Part shown: piece after piece, positions 1 through 64,000 of the stretch
Layout: every line of letters begins with the position of its first letter
Position numbering within the stretch: position 1 is the stretch's first letter
NCBI GenBank assembly: GCA_947561715.1
Contig: OX387201.1
Span: 4,606,001 to 4,670,000 of the forward strand
Length of the DNA stretch: 64,000 nucleotides
From: Ascidia mentula
Lineage: Eukaryota; Chordata; Ascidiacea; Phlebobranchia; Ascidiidae
Direction: 5' to 3'
Program-made: the position numbers and the translations under genes
Notes under the pieces: generated by a model
What the model saw: the letters and a program-made list of their open reading frames with translations, nothing else
What the model was told of the DNA's origin: nothing
Databases searched by the model: none

Positions 1-537
1 CTGGAAGAACCAAGTGGTCACATCTACAAAGATTGTTGGCAACCACAATAGATTTGGTGTCACGAAGAGTTGACTTCTTCTCAACAACAAAAACTCCTAA
101 AACTGCTAGAATGATTTTTTCCAGTAATCTGTCAATATAAAGTCAAACTTAAATTTTGATTGTGTCTTTTAGTAATTCTACAAGATAGGGAAATACAAAA
201 AGGTACATAGTTCACAAATAACTACTTTATAAAAACGAACCTTCGAGCAGCATTGCTGTGTAAACAGAGTGCATTAAATACGAGTTGAGAAAATAATAAA
301 TTCAGCGTCAAAAACAATCGGAAAAGCAGCAGAAGACTTCCCAATGGCAAATACAGAAATATGACAATGGCTCCAATGGTGGTTTCAATTCTAAGGAAAA
401 AAATAAACGTTTTAATTAAATATTCATACAATTTTTTTGTGACCAACAACACTAAACAAAACGCATTTTTTAACGCATATTTCCCACATTTGGGCAAATT
501 TTTACCTTTGTAAAGCAAAAAGCTGTTTTATATCCAT
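1..537 (-). CDS. AUP1: AUP1 (lipid droplet-regulating VLDL assembly factor / ancient ubiquitous protein 1), 5' part
   Basis: Three exons can be placed: 506-537 (start ATG at 537), 241-390, and 128 to beyond the left edge. Splice phases agree (32 nt, phase 2; 150 nt; then AG|A) and all junctions are GT-AG. The first about 60 residues hold a short leader followed by one long hydrophobic hairpin (LYLPLGSLLLLFRLFL), as in AUP1, a monotopic ER and lipid-droplet protein that recruits the E2 enzyme UBE2G2 for ERAD. The third exon has AVLGVFV followed by a Leu-Arg-Asp and Val-Ala-Asn-Asn-Leu stretch. This aligns with the start of the AUP1 acyltransferase-like domain (AVLG...LRD...ISNH in vertebrates). 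The acyltransferase HxxxxD motif region and the C-terminal CUE domain would lie outside the window. LPCAT and GPAT relatives share the hydrophobic loop, but the N-terminal layout favours AUP1. Confidence 0.8.
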
Positions 538-2460
538 CTTGGTTATCCAATACCAACTTTAGGAATCATATAAAAACGCACATGAACGTTGTCTAACCTG
601 ATGACATAAATCTATCATAGTAATAGAAGAAAACCAATTGGACGTCAGAAACCCAGCGATTTAATGGGTAGATTGGGTAGATATCAATATCCAAGTTAAT
701 TTATGAAATTGTACCCGTAACGTGATTAAGGACAACTGGCTGATACTTCCTAATATTATTATTTTCTTTAACTAAACTTTTTAAAACACTTATTTCGGGT
801 AATACTACATTGTAATAATGCTAGATAAAGAAAGTGGCCAATGCTTTTAAACCTTTTTTGACATACGGCGCACCCCAAAGTACAAAAACATTTCTCGGCA
901 GACATTGGGGAACCAAAGAACGTCCTCATCGAAACACTACCATAGATGTTACAAAAATTTTCATAGCAAAAAGATCAAGAAAAGCTAACGACATATTCCG
1001 TTATAGAATGTTGATGTCCACGATGACATGAAGTTTGCCTGTTGTAAAAGCTGAAACAAGAAAAATACAATCGTGTGAGTTTATAAGTTATATGGGTATG
1101 TTGGTGCGTCTGTAAACGACAATATGGGGGTCATACAGGTTTAACAATGGCGCGACGTGTTGGTGAGTCGTTGAATTGTACGTTTTATTTCTCTGATATT
1201 TTCTGCCTCGTCTGGTTAATTAATCAGGACTCAGAAAGTTCTTCGCATAAATAGTGTATTCATATATTTCAATAGGCTCGGCATAACAGTATATAACGGT
1301 TTCTTCGGTTAAATTGTAGAGTATTTCGATCTTGATATGATTCAGTTAAAAGAACGAATTTACAGGTGCACACAGAGCTTTTATGCTTGGGTTTTCGGAA
1401 GCTGATTGGTTGGTCCAGTCACGTGATGTTATTCAACTTACATTTTAACATATATCTCAAACATAAGGTACATATTAACACTAAAACAAGGATGCAGGGT
1501 GATATAAACGTTGGCGCATCGTTGTTATTTGGCAAACAGGATGTTAGGTGATTCACGTCGAACTGAAGACGATCGATTATTGCGGACACATTTCGGGGTT
1601 ATGTTTACACAAAATGCGTGGTTAACAGGATACTATGCTTCCCGAAGACGTTGTTTGGTGATGTTACGCAAGAGGCTGCAATCGGTTGCGATGTCAAAGT
1701 GCTTAAGCAATGCCGAAAAGGTTATGACGACACGACCATACATATTTGGGCTTTTATTTACAGAGAGCACGACCATGTACACATTTAAGACACACACGAA
1801 AGCACCATTGCAATGAAAACAGCGTAGCAAAGCGTTTGCATACAAACGAATCTAATTCTAGGTGGAACTTCAGTCTTGATATAGGTAGGGAACCCGCGAT
1901 TGTTGATAGGAACAGAACAGAAATATCTAAATTGGTAATTATCACAAGAAAATGTTTCTATAATCAAAGGGGCGCGCGATACGTTTTTATTCGACAAAGT
2001 ATTTTGATTGTTCCTCCCCAACCCTCGTTAATTATTATTTTGTTAGAGAAGAAGCATCCAATAAATCCAGGCAGATAGAAATCATACACGTGTAATGAAA
2101 ACAGTATTGTTTTTTGTAACTGTTGGTTGATCATACACGAAATAAAAACCACCTGAATCATATTTGCATTAGTAACTACAGCAGTGTGCGTTGTGTTTGC
2201 TTAAAACCCACTGAACGATACTATACGCAGATAGAACACACCTTTACCATTACAAAAACGTGATGCACGTAAATAACTGGGCATAAAATTCCACTGTCTT
2301 GTTGCATGAAAAGAAAAATCTTCGAACATTACGCATAGAGAAGTTTGCATCGCACCGATGAATAATGACAAGCAAGTTCACAGCATTTCAGCTGCGCGTA
2401 AAGCTAGCTAAAAGGTTGAAACACGATAAAAGGTCAAACAAACTGGAATGCGACTGAGCA
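538..2460. other. intergenic, no gene recognised
   Basis: AT-rich sequence between the AUP1 start and the sulfite oxidase terminal exon. The several 60-110 codon open frames at 834-2161 overlap each other on both strands. They show no recognisable domain or splice structure, so I see nothing to annotate. The 5' end of AUP1 and the 3' UTR of the sulfite oxidase gene must lie here. Confidence 0.6.
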
Positions 2461-5400
2461 TCAATCTTCATGGGCTATTTGGACGGGCACACGATGCCAT
2501 GCATTTCTAAAAAAATAAAAATGACATACGGTTATTTAATTGAAAATAAAATCGGCTTAAAGACTTGTCGACAGTGGAGCGTATAATTTCATATTCAGAC
2601 CCCATAGAACACGCCACAACACTGAAAAAAAACCTGCAGTGGCAGATAAAAGGGTTGTCTTAAAATTGATTTTCATTTATCACACCATCGTCATTCTTCA
2701 GTAGTGCGTTATATTGCACTTTGAATATAGAAAAGGAAATTTCTGGGATCCGCCCTTGGTCGGTAGCAGATCTGTCATCAAAAATTCTTTACTCAAAGGT
2801 CCCATAGTTTTGGAAAATACGCTGTAGCACTATGTAATTTACGAGAGGGCAAGCAATAAAAAATCAAATGACTGCAAAATGCAAAAGAGCAAACAGCTAT
2901 GTTAGTGCTTTAACTGCTCGCTCTCTCTTGCATATTCCAGTAGTTTACACACTGTAATATTTGATTTTGCTTTGCTGATACTTTGAATGCACGCAGTAAT
3001 TCCAATGACAAAACAATATGAAGCATATATGACTCACGTATGGTCCCAATTACACGGACGAAGACACAGTTACTGTTTTTGAAAATACTTGTTCGCATAA
3101 CTGTGGTTTTCAGACGCGAAACAACGAATAACACGCAAACAACTGTTTCACAAAACTATGGATGCTGTTAGTAAAGATTTTCTTCCTACAACAAACTCAA
3201 TGGAAAACTTACGACAGAAATCCACGGAGATTCCAGATTGCTCCCATGCCTTCAGGCTGGCAGTTGAAGGCGGAGTCGACGGCCTACATAAATAAGGCGG
3301 TATAATTATATAAGAAGTAACCCCAGTGCTATAGCTGGGTAGTTGCTATAGCCGGGCTTCACATGCATATAAATCACCATAACGTTAAAAAAACGTGACA
3401 CTTTCCTTTAAAAGCGCGAAATAAAAAACGGAACACTTTCCTTTAAAAGCGCGATATCAGGAACATGAATATATTACCTTGCACACTAGCTCCACCTTTT
3501 GACCGGGTTTTACAGGAACATCGGCACTCCACAACGTCCACGACCAGCAGTGGGCTGAATCATCAGCATTCGGTTCGTCTTTTGTCAGTTTAGCCTCCTA
3601 AACGAGTTTTCGAGCGTGCCAGTCAGGGTTCGAATTAGGGTAACGTGTTGCTACAACTATGGGGATAACTAGGCCGTCTTACGACTGTCCCTGCCCCTTT
3701 AACAGTCAAACCTGCCAGGTCTTTCCGCCGTCCGAAGAAACGTCGACACGGACGATGTCTCTTCCGCCACCGCTCCACGCGTAACCTTTGACCTCCACGT
3801 GACCTTGCTCATCGTAGACGGTCGCGTTGGCAGCTGGTGAGGAGATGGCAGATATGACTGGCATTTCCTGTTTGACCAAGGTTTATAATTTACCACAGTA
3901 TAGTTTTTTCGTATACGGGGTTACACCGTTTGTTAGTTTTTGTTCCTTATAATGGAAATAATTATTAACTTGGATAGGTTAATATTTTAAACTAATCAAA
4001 TTTTAATGACAGCATATTTGACGCTATTAACCCAATTATTCTATAGCAATACCTCACACACTGGCGGCAATCGAGGTTGTTTTGAGTGCGGTAAACGTAT
4101 AAGCTTATACATATTCTAATCTCGGGGCATTATTTTACCCATACCCAAGACTTGATTAAATATACACATTCATGTTGTCATCAGTAATCTTCTTATATGC
4201 TGTGGCGCTATTTTCTACCACGTGTTGCCTATACCTGTATGGAAGGCGCGGTCTTGTAGTTGGCCGTTTCGAACGTGGTGCTGGGAGAGAAGGCCTTGTA
4301 GTCGTTGCGTTGCCAATGGGAGTGACTTTCTTCGTGACTCACGCATACCTTGTGGACCCACTTGACGTTTCGGGCCCCAACGTACCCAGGTACAATCGCA
4401 CGGACGGGGTAACCGTGGTCCCTTGTGTAAAAAAAATTTCGTCAAAAAATTACCCTCGACATTGTTAATTCTTGGAAACCCTTTCATTTGCAGAATTAGG
4501 TTTGCGATACTAATGGTTATAAATTGCAAATATTCGGACTGGGGCCTACATTTATTTACTAATTAACAAAAGCACACATTAGACAGCAGTATATTGTCAC
4601 GTGGCCACCCATAGTAACAAACGGGAAAATTATTAGCAAGTTTCTAGAATAAAAATTTGAAGCGAACATTTGCTACACTGTAACAATTAAAACGTTTTGC
4701 ACTGCACTGCAGTCAATCGTAATACACACAGCCCTCGTGCACGTTTCGTCCACTCGGTTATCTCAAGTGCGCGTCAATAATAACAAACTGGCTGTTACGC
4801 AACGATCGAACGTGACCTTTTCCTAATATCGCTGTAGGCGACCGAAGATAGTTATGTAATAGCTAATACGGCGAAATTTAACGCAAAATTCAAGCGAAAA
4901 TCTGCGCCTTTTGCTCTACAAAGGTCTGATGCAAATACCCTCAGCAATAAGCAATAAATAAACAAATGAATGATAACCTTCCTATTTTAAGCATGCAAAT
5001 AAATTGATCGTAGTATCAAAGTTAACAGACTGAACTTGTGCAACTGCACATTACCCAACAATAGCAACGTGTAAGCAAACCTTGGAATATCAACGCCGTT
5101 CATTTTATAAGCAAGGATGACGTCACCATCCGCTGCCATTGCCTTGCCAACTGGTATCGAGCCCCCGTAGCAAGCCTTGGTAATGTCGTCGTCCTTTCCA
5201 TCGAAGTGGATGTGCTTCACATTGGGATCCTTAGGGTTAATGCCCGCATCCAAAAGTATATCTCTGAGTCTACATGAGAAAGGTAGCTGATACATTTTAA
5301 GTCGTTAAGGTGGAGGTTAGTTCTCACAGCTAGAAACTGGATAACGTTTTTGTGTGTCCAATACAATCAGACAACCAGATGCAAAAGAGGTTTTGACAAA

Positions 5401-8400
5401 AGATATAAGGCCGATGAAATGCATCATTTTCATACATGTTAACAAAGGCTTTACCTCTTCACAGTGACCACATCAGAACTTAAGGGGCTGCACAGGAGCA
5501 ACCCACACAAACAGAGATAAGCAAAGTCACACTGTTAAATATTTATTACCAACAGACGTACTAGGCAACTTTCAACTATAATTAAAACCCTTTATCTGCG
5601 TTTACCAAGAAGTGAAAGAAAATGTTTAACTTATTCCGAACGTTAGGTCAGGCTGTTTATGTACACGCTAATTAAAACGTAGCCTCACGTGAGAGAATCA
5701 CGTTTATGAAAGGATACAAGCACAAAGTGATTCGTAAGGTTAAAAAAAACAACAATTTCCATTTAGAACAGGTGCAACCTGCGTCTTTTTCCAAAAACAC
5801 GGGCAGACAAAACAAAACAACGTTGTGTCCCACCCACTTGACGTTGCAGCCCAGGTTGAGCCGTTTACAACGAAATTACGACATGTTGTATCAACAGCAG
5901 TCGCTCAACTGTGTGCAATGGATTTATGTGCTGACGCAGACCATTTAAAACGAGTTCCACGTGTATGCGGTGACCGATATGCGAACGTTCGCAAGCAATA
6001 TGAAAAAACATGTCACAATAAGCAGTTATCGGACACGTTTTCCAAACCTTGTAGCCGCATTGTATTTTTCTTTAACAAAGAAAACATGTTTTCTATGTAA
6101 TAAGATCTATTTAACATTATGATAAACAACTAAATGTTTATAGCATGGTCATTTGGCCATGGGGATAATTAAACACGTAGTTGTAACGCGTAACCACCAA
6201 AATCTTGGAAACTCGGGTTTTAAAGCGTTTGGAAACAAATTTGGCCTAACTGAAAAATTTGCCTGCAATACTACATTGTTCTCGAGAAGGTTGTCCCAAT
6301 TTGTTTTAACCGAATATTGCGTTTTCGTGACGCGGTTCTTGTGATGTTTCTTTTGAATTTATTAAAAAGTGCTGATAGGGCACCCAACAAACTTGAACCG
6401 GGTCAACCGTAGGCTAAAATGAGAGCAAACAGTCGCCCACCGACGTTACCTTTATAGCGCAACAAACCAGACGTGTGAGTTTGCTGAACCAGCATTGAAC
6501 ACCGGGTGAGCATATTTACATTGCTCGGTTCAAACCTTACGCTGCAGCGACAGGTTTCAATCACAAGCCAAGGCTTTCAGCATTGTTGCTAGGGTGTATT
6601 TCTTGTACTCTACAATAGTCATTCGGTACCTTTCGTTGCATATTCCAAATAGATTTCAATTACCACTATCCATTACAACGTGATGCTTATTCTCCTCACA
6701 ATACACCCGTGCTTACCTTACTCCGGTCCATCTAGCCGTGCCGATTGCGCAGGGGCCCCAGGACAGTCCTTTCACCGTTTTGAAGTTTGACATCTCTTCG
6801 CGGCGATTTCCAGCGCACTGGATGGTGGTCGTTATGGTAACGGGCTTATAGCGTTTTTTCAGTTCGTCCAGCGAGAGCTTGATAGTCCGGCGGCCAGCGT
6901 TTACCTCTAGCCTGGAGGTAGCAACATAGATTAAGATCGTGAAGTTCAACTGTTATTTTACCAAAAACTGAAAACCATATACCGTTATAAATGAAACTGC
7001 ACTGTTACATTCGTACATATAAACGCTCGATGTCCATTGGTTCATGCTAAAAACGCGTACCTGAAAGTCTTGGGGTCTATGGCCGGCACTGGAAGGTGGT
7101 TGCGTACGTAGAAGAGTTCGTTAGGCGTGATATAACTATCGGTCAGCACTTCCAGCGGCGGTTCGGCGTTAAACGGCTTCTTCGAATTGACTTTAAAAAC
7201 AGGCAGGCGAGAAGGTTCGTTGGCGAAAGGGTCATTGAGGTCAAGCGCTTTCTGTCATAGAAAAAAATGTCATTAAAATACAGACTGAGTATTTCCTGTC
7301 ACTGTCTGTTAGGAATTGTTATATCAGCAGGGCTAAATGAATAGCCTGCCAATCGGTCCACTGTTATACATTACCTCTTTACATGATACAGAATATTGTA
7401 CATACATAATATGTGTATTTTGTTTATAGCTAATAGTTTCTATTTGTTACAGCAAACAATAAAAACGTAACGGTTTAAACAATTTAGGGAAAAACACAGA
7501 CAAGTTTGTTGAAGTTAGAGAATAACTTAACTTCAATTTATGTCACAATAATGATTGCATGGTTAAGACAACCTGGTCTTTCTTGGACAGCGTTCCAATC
7601 TTATACTGTTCTAATATTTCCAAAACTTCTGCTGTCTGGTGGACAGCATACATGTTCCAGAAGGCATCAATTGGACCACCAGCTCCAAGAAGAATTTTGT
7701 CTCCTAAAGTCAGAAGCCAATATTGAAGTTGTTCCTTCCAAACAGTTATTACCCAGTAAAAAAATGGTAAATTACCTCCAGGATGACCCTCTACAAAGTC
7801 ACTAATGTCATATACAGCATCCTTATATGAAACCCAAATCCCTGATGATTTTGTTGAATGCTTTGCAACATCATCTGCAGAGTAAACTGGTATTGCCTGT
7901 GCAAGAACAGAATACACTGGTAAGAAATTGGCACCAATGCCAGGACATACAGTACCTTGGCATGGGCAATCGTACTATTTCTAATTTTCCACTCATCGGG
8001 CAAAGCTTTATAGAGCAGATAGGCTGAAAGAGCTCCTGCACCAGCAAGAGATGCTTTTTTCCATCTAGATTTGGTAAAATGTCATTTGTTTAGGTAATTT
8101 GTGCACTGACAGCTACAAATCTACCAAAGATATTTACTATAACCAAGCCAAAAATATATTTTAAAACAATGCAGAGCTGTTAGAGAGATTTAATAACAAA
8201 ACACTTGAAAATAAAATAACACTAATAAGTACATGAACTACTGGACAGTAGCATAATCATGGTATTTGAAATATTGATTACCTGGAGCTTTCATGGAAGT
8301 GATTAGAGTTACTTGAGTAGGCAGAAGTGAGTCTGAAACATAAAAGTGTGAGTAAACATTTGCTCACAGTCTGACGCTATCTCATGTGTTTGTTTAAGAT

Positions 8401-8904
8401 TAATCCATTGTTCATAGTTAATCACATGCAAATATGCACAGCAAAATTTTCAGAAACGCTACAACATTATCAAACATCTTAAATGATTGTTATGGTTATA
8501 TGTACTTGGACAACAAACAGAGGTCTTGAGTTTTTTAATGTAATTTTTGTACATACAACATATGGCAAATGCATTACCAAAGATCATTTTATTGAAAGTG
8601 CACTATTACTACATTGCCACTGTTGCAAAGATCAAAATACCACCTAGCACATGGCTGAACTTTGATGAGCTGAACAATTCCCCTGCCTTGGTTTACTCTG
8701 GTTAAGACCTGTAACATACATTTGAAACACTGCTGTAAATACATGCAATGTCAAGATTGCGTCATAAAAATCACACACAAGTAAGTTTTTTCACTAAAAC
8801 CATTTTAATTGGTTTTTTATGATAAACGCTGACCAACAGCTTGCTAAAAAAACATTGTATATACTAGGCACAAAATGTACAAGCAAACTTACACGGAATG
8901 CCAT
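2461..8904 (-). CDS. SUOX: sulfite oxidase, mitochondrial (complete, 14 exons, 547 aa)
   Basis: Oxidises sulfite to sulfate in the mitochondrial intermembrane space and passes electrons to cytochrome c. Exons: 8893-8904, 8644-8708, 8282-8332, 7956-8064, 7776-7896, 7573-7703, 7061-7251, 6717-6911, 5081-5269, 4235-4421, 3712-3867, 3478-3597, 3213-3283, 2461-2506. Every junction is GT-AG and in phase, and the 547-aa total matches the family (about 545 aa). Residues 1-79 form a basic presequence plus a hydrophobic segment, as expected for mitochondrial targeting. Residues 80-163 are the cytochrome b5 domain with heme-ligand His in HPGG (about 117) and AVHQ (about 141). Then follows the molybdopterin domain with the Mo-ligand Cys in QCAGNRR (about 259) and GARNVKW, and a C-terminal dimerisation domain ([22 protein letters not shown]). 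No key residue is missing. The tiny first (12 nt) and last (46 nt) exons are easily missed by gene finders. Confidence 0.96.
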
Positions 8905-9248
8905 GATCCTTCGATGCTACAAAATAAATAAAAATACTACGGGAAAATAATCCACAACTTGCAATAGGTTCAATTTTACGCTCCTTATGTGAACGTGACT
9001 GTCTTGAACTTTTAGGCAGAAAGCCACCAGAGCGTGCAAGCAATATTGGGAAAGTACCGTGTTCGAGGTGATTCATCAAATTCTCAAGCCGTGCAGGTTA
9101 ATCTTAAACTTAAAGGTTCGCAAATAACTCCACAAACAAATTGTAGCGATTACGTACGTTTACAGTATACCAGCAATCGACAGTGGAAATTACAAAAACG
9201 CATTCCGTCACACTGTACGGCTCAAAAACCTGCTAACACATTAGTTAA
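8905..9248. other. intergenic / sulfite oxidase 5' flank
   Basis: This stretch should hold the 5' UTR and promoter of the minus-strand sulfite oxidase gene. No TATA box is evident. Open frames on both strands here (8864-9079, 9034-9318) overlap the MITE or the first exon and are not supported as genes. Confidence 0.4.
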
Positions 9249-9560
9249 TAATGATGCACCGAAAAACATGTGCTTGAATGGATCTGATCCTATCATACAG
9301 CCTTTTATTGGCACTTAAAGAATGCTGTACCAACTGCTTAAAGTTGACAATTTCGATGACAATTAACAAATAAAACAAACTAGTACAGTTTGAACAATGA
9401 TTCTAAACTGTACTAAACTTTGCGTATCAGTGTTACATGCAGTAACAAAGTTTCGGTTTCGGCCGAATTTGGCAAAAATATTCGGCCGAAACCGAATAAT
9501 TATAAAAACCTTGGTTTCGGTCGAATAAATTCGGCAAACCGAACTTTCGGTGCACCCCTA
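9249..9560 (-). mobile_element. non-autonomous hAT-type element (MITE), copy 1
   Basis: The 312-bp element is bounded by imperfect terminal inverted repeats (start TAATGATGCACCGAAA, end TTTCGGTGCACCCCTA). Imperfect 8-bp flanks TTAGTTAA and GTAGTTAT suggest a target-site duplication. The interior carries several TTCGGTTTCGGCCGAA palindromes. The right end is the reverse complement of the left end of the 38671-39120 element, so the two are the same family in opposite orientation. No transposase frame. An 8-bp duplication with TAGGG-type ends is typical of the hAT superfamily. Confidence 0.75.
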
Positions 9561-9868
9561 GTAGTTATATACAAATGTTTTTTATTCAAGTTACAAAACG
9601 ACATGACAAATCGAATGCTTGCATTTGTATATGACGTCACATTTCTCGTATGTTATGTTGTGTTTACGTGGCATCTGTATTTTATTAACGTCGAGTAATA
9701 CGCCACGAACCCATTTCAACATACGGCGGATAACACGCTGTTTATTGTATGCACGGAAGACAGCTAATTATCCGGCTATTCAAATTACGTGACCCTTCCA
9801 TCAACACAGCTGTCATTTCAAATGAGTCACGTATCAGTCCGAACCCAAACGACCCTGTATGCGTTTTC

Positions 9869-9876
9869 TATATAAG
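9869..9876 (+). promoter_or_regulatory. TATA box candidate
   Basis: TATATAAG followed about 25-30 bases later by the start of a GAGTCA-rich 10-bp repeat. This is the strongest core-promoter match seen in the window, but no confident transcript is known to start here. Confidence 0.4.
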
Positions 9877-9900
9877 CCACACCACTTTGGGTAAAACAGG

Positions 9901-9960
9901 AGGAGTCAGATAGAGTCACATAGAGAAATATAGAGTCACGGAGAGTCGCATAGAGTCATT
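9901..9960 (+). repeat. 10-bp tandem repeat (TAGAGTCACA-like, about 6 units)
   Basis: Successive 10-base blocks read AGGAGTCAGA, TAGAGTCACA, TAGAGAAATA, TAGAGTCACG, GAGAGTCGCA, TAGAGTCATT. The GAGTCA core resembles an AP-1/bZIP half-site spaced by one helical turn. It lies immediately downstream of the TATA box. Confidence 0.75.
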
Positions 9961-10719
9961 TTAAGTCAAGACATTAAGTCGATAATTTTCAAGCCAAACA
10001 GACATACATTTTAGTACGCGTGGTTTGTAACGTTTTATTGTAATATTCGTGCGACTGTTATTTATGCATTAAACTGACAGATTAACTTTGGTTTAGATAG
10101 TAGACTTTTTATCAGGAGTCAGATATACGGCAGTGTTAATATTTTGTGTAGACGTTTTAAAGAACGCCCTACACATTGAACAATTTGAGAAAAACCTAAA
10201 AATACAAGTGTCAGCCCCCAAGTGCGCTTATTGATAAAGGAAAAACATGTGCCACTGCGAAAGAGACTTTTTTAATATCACAAGCGATTGCTGGGATGAT
10301 CAAGCCTTTGCTGTGCAAATTTCTTAGTTTCGAGGCAAACAAAGGCGCCCATGGGCTTGTAACATACGTCACAGAAATCAGTGTTTATATTTCGTAATGT
10401 TTCGTGTGCAGCAATGCACAAGTTTTGCAAAATCCCATACTGCGACCCATATGGTAAACTTATCGAATGTTCTCGAGTAAAAAGTGATTCATTCAACATC
10501 CTGTTTACCCCATAAAATGTTCTCCTATGCTTATGTCACATCACACATATGTTCTTGTATTATATTACTTCAAGCGCCTCATGATATCACGTGACATTAT
10601 TGACCAATCAGCTATCATGCTGGAGAGCGTTAAAGAGCCCAGTTTTTACCTGTAAATTCAGTCTAGTCTTCGCCATTCTGTACGCTGACATTCTATCAAC
10701 GTTGTATTGAAAAGTTGTA

Positions 10720-11034
10720 ATGTACCGTCGTAATGAAGCAGATAACAGAAATGAATATAATTATTCGGAAAGATATCCTAGTTCTGGGTGCTTTATAGGA
10801 CGGGGTAGAAGCAGGTTTAACAATCGAAGAGACTCAATTCGCGCTCAGGCCATCGAAACACTGTTAAATATCTCTGAGACACTTAAAGTTATTTACAGGC
10901 TCCCTTTTTTATTTCCCTGGCCCTCTTCGGCACAAGTAAAAGAAAGCCGCCTCGGAACGCTCTCCGGCAAAAATCCTGGGCCGTTTATGTCAAAAATAGA
11001 TGCAAAAAACCTAATGCCAGCACAATTAAATTAA
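10720..11034 (+). CDS. hypothetical 104-aa ORF
   Basis: An ATG-started frame with an Arg/Asn/Tyr-rich beginning (MYRRNEADNRNEYNYSERY) and a GRGRSRF stretch. It is preceded by a CCAAT box about 110 bases upstream. No domain is recognised and no homologue is known to me. The composition of the first 50 residues is unlike the random frames nearby, which is the only reason to list it. It could equally be chance, or the first exon of a spliced gene. Confidence 0.2.
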   Translation: MYRRNEADNRNEYNYSERYPSSGCFIGRGRSRFNNRRDSIRAQAIETLLNISETLKVIYRLPFLFPWPSSAQVKESRLGTLSGKNPGPFMSKIDAKNLMPAQLN

Positions 11035-11255
11035 TGTTTTGCACAGTTTCAAAAACCTTTTGTTTGTTTATCGTTCTAATGTTCCGGTGAGGAACATTAT
11101 CTACTCATACATCTGATTATACTGTCACAAGACACATTCTGCCGGTCAGCACCTGAATTAAAGCACCTAAGAGTTTAACTTTACTTTGCAACACAATACA
11201 TGCCGCATGTAGTCCAACAAGACACTTGATACTTACTCGAGAGTTTAAATTGTAT

Positions 11256-11261
11256 TTTATT
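11256..11261 (-). terminator. polyadenylation signal (AATAAA) for POLD3
   Basis: AATAAA on the minus strand, about 34 bases after the POLD3 stop codon (stop at 11295-11297). Confidence 0.7.
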
Positions 11262-11294
11262 TGAGATTTACCTCCAAAAATCAACTGTGTGATA

Positions 11295-14200
11295 TTATGC
11301 TTTGGATTTCTTTGAAAAAAATCCCATGATGGAAGCCTGTTTGTTCTTTTTTACATTAAGTTTCACTGCAGTCGGCGAGGTTGCTGGTGTCGGCTCGTTG
11401 ACGCCTTCTTGTGGTTCAGTGCTTCTCGTGACTGGTGTTTCGTCTTCGCTTGAGCAAGAAACTTCTTCATATCGTTTTTCAGTTAACATTGAACCGTCCT
11501 TGTCGACATACGTGTGGCTTTTCAGAACCCTGTTCGGTGCAAAGAAATTGGAAAATCACATGACGTATTAAGGGACGCTAGCGGGATTAAAAGCAGCAAA
11601 TTAATGTTTCGTCATGGAACATTCTACTTTTTTTTAAATTCGACTTTACCAAATTAGTAGAAAGGAATCACGCCTGCATACATTAACAACTGGAAACCTT
11701 ATGGTCTCCTATGCAGTATGTAACATCCAACTTCTCCTAACATGAATCTTATTGTTAACACACAATATGATCCATAATTACAATTATAGCCAATATATTG
11801 TTTCAAACTTTCGTCATAAAATATGGGGAAAGATTAATCGGAGTTTCAACTGTTCAACAAAGAGTTTAATTATCAGGTACACCCAGTAAAAAAACATCCC
11901 CATTGGTAACAAATGTGCAAACACCTCCTTTTCCTTGCATTCTTTGGCCCCACTTTTATTACGCTGGTGCTTTTTGCCATCACTGGCTCAGGGGAAGGAG
12001 GAATAATATCCTCGTTAAACTCTTCTTCTGAGTCATCTTCACTGGACGAGGACACTTCCTAAAATGCAAAAGTATTTTGTTGCTGTAGGAATTTGCCATC
12101 ATCATTTGCAAACCTTGATTCTTCTGCGTTTCTTTGCAGGTAATTCCCCAGAGTTGGTTCGAGGCTTCTTCACCTTTGGCTTGTTTCTTTGACGAAAAGA
12201 ATAATGTGACATAAATGTGACACACTTTCAATATACTATTTACCGTTTCTCTTTGGTGTGTGTTTTGCTCACAATATCTTGCTGAATTGCCTCGTCTTCT
12301 AGCTCATCAAGAAGCTAAAGATTTCCAAGGAATTATTTGTGTTTGTTTTTTTCACAATGCAAGTTTAATTTGCAACAATAAAATTACAACAGAGCCATCT
12401 CGATACTTGAAAATCTGAAGGCACACTTTTCACACACAAAGACAGTTTTTCATTCACAAATTTGAAGCTGCAGTACACTAAAAGTAATGCTTGCATGCAA
12501 TTATGTTATGCTTAAAATCCAGAAGGTTTAACCCACATCAGGCTTAGCGGTGTCTCTAGTTGAATCTGTTACTTCTATTTCCATTTCTTCGACACTGTCA
12601 ACAGCATCAGGAACTTTCCCAGATTTTGGAGGAGATTTTTTTAATTTAGGAGGCGCTGCTTTTGTTTTGGGCGGAGATGTTTTGGATTTTGATGAAAACA
12701 AATCTTGCTTTCCTGCAAAGAATTTATTTTACCACCAAATAACATTTCACAACATGTACAAACCTTTCGTCATAAATGCACCCATTCCAGAGCTTTTCTT
12801 TGCTGGTTGTTTCGCGGAATCCTCCCTGCTTTGTTTATCTGTCAACAACTCTAAACTGCTGTATTCCCATATTTATTTCGGGGTAATATTTAAAATTCAG
12901 TGAAGTACCTTTCTGAATTGGCGAAGTATTAGTTTCAGATTTCAAAACTTGTTCTGTCGTTTTTATCACCTCTCTGCTATTAGTATCTACAAGAGGAATT
13001 AGGTATATATACTTAATTACTGTAAATCAAGGATATATTTATTCAAGCAAAGGATGGAACCGTAAAAAAGTCTGGAAATTGCTTGATATTTCTTAAATGA
13101 CTAACCTCGATCAGAAGCAGCAGCTCCTTTTGAAGATTTTGCAAACAAAGAGCTTATACCCTTTTGTTGAGTTGACTTTCTGCATTTTTAAAACAATCAA
13201 AGAAAACAAATATAACATTTAAGTTTATTCATACTTAAAATACTCATACTTGGATGGAGGCACAGTACTACTGGATGTGTGGTGTGAGTCTGCAACAGTC
13301 ACTTTCCTCATGGAATTCTTAACTTCAGTTATTTCTTCATCTGTCATAGACTGCGCCCCGTTGTATTTTACAGAACTGTAACTAACAGAGATTGTATTTT
13401 ACAGGTGGAGAAAGGCCGCAATAATAGTACAGTGAAAAATTTACATTTGAAATAAAAAAAATACTTCTTTGCTTGTACACACCTCCCACATTTAAACAAA
13501 CTTGCTTTGGTCATGTCATAGTCGGCAGTGTAGAGTGGATTGGGATCCTTTAGCTTAGCTTTATGTACACTGTAGGGGTGACAGGACACCACAACGTCCA
13601 AGTGAGACTTTGCAGCTTTTAAATCCACATCGCGAATCAGTGCCACATGCAATCCTTTAGACGTCTTTCCTGTGACAAAAATGAACTGTGAATGCCTAAA
13701 AAAGAACAGAAAAATCTAAAAATAAAATTTTACAAAAACAGGCCCGTGTTTACTTGCACAGTTGTAACCACACTTAAGGTAAGTTATTCAATAACAAAGT
13801 TGTTGAAAAGCGCCATACCAACTAATGAATAAACTACGGAGACCATGTTCTTTTCATTAGCTTCGGCATATTGTTCCAAGACCCTGAAAAGTCAATCAAT
13901 TAAGATTCTAAAAATGAACAGAAAAAATGCAAACCTACCGTTTTGCTTGACTTATTGGTAGTGCAAGGTGTTGCGACACATATTTATAAGTTACCTAAAC
14001 AATATTGTGAAAGGTCACATTATTTCCATTCCTTTAACATGTATATTATAGAGATGAGCTGAACTAAATACGAATAGTAGGTTTTTTTTAAGTTTCGCTG
14101 AATTCAAATATCGACATTGAATCTGAATATTGACTTCAAATCAAACATTTGCTGTATTTTAAATTGTAGCAACGACACATGGAACTGCCCATTCAAATTG

Positions 14201-14510
14201 AACACATAAATAACGACATTACAATAAAATTATGTTGCTATAGAAAAACCTGTTGATTTTTAACGCAAATTTATTAATTCATTAAATATTCGCATTCGGC
14301 CGAATATTAGGTGCATGTATTCGGATTCGAATCTTTGCTGTTTTGCCGGAATACCAGCATTAGGTGCAGGTAATCGGATTCAATCTTTGCACATCCCTAA
14401 CATATGAATTGAAGTTATAAGTTGTAGCAAAAGATAAAGAAACTTACCAATTTGTTTTCATCATCAACTAGTTCGTCAATGGCTGCAAGATGCATGTCTA
14501 ATTTCTCCAT
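11295..14510 (-). CDS. POLD3: DNA polymerase delta subunit 3 (complete, 13 exons, 449 aa)
   Basis: Accessory (p66-type) subunit of DNA polymerase delta that tethers the enzyme to PCNA. Exons: 14448-14510, 13939-13994, 13819-13883, 13483-13669, 13250-13375, 13106-13179, 12909-12986, 12764-12838, 12537-12712, 12244-12314, 12114-12186, 11925-12058, 11295-11529; all join in frame. The N-terminal part (start MEKLDMHLAAIDELV; VALIRDVDLKAAKS; CHPYSVHKAKLKD; YTADYDMTK) matches the winged-helix-like POLD3 N-domain that binds POLD2. The middle is low-complexity, Lys/Ser/Glu-rich, with short QKGISSLFAKS and KKRRRIK blocks also seen in vertebrates. The C-terminus ends in a PIP box, QASIMGFF (residues 436-443), for PCNA binding. 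Human POLD3 is 466 aa. The donor of exon 9 (GAT|GTGGGT) is weak; the others are ordinary. Confidence 0.95.
14045..14402. repeat. TTCGG/ATTCGG-rich hAT-like relic in POLD3 intron 1
   Basis: Stretches such as GCATTCGGCCGAATATT and an end reading TTTGCACATCCCTA resemble, but diverge from, the termini and interior of the hAT-type MITEs at 9.2 kb and 38.7 kb. No convincing target-site duplication is visible, so this is an old or different member. Confidence 0.4.
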
Positions 14511-17500
14511 GTTTAAACAAAGAAATAGCTGGTTGGAGTGTAAACAATGTCTTGAAAAATAAATAGAATTAAGAATAACTGTAGAGTGTAGAACTGTAGA
14601 CTAGCGAGAGACTGAGGGTCATGAACAAATCAAATTTGCATTGTAATCAGTCAACCGTGATTTCCCGCGAAATAAATATTGCGTCAATGAGTTACAAAAT
14701 AAAACAACAGAAGATTTTAAATTGATTTTAAAATGATTGCATCTTTTTTTAAATTAAATTTGTTAATATATCACAAAACAAGCCGAAAAGTATTACAAAT
14801 AACTTTTATTAGAACAGTAAAATTGGAGTTTTGCGACGTCTTCGCCAAATGGAAAACATAACCTTGCAAAGGTTTTCATTTAAAGTGTGTGCATGGCTTG
14901 TGACTTTGTTATATCGTCAAAAACACTCACGCGATGTCGCCATTAAGTAAATAGGCAAGGACCTCGTTTCTCCCTTTGATCGTCACAAGGCCGTCGGTTT
15001 CCTTTATCTTGCTTACACACATTTGTGGGTGCGGCGTTGCACGTTCGCGCTAACGTACTTGAGTTCCATAAATAAAACTGAAACTCACAGCGTTTGCCCT
15101 ACGATAAGGGAACATATGCTCATCGAAAGTAAGCCAATTTTTGCAGATGTTGCCCATTTGCTTGCGGTAAAGCTTGGGCGCTACAGTTCAACTCCATTAA
15201 ACTCCCTTGAGAAAGCAGGCGTTTGTGTGAAAACAATGGGTGTGTGAACATGTTGAAGTGTATTCCATTTTTGCGCGTGTATGAGCCTTGGTGGGTGTGC
15301 ATGCGGGATTGTAACGCCAAGTGTGAGTAATGACCTTGGTACCATATACTTGTTCCACTACAAAGCGCTTTTCCTTTCTCCCCCCCAAAAACATTCTCGG
15401 CGCCCAGTAAGTTGAAAGGGTGACCCCCATTACATATGGTATTTTATGTGAAATCATCAAACCACTTCACTAACAGGCCCAGCGTTTTCGTTTTTACGAT
15501 AGGACAAACAATGGCAAACAAAGAGGCCTGGTAAAATTGCACGCCAACGCAGGCTTGACTTGGCAAATGGGCTGAAAGAAGGGAACTTTAACCCAGACGA
15601 TTTAATAAAATGATTGTCACAACAATATGTTATATTTTGGGAGAAGTTTTTCGCCCTTTTGCGTCCAATTTATTGGTCCCATCACGCGAAGCTAATAACT
15701 GCAATACGTCGTGCAGGTTGCTTGTTAAGTATGCTGTTTTTATAAGCCCAAGCCTTCGTGACTAACAGCAAGCAGGCGATTGCTGGGTGTTTTGCGTTGC
15801 GTTGGCGAAAGGAAGTGCTGTGCCAGTTCGCGTCCCTGTGAAAGAACCTATATCACGTCTGTACTGCAACTGACTGAAACAATAGAGTTTGGCAGCAGGC
15901 ACAGGTCTGTTGTTACGTCAGCAATCCCATCGATTTGCCTGCGCGTGCGCTGGTGGGCTGATTCTTGCCACTGTAGGAGACAAAATGATGACATGGCAAC
16001 AACTCCCAAGCAATTACGCAAAAACGGACTGAATTACATTTTGAAACGTTCATAGATGTGTAAGGTAAACAATAAACCTATTTTTATTTCGCGAAGCCAC
16101 GGAACAATGACAATAAAACTAAGATAACAGAACAGCCAACGAAATCGTTTTATGAGTGTTTATAGCTTGCGGTTCACCGATGACGTGGCAATTTCACAGC
16201 TCAACAGTTCATTACACTGGTTCACATGCACAATGAACGGATATTTATGTTGCGCAAATATGCAACACCTTGCGGTTTTGAATGCAAGAGTTGGGCATCA
16301 GGAGAAAATCTCATACAAGATGTAAAATTTCCACAGCACCAAGACAGGCTGCAACAACGATACTAATAAGGCTGGGGCTGATATTGATTTTCCGCCTTGG
16401 CTGAAGTCGTCTTTTTGGTAATGTTTAACTTTTGGCTCGCGCGTGTATGCTTCCGAGGAACTTAATTCTAAGCGTTGGCGCTCCAAAATCTGTTGTGCAA
16501 TATCGGAAGCGCGTTAGTCCCGCAGCCTTTTAAAGTAATAGCGTCCCCGGGCGGCATGACCATATTTGGAACAAGGAAGAAGGAGGTGTTCCACGCGTTG
16601 ATGCTCCGGGCTTCGACTCTTTTTTATCACCATCACAAACTTTTTCTACGCAACACCGACTAAGACCCAATGACAACATGTTGCCACGGTGGAAATGACG
16701 CAATGTCCTGGGCTATTACATGGTTTCCGTGAGGGAGCAAAGAGCACACGCGGCAACAGGGTGTGTGCACGCGCGACCGTCGCGGAAATCATTGGCTGAA
16801 GGCAGCCATGTGCGCGCCTGTGCGAAACTATAAGAGAGACAAACCGCTGACGTCACCCGGCGGCGGTCGCAGAGGATTGGGAAGTACTTTGTTGACGCTT
16901 GAATCCGAGATAAACGTGTTTCCTCGTGAAGATGTGAAACTTTAATTGCCCTTTGGCTGAAGCAACCAAAATAAGATGGTTTGATTCCACGACTCGAGCA
17001 AACCTAACAAATTGGTCGAAACACAAATGTTTGCAATTTGAAAATGTGTTTTCACTATTTTCGCCGGCTTTATAGCTGTGGTTGTTTGAGCCATTCTTGC
17101 CTGGCAGTCGATACATCAACTCACCACTGCATGTTGTATCCGTGACGCTGTGCAGTGAACAACAAAACGCATATCCACACTAACGCCCCTAAAATAAAGA
17201 AATTGCTAAGGTAAACAAAGTTTGGAAGGTTTAACAGGTTCGTCACCTTAGTGAAACCATATTGACTGATGGTACATAATGCCTGCTCTGAATACTTTCG
17301 CATTCGGTCATCGTGACTTATTGACAGACTAACTAAGGTCAAAAATTTTGCATCGCCAAGTTGGGCTGTACCTTTGTTTAAGGAGTTGTTCGCACACAAC
17401 AACGTCCTCATTTCGCTAGCGAAACGTGCTTTTCCAGAACATTCTGGCTCGAATTTGCGGGCAACCGTACAAGAATACTGATGTACATATAATTAAGGGT

Positions 17501-19074
17501 CATGTTTTTGAGGTTTGCTAGAGAATATTGATTAGCGCTGATGTTATTTACCGCAAAGCGCTGGCGACTTTCGCCCGTTCATACAATACAGTTACAAACA
17601 ATGCTTATTTTGCTTACTAATCATTGATTGTTCTGGAAACATTTTGTCGCATACTGCAATGCAGTTGTGATAATATTCCGAGGCCATATTTGTGGACAAG
17701 CAGATGCGCAAAATACCATTCTCGCAAGTATGTAAACAGGCGGCAGCATGAATCATTAAACTAAAACTCGCTGCTCGCATCAAAGAATTTTTATGACGCC
17801 CTCCTTTTGTGAGTCAAACGGAATCGAGGCCTATTTGAAATAAAGTTGCAAAACAGAGTGGACAACTGGGACAAAAGGTACATTGATCACAATAATGGGG
17901 TTACCTATTAGTTAATAATCGTTTCGCACCTGTCGTCTTGTAGTGTGTAGTGATTAGTGTCACATTGGTTTGGACCGGAAGATTGGAGCGAATTTATTCC
18001 AACGTAGTCTTCTTTTACCAGTTGAAGCCAGCGCAAATACCAAGGCCATAAAAACCCAAGTGACGCCAGTGATCAAAAAGCGGCTAATAGCTAGCTCACA
18101 CCACGTGATTCAGACATGCCGACAGGGAGAAGGCTGTTTCCTCATCGGACCGATGCGTCACAAGGCCTTAAAAGGCATAAACTCACATTGTGCGATTTCG
18201 CTAGCACACGCCTATTGTCAATACTCGAACTCTTTAGGCTTGCTGGCCAAAAAAAAAGATTAAAAGAACTAATCAAAATGACAAGTATGTGGCAACAAAC
18301 ACGACGTGGCTTCATGCTGTAAGAGAAACAAGACTAAAGCGATTATTGTGTTACAGCTGCTAATGTTACAACCAAGTAGTTTATTGTTGAATTTGCAACA
18401 GCCTTTTTACGGGGCGCCAATAAAATATTGATACCTTCGGCACGTTAAAACATATACGCCAGTAACCTCACCACAGAGCCTTGGGAATGCATGTTTAAAA
18501 CTAAACCACGATTTTAGTCCCAAGTGTGTTTTAAAAATCAAGCATGCACCGTTTTAAAGCTATGAATTCTTTCTTTTATGCATAAATCAGAAAATGCTAA
18601 CAACTAAACTGACGTCTAGGCGATATTTGCAACGCCCTTAATCACTTTAACAACTCCCACACAGCTTTAATTCTTTCTATTTATTGGTCCGGGTATGCGG
18701 TAAACTATCCACGTGACAATAAATCGAAAGTCGCCTGATGGCAGAGGTTAACACATTCGGAAAAGGAGAATTTACGAATAATATAATTACAGCTATACAC
18801 AGAATGTGGTTGCGGCGGTTACTTCCCGGAAGCAAGTTGCAAGTCAGGTACTGAATGCTGGAAATATGGAGTAAGGACATATTCAATAAATGTATACTGC
18901 ATATGCACACTAGGAAAAGGGTAACTTTGCTTGAAATACACGGAGATTGGATATAGACTTTTTGCGAGTTACACTGTATCCACCTTTCCACACTTGCTGG
19001 ATAAGCACTAAAACAAAAAAATAACATTTAGGACTTATTTTATTTATAGGCACAAAGCATTTACTGACCTTTCA
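14511..19074. other. 4.5-kb intergenic stretch, no gene recognised
   Basis: Lies upstream of POLD3 and downstream of profilin. Many 60-97 codon frames occur on both strands (for example 15780-16055, 17121-17411, 17970-18263). They overlap each other, lack recognisable domains and show no consistent splice signals. A locally GC-rich, CpG-containing stretch at about 16.5-16.9 kb is the only compositional change seen. It could carry regulatory DNA or a non-coding RNA; nothing can be supported. Confidence 0.5.
19039..19044 (-). terminator. polyadenylation signal (AATAAA) for profilin
   Basis: AATAAA on the minus strand about 30 bases after the profilin stop (19075-19077). Confidence 0.7.
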
Positions 19075-19867
19075 TTAGGCATTATCCAACTCAGCTAATA
19101 GATGTTCAACCAGAGGTATAATTGCATTGGCCTTGGTTCCACAGTCACCAGAAACAAACACGCATCCTTGATAAAAAAAAAACTTAATAAAAACAAATTC
19201 TCCAAAATCAGGTTTTTTTAACAATGAAGACATCAGTAAGCATGGTAGCAATGGTAGCATTTAGCACTTTGCCACTAGGCAATAAGTATTAATTTTATTT
19301 TCTCATTTTAATAAACTTATACCACCTGCACTGGTATGCCAGCTTTGAAGTGAAACATTTACAGACCCTTTTAAACATAGTAACACATTCTTCTCTGGAC
19401 TCCAATGTCAAACAAAATAAATTAAAACTGCTTTTTAATGGAATTATACTCACTATGTTGTCCTGGTGGCACCACTACAATTGCCATTTCTTCTCCTTTA
19501 GGGCTTTTAGTCACAAATATCTTGTAATCTGTCTCATATGGGGGAACAATGGCCTGGAATTTGGTATCTCCAATCTTCCATCCTATTCCAACTGGCAAGG
19601 TTTGCATTTGTTTGATATCATTAAACTAAAAAAAAAAAAATTCTGGAATAAGATGAAAGCTTTTTTCTGAATATATCCATTATTAAATAACAATTTCAAT
19701 TTAGGTGATCAACAAAGACAGCATATACAACTTACAGATACTTTGGGTATTTGGCAATGCGCATCTTCATCTGCCCAAACGGCTCCATCCCTATCAAACA
19801 AGCAAATTTGTGCGTATTTGATACCTTTTGCGCAAGCAACATCCTTACAGTGGGCGTTCCATGCCAT
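19075..19867 (-). CDS. profilin (complete, 3 exons, 131 aa)
   Basis: A small actin-monomer-binding protein that also binds phosphoinositides and poly-proline ligands such as formins. Exons: 19736-19867 (phase 0), 19454-19625 (ends phase 1), 19075-19166; total 396 nt. The length is typical of profilins (126-140 aa). The N-terminus MAWNAHCKDV with aromatic Trp, then QICLFDRDGAVWA, matches the profilin N-terminal helix and the conserved D-G-x-V-W-A strand. The middle holds GIGWKIGDTKFQAI, then KIFVTKSPKGEEM. The C-terminal exon ends in a helix (IIPLVEHLLAEL). I cannot say which vertebrate profilin it most resembles. It lies head-to-head with the Kelch gene, 1.45 kb between start codons, so a shared promoter region is possible. 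Confidence 0.85.
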
Positions 19868-21317
19868 TTTGATGGTTTGTTAAAATAAACAATTTTTAAA
19901 AATCTAAATCTGAAAAATTCACTTAATTAAAATAAGTAAAATTGTTGTTAAAATCTCCTTGTGATGATTTTTTTTAATGCATTCATAATACAAGTTATCA
20001 ACAACAAAAATTGTTTTTTATTTACAGCCTCAAGAAGATTTATGCCAGTCACAGAATCAAAATATCATTTTTCATTATCATAATATAGGAAACCATATGT
20101 GTATTGTATGCTGTAATTTGTAAGGGGATGATTTTTTGGCAAACAATTATCGCAGCCAACACTATTTAATGTTTTATACTGACAAACTGCACACAGCATT
20201 ATTACCAATCAAAAAATTCCCACCCTGCATAATACAGCAAATCATATTCTTTTTAATCTGCAGTGCTTGCTGACAGTGACACTATACCCTTTCTTAGTGA
20301 CATTGATATATTTTAAACTGCCAAAACGCCTGGTTGTAAGGAATGGCGTGTAATTTTGTTAGCAACCCGAAAAAAAACAATAAACTAATGCATTAACATA
20401 CGAAAGACGTAAGTTGAAAAAAAAATCGACATCAAACAATACGGGCAAACCGTAAAATAACATCTATGTCATAAAATTAAACATTTTATTTTTCATTGAA
20501 GAACATTGTTGATTTAGAGAACACTTACATGTGCGATATTTTGTACTAAAATGCCTCAACTCAAAATTACCCAACTGATACGCTAAGTGCCGGTAAGCAC
20601 CCCTCCCTGCACGCGGAGAAAAAAGAAGCACAACGCGGAAATACAACAACTAACCAACAAAGCGTGACGGAAAAAATTGTGAGATTGTGGTTTTAGATTG
20701 GATCATAGCGCCCTCTACATAACAGGCCTGAACACCGGTCGCGATTGTTTCAAAACGTTGTTATGGTTTATTTTCCAAAAATTAGACAGGCAGTTTATAT
20801 CTTGCGGCACGATATGTTTTAAATGAATGTCAATAAAACAGGCATTTCAGATATAACAACTGAACCATTGTTGTCTATTAACGCAATAATAATAAATTTA
20901 AGCGATTATTGTGTCCTTATATTATCCGATCGATAGCATAGTAAAAACTATCTCCTGTGTATCATCTTATTAATAACACAGTAAAAAGTATTTGCACGTC
21001 TCGCACAACCGCAGAAACCAGTTAAAACACATCCGCCTTCAGTTTTAAAACGAGGGCATGCGGTGTCCAGGCCTGTTATTTAGGGCGCCATGGATTGGAT
21101 GAATTTTGAATTGTTTTGCATTCTCAAATGCCAAAATGGATGAACTACCAACTCACTGACCCTCTCATATGATTCATAATTTTAGAAATCAGTAGACCAA
21201 ATCAGCCAACATATCCATGTCCTTTTCGTTACGTAACTTACCGACATCAAACATGCTCTTTGTTACGTCACAATTACACCTGCATACAATGAAAAAAATG
21301 TGTGTAAACGCACAAAA
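19868..21317. other. divergent intergenic region between profilin (-) and Kelch gene (+)
   Basis: No gene is seen. Both 5' UTRs and promoters must lie here. There are many A/T homopolymer runs and no TATA box in an obvious position. Confidence 0.5.
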
Positions 21318-24300
21318 ATGCAGCACCAAGGGATCGAAACTTGCGAAGCGTGGAGAGACTGCGATTCCATCAGCCATAAGCATTGCGTTAAAAGCTGGCG
21401 TAATCTTGTGCGTTTATGGAGAGCACAAAAACTTTGCGACGTCACTGTTACTGTCAACTGCTGCCGGTTCAAATGTCACGGCATTGTTTTGGCCACTGCA
21501 AGCCCATTTTTCCGCGAAGCATTTGTGAAAAAAGTGGAAATGTCGGCGGCGGAATCGTTTCTCAGCGACCGCGAAGTGATTGTGGATTTTCTGAGTGAGG
21601 ATATTTTTTCGCAGGTGTTGATTATTTTTCCTGGTTATTGTTTGACCTAAAAATTGGCTAAACAGCAAATAAAGACTTTATATAAATTGTTAAGGATGCT
21701 GCCAGGCATATTTTTATTGCTTTATACTGCTCTTCTGGCAAACTTTATTGTATTTACGTTTCTTGACGTTTCGGCTATTATGCAACAGCCTTCATCAGGA
21801 GGAAGTATCTAAGTTTAGCACAGTGGACACATTTGTTTCTTGTCATTGAGTGATGACGCATGCACAAATGTGTCCACTGTGCTAAACTTAGATACTTCCT
21901 CCTGATGAAGGCTGTTGCATAATAACCGAAACGTCGAGAAACGTAAATACAATAAAGTTTGCCAGAAGAGCAGTATTAAGCAATAAAGACTTTATAATGG
22001 GGTGTTGAAAAGAACATTTTTAAGTCGGACTTTTGTGTGGTAGGTGCTGAACTTTATGTACGCCGCTGAGATCAAGATAGAAAAAGAAAACGTGCGCCCA
22101 CTTCTCCTAGCCGCCGCACGCCTGGAAATGCAAGGGTTGGTAAACGCCATCATGAGCGTAGTTCTGAAGTGGGAACAATTACCGGCGACCGAGACCCGCG
22201 ATGCGAGGACACATTCACGGAGCAAGCCGCCACATAGGGCATGCAAAAAGGTTGAAGAGGAACACCGGAGACGTAGAAAGAGGAATGACTTTGGTGCCAA
22301 CGATCAACATGGTTTGGAACTGTTGTTATTTTCCCTCGCCGCATTGAATATACATGAACTATATGGGGCACATTCTCCATTGCAAAGAATGAAAAAAAAT
22401 ATATTTACAATTTTTTGTAAGAAAATTTGCTGCAGCCTGCATTTAAATTCATTGTTCCAAAAATAATTCGGGTGTCCCAGAGCGGCCCATTCCCTTTTTT
22501 ACGGAATCTACAACAGCAGAACGTTAAGCACAAATTACTTACCATTTATGTGTGCCAATACCTTACATTTGCAAAAAACTGCGTGAATATTCAGCCGCAG
22601 GTGGATGCTTCGGCGATTTTCAAAGCGAATGTACCTCCGACGAGGACGATTCCACCTTCCTAAACATAGGAGATAAACACCCCGCTCCAAGCGACGAAAA
22701 AATAACTGTTACGGGAATCATGGACGAGTTGCGCCTGCAGGGAGATCTGAAAATGCTTGAGCTGGTCCGCAATTTCGCCGCGCGCAACTTTGGACAAGTT
22801 TCACGCCTGGATTCATTTCTGTAAGCCCACAAGTGTGCGATAATTTGAAATTTATAGGTTTATCAGAGGTATGAAGTTGCTGGTGTTTTTTTTCAAATGC
22901 TGCAACATTGGTTTGTCGAATGCTTGGTGTTTTTAGAGGTGTGATGCCTGGCATTTTTGAACATACTGTAGGTATTTAAGCCTGCCGTGAATGGCAAATG
23001 TTAAAGAAAGAACTCAACGACAGCTGTTCGAAAATGCAAAGTGTATTGAGAGTTGCAAGAAATTGTTTTTTTGTTTCAGGGAGGCAACAGTCCATACTGT
23101 GGCATGTCTGCTGGACGACGAAAGATTGAATGTCAGCGAATTCAAAGTTTTTTCGGCGCTTTGTAGATGGCTGGAGGCCGATCCTTTGCATTTGGTACAC
23201 GCCCCCTATCTTCTATCAAACGTAAGGCGATTGACAGTTTTATGGTTTTGTTTGCGACATAGGAAACACAACTCTAAATTACTTGCCCAAAACCAATAAG
23301 TTTGGATGGGTCTTGTGTGTGGAATTAACCTCGGTTGTCATTCCTTCACAAGTCGCAAAACCTTTTTTTTTACTGCTTCAGCTGCGTCTACAACTGCTTT
23401 CCCCTCAAGAGCTTGCTGACCATGTGGAGACCAAGGACTATCTGATGGGCAAGAAGAAATGCAGGGTCCTTATATTGGAAGCATTTAGGTTTCACTGTCT
23501 GCGAGCTCAATCTGGGGAAGACTCGACATCACGACGAAAGCCTCGTGACCAGCAGCCTAGAAAGGGTGCCACGAAGTACGTGAATAGTTGGCAATTCTCA
23601 ATTTCCTATTACGACTCAACATGCTGTTATAACAGCAGCAAAAATGCACGAAAGCATTTTTGGTAAATATTTGACATTGTTTTTTCTGCTGCGAAAGCTT
23701 TTTGGTGGTCAACGACTATCCTTTACTGATATTGGCACCCAGTTCGGGTGTTCGGACCACGTAAGTGTTTGGTCCCATCAAACCCTTTTAATACCAAGAG
23801 TTCCTATTTTAAAATTGGTCAAATTGTTGCGCCACCTTGTGTGTTTTAGAGACTACGACTCTGACGAAAATGATTTGAAAGTCGACGAGAATCAAGTCTT
23901 TGTGAAGAAGAACCCAAAGTCGCCATTTTGTCCTGTGAAGCCCTGCGCGTGTTGCCCGGATTACATTCTTCTGTCTGGAGGTATGTCGCTCTACAAAATA
24001 CGCTATATGCACCAAACTGAAATAATTCTACTGGCAAAGTTTACTTAATATAGCAAGTTTGTTTCATGTAATGAAAACTATTACATTGTTCAGTTTCGTA
24101 TGATGTTAGAGTCGGCTAGACACCAATATGTTATCATACCAAATATGTTATCATACCAAATCATTCACATTAATAATTTGTAAACTCGCGACTCACGCAA
24201 TATTAAAAAATCACTTGCTTTTGTAAATAAGCTTTGTGCATGTACACTTACAGCAATAAATACGGTACATTTATATTTACAAAGAGTTGTTTTTTATGAA

Positions 24301-26284
24301 TTTCACCAAAAGTAAGGGGAAACCTGATGTTTACTGTGCCTTGAGATTTGTTCGGCCAACAATGTTGTAGAAGCATTTATGTAAAATAAAATACTTGCAT
24401 TCGCATTGAGCAGGAATCGACGTAAAGGAGAAGTCGCCATCAGACGGAGTCTACAAGTACGAAGAACGCGAAAACACGTGGCTGAGATTCGCCAAAATCC
24501 CCCAGGCCAGAAACCACCATGCTGTCGTCTACTGCAAGGGGGCGCTATACGTTTTAGGTGAATCTGAAGATGATTTGGAGCTTTCTTAAAAGCGACCGAG
24601 CCCTTTCGCATGCGTAAACTTTAACTGACTTAAACTACATTAAATTACATCCCGTTGTTATAAACATACAATTAGTAGGTCATATTTTGTTTAAAAAAAT
24701 AAACAAATGCAATGGAGATTTAATGACTATTTAAGCAAAATTATAATCAAGACACATTGGTTTTGAATAACGCGTTGCTGAAATTCCAATACCAGTTCGT
24801 ATGTTTCGACTGGAGTGTTATTAGTTGTATGATTTGATTTTCGGGTGATATTGATAACTTGTGTTATTTTTCTTGAAACTGTTTATATTGATGTTGGCAG
24901 GCGGATCAGATCCATCCATGACCGGGCCTGGGGCAGAAGTATGTCCGGTCGGCAACTGCTACAAACTCTCACTTGGATCTCTCAAATGGACCAGGATAGC
25001 GTCCATGTCAACACCGCGAATGTCGTTACAGGTTTTTATTTTATTGCTGCTTGGAATATTTTTTCTTTTCGTGCAACGCCATATCGCTGTTGCGTCGAGT
25101 CGAGAACTGGAAAACAACTTTGGCCTTTGCTAAGGAAAAGGGTTGTTTTTAAAGAATACACAACACAAAAGATGAGGGTCAAACGAACGTGTCAAATGCA
25201 ATCGAACGCGTAACCTGCAGACGTATTTGGTCTCCACAAAAACACAAAAAAAACCCTCAAAACTCTTTATCAGTCAGGTGTCGTTCTACACAGGCAGTTC
25301 ATCTCAACGAATACATTTACGCAATCGGGGGTCAGGACCACAAGCAAAGGATGTTGCGGGACGTGGAAAGATATTCTCTGGAGAGAGGTGCATGGGAGGG
25401 CACCGGCTCTCTCTCTAGCGCCCGCGCGGGAATTGCCGCTTGTGCGTTTGACGGCCGCATCTGGGCGCTAGGGGGTTACTGCCACAAGCAGGGCCAGGTT
25501 CTCGATATCGTGGAAACATTCCAGGAAAAGTTTGGAAGGCAAGTATATTTTTGCACAAATGGAAATCAATTTTATCCATTGATCCCTTTTGCTGGATCGA
25601 TCTTTGTATCCAGCTGGGAAAGTGCGATACCCTTGCGATTTCCGAGATGTTTCGCGAACGCCGCCGTGTGTCGAACTCGACTCCACATTATCGGCGGAGC
25701 GTGGCTCGATTCGGAGTTCGACTGTTCCGTTTTCAGCAGCGTCTATGACGTAGACGTGTACAATGACGTCAGCAAAGTGTGGGAGGGGATTACGGCGCTG
25801 CGCATTGGACGTCATGACGCCGGTGTTGCTGTCTTGGGTAGGATGAAAAATAACAGGATATGAAAACTACAATGATTTAGATTCAGTTCTTTTTGACAGA
25901 TTACCTCTAAATTTAAACAAATGTCCATGATATGTTGTTCCCAAAGGGGATTTCCGTTGTTTGTATGAGAAACATAAATAACAATAATATTTTTTTTGTC
26001 GGTACAATGGAGTGCAGCACAAATGTCGTAAACGACGAACCAATACGTTAACAAGATTTTATTATTTGTTCTTTCCAAATGTTGCAAGTTTATCCGAGCT
26101 TTTTTTGAACTGCATGTATGCAGGTCCACGGATTTACGTTGTCGGCGGAAAGAATTGCGACAACGGCTCAATAAAGAACCTGGACACGGTCGAATGCTTC
26201 GACGTGGAAAAGGGCGATTGGTTGGAAGGTGTCTCTTCACTACCTCTGCCTCTCCTCGGGCCCGCCGTCTCTTTCACGTGTTAA
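21318..26284 (+). CDS. BTB-BACK-Kelch protein (Kelch-like family; complete, 11 exons, 718 aa)
   Basis: Probable substrate adaptor of a cullin-3 ubiquitin ligase. Exons: 21318-21614, 22044-22311, 22601-22820, 23080-23221, 23382-23575, 23850-23980, 24414-24557, 24901-25031, 25294-25538, 25614-25837, 26124-26284; all phases agree. BTB spans exons 1-2 (KLCDVTVTV; CHGIVLATASPFFREAF; LNFMYAAEIKIEKENV). BACK follows in exons 3-5 (AARNFGQVSRLDSFL; LCRWLEAD; LLSPQELADHV). Six Kelch blades run from exon 6 to the stop, with repeated Gly-Gly doublets (LLSGG, YVLGG, YAIGG, WALGG, HIIGG, YVVGG). The exon 6/7, 7/8 and 10/11 junctions split the Gly codon at a blade boundary. Unusual: about 90 extra residues between BTB and BACK, basic (HRRRRKRND) then acidic (TSDEDDS). 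Intron 9 is GC-AG (AG|GCAAGT at 25539); only that site keeps the blade in frame. I do not assign an orthologue. Confidence 0.9.
21713..21987. mobile_element. foldback (long inverted-repeat) element in Kelch intron 1
   Basis: Two near-perfect inverted arms of about 123 bp (21713-21835 and 21865-21987) are separated by a 29-base spacer. The element is flanked on both sides by a copy of AATAAAGACTTTATA (about 21668-21682 and 21981-21995), which may be a target duplication. Each arm contains CTGATGA followed about 20 bases later by GAAAC (21902-21932 on +, 21768-21798 on -), resembling a hammerhead-ribozyme core. Transcribed as part of the intron, it would form a long hairpin. No protein is encoded. 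Confidence 0.8.
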
Positions 26285-26288
26285 TAAA
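26283..26288 (+). terminator. AATAAA overlapping the Kelch gene stop codon
   Basis: The last codons read TGT TAA, and the TAA overlaps AATAAA (TTAATAAAAA). If used, the 3' UTR would be only about 20-30 bases, so the coding frame would end at this blade. A distal signal cannot be excluded. Confidence 0.45.
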
Positions 26289-28837
26289 AACTTTTTTTAC
26301 ATGAAAACTCGCAGTCTGTTCTGATTTGTTATCGCGTAACCCTTTACACGCGGTTACATTCCGTTCCCTCCTGGCAACCCTGACCAATACTTGACAGTTT
26401 TGTTTCGTACTTGTACCCTCTCGGTAAAGGAAGGAACACACAATTGTTTACAAAAGCAATTACTTTATTTCCAACAGAAGAAAGGGAAGGACGAGTGTCC
26501 CGCCAAAAATGCAGGACGCCAAAAAGAGAACAATTCAAAAATAGTGTGGGCCCGACAAAGGCAAAATCGCCTTTCGGCCGCGAGCGTTTGTTGCCGAAAA
26601 GGTAATGGAACAGTTGGAAAACTAATATTTATCCAAGCTCATGAGTTCATCAACTGAATTGCAGGCGGCGGCGAAGAGGGTCCTCAGTTTGGGGTATTCC
26701 CCGATTCGTGTCCGTTGAAATGGTGGGGGTGGCGTGGCTGGGAAGCTCTACGCCGCCGATTTGTACTTCGAGAAGGTTCTGCAGTTGACAGATGTACTTG
26801 GCTGCTTCCACAACAACCCGTGTGTTGGAGTTGGTGCCGCCATTGCACGATGGTACGATTTGGCGAAGACGGGAATACAGGAACCTGAACGAAGGAAAGT
26901 ATTTGCATTAGCGAGCTGGAGGAATGGAATAAAGCACACTGCTGTGTATTATTCTTATATTTTAATTAATTGTAGAAGGTGTTTTTATAACTAACTAATT
27001 TATAAATTTGTTGACTACAAATTAAACAATTTTTTTTTATTTTACATGCAGAAAAATATGTTTACGTAATTGGAAATCTTACTTTAATTCTTCGGTTTCG
27101 TTGCTCTTCTTTATCTCTTTCAGCGTGTGTTGGTGACCTCTAGCGACAAACGTCGGCTTCCTGGAGGTAAACTTCTCAGGAGAATTGATGCTCGATCTCG
27201 AGATTGCCATCTTCACGAGTTTTACCGACTTTACCATATTTGTTAAGCTGTTCTTGCTGTAATGCTTGTGAAATGAGACTGATGTCGAGTGTGCGTGGGC
27301 GCCCGGGTTTTATGCAAACGCCGCGGAAACAGTTTCAGTTTACCGTTTGTCTTCTTTTGTCGCGCACAATCTGTCGGTTTACTGCACGGCTGTGAGTTCT
27401 AAAGCCGCTTCCCTTCATTAGCAGTCCCGTTGCTCGCTCGTTACCTTTTGTTCCGCCGTCAGCGCTCCTCATTAACCGCTCGCATTCGCTTTTGAACGCA
27501 ATCGCGCCGGATTTCCTTAAAGGGCGCGCGGACGCTCGTTTCCACCACTTTAAGGCCCATATGTCTTCGACACCTTTTGACGAAACATGTCGGTTAATTA
27601 AGCAGCGCAGAATGCAGTTGTAAAGTCGTTGTAAAGGTAACGGATGAGATTTCCCCTGACAATGTAAAAATTATCTCCCCTTATCTCATTCTAAGTGGAT
27701 TACCAAATCAGATACACGTTACAAAGAGCCAGCGTTTTGTTTGGCCGTTTCTCCAAACTTGTTTTGTAATAAAAATCCCATACGCTGGAAAACTCGTTTT
27801 CATTTTGTTAGAACGATTTGTGACATTATTCTGGACAGCATTTTGGATTTCATTGATGGCAATATAACAAGCAATAATATTTATGCATCATTTACAGAAT
27901 AACACTGACGTGCATCCTAACAGTCCCATGCACGTACAGCAACTGGTCCGGTCATTGTAATCATCCAAATACGTTTCTTCAAATATACTCCGCACTATAG
28001 AAGTGACCACCAACTGCGCATATACGTAATCGCTGGAAACCCCGCCAGCGGTAAAGATCAAAAGGTCTGGAAATTGACCGTGGAAACGCAGCGGCAACAC
28101 TTGCTTTGCCCCCGTGTGACCGCCGACTGACTTGCGTTTGTTTATAATTAACATGGCGTCGACCCCGACTTTGTAGCACGTTCTCACACACACCTCTTAT
28201 TGTGTAGAACAGGTCAATCGCTGGACGTTGGGGTTACGTTCGTTGCATCGGCTCAATCCAGAGGTTCCAAAGGCTGCGTCGCGCGTTTTTGTGACGTCAC
28301 AAGCTTACCTTCAGGTTTTGCTAAATTGATTTCTATGTCAAACTGAGCAGCCTCGTAATTGTTGCAGAGAAAAAAACTAACGTATTACGCAAGCGAATTT
28401 GTATCCAAAAAAGCTCAACTCTTATTGAGCGCGTCACAGGTTTATGATATTGGGGAACCACATGGTTAATTCAATGCATTACCAAGGACCGTTAACTGCC
28501 CGAGACTGAACAACGTCATCAGCGTCATACTTCTTGCTGATAAGCAGCTTAACCAACATACATATTTATGAGACAAATCCTCTGCATTTTTACTATCTGC
28601 ACTGATCGAAGTATATTCATACGAATAACAGGGTTTTATTTTCCACAATTTCTTTTCTTTTTGGACAACTTGGTAAACTCTACCTAAAGTTAAAAGCCAC
28701 CCAGAAGGCAAACATGAAAGGAATACTGTAGCACAGAAAAAATATCTTATACACGCGAAAAACGCGTAATGACAAAATGACACGCCACATTAAAACATAA
28801 CAACAATCGGAAAACAAACTGGGGACTGCACTGCGCA
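26285..28837. other. intergenic between two convergent genes (Kelch + / CATIP -)
   Basis: No gene is assigned. Two less AT-rich blocks stand out: 26660-26900, which begins with an acceptor-like TTGCAG|GCGGCGG but has no continuous frame joining the Kelch gene, and 27880-28250, which holds a minus-strand frame of 101 codons without a recognised domain. A short minus-strand frame at about 27185-27330 (KPGRPRTLD...) ends in a stop and may be a transposase or exon relic. Confidence 0.4.
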
Positions 28838-29974
28838 TCAAGGGTGGTCAGGTCCGAAAGTTACGGTATCCAACTCTGTGGAGGAATGCTTGTACGAAGA
28901 ACCGTCGGGGAAGGTGGACGAAAAGGTGGAAAAAAATTCGCCCGCGAAGCCGACGACGTCGTTGGGCCGTCGCAACAGCAGGAACTGAAAAAAATCGGCC
29001 AGAAGTGCCGACGCCTCGGGGTGCTGACGGAGGTACGTTTCGTGGCCTGCCTTCAGCTCTTCCTTGCGCTGTAGGAAACGGGAGTTCATCTCCATGTCCT
29101 CTTCCCAGTTGAGGGACTTCTTCCCGAACACAGGTTTAACCTCCACTTCATCCCGCTCGATCAAGCGTGGAACCTTCTCAAGGGTTGCAATGGCTGGTGA
29201 ACCCACCTGTACCCTCATGGTCATGTGACCATCTTCCATAAAAAAGGTTTGCCAAGTGTATGGAAGGTCTCTATGTGAAGAAATGCTGCGCTCGATTCCG
29301 TACACCTGCAGCTCCTGCATTCCCACCTGTTGCTTTCGTTCCTCAAGAGGTTTGTACTCAGTGTCCACCAATTTCCCGGAGTCAGAATCGAGAGTAATGA
29401 AAGTCATCTCATCGCGCACCTCTTGTCGAATCAACAGGCGCTGCAGAAGAAGATTGGTACCCTCCGTGATAAAACCGCTTAGGTCTTGCGGTTCAAACTT
29501 GTGGACAGTTTTTTTAATTTCATCACCCTGTATAACTTGTCGCTTGACAGTGAGGATTCCTGTGTCAGCTTCCACAGACATTTGTGTCTTTTTTTCCAAC
29601 TCATGCCCAGGGACCTTCACATACTCTATGTGATCTTGCTGCACAAGGGACAGATCATTCGGCTTTAAATAGGTGGTAATGGTTGTTCCCATTGGAGTGT
29701 CTTCTACCTTTCCATGACTATTTGCATGAATAAGAATCAAAATATCTCCAGCACGTGTAACTTTTTCAACGTTGGTGGTAAATTCACCAACAGTTTTTCC
29801 ATCATCAGACACTGTTACCAATTCATCTTTGAAAATGCATAAATTCAGATCGTCTTGATCAATATTTTGCAAAAACTGAACAGCATTGTCACTTGCTTGG
29901 GCCAACTCCTCTTCTACTGGAGTGGAAGCTTCTGGATCTGAAGGTTTTGGGATCTGTGATTCTATGTCATCCAT
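28838..29974 (-). CDS. CATIP: ciliogenesis-associated TTC17-interacting protein (CATIP), 378 aa
   Basis: CATIP binds TTC17 and promotes actin polymerisation needed for cilium formation. One long exon encodes the whole recognisable protein. I take the ATG at 29974 (MDDIESQIPKP). The frame continues to an ATG at 30010, but an acceptor (TTTGCAG) lies at the boundary near 30000, so a 5' non-coding or short coding exon upstream is likely. Diagnostic regions include VQVGSPA, KPVFGKKSLNWEEDME, SRFLQRKEELKAGHETYL and the C-terminal RIIa-like helix pair (ADFFQFLLLRRPNDVVGFA), which closely follows the human C-terminus. Human CATIP is 387 aa. Presence of this gene fits an animal with motile or sensory cilia. 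Confidence 0.9.
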   Translation of the reverse strand: MDDIESQIPKPSDPEASTPVEEELAQASDNAVQFLQNIDQDDLNLCIFKDELVTVSDDGKTVGEFTTNVEKVTRAGDILILIHANSHGKVEDTPMGTTITTYLKPNDLSLVQQDHIEYVKVPGHELEKKTQMSVEADTGILTVKRQVIQGDEIKKTVHKFEPQDLSGFITEGTNLLLQRLLIRQEVRDEMTFITLDSDSGKLVDTEYKPLEERKQQVGMQELQVYGIERSISSHRDLPYTWQTFFMEDGHMTMRVQVGSPAIATLEKVPRLIERDEVEVKPVFGKKSLNWEEDMEMNSRFLQRKEELKAGHETYLRQHPEASALLADFFQFLLLRRPNDVVGFAGEFFSTFSSTFPDGSSYKHSSTELDTVTFGPDHP

Positions 29975-32900
29975 TTGTAACCAATACCTATCCTGTGGTT
30001 CTGCAAACAATGTTATGATGTGTTAATTGTTTAGCCTTAATCATGAAATTTGGTGCAAGGAAAAACACAAAAACAAGTATAAAACATTCAAAAACAACAT
30101 TAACACATAGACACAGCACAATTTTTTGAAATAGTTACAGTTTATTGCTGACAAATGTCACATTACGGCAATGGTTTCGATAATGTAAGCATTAAACATA
30201 TGTGTATGGTGATGGCCAATTTAGAATTTACATTATTTTTTTTGAAAATGGTATGTTCTTGTCTAATCTGCAACATATATTGTTAAACCTAATCTTAAAA
30301 AATTAGCATTCTGACTATACAATGAACAAGGGAAGCTGCTTTTTTGAATTCAGTTATGTCATATACCAGAAGTACTGTCGTAATCCATTCTTGAGCAGGT
30401 AACAACTACTAAACATGGGATATTCTGTTGGTTAGTTAGTTTAACAAGGAATAAGTACAAAAATTATTAAATATAAAAAGAAACACAAACACGGCATCAA
30501 ATTACTTTGTAAAAAGAACTCTAATGGATCAGTCCTTTCGCTGCTCCGATATAAACGCCACTTTTGTGGTTGTCATGGTACCCATAGAAATCATAAAATT
30601 TGCAGTTCTTTTTTAAAGTTGGCCATCTTGTTTAGTTGTTAGCTTGTGTAAGTATTGTATCAGATGTATTAATATTTCCAACTAAACTTTTACTATGGAA
30701 TAACAGTAAAAATTTTCAAAATTTTATACTAATTCTTCATCTCTCAAAAAGTATGAACAGGCTAATTATACCATAAACTTCTGGACAACAAAAAAACAAA
30801 TACTTTGGGTCGGGCGTGATATTTTATTTTTATTGATTAAAGCAAGGCTGTTTTTTTTCGAAACAGGTAAACAGGAATCATGTCATAAAAAATTATCAAG
30901 CGCAATTTATGATTTTGAAATGTACGCATTAAATTTAAATTAGTCATATTACTTTCCCTAAATGTAATCATTTCGATTAGGCGAATATGAGACTTTGAAA
31001 GGGTGGAAATTAACCAGTACCATTGTCTGTATCCGGATTTGTGACAGCGGTCTCAGCGGATCATGACGTCATCAAAACATCTTGCCATCCCGCTGTGAGT
31101 TAAATTGGATCGGAAATGCGCTTGGTTTTGGCTGGACTTCGCATTGGATGATCCGCGTTCGCTTTAGCGGCGCTGCGAAGTTTATGAAACTTTTGACGAA
31201 CAATGACCTCCCGCTAGGAAGAGTGTGCGTATCACTCTCTACTTAATTAAATTACCAGCGCGAGGATACTTTTGTGAAGGCGATGCTTTTCGGGAAACAG
31301 CTGGCGAAGAACTTGCACAGTGTCTTTCGCGTTCCACGATGAACGATAAATTTCACTGAAATATTATTCTCCCTGTGCTATCATTTTTTTGAACTGCTGT
31401 TTTTATTAGGGTGTGATATGATTTTAATTTTATATGGTAGTTTTGTAAAAATTGTTTGTGGTAACTTTCGCACATGCTGTTTGTACTTCAAAAGTAATTT
31501 TTACCGATAATCGTTTAAAGATTTCGAAGTAGCTTGAAAAAATAATTAGTTTCAAATCTATACAAAGGATGATCGAATAACTGTCAAAATTTCGCACAGA
31601 TGCATTACTTGCTGCAATCAACTTTATCAACACGAATTAAAACAAAAAATAAACTTCCAAAAATTAAAAACCTCATGTCAAATGAAGAATCTACCGACAT
31701 AAAAAGTGATCGAGTCTTTGATGTTCCGAAAAAAGTTTCCTAATCCGAGTCACACCAAGGAGTAGTCTAAGAAAGTTTGATTATATTAATGGAAAACCGC
31801 AGCACGGCTGCATGCAATTAAATAGCGTGTGAGGTCGTTTGTGTAGGTCACCCAAATGCGACAATAAAAGCATCTCGGTGAATTGCAACGGGTGCAACGC
31901 AAATCAAATTATCTCAAGTCGACGTTCTCAGCTCTGGAGTTTCCAGTCCGCGACTTTAACCTCAATCGCCAATACCGTAACAGTGTGATAGCATTATAAC
32001 CACTGGTCTCGCACGACTTTTAATATACCCTTCCCCTCCATAAACCGATTATGCGCTTCGTCGATCCGGGTCGGTGGGGGCTACTTTATCCGGCACGTTT
32101 ACGCCAAGTCGGGCTTCCAACCGCTGCCAGGTCAGGCTTTGACTCGGAACAGTTGAATTACGCACTAATTGCCCCTGCACGCTTCGAAACAATGGCGGGC
32201 GGACTGGGTGCGTTTATGAGTGATTGCTTTTGCGCTGTCATTGCCTTTGCCGCGTTGGCGTTGCTTTGAAATAAACGCAAGCGCCTTGACTTGATGACCC
32301 CTTTGGGAGTTGGTCGTTGTTTGGCAAGGTTTTACATCAGGTCTTGTAACTTCAAATGACCAAAACATCCAGAAATGTAGATTTTTAGCATTTAATGCAA
32401 AATGTTCGGAGGTGGACTTTCAAACTTGAAACAACCGTGGGAAGGCGTCGCACAACTTTCTTTAAGTCAACCAAAACTTTTTAAACTCCCAACTAAAAAC
32501 CTAATCCACATTCACGCGTTCGGTCCAACCACTTAACACCCACAATGCACAAAACCGCATTGCACTTCATTTAAAAACCATCTCGCGACTCCTAATCCGC
32601 CATTAAACGGTGGATCGCGGGCGCATGTTTATATTTCCCATGCTGATGTCGATTGCATTTGGCGCCAGGCGGCTTACCAAGTCTCGTGCGCGCGATTTTC
32701 TAAATCCACATTCTCGCCTCCTGCCCGTCCGGTGGCGCCCGGCGGTCTGCACCCCTCACCGTTCCGGTATCGACGTCCAATTAACCGGCGGTGCACGATT
32801 GATATTAATTGTTGCCGCATAATGCACGGGGCGGTCCATCAATGCTCAATCATCCTGGCGCCTTCGTGTACTCCTTGCCCAAAGCATCACATTTTCCCGT

Positions 32901-34341
32901 ACAAAGGTTTGAAAAGTTCGAGGCAAGTCTTGCGTCGGTTGTAAAACAAATTGCTGACTTCTGACGAAGTTTGATGTCTGGAGTTTGTAGTAATTAAATC
33001 ATAAAATAGTTATTTTGTTTGTGGCTAATTCAAAAGTCTCGCCGCCCTGTTAACTGAAGTTGTCAATAATACCAATGGAAATTCCTTCTACACTCATTCC
33101 ACATTTTGAATATATTGTATCAAATTACATATCTCGCTACATACTCTATCAAAAATAGGCATTATACATAGTTCCTTAGCGAGAGTTTTGCCAATATGCG
33201 GAACGGAAGATGTACACTCAATGCAATTCGAATCACAACGTGATCGAAGTTACATAATCCTGTGTGGGAATGTAAAATTTAACCAAACACCCAGCGTCGT
33301 TTACCTTCCACTGTCACGAACTTTGTGCAAATCTCCCGCTTGTCCAAGGGACACGCAGAGCTCGACACACCGGGCGTGTGGGAAAGTTTGTCCTCACCGT
33401 TGGAACCACAATCGCGTGTCCAATGCAAACACACTTGACTCCAGCATGCAACAAGTCACGGGAAATTATTTCCGTTCGTCTGTGTGCGATGCTATTGACA
33501 AACGTGGCTGGGTGGAGTTGTTTTGGCAAAGGTTGGATGTTTGACGTTTGTTTGAAATAGGTAATACAATTTTAGGTCCAACAAACAGAGACGGCCATTG
33601 TTTTTTAAAACTCGAAAATGTTTTGATGGAATTTCGTATTCCTTAGGTGAGCTCGATCTTGATTCTATTGTATCTTTTGTTTATACATGTTCGTGTTCCT
33701 CGCTTGTTGGGAATAAAAAAACTTTTTTTCCAAGCGATAACAAGTCTATCAAAGGCGCGCTTGAGACATGTTGTTTGTGTGTAAAAACGAACACAAAATG
33801 CATTTGCTTTAGAAAGCGGGATCAGACTGATTTGATAAAACAGAGTATTTCACCTTACGGGCACCTTATTCAAATAGTTGTGTTATATATGAAACGGTAA
33901 AGCACACAAACCAACAAACACTATCCACTTGTTATGCAGAGAGTACGCAGCTTGCATTTAAAATTGGCATTCCGACGTCACGTGCAGCATGTTTTTTGTA
34001 TACTTGCTTTTGTAAGCTAAGTTTTTTGCAGTTTTTGAGGAGTATCGAAATTGACACTGAAGACGACGAGCCTCGAAAGACGTAAACAGGATGTGGGCAG
34101 ATGTTTGAAGCGACCTTGACGGGCGGAAATGCGGCTTTGAACTAATCACGTCGAAGGCATTGGACGCAGGAGAGAGTCTCCCTAAGGGGAAAAAAGGGGG
34201 CAGCGGAAATGTGAGAGAAGAGAAGTAAGCGAGAAAATAGAAGAAGGGAAATGTGGTACAAAACCGAGAGGCCATTACCTGCATTATCATTCTTGCTTTT
34301 TTGACAACTTAGAAGTAATCCTCAATTAACAAGATATTAAC
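29975..34341. other. intergenic, includes a less AT-rich island at 31.9-33.5 kb
   Basis: Upstream of CATIP (-) and upstream of the Id-like gene (+). 30.0-31.0 kb and 31.3-31.8 kb are very AT-rich. From about 31.9 to 33.5 kb base composition shifts markedly, with many CpGs but no domain-bearing frame on either strand, suggesting regulatory or non-coding transcribed DNA. The frames at 32051-32944 and 33188-33544 overlap on both strands and are not supported as genes. Confidence 0.45.
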
Positions 34342-35302
34342 ATGGTGAAAGCACCCAAATCGTTTTCTGTCCGCGGTGCAAGATTTGAGCCCTTTTGTCA
34401 CCAACGTGAGGTTAAGAAGGTCCTAAGGAGATCGTTGGAGGAAAACGTTCTACAAGAGATTGACCACCGACCAGTTTCCGACGAAAGGCAAGAACTGAGG
34501 TATATTAAAATTATGCTTATTTTTCTCTATGCGCGCTAACGCAACAGCGCACGTTACGAAAAATCTTCCATGGAAGTTCAAATGGATTGCTGTTTCCATT
34601 CTTTTGAAAAAAGGAACGTATTTTGTGCTCGGACAAAATTATATTGAGAAATATACAACAACAATGCTGTTATATAACTCACATTGTTGCTAAAAAATTA
34701 ACAAATTTAATATTTAACCGACGTTTCGTCCGCCTTGCGCCAACGGTTAACCCTGGTCCGTATATTTCTTTGCCTAACGCAATTGCATTTGTTTACTTCA
34801 GAAACTTGTACCAAAAGTTGCGCGACGTCATTCCGTCTTGTCAGACGAAGCCAGTAACAAGCGTGGACATCGTGTTGGGGGCGGTCGACTACATTCGCAA
34901 TCTCCATTCCATGCTGGAAGACAAACTCGTCGAGTCGGGCAAGGCCGACGAAGACCTTTTGGTGCTTCGAAACTTGTGCGGCCCAGAGCGTGTGGGAGCC
35001 ATTGCGAAGGTACGTGTGCTAAAATTTGGAAGATAGAAAATGTGGAAGTGTTATGTGGACAATGAGTTAATTTGCATTTTAGACTGTGTTACTTAATAAA
35101 TGGACAATAAAGTCGTTAACGCATTTTATTTAACGCGTCATTTGCAGCACCTGATGAAGCGAGATTAGGCTCGCGAAAGCTCGTGCAAATAAAATTATGT
35201 AACATTCAGTCTGCTTAAAGTTGGTTAATTTTTTGCGGGTAAAGCCCTCCTCGTATACCGTTAGTAAAAGCGTTGTTTGATTTTTTGCAGGAGATGTCTT
35301 GA
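34342..35302 (+). CDS. Id-like helix-loop-helix protein (inhibitor of DNA binding type), about 125 aa
   Basis: Exons 34342-34499, 34802-35009 and a short terminal exon 35291-35302 (EMS-stop), with GT-AG junctions in phase. Residues about 48-95 form an HLH: helix 1 ELRNLYQKLRDVIP, short loop (SCQTKP), helix 2 VTSVDIVLGAVDYIRNLHSML. Helix 2 matches the Id consensus (K-V-x-x-V-x-I-L-x-x-V-I-D-Y-I-x-x-L). The segment before helix 1 lacks the Arg-rich basic region of bHLH activators, so the product should dimerise but not bind DNA, as Id/Emc proteins do. The 125-aa length is in the Id range. An alternative acceptor at 35147 would give a six-residue tail (HLMKRD-stop) instead. Other HLH families cannot be fully excluded. 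Confidence 0.75.
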
Positions 35303-38113
35303 TCGCAAAACTTCCCATAGAAGTGCGATGCAACTTCTACTGACTGAAGGTGGGACATTTTTGCATTTTTACTCTTTCAAAAATAATATTAAAGGGAATA
35401 ATCCGCTCGATTTTCTCAAACTTTTTTGTCGTAAACTTGGACACAAGCAAGTATTTACAAACCATAAATCACTTTTGGCATTGTTAGTGGCGGAGGTAAG
35501 ACTAATTCTCAACCCTTATCGTAAACGCCCAAGTTTATGGGCGTTTTTAGATCACCTAATTGTCCACGGGTCGTAACTCAGGTTAATCTTACGACTGATT
35601 ACAGGATGGTCAGCGGAGCGCGACGGAGGTCACGTGACAAGGTCGCAGAGACCAGGAGACGAACGTTGAGCGGTGGTGAATGCTGGGAAATATAACATTT
35701 TTGTATTTTGCCTCTGCTGGTGCTTTTTTTCTGCAATAAAATGAGAATCACGCAGTCTGCCAAGGCTGATGAACTACTTTGTATTGAAAAACTTAATCTG
35801 AAATTGAATAAACAAACTATGCAAGATGTCATTATTACTACGGGTTATTAAGCTGTGATGGCGAGCATTTGAGACAGTTTTGGTTTTTGGCTGCGCCAGA
35901 AAGTTAGAGTTAAAGAATGTGAGAAAACGCGGCAATTGTCAACACCGATTCTCCTATTATCAACAGCTCGGGGTAAAAATGTCGGAGTAAAATTGATAAA
36001 CGAGCAAGACAAAAACACACATTTTGCTACGCCATCAACAAATTCCTGGCGGGACTTTTGTGTTGGTGTGGATTCGAAGTGAGATTTTGTGCATTATAAT
36101 ATTACACTACATGTGATTAAGGTTTAGTCGACTACAAAAATGTTTTGTCGACCAGCGTTTCTTTGATGTTAAAAACACTGCAAACGACCTTTATTTCTTC
36201 TTCTTTCGTGGTCTTCGATACGTTTTGATGCCAAATCTGCCTCTGGGCTTTAAAGTAGAATAACCATAAACGTTTTGCACATGTACGCCAGCGATGGTAC
36301 GATGACCCGTCAATCGACTGTTTCAAGAATATCTCGAATTGTTTTTGACGTGGTATGCGTTTTATTTGAGAACATGCCCCACCATAAAGGCGAATAACCC
36401 GATATCCCCGGCTGTATGTAAAGGGCGTCAACCTAATCCTGTGCAAGGCAAAAGGGGGCAAGCTTACATAAGACAAAGGTGAGTTGCAGGTAATTACTGT
36501 AATCAAGGCTACTTATCCGCATTCACCGCCTTTCTAATTGCCCCAATGACGTGGAGATGACTTTGAAACACCCTTCAAGTTAAAGAGAGAGACATTTACA
36601 TTGCTGAAGGATTATTTTAATTGCATTGAGGTACTGCCACACATTTGTCGTGGACTATGGTAAAACTTTCCGACGACAAGATAATTTAAACACATATTGG
36701 TCCGGGGTCGCAAGCATTTACAGGCCAAACGATTTTTTTCTTTTTTTTCTGCGAGAACGCCGCTTGATGTCGCAGTTGAGTAATGCCCAAACCCCTCGAC
36801 AAAAAACTTTTGCATTTGTCTGTGGCAACAAAACACCCAAGTGACTTATCATCGGCAAAAACAATGTTTTTTTGACATGGTAATAGGAGCGAGCAACAAT
36901 AACGTTTCAGTTTCTTTGACTGACTTAATATACGCGAAACTTTACGATGGTTTAGAAACAAATGTTGCACAGTAACAGTTTTGCTCCAAGAGTAAACCCT
37001 TTCCCATCAGTACAAGCAATCTGTGAGATGCATTTAAGTGATGGTACGATTTAAGCACCAAAGGTTTTGATCCTCGTTTTTTTGCCCTGTGTGTGGAAAT
37101 ACCGAGCACATTAGAATTAATCAGAGGAAGTCGTATCCCCGCTTCGACCTCACTCTTCGCATGATCACATAACAACCAGGAATTCACCATATTTGCATTT
37201 TCTGAAACAATGCCCTTTGTGAAAGAAACCAATCTTTGATATAAACGCAACTGCAACTATAAAGCGAAGATTCGATCTCTTTGTGGTAATTTTGTGTTTG
37301 ATTTATGAAACTATGCACAATTTGCACCAGAAAGTATCCAAACGTGTCGTTGCAATCGTAAAACACGCGCGCTTCCGGAAGTATGCATTCTAATTCTTCA
37401 AAACACTTAATTCGGAGGTCGTTACGATCCTTGGTCAAGGATTCAACTTGCGTGTGGATTTGCACGTGATCCGATCCGCTTTGAGGTAAAAGAAACGAAT
37501 AAACTCCCATGAATGAGTTTAAACAACGGACTAAAAAATAAACTTTATGTCTACCCTTCACGAACTATTTGCAACTGTATTTACTGTAATGCAACCACAT
37601 AAGCCAGATATAAATGTATTTATTCACAATAAGAAATATACTACGACATGGATTTATTTATATTGCAACAAAATTTTAAATAAATACAAACATGCAAATA
37701 TACACAGCATGAACTCCAGGGTGCAACTCTTCCGACTCTGCTGCAAATAAATAACAAACAAAAGTTCAATAAAGTGATATATATCACCAGATGGTGCTTC
37801 GTAGAGGTATTCCAACACTGAAAATATTCGGATTCAGCCGATTTTATTTTTGTTTTAATTCAACTTTTCTTTGTTGTGTCGCAAGCCAGTTTTTTTATTA
37901 AGGAAGAGAGACGTTTACTGAGGCATTCAAGCATATTACAACAAAACGATTGCCTCACCTTACTACTTGCCGTCTTTGTCAGACTTGTGCTGGCCTGTGG
38001 AAAAGTTGTTCAAACGATTATTCAAAGAATAAAACTTGTCACAATGAAAGATAATGCAATAATACGGAAGTCGCCTGTTGCAGGTTTAAACGTGTGCGAA
38101 AAAGCGGATTTAC
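35303..38113. other. intergenic, no gene recognised
   Basis: Contains the 3' UTR of the Id-like gene. The only frame with protein-like composition is on the minus strand at 37184-37561 (125 codons; an amphipathic, Glu/Lys-containing stretch around ESLTKDRNDLR). It has a possible acceptor (CCTCAAAG) but no recognised domain. It might be a downstream exon of the cluster gene starting at 38614; this is unproven. Confidence 0.35.
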
Positions 38114-38614
38114 CCTGATTTACAGTCCCATGATCACCAACGTTTGCAGCGTGAACTGTTGCACCAGGAAAAATATATTTTGATCCACCGTATGAGTCAC
38201 CAGTGTGTTGTGACCATGAGTAAACAAAGTTGAAATTGGCAAAAATGTTTTTATGGTTTTCAGTGGGAAATATAAAGTTTCGTTGCGTTCTTTTTTACTT
38301 GGTGGACAAGAGGTTCCATTTACCAGTGATACAAACTGCAAAACTACCACATTTAAACCCTTTTACTCACCCGTGTTCACGTTCCTTTGCACCCCCACAA
38401 CCGACCCTCCACTGATATTCGCACCTTGTATGTTCACTTGTTGCACCTTGCTATCCTTGTTTTCTGCACACAAATATTTTAAATAAGTTTCTAAATAATG
38501 GTTGGTTTGTGCATGTCGACTATCTTATGTGGATTTGTCGATGTGCATATATCCTTGTACTTCGTTTATCTCAGTATTACCAGTAAAAGTGCAGAAGTTG
38601 TTTCGGACAGACAT
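38114..38614 (-). pseudogene. cluster member C: cap exon plus two Gly/Asp repeat exons, probably damaged
   Basis: Exon 38581-38614 starts MSVRNNFCTFT and ends in phase 1 (G|GTAATA). Exon 38371-38463 (93 nt, phase 1-1) encodes ENKDSKVQQVNI then GANISGGSVVGV and RNVNTG. A third repeat at 38114-38215 (102 nt, identical in length to the 46675-46776 exon) reads GDSYGGSK, GATVHAANVGDHGTVNQG and has a good donor. Where its acceptor should be, the minus strand reads CTCAT rather than an AG. No terminal exon is identified downstream. Either the third exon is dead, or a non-consensus junction is used. Product unknown; family defined by the neighbours in this cluster. Confidence 0.45.
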
Positions 38615-38670
38615 GGCGCCACCAAAAATGTTTTTAATAAAGTAATTGCTTTCTTGATGATACTTATAAG

Positions 38671-39120
38671 TAGGGATGCACCGAAAGTTCGGTTTGCCGA
38701 ATTTATTCGGCCGAAACTAAGGTTTTCGCAATTATTCGGTTTCGGCCGAATATTTCTGCAAAATTCGGCCGAAACCGAAACTTTTTTACTGTATAAAACG
38801 CTGATACGCAAAGTTTAGAAAAGGTTAGAATCCTTGTTTAAACTGTAGGATTGTGTTCGTTTCATTTGTTTATTTTCACAGAAATGATAAAAATCAAGTT
38901 ATAGCAGTTGGAACAAGTCGAGGTTATTCTTTAAGCGCCAAAAAGGCTGTATGATAGGATTAGATCCAATCCAGTACATCATGTTTTGTTTAAATTTATT
39001 GCGTTGAAAGAGATGGATACCAAAATTAGTTTCGGTTTATTCGGCCGAATTAATTCGGCAACTTTTGCCGAATATTCGGTTTCGGCCGAATATAAAAATA
39101 GCTGTTTCGGTGCATCACTA
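38671..39120 (+). mobile_element. non-autonomous hAT-type element (MITE), copy 2, intact ends
   Basis: 450 bp. Terminal inverted repeats TAGGGATGCACCGAAA / TTTCGGTGCATCACTA. Perfect 8-bp target-site duplication CTTATAAG (38663-38670 and 39121-39128). The interior has TTCGGTTTCGGCCGAA palindromes near both ends and shares sequence with the 9.2-kb copy. No transposase. Confidence 0.9.
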
Positions 39121-39128
39121 CTTATAAG

Positions 39129-41286
39129 CAATATACCTGGTGGGTTGTTGGAAGGCCTTTCCATTTCACTAGAAAGTAATTGCTTGCAATCTGAAAAACC
39201 TTGCACATAAAACCAAAACAAAAAATATATTAGTTGAACTTGAAAAAAGTTCGCGACGCTCTTCCGACACGTATGTGCTTGTCTTTACTCAAAAGGATTT
39301 TGGATTGTACGAAAAGTGCATTAAACTGCGTTATTCACATTATACATTAAATTATTAAACGTGCCGTATCAGTCTTTATATGTGTACATTAGTTTGTACA
39401 TTATAGGCTACATTGTTTCTTTACAAAGTAAAATTATATATTCTGAAAATGTTTTCTGTCGAAGTCCTTTACATTGAAATTAGTTGCCCACTTGCCGCAC
39501 AGTCAACTAGCAAACAAACCAAGCAGGAAGCTTACAAACTTCTCGCTTAAATACGCGAAAGGACTTATGCAAACTTGGGTTACGCCACTGATATCTAATA
39601 AACAAAGAGATCACTATTCACCAACGCCTCTTTTGTCGCAAACTTATGGTGTCGTTTGAAGTAAGAAAAATGTAGGGTCGGACTGTATAGCAGTGGTGTT
39701 GTATATGCCGACTATGGCAGTACAGTTTCTTGGACAAGACATACAAATCCCATTTTTCTGGTTCCCAAGACGTGCTTTAGTCCGACATGATGGTTGGAAG
39801 GAATTTTTTAGAAACCAACTGATATTTCCATAATCAGTGTACAAAGGTCCTGTAACGTGCTTTTTCTGCGGATCGGCGGCGCTACACACTAGACAGCAGT
39901 TTTTTGGCCTTTAGCCCAAACGCGTCCCATCCAATCTTCTAGGTAGCCGAGCCCGCGAAACACAACAGACACTTGTATTCGATACAGGAACGACCAGCAC
40001 AACAACGCGCCAGAAATGGAACGGTTTCTAGTTAAAGAAACACAATTGTACATTCAATATATAGACAAATTCAATCGCACTTACCGAACTGTTTTGCGAC
40101 CGATCTTATTCCGTAAATTATCAGTGGTGACAACACATCTTTCAGTTGCATTAGTAATCCAGTAAACTTTGCAATTGTTGCAAAGCAGTCATCAAACTAT
40201 TTCGCGTTTTGCAACTAAAACCTTATTCAAATAGAATCAGTATTATTATATGTACCACAACAACTGGCAACACAACTAGCAATGAAAAACATAACCATGC
40301 GGTCTGCACGCGCACGTCTACTGCGCAGCCTTTGTCACATAATAACGAGACTTGTGCCAAACATAGAAAACATAACGTGAAAGAATTAACGAAATTGGGT
40401 TTGGGAATCTACAGTCCAAATTCTGGAAGTCACCTTGCAAGGCGCGGTTGCTAAAGAAATAGAACAAGGATGAATCAACTGATTGACTATTTTTCAAAAT
40501 GAAACTGCTTATTACTGTTGTTTCAATTAGTCAAGTCACATTAGCATAGTAAACAATTAGGAGAAAGAAATATTTTCATTTATTTTTCCGCAAATGTATT
40601 GGACGTGGTTTTAGGTAACTGTGGGGCAACAACGCACTAATAACGTGTATGGGGGTCTAAGTGTGACTTTAACGTACTGCAGTGACCAAGGAACGGCGAA
40701 TCAGGGTATGCTATGTTTGACTAACGTTAGACAATTATACCGCAGGTCACCACAGGTCACTAACGCGTATAAATCGGCTGTTTATCAATTTCACGTAAGG
40801 CAAACCCGCCTGCGTATTAGTGGTTATTTTTGTCAAATGCAATTAGACCCTGCAGCGTAATAAAGTATAAATCACCCTCAATGTTGTCATTTTGGTAGAG
40901 CATAGGTGTATTGTTTGAACTTGCCGTAACATTCTTACATATATACAGCGTACGGAATGACTCACTAAATTGGATTTTGTTGGTAGATGAAAAATCTAAC
41001 ACAACGCTTACTTGGTTATTGTGGTTTATAAAAATACGGCAATTATTAAAAATGCAGTTACATCGTGTTTTTTGTGCTCGCCTAAATACCGACATGAGAC
41101 ACAATAAACGAAACGTGGTAAAAATAAAATATATGTTCGAGAAACCAACAAACAAACCACTATTATGGGTAACGTCTGAGTTACATTTAATGTTTGGGTG
41201 AAGTAATTCCCCTTTGCTGCAAGTTTTACACTAAACAAAATCATTTACAGCAATATTGGTAGTTAGTGGGAAATCAACATCATCGT
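39129..41286. other. no gene recognised
   Basis: AT-rich. Two minus-strand frames are protein-like in composition but unsupported: 39644-39889 (81 codons, several Cys) and 40817-41155 (112 codons). They lie downstream (in transcription sense) of the cluster genes at 41-42 kb and could be exons of it, but no domain or phase-matched splice pair was found. Confidence 0.35.
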
Positions 41287-41345
41287 TTAACGCAGATCAA
41301 TTTCCTCATTGCTTTCTCTTTTCGGTTGCATCGGTGGCGGTTGAT
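41287..41345 (-). CDS. orphan terminal exon of the Gly/Asp-repeat family
   Basis: Acceptor TTTTAG, then 59 nt entering in phase 1 and ending in a stop: DQPPPMQPKRESNEEIDLR. It resembles the terminal exon at 51326-51402 (QPPRNMQKE...). It could be a third alternative last exon of the gene starting at 42466, which would give a 50-aa product, or the tail of a lost gene copy. Confidence 0.4.
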
Positions 41346-41754
41346 CTAAAACGACAAAATCAGAAACTGTTGGAATGGAGCAATTTTATAGATTTGCACA
41401 GATTTGTGATAATACTACTGTAAAGTATTTTTTTTTACTTGTACACCATGACATTCGCGTAGCCAAGGAGAGCCATGGCTCCCAATACCTATGATAAAGA
41501 TTTGTAAGTTTCGGCGTTAAAGAATGTCCAATTTGTGGCCAGATTTTTGGGGAAAACAATTTGCCATTAGCAGAACAAAGTCGCTTTGTTGGGCGAAGTT
41601 TTATACCGTATTCTTTTACTAACTTAAACCTGCACCCCATATATTTTTAGCCCCAACCAAAACTTTCTTCCAAGCGTGTACATTGTATTAAGATAGCACT
41701 TCTGCAAGGACCTAAATCGTTTACAAAACGAGTCTAAATACACCACAATGTCAC

Positions 41755-42466
41755 TCAACCGTAGAGAGATTTGTCCTGGTCTTGGGTTGGTTTTTGAATT
41801 TCTTCTTCAGATGCATCGCTAATAGGTGATGTATTTCCTATGCACAAGCATACGCGTTGATTGCTTTTGTGATAAAAACAATGAGCAACTTACGAGTTAT
41901 CATAATTTGCGCCAAATAAGTGGACAACTAATATAAAATTTATGATAAAAAACATAAAATAATTTAGATTCATTAGGTTCACTGGCATCACAGCCAATAT
42001 GCATCAGTCTCTTCCCCAAAATCCCTGAAAAATCAAACTTGAGATTCGAACTAAAGACTCTGGAGTTACCAGGCCCAACTCCATATCGACAAAGCTGCAA
42101 GAGCTCAGCGGTTAGTAGGTGTAAATTGTGTCAAGAGAGCATTTCTGCAAAGACCTAAATCATTTACAAAAGGTTAGTATAAATACACCACAACGTCACT
42201 CAACCGTAGGGAGATTTGTCCTGGTCTTGGGTTGGTTTTTGAATTTCTTGAGCATTTTGGTGCACGCCGGTTTCTTCTTTGCCTATGTATGATGTTAAAA
42301 AAGTTGTAAATTGGTTTAAATCTGGCAAAAATCTAATTTATAACTGCCAGGGCAGAAATTAGGTATCGTTACCCCCATCATGTTGATACACGGTCATGTC
42401 TTTGCCGGATGTATGAAACGTTGGGTTTCCTACTATTTTGGAGTTACCGCTGAATTGTACAGACAT
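41755..42466 (-). CDS. short cluster protein B: cap exon with alternative terminal exons (58 aa)
   Basis: First exon 42373-42466 (94 nt, 31 codons + 1) encodes MSVQFSGNSKIVGN, then THTSG-like FHTSGKDMTVYQHDG; it ends G|GTAACG. It can splice in phase to 42200-42282 (GKEETGVHQNAQEIQKPTQ..., stop) or to 41755-41837 (GNTSPISDASEEEIQKPTQ..., stop). Both terminal exons end in the same QKPTQDQDKS motif and share flanking sequence, so they arose by a local duplication of about 440 bp. The cap exon is near-identical to the first exon of the TIR gene at 48063-48156. There is no TIR or membrane segment. No known family is recognised. It could act as a stand-alone assembly partner of the TIR protein (inference). 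Confidence 0.5.
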
Positions 42467-43633
42467 GGCGTTGGGAAAATTATTTACTGTCGCTTGAAAA
42501 TCTTTTAACTCAAAACAAAAACAAGAATGTGGATAATTCAAACAGAAAACACCATTTTATTGAATGTAAAAACTATCTTGGTTCTTGTTCTATGTTTAGG
42601 TAAAAATTATATCTGACAGTCATGGCACGAGAACAACCAATGTTAAGGAAGAAAAAACAAATTCCAAGAGTTAAGGAATGTGACAGGTAACTCAACTAAC
42701 CCTTCACCAACAAAGCTTTTCGGTTGTTCTTGTGTCATGCCTGTAAAATTACAATAACTATTATATTTTGCATAAACTAACTTAAAGTGACACCAATTTC
42801 ACCTTTTGTCTGCAACTACCTTTAGTTTTAAGCCTGCACACCTGACAAATCGCCCCACGTATGGCTTGATTATTCCTGTTATGAGTTTTACGTTTTGTTT
42901 CGAGTTCCTCTTTCACCGTGACGTAGGCAAGCTAGTAACAGCAGTGAGCGCGTCCTCGCTGTAATCTAGCTCTAAAATCTCCTCGCAACAACGCTGAATT
43001 AACCGCTTGATGCGACAAAAGTTGATCATTTTTACCTTTCCTGGTCAAAACAAAGAAGAAACGGTATTGTTTATTCCATTTACGGGTTTACTGGAAATTT
43101 AGCGATGCAACAAAACCTATTTTAATATATCTCACAACCAAACAGTCTTAAGAGGATTATATCAGCAATGTAACGTTTGTGAAGTTCAGTAAAGTTGAAA
43201 ACAACTGTTATGTATTGTTTGTTGTGGTAACAACAACGCATCTGCGTCTCCATGTAAGCTGAAAACAATTTTACATTCCAAAGAGGTTGTTTGTTTCTGT
43301 TCGGACACGATGTTGGAACCAGTGGGCTTCTGTGACGCCAACAAGGCAAATACGTCACAGGAATCGCCCACCTGAATGAATGTGGGGAGTCTGTATTGTC
43401 AAACCCAGCTCTTACGTGGGTTACCAAATATTGATGCATTACTCACCTTTGAAGTGGTTACTGTATAGTCAGCATCGTCTGTGGGTGGCTTTAGCATTGC
43501 GCAAAGTGTGGATATGGATGTTATTTACCATCTATTGTGACCAGATACATTTCATACATTACAAATTTATAAAATGCCTTTGCCTAATGGTTAATAAGGA
43601 TACATAGTCCAAGGCTTTTTGCATGCCTTACAA
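42358..43633. repeat. 1.28-kb segmental duplication, left copy
   Basis: Nearly identical to 48048-49325 at a constant offset of about 5690 bases. It carries the cap exon, the terminal exon at 42643-42740 and the two-exon unit at 43186-43497. Differences are scattered single substitutions, a few of which change predicted stops. Confidence 0.9.
42643..43497 (-). CDS. candidate small gene in the duplicated segment (left copy), unknown function
   Basis: Exon 43447-43497 (MLKPPTDDADYTVTTSK, 51 nt, excellent donor AAG|GTGAGT) is followed by an acceptor at 43372 opening VGDSCDVFALLASQKPTGS. That frame either stops at 43186 or can use a GAAT|GTAAAA donor in phase 1 to reach a terminal exon 42643-42740 (GMTQEQPKSFVGEG..., stop). 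In the right copy the terminal exon stops earlier after LVE, because of a single base difference (GAGTAA versus GAGTTA). No domain is recognised. Two intact copies and one decayed copy exist; whether it is translated is unknown. Confidence 0.3.
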
Positions 43634-45177
43634 TGCCTGAATTCAGTATAATGAAGTCGGTTCCAAAATTTCATTGGACTGGTATTTACACATTGCAATA
43701 TAAAGCTTCCTCATTTTGAAACCAAATGCGAGGAGTCAGATAATTTACAACGGTAAAGACCATCGGCACAAATTTAGCCGATAAGTAGTTGGGTAACCAC
43801 GATTTGGTTTGAATTTTAACTGTTTGATGTTGACATTGGTCTTGATTCCTTAGTGTAATTAGTCGCATTCGTAGATTCAACGCAGAAGTATTACCATGCT
43901 TTCGCATAGCAAGGCAGGATCGCCCCACTGCGCAGGTCCTTTATATTTGGCGATCTCAGCTCTCGTATTTTGATCATAAGGTTCACAGGTTTCGCGGCTA
44001 AGAGGTTTGAACTCACGACTTGATTTTTTAGATCTCGTTCCGACTTGTCGGGAAAAGTGGCTGATCCGGCTTGGCTGTTACTACTAACTTAGCTCCCTCG
44101 TTTAAACAGAACTTGCTGTTGCAGCTTTTGCTGTAGTGTAACCACATAAGCCAAGGAGTATTTTATTCCCAACAACAAAAATATTTGGATATATGTGTTC
44201 AATGTAAAAGTGTTTCTTTATGCAGCTTTTCATACCTCTGTGGTGCAAACAATGTGTGCACATAAACGTATAATGTTCAAATATCTTGCCCCCACGTCAT
44301 TGCATTTGGGCCTATTTACGACGGTCATTAAAAAACTATCATTGCACCATATGACGTCAGTCAAGCAGTAATGAGCAAAATACGTTAATGAAGACGCCAA
44401 AATTAACTTTACCAAGGACGAATCAGTCCAAGTCGATTTATAACGGTTTGTTTTTGTTTTTCTGCTACCCTGTCTATGTACGGTTACTAGTTTTTGTTTG
44501 ATGTTGACTATCTGCAACGACGGATTTGTTATTATGTTAAATCTTCATTGGCGTTGAAGCGAAATACATTCAAACACACATTTATGTTGGTTTGCGTCTA
44601 ATGCTGCCTTCAAGGAAACAAGGACTGGATAAAAAGATAGTTTTGTAGGAGGACGCTACCATTGGTACGAACAAACAGCATACGAACCAAAACACCCAGC
44701 CATGTACATGCTTCCAGCAAATATACCCTCTGTATCAACTAATACAATCATTTACGACAGTGAATTCAAACAGTGCCTAAGTGAAAATCCAAACCATAAT
44801 CAGATATTTTTAAGTTATTGTTATATTTCCAAAATATGCTTACACTCGAAGCGTAGTAATCAACAGCACATTAATGCAGTATGTACATTTATCTAAAGTA
44901 GTAAAAATCAAATAGTTCACCAGTTAGAAAACTTAACAGTTAAAAGAAGTTTTATGTTACAGTACTACAAGAATAAACTTGGAAGCGAACAAAATGTGTG
45001 GAAAAGCGGTTACAAACGATGAAACTCTTACATAAAAACGCAAAACACTCACACCACATAATTAAAAATAGCGCACTTTGAACGGCTCCATATGGGTTGT
45101 TAAGTAACTTGTGGATTATTTACAACGTTAATCATTTCATGTTTTGCACATATTGATATAATGGCCAGCCAGGGTGG
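43634..45177. other. no gene recognised
   Basis: AT-rich spacer between the TIR gene terminator side and the duplicated segment. Minus-strand frames at 43686-43928 and 44230-44517 have no recognisable domains. Confidence 0.4.
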
Positions 45178-48156
45178 TCAGATGTGTTTAAAGAGTTTTG
45201 CAAAATTTTCTTCCATATTTCCACTTGAAAAATCATAGCAGGTCTTTCTGGCCACAATGAAATCTTAAAACATAAATTGGCAGTTGGAATATATAGATGT
45301 TTTAATTTTTGTGATGTATGTAAACATAGTTTACTTTATTGAATTCAGATGAAAATTCCTACAGTTAAACTTCCAAGTTTAGTAAATGTTTGGATCGAGC
45401 AAAAAAAACTTGTAACAGACAGATGACACCGTGACAAACACGTTTCAACATTTGACATGTAGATGACTCACCTAACTCATTACTCAGGTGACCAGAATGA
45501 AGTTTAATTGGAATGATTTTTTTCTTGTAGCCAGCCGCCAGGCAGGCTTCCCGCATACACTTCTCGCTTTTGCAGTAGGCGTTAGACATACAAATCAACA
45601 CCACATCCGCTTCGTTTATGGCATCGCCGAGTTGCTCGTACATGTTGCCGCGCATCTCTTCGGTGTCAATCCAATCGTGTCCTAATTCTTTCAGTTTTGC
45701 TCCCAACTAAACAACGATTAAACACACACGAAATAATTTGTTTTGAAATTTCTTGTGCGTACAAACAAATTTACCAACTGAAACAAAACAAGCCTACATT
45801 GCAACAATGTGTTGACCAGAAAGGAGCTATTGGTTTTATGACCATCATTATTCCAGTGTGTGATTCGATATAGACGTTATTTTTTCTCGGACGCAATCAT
45901 GATTAACAACTTACATAACGTGGAACTTTCTTGTGTTTCCAAGAATAACTGATCATTATCTTCTTTTTTCTTATCTAAACAGACTGAAAATATTAAGGCA
46001 CATATAGTGTAGAACAGTGATTCTCAACCGATGGAAAATTTCCCAATAGTGGGAAGGGTAATTAGGCGGCACCTAAATATACAGAAGTAGTTACAAGAGA
46101 AAGACTATGTTTTGTATTCACTGTGTGTCGTACACTGTTTGAAATGTGATCACGAAATGCTTTAAAAATACAATACTTAAATTTTAAGTTTCAAAACTTC
46201 AAACAGTAGTGGGAAATAACGATTCCGTTTAAACTAAAAGAGGAAAATCATAAAAATCTTATAAACCACTTGTTTACAATATTATATTCAAAAAGTGTTT
46301 TTTGTTTACACCAAACTCCTCAACCCACATGAAGTTCGGCTAAAATTGATAACAAGTAATTAATAGTTTGGGTCCAAGAGTGTGGCAATAATTTACCTGC
46401 GACGATCCCGGGTTGGTTTCTTGCGGACTTCCTTGTGGCAATTGTGAGTCACCTTTACGTATACGATGTGTATCAGTTTAAGTGCAACTTGTAGTATACA
46501 GTGTGCTGGATAACTTAAATAACAATCACAAATGTTTCTTGATTGTTTGGATCGGTGTAACCAAAAGATTTACTGATACAATTTTTCTGATTCTTTTGCA
46601 CAACCGGTCTGGAAATATTTTTGATACACCTTATTCTTTTACCCTTGCAGCATGTGAAATTGCCATTAACCTACCTTGTTTGGCAGTACCCTTTTCCCCG
46701 ACGATTTGCGACTTTACAGTCGCACCTCGCATGTCGAATTTCGATCCACCATAACTGTCACCGTGGTTGTGTTGTCCTGCAAAAACACAAATTGTTCCAT
46801 GTGTTGGAACAGTAAACGATAGTAATGTGTTGCAAGCAGTTGCAAGCAGTTTCAAAATCTATTATAAATATGAGTTCTCTATACATATGCTCGAGCACCG
46901 TGACGTAAGCAAGTTACTGATTAACAGTAGTCGTTGCACCCACGCTGTATCCAAAGTTCTAAAATCTTCTCGCGCGAAGTGGTATGCCTACTTTAACTGG
47001 TATGCCTACTTTCTTGTGATTGATTTAGCAAAACTGACCCTTTTCCCAACTAATTATTAAATTTCCTTAAGTTAAAGGCACACCAGTTTCAACTTTTATC
47101 TCCAACTGCCTTTAGTTATAAGCCTGCACACCTGACAAAAATCACCACATGTATGACTTGTTTAATCCTGACATGAGTTTTACGTTTTGATTTGAGTTCC
47201 TCTTTCACCGTGAATAAGCAAGCTATACTAACAGCAGTGGGTGATTCCTCGCTGTATTAAAAGCTCTAAAATCTCCTCGCAACAACCCTGAATACACCGG
47301 TGGACATGCCATTTATCATATGTGAAAAGGAAGACTTGAGGTATCTTGGCCACGGGTGGGATATTAACCATGCAACAATGAATTGATCCAATACACTTCA
47401 TAAGCTTTTAACTGTTTGTAAACACCATTCTTTTACCATTATAACGACATATGAAATCGCTATTACCTTGGTTGATTGTACCGTGGTCACCGACGTATTG
47501 GGCGTTGATAGTTGCACCTCCCTGTTCAATTTTCGATCCGCGGTAATTGTCACCATGGTGAGCTTCAAAATACACAGTTTACGTATGTAAGGACAATATA
47601 GTAATTGAATTTGAAGTCAAACAGTAAACGAATTTCGAAAGTAGCAAAAGGGTTTTCAAAATAAGTTTTAATGCTCGAGCATATCTCGTGCAACAAGTTT
47701 AATTAACTATCGTCATGCAATTGAATTTGCGCAATAGGTCAACTTACAAGGGAATGTCAGGATATATTAGATCTAGTATATTTATTTAATTTTAAACGCG
47801 TCCATTGTTGGAAAATAGGAACAGGGTTTGGGGGCACAATGGGTTTACAGTCATGCAGCTCAAACTGTATGGTTTCAAAAAAATGTTTTTAATTTTTAAA
47901 AGATTTAATTGAATAAATGAGAAGAACCGTTGTTTTAAATGCCAGCTAATAACTCACTGTCCTCCTAACTCTAAACATCGATCATGTATTCATTCAAAAA
48001 ACTTTTACACTGTGACAAAGTTATAAAAAGTATATGTGTCTTAAATCGTTTGCTGAAATTACCCCCATAATGTTGATTCACGGTCATGTCTTTGCCAGAT
48101 GTATGAAACGTTGTCTTTCCTTCTATTTTGGCGTTACCGCTGAAGTTGACAGACAT
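45178..48156 (-). CDS. Gly/Asp-repeat TIR-domain protein (7 exons, 242 aa), previously unrecognised architecture
   Basis: Exons: 48063-48156, 47467-47562, 46675-46776, 46397-46452, 45915-45974, 45472-45706, 45178-45263. All are GT-AG and in phase (1, 1, 1, 0, 0, 1), 729 nt in total. Residues 1-31 are the cap (MSVNFSGNAKIEGK...GKDMTVNQ). Residues 32-97 are two repeats, each with GDxYxGSK, then GAT(I/V), then VG(D/E)xGTxxQG. Residues 98-116 are a Gln/Pro/Ser linker. Residues 117-242 are a complete TIR domain: first strand KKKIMISYSWKHKK, box-2 region GAKLKELGHDWIDTEEM, ADVVLICMSNAYCKSEKC, IIPIKL, and a final helix NFAKLFKHI. Glu189 in CMREA sits where SARM1- and plant-type TIR NADases have their catalytic Glu. 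No signal peptide or membrane segment, so probably cytosolic. The neighbours carry the same cap and repeat exons without TIR. TIR identification is firm; repeat function is unknown. Confidence 0.8.
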
Positions 48157-49325
48157 GGCGCTGGGAAACTATTTACTGTTGCTGGAAAATCTTTCAACTC
48201 AAAACAAAAACAAGAATGTGGATAATTCAAACAGAAAACACCATTTTATTGAATGTAAAAACTACATGAGTTCTTGTTCTGTCTTAAGGTAAAAAATTAT
48301 ATCTGACAGTCATGGCACAGGAACAACCAACGTTAACGAAGAAAAAACAAATTCCAAGAGTTAAGCAATGTGTCAGGTTACTCAACTAACCCTTCATCAA
48401 CAAAGCTTTTCGGTTGTTCTTGTGTCATGCCTGTAAAATTACAATAACTATTATATTTTGCACAAACTAACTTAAAGCCACACCAATTTCACCTTTTGTC
48501 TGCAACTACCTTTAGTTTTAAGCCTGCACACCTGACAAATCGCCCCACGTATGGCTTGATTATTCCTGTTATGAGTTTTACGTTTTGTTTCGAGTTCCTC
48601 TTTCACCGTGACGTAAGCAAGCTAGTAACAGCAGTGAGCGCGTCCTCGCTGTAATCTAGCTCTAAAATCTCCTCGCAACAACCCTGAATTAACCGCTTGA
48701 TGCGACAAAGGTTGATCATTTTTACCTTTCCTAGTCAAAACAAAGAAGAAACGGTATTGTTTATTCCATTTACGGGTTTACTGGAAATTTAGCGATGCAA
48801 CAAAACCTATTTTAATATATCTCACAACCAAACAGTCTTAAGAGGATTATATCAGCAATGTAACGTTTGCGAAGTTCAGTAAAGTTGAAAACAACTGTTA
48901 TGTATTGTTTGTTGTGGTAACAACAACGCATCTGCGTCTCCATGTAAGCTGAAAACAATTTTACACTCCAAAGAGGTTGTTTGTTTCTGTTCTGACGCGA
49001 TGTTGGAACCAGTGGGCTTCTGTGACGCCAACAAGGCAAATACGTCACAGGAATCGCCCACCTGAATAAATGTGGGGAGTCTGTATTGTCAAACCCAGCT
49101 CTTACGTGGGTTACCAAATATTGATGCATTACTCACCTTTAAAGTGGTTTCCGTATAGTCAGCATCGTCTGTGGGTGGCTTTAGCATTGCGAAAAGTGTG
49201 GATATGGATGTTATTTACCATCTATTGTGATCAGTTACATTTCATAAATTACAAATTTATAAAATGCCTTTGCCTAATGGTTAATAAGGATACATAGTCC
49301 ATGGCTTTTTGCATGCCTTACAATG
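48048..49325. repeat. 1.28-kb segmental duplication, right copy
   Basis: Near-identical partner of 42358-43633. Here the cap exon leads into the TIR gene, while in the left copy it leads to short terminal exons. The duplication therefore placed one cap exon in front of two different tails. Confidence 0.9.
48378..49187 (-). CDS. candidate small gene in the duplicated segment (right copy), unknown function
   Basis: Exon 49137-49187 (MLKPPTDDADYTETTLK; donor AAG|GTGAGT), then a frame opening at 49061 (VGDSCDVFALLASQ...) with a stop at 48876, or an internal phase-1 donor leading to terminal exon 48378-48430 (GMTQEQPKSFVDEGLVE, stop). A small exon at about 49373-49392 (DKETQEQ, phase 1 to 0) lies upstream and might belong to the same transcript. 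No domain recognised. Confidence 0.3.
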
Positions 49326-49679
49326 CCTTATACAGGGCATGCCTTACAGCCTAGCGTTATAACTGTACCTGTTCCTGAGTTTCTTTATCTAAAAATGCCT
49401 GCCAATGAAATGTATGACGAAAATTAGGCATGGTTTTGTTATCACAAAACTTTTTATTTGACATCCTAATTGATTGTGTTGTAAAGTTTGACTAAAATTG
49501 GTAACAAATACTAAATAAATTAGATCTGTGGCAATTCAACTTACTGATTTCAATTAAGTAGTTCACTACTTTGACCAATTATGTCGCCTGCGTCACTAAA
49601 CTGTTTTTCAGTGTTGTCGATTTGGTGGCAATTTGTAAAATGTGTAACACGGAAATATCGTTGGAATCGCTACGATGCG

Positions 49680-50212
49680 ACAAAACCTATTTAATCTCAC
49701 AACCAAACTGTCTTAAGATGGTTATATCAACAGTGTAGCGTTTGCGAAGTTCAGTAAAGGTTGAAAACAACTGTTATGTCTTTTGTGTCATGGCAACGAC
49801 AACGCATCTGCGTCTCGATGCATTTATCAACTGAAAAAATACTCTCTAAAGGTTGGACACAATGTTGCAACCAGTGGGCTTCTGTGAAAGCTTCCGCCAA
49901 CAAGGCAAATACGTCACTGGCAACGCCCACCTGGATGAATGAGGCGACTCTGTTTGTCAAACCCAGCTCTTACGTGGGTTTCCCAGTATTGTTGCAAAAT
50001 TGCTCACCTTTGAAGTGGTTTCTGTATAGACTGTTTGTGTGTGGCTTTGGCACTGCGCAAAGTGTGGATATGGATGTTGTTTACCATCTATTGTAATCAG
50101 ATACATTTCATACATTACAAAATTACAAAACGCCTTTGCCTTATGGTTAATAAGGATACATAGTACATGGCTTTTTGTAGAATTTATACAATGCCTTATA
50201 CAGAACATGCCT
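49680..50212 (-). pseudogene. decayed third copy of the two-exon unit
   Basis: Diverged relative of 43.2-43.6 kb and 48.9-49.3 kb. The first exon's ATG is GTG (49.98-50.05 kb), and the second exon has an extra GAAGCTT-like insertion after the shared DVFALLA stretch, shifting the frame. The flanking noncoding sequence also matches. Confidence 0.6.
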
Positions 50213-51325
50213 TACAGTCTAGTGTTAACTGTACCTGTTCCTGAGTTTTCTTTATCTAAAACTATCGGCCAATGAAATATATCATGGTAATTGGGCAATC
50301 AAATAATTCACTACTTTGACCAATTATGCTCGTCTGTGTTACTAAACTGTTTTTGCAATGTTGTCAATTTGGTGTCAATTTGTAAAATGTGCAACATGGA
50401 AATGTCGTTGGAATCGCTATATCTTTATAACATCTTGCAATGGTGGGACAGTGTGTTAAAAAAAAGCTTTGCTGGCATTTTGCAAGCATTTCTAATGGAA
50501 GCATCAAAAAAATTGTTTTTGACGATTTAGAATGAAAGACCAAGCACATATGTTACAAGTAACTGAACTTCCTCGTTTAATTAGAACCTGCTATTGCAGC
50601 TTTTACTATAGTGTAACTAAAAAGCCAAAGTGTACGTGTATTTATTCCAAGAAACCAAGTGGCGAATGGCGACACATTCCGGCGTTATGTTTCGACACAT
50701 GAAAAACGTCGATATTTATTTTCTGCACCAAAATGGCGTATTCCTTCAGCGTCTATATTCGACGAAAATTTAACGAGAAGATTTTAACCACGGTTTATGA
50801 AATGTTTGCAACACAACATACCACAGATGGCTGTTATTTGGCGTTATACATAAAAAAAAACACGCAGATCGTCAAATAGTGTTGGACGGGTGACTTACGA
50901 CATGCATATCAATTGTGTGTATTTGTGCTGTGCGTAAACTATATTTTACGCCCTAGCTGATAAATTTGTTACAATTAACAAAGCAAATAAATATAACGCA
51001 GTGGTTCCCGACTTTTATAAAGTGGCGACGCACTCAAAAACATATTATGATTTCCATGTCAAATATAGCTGCACTCTGACCTCTTGTGGCTGGAATTTTA
51101 TTCATCTATCCATATAAAAGCATCCGTTACTTAATCCAATAAAACATTCCATAGTTGTACAATAAAAATTAGAAAAGTAATTGCAAACAAATGTATTTAC
51201 ATGCGAAAATTAACCGTAGAAATGAACTGTCGTAACATCAGGTCTGTTCTTTGCAATTGCTTGTTTGGTGCAGATAAAAGCAGCAAAGAATTAGTTGTTT
51301 AATAATGGAAATTAGAGAAAATAAT
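50213..51325. other. no gene recognised; hAT-end-like fragment near 51.0 kb
   Basis: At about 51000-51110 the sequence CAGTGGTTCCCGAC...GTGGCGACGCAC resembles the 5' end of Charlie-type hAT elements. A similar fragment (CAGTGATTCTCAACCGATGG) is at about 46015 in an intron of the TIR gene. A plus-strand 48-codon frame at about 50734 is not supported. A phase 1-1 microexon candidate (DKENSGT) lies at about 50235-50255 on the minus strand. Confidence 0.35.
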
Positions 51326-52262
51326 TTAGGTTTCGTCCATAGCCTCCATGCTTTTGGTTTCCTTTTGCATATTTCGTGGCGGTTGATTTCCTTGTTGATT
51401 TTCTAAAATAATATAATCCCTGTGTACTTAATGCAACCAGAACATACATCGTAGAAATGGAGCAACAAGGTATATGAGAATACCAGAAGTACTTTAATTG
51501 CATTACTTTTAGTTTAACAACAAACTGTGTTTCGAACAAAATGATTTATCCGTTATGAAATTACAGGAACATTACCACAGCATTAGAAATGATTGATAAG
51601 AAGAGAAACTATTTGTTATTTTACAAACAAATCCACATATTTAATACCGAAGTTGCAAGTTTAAGTTTCAAGTAAGTAGGCTATAGTCTTACGTTTGAGC
51701 CAGCTGGCTGTACATTGTGTACTAATACCATCACTACCAATTGCACTTACTTATACGAAGATGGTTAGTTACACTTTTGACATTTTTAAAAATTAGTAAT
51801 ACTACTATTTGCGTAATATTCGCAGTACCATCTCTGGCATCGTTTTTGTCCTCCGTTCTCTCACGTCTTTCATTTGTCTCGCGTTGGGGTGGTACTCAAT
51901 TTACAAAAACAAGTTATTAGCATCGAACCAAAACACAACAAAACAAAACAAAGTAAGGTAATATGCGTTACATTTGGCAATAACGTATATAATTAAATTC
52001 AAGTAATAATTACCCATATTCACAGTGTTATTGTCACCGATGCTTCCGGCTTGAACTGGACCTTGGAAGCTATATTTGCTTTGTTTTTGACCTATACACA
52101 AACCATGTAAATTCACTATTGAATGTAGACTTGAAGATATATAAGATCACTGATAAAGACAAATACCCTATTTTTAAACCTATTTACTCAACAAAATTAT
52201 AAAACCAAAATGCCTTATGTGTGTATATAATTACCTTGTTGGTTATTGGTCGGTGTCGCCAT
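51326..52262 (-). CDS. short cluster protein A: single-repeat protein (3 exons, 60 aa)
   Basis: Exons 52235-52262 (MATPTNNQQ, phase 1), 52014-52091 (78 nt, phase 1-1) and 51326-51402 (stop). The middle exon encodes GQKQSKYSFQG, PVQAGSIGDNNTVNMG, a shorter version of the repeat in the TIR protein. The last exon is hydrophilic, Gln/Glu/Lys-rich (ENQQGNQPPRNMQKE...). V-Q-A-G followed by I-G-D-N-N recalls RHIM-type and HET-s-type amyloid cores ([VI]-Q-x-G-x-x-N), but this is a resemblance only. The protein has no TIR domain and no membrane segment. Confidence 0.55.
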
Positions 52263-54359
52263 TTTACCAGGAAGTAAAAAGTTACGAACTATAAACTGAC
52301 AAAACAAAAATACGGGAATAATGCAATTGAACTTTTTATTATGAAGTACTTTTTCAAATACCAATTATTAAAGCTGCACAAGTAAAAAAGTCCTGTGTTA
52401 CTGCAAGTCAAAATCTGTACCTGAAAATCGGGTTACTACAACTTTACAGTCAACTGGTACTGAAGGCTAGCGCAAAGCAGTTCACAAATACTTCACGCTT
52501 TGCTTCACATGTTTAGCTACTGGGTAACGGACGGTAACATGATCTTTTTACCTTTAAAAGTATTTGGATGGAAAACTGCAAACTTAACCATGTAAAGCTT
52601 TCTTGATATTTAGGCCCTAGTCTTTGTCAAGTAAGCACACATATAGTTGTTGTTCTGGTTCCCCTTCTCGTGTTGCTGTTTCAATATTTGTTGAACTGTT
52701 TCAATATTTGTTGCGCTCGAAAAAATTGTTCGACTTACCATATTAAAGCAAAGCGCAAAGCACTGTTATATTAAATGCTAACTCTACTTAAACCCGCGTT
52801 TATTGTCAAACATGACAGTTAAACAACAGACAAGAACGTTTTTGTTGGTTGGTCAACCGTGACTTAATTCCGAGCTATTTATGTGAAGAACTTACATGTT
52901 GAATAAACGGCAATTTCAAAAATAATGGCAGTGTTTTCCACAAAACCTGATACAAGCGTCATTGTCGCAGTGAAAATAATTGTATATTATATAAATTTAA
53001 ACTAATACACCAACGTTAATTTTTACCGCCTGTTACGTTTTACTACACCAGGATTCGAACCCGTGTTATCCTGCTCATGAAACCCGTCTGAAATTTTTAC
53101 TGGTGATGTGGTTCTTGTGCCTTGGTTAATCTCGCCAAAACTTGTCAACCTGTGGGCACTTGTACTTACTGCAACTCCGATGTACCAGTAGCCACAATTG
53201 CCAACAATGGGCATAAACTCAAGCAGTAATTTTTGTATCCAGTTTTCAACCTGTCGCTGTGTTAACAATTATCTCACTTTGCCACAGGCTGGCTTCAAAT
53301 TTTGACAAATAGCAAGGGATTTGTAATTAAGTATTAAGTTTCTCTTTTTTAGTGAAGATGTAGTTTTTTATACATAAAAACGTCTTATCGACTGTTATGT
53401 TGCTCGCAACAGTTCACCAAATCTGACATAACAGATGTAAACAATTGCATATATGTTTATGATTTTAGAATATTGGTAACGAAGCAGTCCTAACCTAAAC
53501 TGCGAATACGGTCTGACTAGAAAATTATGTTTTTGATGCTTGTTCTTCGTTTGCAGTACACCTTCAATCGCTGTATTGCAAACCGCCTAAAATTGAAACC
53601 TCATTACTTGATTTACGCTTTGTACAGAACTGGGCAGCGATCGTTCCAAGCTTGAACAAACGTTTTGTCCAAGGGTGCTCAGTTGCCGTTGATTTTGACA
53701 CAGTCAGTGATGTCGCAAACGGTCGCGTTGGCTACTTTGTTATCCACCAAAACATAACAAGCGCCTTTCAAACAGCTGGTTGTTTTGACAAAGATTTCTT
53801 TCAATTGTGTCTGATCACTGTACTGGGCGCCTTTGTGATTTTCTGCTTCGAAGGTTTAAAAGTACAACTTTTTACATTTTTATTGGTTGTCTGCACTGTA
53901 ATGTGTCATAGATGCAGTGTCAAAGTACCACATACAATGGCCAAGTTAATGTTTAAAGCCTATAAAAGATGTTGTTCCAAATCACTTAACCAAAAAAATA
54001 AAACAAAAATGCGTGAAAGGTATTTACAAACAACTTCTTTACCTTTTTATTGGTTGTTTGCACTATGAAGTGTCCTACATGCAGAAGTAATATACGCAGT
54101 GGTGACAAATATAAATTTTATATTTAAGCTCAAGGAAATTGGAAAATGTTTCACATAAATATATGTTTATTTTCCGGAAGAAGAAATAATTAAGCTTCGG
54201 ACCCTATTCTATCTGTACCCCCTACAAACACAAAACGAGCAAAGGTTTTGGTAAACAAACACAACTTTGAACCATTGGGTTTTTATATTTGCCAAAAAAT
54301 GTTTCACGTCATGGTGCAACGCGTCGCAGTCATGGCGCAAGAACGCACTGCCCTATTAT
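52263..54359. other. no gene recognised
   Basis: AT-rich. A plus-strand frame of 138 codons (53652-54068) has a hydrophobic segment but consists partly of a duplicated block (around 53860-53935 and 54027-54085) and overlaps short splice-like motifs on the other strand, so I leave it uncalled. A tRNA-like B-box (GGGTTCGAATCC, minus strand, 53051-53062) suggests a possible tRNA-derived short interspersed repeat at about 53040-53150. Confidence 0.35.
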
Positions 54360-55196
54360 TCACAAAACGAACCGAGTATTGTACAAAAGGCTTTTGTTAC
54401 AGAGCGACCCGGCGAGACAATGACTCTTCTCTGCGTGGGACCCACATGACTATGACTTAATCGAGTTGCTGGTTTTAGGTTTATAGCCGAACTATGGTGT
54501 TGTTTCTTTGTATCGAAATCTACTGAACCCAATGTGATAATTTAAAGTTCAAATATATCTCATGGAATACTGTCAATAAAAGAATCGCTGTTTACTTTAT
54601 TTCTGTTGTTGCATAGAACTTTCCTTGTTGAACTTGCAATGCAACAATGTTGCCCTCGAAGCTGGTTTTAACAGTCATTTGATTGAGCAAATTTTTTTGG
54701 TTACAAAACAAACCTTTAAACAAACAGTTGTTTACAATTTGTTTGGTTGCAAGTTAAAAGCACATTGTTACATTGCAAGTATATTCTGTTACGTTTGGGG
54801 ATACAGTCAACTTGCCGGACATTTTGCAACAAATTTAAAACATTATAATTTTTTAAACATTTTTATAAACATACACAGGGCGTAAGAATTGGCATATGTT
54901 TTCATTTGGTTTTTCCCCTAGTGGTACAAACATGTACCCGTGGCGCAAGAAGGGGTTCTTTTGTTTGGCGAACCGGGACGGAAACAAAAAGGCTTTAATG
55001 TTACACAGGTGGCCCCAAGCTAACAAAACAATGGTCGTTTGAATACAGTTTGATGAAAAAATGGAAAGCAAAACAGCGTTCTTTAATGTGTTTTGTTTAA
55101 CTTGAAAATGTGGTTATCGATAAACTGATGGGTTAACTAAAAACAAAGATATGAAATTTAGTAACATAGATGCAAATTCCTAACAAACTATATTAA

Positions 55197-55390
55197 CTAC
55201 GCTGCTTGTTGACCAACAAGCGAACCGCTAATATTCGCATCTGGCAACATATACAACTTTTAATTGTTTTTTTGGGAATCGTTATTTTTGATGCCACAGT
55301 TACCTCTTGTGGATTTATCAATGCACATATCTGCTTGGTGTATCTCTGTCGTCATATGAAACGTGGTGTTGAGGCTGTTTTTAAAGACAT
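55197..55390 (-). pseudogene. array unit 1: damaged copy of the 94-nt cap exon + terminal exon
   Basis: The exon equivalent (55304-55390) is 87 nt instead of 94. One A is missing from an A-run after the start codon and six bases are missing further on, which shifts the frame after about four codons. The terminal exon 55197-55240 is intact (DANISGSLVGQQAA). Confidence 0.5.
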
Positions 55391-55574
55391 TCTAGGAAGC
55401 AAAAATGTGCCTGTTTTATGTATAAAATTTCTTACTTAACGTCTACCAAAAAGCAAAAACAAACGATGTTACTTTGAACGTACATTCTATTGCGTTTAGT
55501 GTTGTTGTGCTTTTGTTCCGCTTAACGAATTTCTTTCAATTGGCATTTCGGCTGCAATTCACCGCACAAAAATC

Positions 55575-55742
55575 CTAAATTGAAACGCATTGGCTTAACG
55601 CAGTTGGAATTGTTTTATCAGACTGTGCATTTTTGTAAACAGACTGGGTGTTGTCCAAAACCCATTTTAACGAGTCTTCTGCTTCGTTTCTCTCAGGTTT
55701 ACTGTTAAAACTGCAGTTACTGAAATTGTTGCAAACAGACAT
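55575..55742 (-). CDS. array unit 1: 55-aa frame MSVCNN..., unknown
   Basis: ATG at 55742. Starts MSVCNNFSNCSFN, resembling the MSVRNNF cap at 38614, with a potential phase-1 donor (AACA|GTAAAC) at the same place. Read through, it continues to a stop at 55575. The product is either a 55-residue peptide or a cap exon spliced onward. Three near-identical copies exist; none has a recognised domain. Confidence 0.3.
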   Translation of the reverse strand: MSVCNNFSNCSFNSKPERNEAEDSLKWVLDNTQSVYKNAQSDKTIPTALSQCVSI

Positions 55743-56999
55743 GGTGCCAAAAAAACTATACAGATCACCAAACAAACGTGCAAAGCTTGCAGCGACAAAG
55801 TAATCGTAATAGTGTACTTGTAATGCTGACTACAATAAACAACTTGTTTGTTCTAATGAGCGAATGTATGTTGATCGATGAGCTAACCTAAACTTGGATT
55901 CAAGTCAAACCTTACAAAATTTTTCCCACGTATGACTTGTGAAATCCTGCAAATAGTTTTTTGTACTGGTTGAGTTCCTCTTTAACCGTGAGTCAGCCGT
56001 AATGCGGTTGACGTTATTAAGGTTGATAATTGGATTAATTTAGAAAATTGATAATTGGTGGTTAGTTTCTGGTCGGACACGATGTTGCAACTATAGGGTT
56101 TATGTGACGCCCACCAGGTAAATACGAACCGAGTATTGTGCAAAAGGCTTTTGTTGCAAAGCGACCCGGCGAGACAATGATTCTTCTCTGCGTGGGACCC
56201 ACATGACTAAGACTCAATCGAGTTGCTGGTTTTAGGTTTATAGCCGAACTATGGTGTTGTTTTTTTGTATCTAAATCTACTAAACCCAATGTGATAATTT
56301 AAAGTTCAATTATATATCATGTGGAATGCTGTCAATAAAAGAATCGCTGTTTACTTTATTTCTGTCGTTTCGTAGAACTTTCCTTGTTGAACTTGCAATG
56401 CAACAATGTTGCCCTCGAAGCTGGTTTTAACAGTCATTTGATTGAGCAAATTTTTTTGGTTACAAAACAAACCTTGAAACAAACAGTTGTTTACAATTTG
56501 TTTGGTTGCAATTTAAAAGCACATTGTTACATTGCAAGTATATTCTGTTGCGTTTGGGGAGTTTGTGAACTTGCCGGACATTTTGCAACAAATTTAAAAC
56601 ATTATAATTTTTTAAACATTTTTATAAACATACACAGGGCGTAAGAATTGGCATATGTTTTCATTTGGTTTTACCCCTAGTGGTACAAACATGTACCCGT
56701 GGCGCAAGAAGGGGTTCTTTTGTTTGGCGAACCGGGACGGAAACAAAAAGGCTTCAATGTTACACAGGTGGCCCCAAGCTAACAAAACAATGGTCTTAAC
56801 TTTCTGCCTGTCGCGTTTGCGCTAATGTGCGGAAAATGCGTTTGAATACAGTTTGATGAGAAAATGGAAAGCAAAATAGCGTTCTTTAATGTGTTTTGTT
56901 TAACTTGAAAATGTGGTTATCGATAAACTGATGGGTTAACTAAAAACAAAGATATGAAATTTAGTAACATAGATGCAAATTCCTAAGAAACTATATTAA

Positions 57000-57200
57000 C
57001 TACGCTGCTTGTTGAACAACAAGCGAACCGCTAATATTCGCATCTAGCAACACATAAAACTTTTAATTTGTTTCTTGGGAATCGTTATTTTTGATGCCAC
57101 AGTTACCTCTTGTGGATTTATCAATGCACATATCCCCATCTGCTTGGTGTATCTCTGTCGTTTCGAAAAACGTGGAGTTGAGGCTGTTTTTTAAAGACAT
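57000..57200 (-). CDS. array unit 2: two-exon short cluster protein (45 aa)
   Basis: First exon 57107-57200 is 94 nt ending in phase 1 (AGAG|GTAACT), exactly the length and phase of the cap exons at 42373-42466 and 48063-48156. It reads MSLKNSLNSTFFETTEI then GDMCIDKSTR. The terminal exon 57000-57043 (44 nt) gives DANISGSLVVQQAA, matching the GANISGGSVVGVQ part of the 38371-38463 repeat exon. Probably a minimal member of the family: a cap plus a truncated repeat. Confidence 0.4.
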
Positions 57201-57382
57201 TGCGGAGCAAAAATGTGCCTGTTTTATGTATGAAATTTCTTACTTAACGTCTACCAAAAATCAAAAACAAACGACGTTACTTTGCACGTACATTCTATTG
57301 CGTTCAGTGTTGTTGTGCTTTTGTTCCGCTTAACGAATTTCTTTCAATTGGCATTTCGGCTGCAATTCACCGCACAAAAATC

Positions 57383-57550
57383 CTACATTGAAACGCATTG
57401 GCTTAACGCAGTTGGAATTGTTTTATCAGACTGTGCATTTTTGTAAACAGACTGGGTGTTGTCCAAAACCCATTTTAACGAGTCTACTGCTTCGTTTCTC
57501 TCGGGTTTACTGTTAAAACTGCAGTTACTGAAATTGTTGCAAACAGACAT
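57383..57550 (-). CDS. array unit 2: 55-aa frame MSVCNN..., unknown
   Basis: Copy of the frame at 55575-55742 with one or two substitutions (for example Glu to Val after NEA, and a final Met). See that entry for the alternative splice reading. Confidence 0.3.
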   Translation of the reverse strand: MSVCNNFSNCSFNSKPERNEAVDSLKWVLDNTQSVYKNAQSDKTIPTALSQCVSM

Positions 57551-58789
57551 GGTGCCAAGAAAACTATCACCAAACAAACGTGCAAAGCTTGCAGCGACAA
57601 AGTAATCGTAATAGTGTACTTGTAATGCTGACTACAATAAACAACTTGTTTGTTCTAATGAGCGAATGTATGTTGATCGATGAGCTAACCTAAACTTGGA
57701 TTCAAGTCAAACCTTACAAAATTTTTCCCACGTATGACTTGTGAAATCCTGCAAATAGTTTTTTGTACTGGTTGAGTTCCTCTTTAACCGTGAGTCAGCC
57801 GTAATGCGGTTGACGTTATTAAGGTTGATAATTGGATTAATTTAGAAAATTGATAATTGGTTGTTAGTTTCTGGTCGGACACGATGTTGCAACTATAGGG
57901 TTTATGTGACGCCCACCAGGTAAATACGAACCGAGTATTGTGCAAAAGGCTTTTGTTACAGAGCGACCCGGCGAGACAATGACTCTTCTCTGCGTGGGAC
58001 CCACATGACTAGAGTTGCTGGTTTTAGGTTTATAGCCGAACTATGGTGTTGTTTCTTTGTATCTAAATCTACTAAACCCAATGTGATAATTTAAAGTTCA
58101 AATATATCTCATGGAATGCTGTCAATAAAAGAATCGCTGTTTACTTTATTTCTGTTGTTGCATAGAACTTTCCTTGTTGAACTTGCAATGCAACAATGTT
58201 GCCCTCGAAGCTGGTTTTAACAGTCATTTGATTGAGCAAATTTTTTTGGTTACAAAACAAACCTTGAAACAAACAGTTGTTTACAATTTGTTTGGCTGCA
58301 ATTTAAAAGCACATTGTTACATTGCAAGTATATTCTGTTGCGTTTGGGGATTTTGTGAACTTGCCGGACATTTTGCAACAAATTTAAAACATTATAATTT
58401 TTTAAACATTTTAAAAAACATACACAGGGCGTAAGAATTGGCATATGTTTTCATTTGGTTTTTCCCCTAGTGGTACAAACATGTACCCGTGGCGCAAAAA
58501 AAGGTTCTTTTGTTTGGCAAACCGGGACGGAAACCAAAAGGCTTTAATGTTACACAGGTGGCCCCAAGCTAACAAAACAATGGTCTTAACTTTCTGCCTG
58601 TCGCGTTTGCGCTAATGTGCGGAAAATGCGTTTGAATACAGTTTGATGAGAAAATGGAAAGCAAAATAGCGTTCTTTAATGTGTTTTGTTTAACTTGAAA
58701 ATGTGGTTATCGATAAACTGATGGGTTAACTAAAAACAAAGATATGAAATTTAGTAACTTTGATGCAAATTCCTAAGAAACTATATTAA

Positions 58790-58990
58790 CTACGCTGCTT
58801 GTTGAACAACAAGCGAACCGCTAATATTCGCATCTAGCAACACATAAAAGTTATAATTGGTTTCTTGGGAATCGTTATTTTTGATGCCACAGTTACCTCT
58901 TGTGGATTTATCAATGCACATATCCCCATCTGCTTGGTGTATCTCTGTCGTTTCGAAAAACGTGGAGTTGAGGCTGTTTTTTGAAGACAT
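58790..58990 (-). CDS. array unit 3: two-exon short cluster protein (45 aa)
   Basis: First exon 58897-58990 (94 nt, MSSKNSLNSTFF...) and terminal exon 58790-58833 (DANISGSLVVQQAA). Intact GT-AG junction, same phases as unit 2. It differs from unit 2 by a Leu/Ser change in the second codon after the start Met. Confidence 0.4.
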   Translation of the reverse strand: MSSKNSLNSTFFETTEIHQADGDMCIDKSTRGNCGIKNNDSQETNYNFYVLLDANISGSLVVQQAA

Positions 58991-59172
58991 TGCGGAGCAA
59001 AAATGTGCCTGTTTTATATATGAAATTTCTTACTTAACGTCTACCAAAAATCAAAAACAAACGACGTTACTTTGCACGTACATTCTATTGCGTTCAGTGT
59101 TGTTGTGCTTTTGTTCCGCTTAACGAATTTCTTCCAATTGGCATTTCGGCTGCAATTCACCGCACAAAAATC

Positions 59173-59340
59173 CTAAATTGAAACGCATTGGCTTAACGCA
59201 GTTGGAATTGTTTTATCAGACTGTGCATTTTTGTAAACAGACTGGGTGTTGTCCAAAACCCATTTTAACGAGTCTTCTGCTTCGTTTCTCTCAGGTTTAC
59301 TGTTAAAACTGCAGTTACTGAAATTGTTGCAAACAGACAT
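59173..59340 (-). CDS. array unit 3: 55-aa frame MSVCNN..., unknown
   Basis: Third intact copy, ATG at 59340, stop at 59173. Its predicted peptide is the same as that of unit 1. Confidence 0.3.
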   Translation of the reverse strand: MSVCNNFSNCSFNSKPERNEAEDSLKWVLDNTQSVYKNAQSDKTIPTALSQCVSI

Positions 59341-60596
59341 GGTGCCAAGAAAACTATACAAATCACCAAATAAACGTACAAAGCTTGCAGCGACAAAGTA
59401 ATCGTAATAGTGTACTTGTAATGCTGACTACAATAAACAACTTGTTTGTTCTAATGAGCGAATGTATGTTGATCGATGAGCTAACCTAAACTTGGATTCA
59501 AGTCAAACCTTACAAAATTTTTCCCACGTATGACTTGTGAAATCCTGCAAATAGTTTTTTGTACTGGTTGAGTTCCTCTTTAACCGTGAGTCAGCCGTAA
59601 TGCGGTTGACGTTATAAAGGTTGATAATTGGATTAATTTAGAAAATTGATAATTGGTTGTTAGTTTCTGGTCGGACACGATGTTGCAACTATAGGGTTTA
59701 TGTGACGCCCACCAGGTAAATACGAACCGAGTATTGTGCAAAAGGCTTTTGTTACAGAGCGACCCGGCGAGACAATGACTGTTCTCTGCGTGGGACCCAC
59801 ATGACTAAGACTCAATCGAGTTGCTGGTTTTAGGTTTATAGCCGAACTATGGTGTTGTTTCTTTGTATCTAAATCTACTAAACCCAATGTGATAATTTAA
59901 AGTTCAATTATATATCATGTGGAATGCTGTCAATAAAAGAATCGCTGTTTACTTTATTTCTGTCGTTTCGTAGAACTTTCCTTGTTGAACTTGCAATGCA
60001 ACAATGTTGCCCTCGAAGCGGTTTTAACAGTCATTTGACTGAGCAAATTTTTTTGGTTACAAAACAAACCTTCAAACAAACAGTTGTTTACAATTTGTTT
60101 GGTTGCAATTTAAAAGCACATTGTTACATTGCAAGTATATTCTGTTGCGTTTGGGGATTTTGTGAACTTGCCGGACATTTTGCAACAAATTTAAAACATT
60201 ATAATTTGATAAACATTTTTATAAACATACACAGGGCGTAAGAATTGGCATATGTTTTCATTTGGTTTTTCCCCTAGTGGTACAAACATGTACCCGTGGC
60301 GCAAAAAGGGGTTCTTTCGTTTGGCAAACCGGGACGGAAACAAAAAGGCTTTAATGTTACACAGGTGGCCCCAAGCTAACAAAGCAATGGTCTTAACTTT
60401 CTGCCTGTCGCGTTTGCGCTAATGTGCGGAAAATGCGTTTGAATACAGTTTGATGAGAAAATGGAAAGCAAAATAGCGTTCTTTAATGTGTTTTGTTTAA
60501 CTTGAAAATGTGGTTATCGATAAACTGATGGGTTAACTAAAAACAAAGATATGAAATTTAGTAACTTTGATGCAAATTCCTAAGAAACTATATTAA

Positions 60597-60729
60597 CTAC
60601 GCTGCTTGTTGAACAACAAGCGAACCGCTAATATTCGCATCTAGCAACACATAAAACTTTTAATTGGTTTCTTGGGAATCGTTATTTTTGATGCCACAGT
60701 TACCTCTTGTGGATTTATCAATGCACATA
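60597..60729 (-). pseudogene. array unit 4: copy cut by the retrotransposon
   Basis: The terminal exon (60597-60640) and the last 26 nt of the 94-nt exon (60704-60729) remain. The rest of the exon is displaced by the LTR starting at 60730. Confidence 0.75.
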
Positions 60730-61248
60730 TGTAAACGTCTATGTTCGTTTTGTTTTTCACACGCTTTATTTCTTTTTGTATTTTCACTTCACCTTCACTT
60801 TTACTCACATGTTTTTCTTTGTTTACTTACACTCACCTTTTATAATATATTTGTAATTATTTCTATTTTACTCGTTTTTATACGCCCGAGCAGTCACGCT
60901 TGCGTGGCAAACGTGGACAGTGATAATTGGTGTAAGTGCTGGCGGCGAAAAGAATAAGCGAAAAGCCAGGCAGTTCTCTGGTGGTGGCGAGTAGAAAGCA
61001 CTGTTTTTATTGTGGCGAGAAGTGATTGTTGTGAACGCTATATGTGCAGTGGAAAGTCCTTTTTGTATAAAAAACAACCGTTGTTTTATCCGTACTTTTA
61101 CCATTTTACGCTTTTATACCTATTAGCGCTTCCATTTTATTACAAAACTAGCCACCTTGGGCGTGTGACTCCAGGTCTTGGCGATAGGCCGTTAGTGCGG
61201 AGTAACCTGGGCGTTAGCCGGTTTAGAGAGAAGCTAATTTCGGTTACA
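60730..61248 (+). repeat. 5' LTR (519 bp)
   Basis: Begins TGTAAACG at the point where homology to the host array stops and ends GGTTACA two bases before the PBS, giving the usual TG...CA ends. An AT-rich TATAATATAT at about 60841 may be the core promoter. The end is inferred because the partner LTR is not in the window. Confidence 0.7.
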
Positions 61249-61250
61249 TT

Positions 61251-61268
61251 TGGCGAGCACGCCAGGAC
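61251..61268 (+). other. tRNA primer-binding site
   Basis: TGGCGAGCACGCCAGGAC begins with TGG (complement of the tRNA CCA end). After an 8-base acceptor segment it has CCAGGACTC, which fits the 3' side of a tRNA T-arm. The discriminator base would be G. The tRNA identity is not determined. Confidence 0.6.
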
Positions 61269-61312
61269 TCTGCTATCGCTTATAAGGGGTCACACGGCTT
61301 TCAGAGAACTTA

Positions 61313-63100
61313 ATGTCTTTTAATTTGTTTTTATCGCCACCGCGCTTTGTACCGGGACAAGATGTTGGCCAGTTTGTTGCCTTATTTGAATCGTACTGTG
61401 AGAGTGTGAAAGCTAGTGAGGAAGTTAAATGTCATCTTTTTTTGACATCAATTGATGATGACCTCCGCTGGCTAGTTCAGGGAAACGACAATAATGTTTT
61501 TCAACTGAAGTACGATGAGTTAATTAGCCGCGCCCTAAAGCAAGGTTCTGACCACTCGCGCCTCCATGAAACACGCGCAATGTTGTTTGGCCGGCGGCAG
61601 TTGCCACAGGAAAGCATTAAGGACTTTGTGTATGCTTTGAAAGCTCTTGGCGACAAGGCTTACCCTACGGAAGAGGCTGTTAAAAATGAGGTGTTATATT
61701 CATTACTCTTTGTTGGCATGTTGGACCAGCACATGGCCAGATCCCTGCCGCAACGGTTGGAATATAAACGGGACTTTTGGACGGCCGCTCAGATGGTCTT
61801 GTCCACGCATGTACCGGAAATGTCCCAGGTTTTAGGCGTGTGTCGTCGTGATGTTCAAGGTCCATCAGTATCAAAACAACCGGAAAAGGATGCAGACATC
61901 AGCGTTCGAGAATTCAAAAAAACTGTGACCGCGCTCCAGAAGGACATTGAGCTTGTACGCCGCGAGGTGCAGCGATTGGGGAAACCAACACCACATCAGA
62001 TGGCAGACAGGTTGGAGCGACGCTGTTATGCCTGTGGAAAACCAGGACACTTGCAAAGATTTTGCCCAATGCAAGGTAAGCGCGGCTTTCATACCAGTTT
62101 TACGCCTCGCAGGAATTTCAATAAAAGACCTGGTACCCCTGTGACCCAAGAGGCAAAAGCAAGCGTATGTTTGAAGGACACCGAACCAAAAACTTCGAAT
62201 CCTACCAATAATCAGAACACGAGCGAGAATCCCACCAAACCCCGATTAGTACGGTTTGTCAACATTTCTATCGCTTCAGAGCCGGTATGTGCTTTAGTTG
62301 ATACTGGTGCAAGTGTCTCTTTGATTAGCCAAAAGTGTTTAGAGACGTTGAACAATGATCGCCTCAAAATCTCCCCGCTGGGCCAAAACGAACGTTTTTC
62401 TGGAATTAACGGTAGTTTGGTTTCAGTTATTGGGAAAATCACTGTAAATGTTAAACTGGGAGGGCTAGATGTACCCACGTGTTTATATGTCGCGTCGGGC
62501 GTCGCTCACCACTTAATTTTGGGTTTGGATTTTCTGCAGAAGAACCGCTGCAGTGTGTGTTACGACCAAAATTTGTTGACAGCGGGCCGTGCTAAGGTGC
62601 CATTACTCTCGTCGTCTTTCGTACAACGTACCAGAGATATTTGTGTGACCGATGCCACAGAAGTCCCTCCAATGTCGGAGGTGTGGGCCACATGTCGTTA
62701 CCACCTTGACGTCCGCGGAGAAGACATCCCTGACTTTGAAGTGTATATTGCGCGAAGACCGGGGTTCACAGAAAAGATTGGACTCTGTACAGCGAACTGT
62801 GTTTCAACTGTGCGGAAAAATGAGGTAAACATACGTATAGCCAATTTTACCGATGACCCAATCCTAGTACCATCAGCAACTAGGGTTGCTGTCGCGATTC
62901 CAGTACACGCTTTTGGCAACGTTGCATGTCCATTATCGGAATGGTGTGTTGTTGTTGAAGATAGCAGTGTGCAACCTACAGAGGAAGTTTGCAATATCTC
63001 CTATGCACAGACACCGACCAATGAAGAAAGTTGGGAATGCATTCACCAAGGCGTGAGTATCGGAGATGGGTTGTCAGCAACCCAGAGGGAGGATGTTTAA
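61313..63100 (+). CDS. retrotransposon Gag - aspartic protease polyprotein part (595 aa)
   Basis: Residues 1 to about 190 are the capsid-like Gag region (MSFNLFLSPPRFVPGQDV start; no database match claimed). A single CCHC zinc knuckle follows at about 238-251 (CYACGKPGHLQRFC). A retropepsin-like protease follows with D-T-G-A at about 330-333 and the partner motif LILGLDFL at about 400. The frame stops at TAA 63098-63100, just before a segment that in related elements leads directly into RT. No frameshift is needed, since RT is in the same frame. Start chosen as the first ATG after the PBS leader. Confidence 0.9.
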   Translation: MSFNLFLSPPRFVPGQDVGQFVALFESYCESVKASEEVKCHLFLTSIDDDLRWLVQGNDNNVFQLKYDELISRALKQGSDHSRLHETRAMLFGRRQLPQESIKDFVYALKALGDKAYPTEEAVKNEVLYSLLFVGMLDQHMARSLPQRLEYKRDFWTAAQMVLSTHVPEMSQVLGVCRRDVQGPSVSKQPEKDADISVREFKKTVTALQKDIELVRREVQRLGKPTPHQMADRLERRCYACGKPGHLQRFCPMQGKRGFHTSFTPRRNFNKRPGTPVTQEAKASVCLKDTEPKTSNPTNNQNTSENPTKPRLVRFVNISIASEPVCALVDTGASVSLISQKCLETLNNDRLKISPLGQNERFSGINGSLVSVIGKITVNVKLGGLDVPTCLYVASGVAHHLILGLDFLQKNRCSVCYDQNLLTAGRAKVPLLSSSFVQRTRDICVTDATEVPPMSEVWATCRYHLDVRGEDIPDFEVYIARRPGFTEKIGLCTANCVSTVRKNEVNIRIANFTDDPILVPSATRVAVAIPVHAFGNVACPLSEWCVVVEDSSVQPTEEVCNISYAQTPTNEESWECIHQGVSIGDGLSATQREDV

Positions 63101-64000
63101 AAACTTCTTCGTCGCCATCAAAAAGCATTTTCGACATGTAACTTTGACCTAGGCCGGACTGATCTTGTTCGACATTCGATCGTCACCGGGGATGCGGCGT
63201 CAATCCGTCAACATCCTCGAAGAATGTCCATCCATCATAAAACGGAGGTTGAGAAGATCATCAACGAAATGCGAAGCCAAGGACTCGTGAGACCTTCAAC
63301 CTCGCCATGGTCAAGTTCGATTGTTCTGGTGAAAAAGAAGTCTGGTGAGTTACGATTTTGCGTCGACTATCGACAAGTAAACGAAGCAACCAAAAAAAAC
63401 AGTTACCCTATTCCCCGGGTTGATGATAGCCTGGATGAAATGTCTGGGTCACGTTTCTTTTCCACCCTTGATCTAAAATCTGGCTACTGGCAGATCCCCA
63501 TGGACGAACAATCAAGGGAGAAGACAGCCTTTGCCAGTCACATGGGTTTGTTTGAATTCACCGTGATGCCTTTGGGATTATGCAACTCAGCGGCAAGCTT
63601 CCAACACCTAATGCGTATTGTGCTGCAGGGTATAGAGTGGCAAGGAACACTCGCATACTTAGACGATGTGATTGTTTATGGTAGAAATTTCAACGAACAC
63701 ATGCAGCGTCTTGAAGATGTTCTTTCACGCCTAGAGTCGGCTGGACTTACACTAAAGCCCACGAAGTGCGACCTGTTCAAAGATGAAGTGCGATTCCTTG
63801 GTCACGTAGTGTCAAAACATGGAATACGATGCGACCCCGATAAGGTGAAAGATTGGCCAGTACCAAAATCTGTAAAACAGGTACGTCAATTTGTGGGTCT
63901 TACATCGCATTACAGAAAGTTTGTTAAAGATTACGCTCGTATTGCCTCCCCCTTGCACAAATTGACAGAAAAGGGACGTCGTTTTGTCTGGACGGACAGT
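63101..64000 (+). CDS. retrotransposon reverse transcriptase (3' end outside window)
   Basis: Open from the TAA at 63100 to the window end in the same frame as gag-protease. RT motifs in order: WSSSIVLVKKK, FCVDYRQVN, STLDLKSGYWQI, MPLGLCNSAASFQ, YLDDVIVYG (catalytic YxDD, about 63653), FLGHVVS, and the connection to RNase H (FVWTD) at the right edge. No internal stop or frameshift is seen in these 300 codons. RNase H and integrase lie beyond the window. Confidence 0.93.

What the first reader, a model, noticed from the sequence alone, without database searches (positions are those of the whole stretch)
45178..48156. A TIR protein with an N-terminal cap and Gly/Asp repeats: possible new assembly-gated effector
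Seven short exons join in frame into a 242-aa protein: cap (31 aa), two related repeats of about 32 aa, a Gln/Pro/Ser linker, and a complete TIR domain. I know of no described animal family with this order. The repeats are rich in Gly, Asp, Asn and beta-branched residues spaced as in beta-solenoid or amyloid signalling motifs. A small self-assembling N-terminus in front of TIR would parallel fungal and bacterial amyloid-signalling effectors.
Basis: partly seen in the sequence, partly recalled or inferred. Interest (0 to 1): 0.92.

Follow-up and report, generated by a model that had tools for sequence, protein, structure and literature searches.

The report
Ascidian repeat-TIR gene in tandem family
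This sea-squirt gene joins a small repeated N-terminal module to a TIR signalling domain, and it sits in a large tandem family whose other members carry the same module beside ZU5 domains or with only a short tail, which hints at a shared docking or assembly module in a so far undescribed immune-like gene cluster.

Summary
Seven minus-strand exons (48156-45178), all GT/AG and phase-matched, give a 242-aa protein: cap, two related 32-aa units, a Q/P/S linker and a TIR_2 domain (Pfam E 7e-18). It is one of many: 34 of 37 repeat-like exons found genome-wide lie in one array, all on one strand, over about 177 kb. In that array the module neighbours different outputs: this TIR gene, one decayed TIR copy, six ZU5 places and apparently repeat-only genes. 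One ZU5 paralog modelled in full (8 exons, 409 aa) repeats the intron phases of the TIR gene. Repeats show dN<dS. COX1 reads with the ascidian code. One module shared among neighbouring genes with different signalling domains is what a homotypic assembly module would look like, so assembly-gated TIR is the best single reading. Amyloid is not shown: AlphaFold is confident only for the cap, no solved structure matches, the RHIM/PP core is absent from all 50 units, and the cap is not demonstrably a repeat. No transcript was available. Real, apparently undescribed family; mechanism plausible, untested.

The parts
48063..48156 (-). Exon 1: start codon and 31-aa cap
   Evidence: cap exons 77% and 81% identical at C69:4648374-4648466 and C69:4678662-4678754
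47467..47562 (-). Exon 2: 32-aa repeat unit 1, phase 1-1
   Evidence: relatives
46675..46776 (-). Exon 3: repeat unit 2, phase 1-1
   Evidence: unit 1 vs unit 2 better than all 2000 shuffles
46397..46452 (-). Exon 4: Gln/Pro/Ser linker, phase 1-0
   Evidence: a 68% identical linker stretch follows a homologous repeat exon at C69:4682895-4682537
45915..45974 (-). Exon 5: first TIR strand (IRKKKIMISYSW...), phase 0-0
   Evidence: similar MISYxW stretches precede the TIR core in relatives at C69:2.66-2.68 Mb
45472..45706 (-). Exon 6: TIR core, with S-x-x-Y-x-x-S-x-x-C-x-x-E (candidate catalytic Glu189)
   Evidence: motif found, its role recalled
45178..45263 (-). Exon 7: last TIR part and stop
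48163..49311 (.). Upstream segment, duplicated at 42474-43621 (three aligned blocks, 91-97% identical)
   Evidence: families D8-D10
42374..42466 (-). Paralogous cap exon below the duplicated upstream segment
38112..38614 (-). Paralogous gene start: cap type B (38614-38534), second unit (38458-38369), 32-aa repeat (38207-38112)
52018..52080 (-). Divergent repeat exon
55668..59340 (-). Three cap-B-like exons (59340-59266, 57550-57488, 55742-55668) and two further cap-like exons (58990-58907, 57200-57117) in the 1.8-kb tandem units at 54.3-60.7 kb

Best explanation
It is a real gene of an ascidian, coding for an apparently cytosolic protein (no signal peptide visible by eye; no predictor was run). 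Its N-terminal module (cap plus two units rich in Gly, Asn, Asp and beta-branched residues) is a family-wide association module, and its C-terminal TIR domain is the output. Most likely the module lets family members gather on one another (TIR, ZU5 and repeat-only forms). Crowding then activates the TIR, either as an NAD-consuming enzyme or as a TIR scaffold. Shown from sequence: the gene structure, the family, the same module before different outputs, constraint on the repeats. Inferred: association, what triggers it, TIR activity, a role in immunity.
For: Seven phase-matched exons. TIR_2 E 7.1e-18. 34 of 37 repeat-like exons in one tandem array, all minus strand. In the array: one intact and one decayed TIR place, six ZU5 places, and a last exon that ends in SIIASG-stop in 5 of 8 copies. 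One fully modelled ZU5 paralog has the same phases as exons 1-4 of the TIR gene. dN<dS in 90 of 94 computable repeat pairs out of 136, median ratio 0.29, pairs not independent. Candidate catalytic Glu motif in all 12 nearest TIR loci L033-L044, which overlap in part.
Against: No direct evidence of self-association; AlphaFold2 is not confident for the repeat. Only one intact TIR copy in the array; the other is split and has stops. Cap exons show dN slightly above dS in all three pairs tested. The Glu motif also occurs in two Toll-like TIR loci (L001, and L002 with Phe for Tyr) and in none of the 18 weaker TIR loci L045-L062. No transcript.
Confidence: 0.5

Rival explanations
1. The module is a new metazoan signalling amyloid: each unit is a beta-arch, units of different proteins template one another, and the fibre clusters TIR domains.
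For: Short Gly/Asn-rich units, often two or three per gene, shared between neighbouring genes of different output; single, two- or three-fold repeats are reported for fungal and bacterial amyloid motifs (PMC9815663, passages). The second-unit (N2) profile matches the repeat profile at pairwise E 1.4e-4, probability 53%.
Against: RHIM/PP core in 0 of 50 units; no known amyloid among the 11 PDB sequences matched by the repeat profile at E up to 10; N-terminal position; no NLR seen with the module (capped list); structure prediction inconclusive.
Confidence: 0.17
2. The module is an ordinary folded domain (small beta-solenoid or a beta oligomer) that binds a ligand or partner; the TIR protein is a sensor or adaptor and no polymer forms.
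For: Cap predicted with pLDDT blocks of 90, 94 and 81 over its first 30 residues; conserved G, D, K and V-G-D positions in the repeat; the tandem expansion looks like that of recognition genes (inference).
Against: No fold matched; repeat predicted with low confidence; no ligand-binding family matched above cut-off.
Confidence: 0.22
3. Two things side by side: a repeat-only gene and TIR exons that are rarely or never spliced to it, or a recent fusion without function.
For: Apparently repeat-only relatives exist; the second TIR copy is split with stops; a copy with repeat and linker has no TIR match at E up to 0.05 near it (C69:4682895-4682537); no canonical poly(A) signal near the stop.
Against: Exon 4 ends in phase 0 at a GT and exon 5 starts in phase 0; the TIR exons have no start of their own; whole frame open over 242 codons.
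Confidence: 0.11

Closest known systems
HET-S/NWD2-type fungal amyloid signalosomes (HRAM motifs)
   Same: Short repeated beta-prone units attached to an effector; neighbouring genes share the unit; two units in the effector
   Different: No sequence match; units lie N-terminal; no NLR seen with the module; animal; amyloid not shown
RHIM proteins, above all TRIF (TIR plus RHIM, PMC9444067 abstract in a listing)
   Same: A TIR domain combined with a putative assembly motif
   Different: RHIM core absent from all 50 units; motif N-terminal and repeated; RIPK1 homologues are reported as not found in tunicates (PMC12119088, passage)
Bacterial BASS motifs with BELL or TIR domains
   Same: BASS motifs occur, less often, with TIR domains (PMC7889193, passage)
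   Different: Sequence relation not tested directly; here animal exons and an N-terminal module
FIIND/ZU5-UPA proteins (PIDD, NLRP1, CARD8)
   Same: A paralog in the array carries ZU5 followed by a region with HFT where PIDD-type proteins have HFS (recalled)
   Different: The window gene has no ZU5; neither UPA nor Death nor CARD was detected in the paralog by Pfam
TIR_2-type TIR genes of the same genome (C69:2.66-2.68 Mb)
   Same: Similar TIR exons, up to 69% identity
   Different: No repeat or cap match there

Membership tests
TIR domain proteins (Pfam TIR_2) | Profile match over the full domain | tested here: met
   PF13676 E 7.1e-18, profile 1-121 of 122
TIR NADases | Glutamate in the S-x-x-Y-x-x-S-x-x-C-x-x-E region | tested here: met
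   E189; motif in all 12 nearest TIR loci. Its meaning is recalled, and it also occurs in Toll-like loci L001 and, with Phe, L002, so it is not diagnostic
TIR NADases | NAD cleavage | not testable with these tools
   needs an assay
RHIM/PP amyloid motif | Core G-(I,V)-Q-(I,V)-G (PMC7885112, passage) | tested here: not met
   0 of 50 units, also 0 of 50 with the bare tetrad
HET-s-type or other signalling amyloid | Sequence relation to a solved signalling amyloid | tested here: not met
   profile of 25 repeats against PDB chains: 11 sequences at E up to 10, none a signalling amyloid
HET-s-type or other signalling amyloid | Beta-solenoid/cross-beta fold | tested here: inconclusive
   AF2 pLDDT 55-59 in the repeat, pTM 0.32, no secondary structure assigned, no fold match
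HET-s-type or other signalling amyloid | Motif shared with a neighbouring receptor (NLR) | tested here: inconclusive
   shared with neighbouring ZU5 and repeat-only genes; no NACHT place in the array among the 95 scored of 317 candidates
HET-s-type or other signalling amyloid | Fibre formation | not testable with these tools
   needs ThT, microscopy
Module family of the C69 array | Cap and repeat exons with the same intron phases as a ZU5 paralog | tested here: met
   (one paralog modelled in full)

The most novel reading that the evidence does not exclude
A chordate lineage evolved its own, non-RHIM amyloid signalling system: a tandem array of genes in which one repeated beta-arch module is combined with TIR (effector), ZU5 (possibly self-cleaving regulator) and no domain (adaptor), so that polymerisation of any member can recruit the TIR output.
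Probability: 0.15. Interest if true: 0.92.

Novelty: new variant of a known kind. Interest (0 to 1): 0.66.

Why it matters
A 2021 review asks whether RHIM is the only signalling amyloid of metazoans and their viruses (PMC7889193, passage). This array offers a concrete candidate in a close relative of vertebrates: one module, several kinds of output, small enough to express. Even if no amyloid forms, it would be a new N-terminal association module linking TIR and ZU5 signalling in an ascidian.

Tried and rejected
Protein-database searches gave nothing. Even a ZU5 paralog of this genome found no relative there at E 10, so that database says nothing about other tunicates. A repeat profile against prokaryotic genomes could not be run. 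Cap as a third repeat unit: unproven. RHIM: rejected. The best PDB profile match (7awz, Scone-E, E 2.4e-4; a designed protein by recall) covers only positions 11-32 and no stretch of it passes alone; taken as compositional. Rfam gave no match in the window at gathering score. Looking upstream of the closest TIR relative for its N-terminus was not conclusive. Papers: 9 of 10 searches used. Listings seen (no paper); passages only in PMC12261475, PMC7889193, PMC8195603, PMC12119088, PMC9815663, PMC7885112. 'Undescribed' rests on these searches only.

Full report
Organism. The window is G000:C69:4606001-4670000 of a 196-Mb assembly. The mitochondrial COX1 gene of that assembly has 16 AGA/AGG codons in the matched stretch. 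With table 13 they read as glycine, among them conserved positions of MIGGFGNWL and PGGGGDPILYQH; table 2 gives 16 stops, table 5 gives serine at those places, table 1 gives 5 stops. Table 13 is the ascidian mitochondrial code (its restriction to ascidians is recalled).

The gene. One search finds seven minus-strand exons with GT/AG borders and agreeing phases (0-1, 1-1, 1-1, 1-0, 0-0, 0-1, 1-stop), 242 aa. Residues 1-31 form the cap, about 32-98 the two units, 99-116 the linker, and 117-242 hold the TIR part. Pfam TIR_2 matches 122-238 with E 7.1e-18. PADLOC shows weak matches to bacterial TIR/SEFIR effectors (best E 2.7e-4); NCBIfam shows one match far below its cut-off. The one PDB match to the TIR part is weak (Cat1, described as a filament-forming CRISPR-associated TIR, E 0.016). 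The TIR holds S-x-x-Y-x-x-S-x-x-C-x-x-E, with E189 at the place of the catalytic Glu of TIR NADases (recalled). The motif is in all 12 nearest TIR loci (L033-L044, partly overlapping), in L001 and L006, and with Phe in L002; it is in none of L003-L005, L007 and L045-L062. Since Toll-like L001 has it, it is not diagnostic. The first TIR exon cannot start a protein by itself: its in-frame upstream codon is the acceptor TAG, and the only in-frame Met lies inside the first strand.

The family. Searching the whole genome with the two repeat exons gave 25 matches at E up to 10, 23 of them on C69:4.644-4.821 Mb, all on the minus strand, and 2 on C1. A near-consensus repeat gave 37 at E up to 10 (26 at E <= 1e-3): 34 in that array, all minus strand, two on C1:4405-4406 kb, and one weak match at C69:3583730. 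The cap of the window gene finds 6 exons, 5 in the array and 1 on C1. A second cap type finds 20, all in the array. Counts are lower bounds, as the tool states. I held about 164 kb of DNA from these places, window included; five stretches of the array (4695571-4705170, 4713526-4724802, 4727902-4730952, 4760001-4772051, 4780408-4804915) were not fetched.

Outputs. In the array the module precedes different ends. (a) TIR: the window gene, and a second place at C69:4707558-4706671 whose TIR match is split by about 0.7 kb and holds stops; it looks decayed. (b) ZU5: six of 79 genome-wide ZU5 places at E up to 10 lie in the array; many of the 79 are partial matches and a good part lie below the family cut-off. 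The paralog at C69:4745569-4742843 reads as eight GT/AG exons, 409 aa, cap - second unit - repeat - linker - ZU5 - further region, with Pfam ZU5 E 4.5e-7. Its first four exons have the same phases as the TIR gene's. For the other five ZU5 places I did not build gene models. Its stretch FEVEHFTKFKV recalls the HFS autocleavage site of PIDD-type ZU5 proteins (recalled, a lead only). No UPA, Death or CARD domain was detected. (c) Apparently repeat-only: a last exon rich in Ser, Pro and Gln ends in SIIASG-stop in 5 of the 8 copies shown; the other 3 read on past that point, one of them after an early stop, so exon ends there are uncertain.

Receptors. NACHT gave 95 scored places out of 317 candidates, none in the array. 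Death gave 29 places, none in the array.

Constraint. For 17 ungapped repeat exons, 94 of 136 pairs gave a usable estimate and dN<dS in 90 of the 94, median ratio 0.29; the pairs are not independent. Against this, all three cap pairs tested have dN slightly above dS at low divergence.

Structure. AF2 with 29 rows: mean pLDDT 71, blocks 90, 94, 81 for the cap and 55-59 for the rest, pTM 0.32, no secondary structure assigned. Foldseek found no match at E up to 10, so VIA-align had nothing to compare. A lone solenoid rung would show no in-chain hydrogen bonds (inference), so this neither supports nor refutes a solenoid.

Internal relations. Unit 1 and unit 2 are related (0 of 2000 shuffles as good). 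Cap and unit 1 are borderline (89 of 2000), cap and unit 2 not (1796 of 2000). Cap and repeat profiles do not match. The second-unit (N2) profile matches the repeat profile (pairwise E 1.4e-4, probability 53%) and matches the cap weakly (E 0.0024, probability 12%).

Against known amyloid motifs. The RHIM/PP core G-(I,V)-Q-(I,V)-G (PMC7885112, passage) is in 0 of 50 units. A 25-sequence repeat profile finds no signalling amyloid among PDB sequences. Fungal effectors carry such motifs at the C-terminus and receptors at the N-terminus (PMC7885112 and PMC9815663, passages); here the module is N-terminal to the effector. So membership in a known amyloid family is not met, while 'works like one' stays open. 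RIPK1 homologues were not found in tunicates (PMC12119088, passage); that fits, but does not prove, a lineage-specific replacement.

Mechanism. The strongest clue is combinatorial: one module, neighbouring genes, several outputs. That is the signature of homotypic adaptors (Death-fold, RHIM, fungal and bacterial motifs). I therefore take association through the module, with TIR activity raised by crowding, as most likely (0.5). The physical nature of the association (amyloid, solenoid stack, ordinary oligomer) is undecided.

Limits. No transcripts, no other tunicate sequence, no experimental data. The protein database used returned no relative even for the ZU5 paralog, so absence there means little.

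Noticed in passing
window 42474-43621 and 48163-49311: Segment of about 1.15 kb duplicated 5.69 kb apart, ending just upstream of two related cap exons: shared upstream sequence of tandem paralogs.
   Followed up: partly
window 54364-60731: Tandem units of about 1.8 kb, three or four copies, mostly 94-100% identical (one aligned block 72%), carrying cap-like exons.
   Followed up: partly
G000:C70:2095161-2615808, C52:21.16-21.45 Mb, C1:24.99-25.16 Mb, C2: ZU5-like matches at 79 places at E up to 10, many clustered on C70 and many partial. What precedes them was not examined.
   Followed up: no
G000:C71:14.2-15.35 Mb and 0.68-0.95 Mb, C70:0.3-1.6 Mb: Large clusters of NACHT matches (95 scored of 317 candidates), suggesting an NLR-like expansion in this ascidian.
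   Followed up: no
C69:2660585-2683461: Second cluster of TIR_2-type genes with similar TIR exons.
   Followed up: partly
last exons of repeat-only genes, e.g. C69:4820014-4819916: The exon holds an inner ACTACAG/GTACGAG that could act as a splice donor, so short and longer forms may alternate.
   Followed up: no
window 61286-63100, plus strand: 604-codon open frame with a zinc knuckle and a DTGA aspartic-protease motif: looks like a retrotransposon gag-protease frame (labels by recall).
   Followed up: no
window 28838-30022, minus strand: 394-codon open frame resembling CATIP by recall; a BTB/Kelch-like gene by recall at about 21.2-25.9 kb.
   Followed up: no
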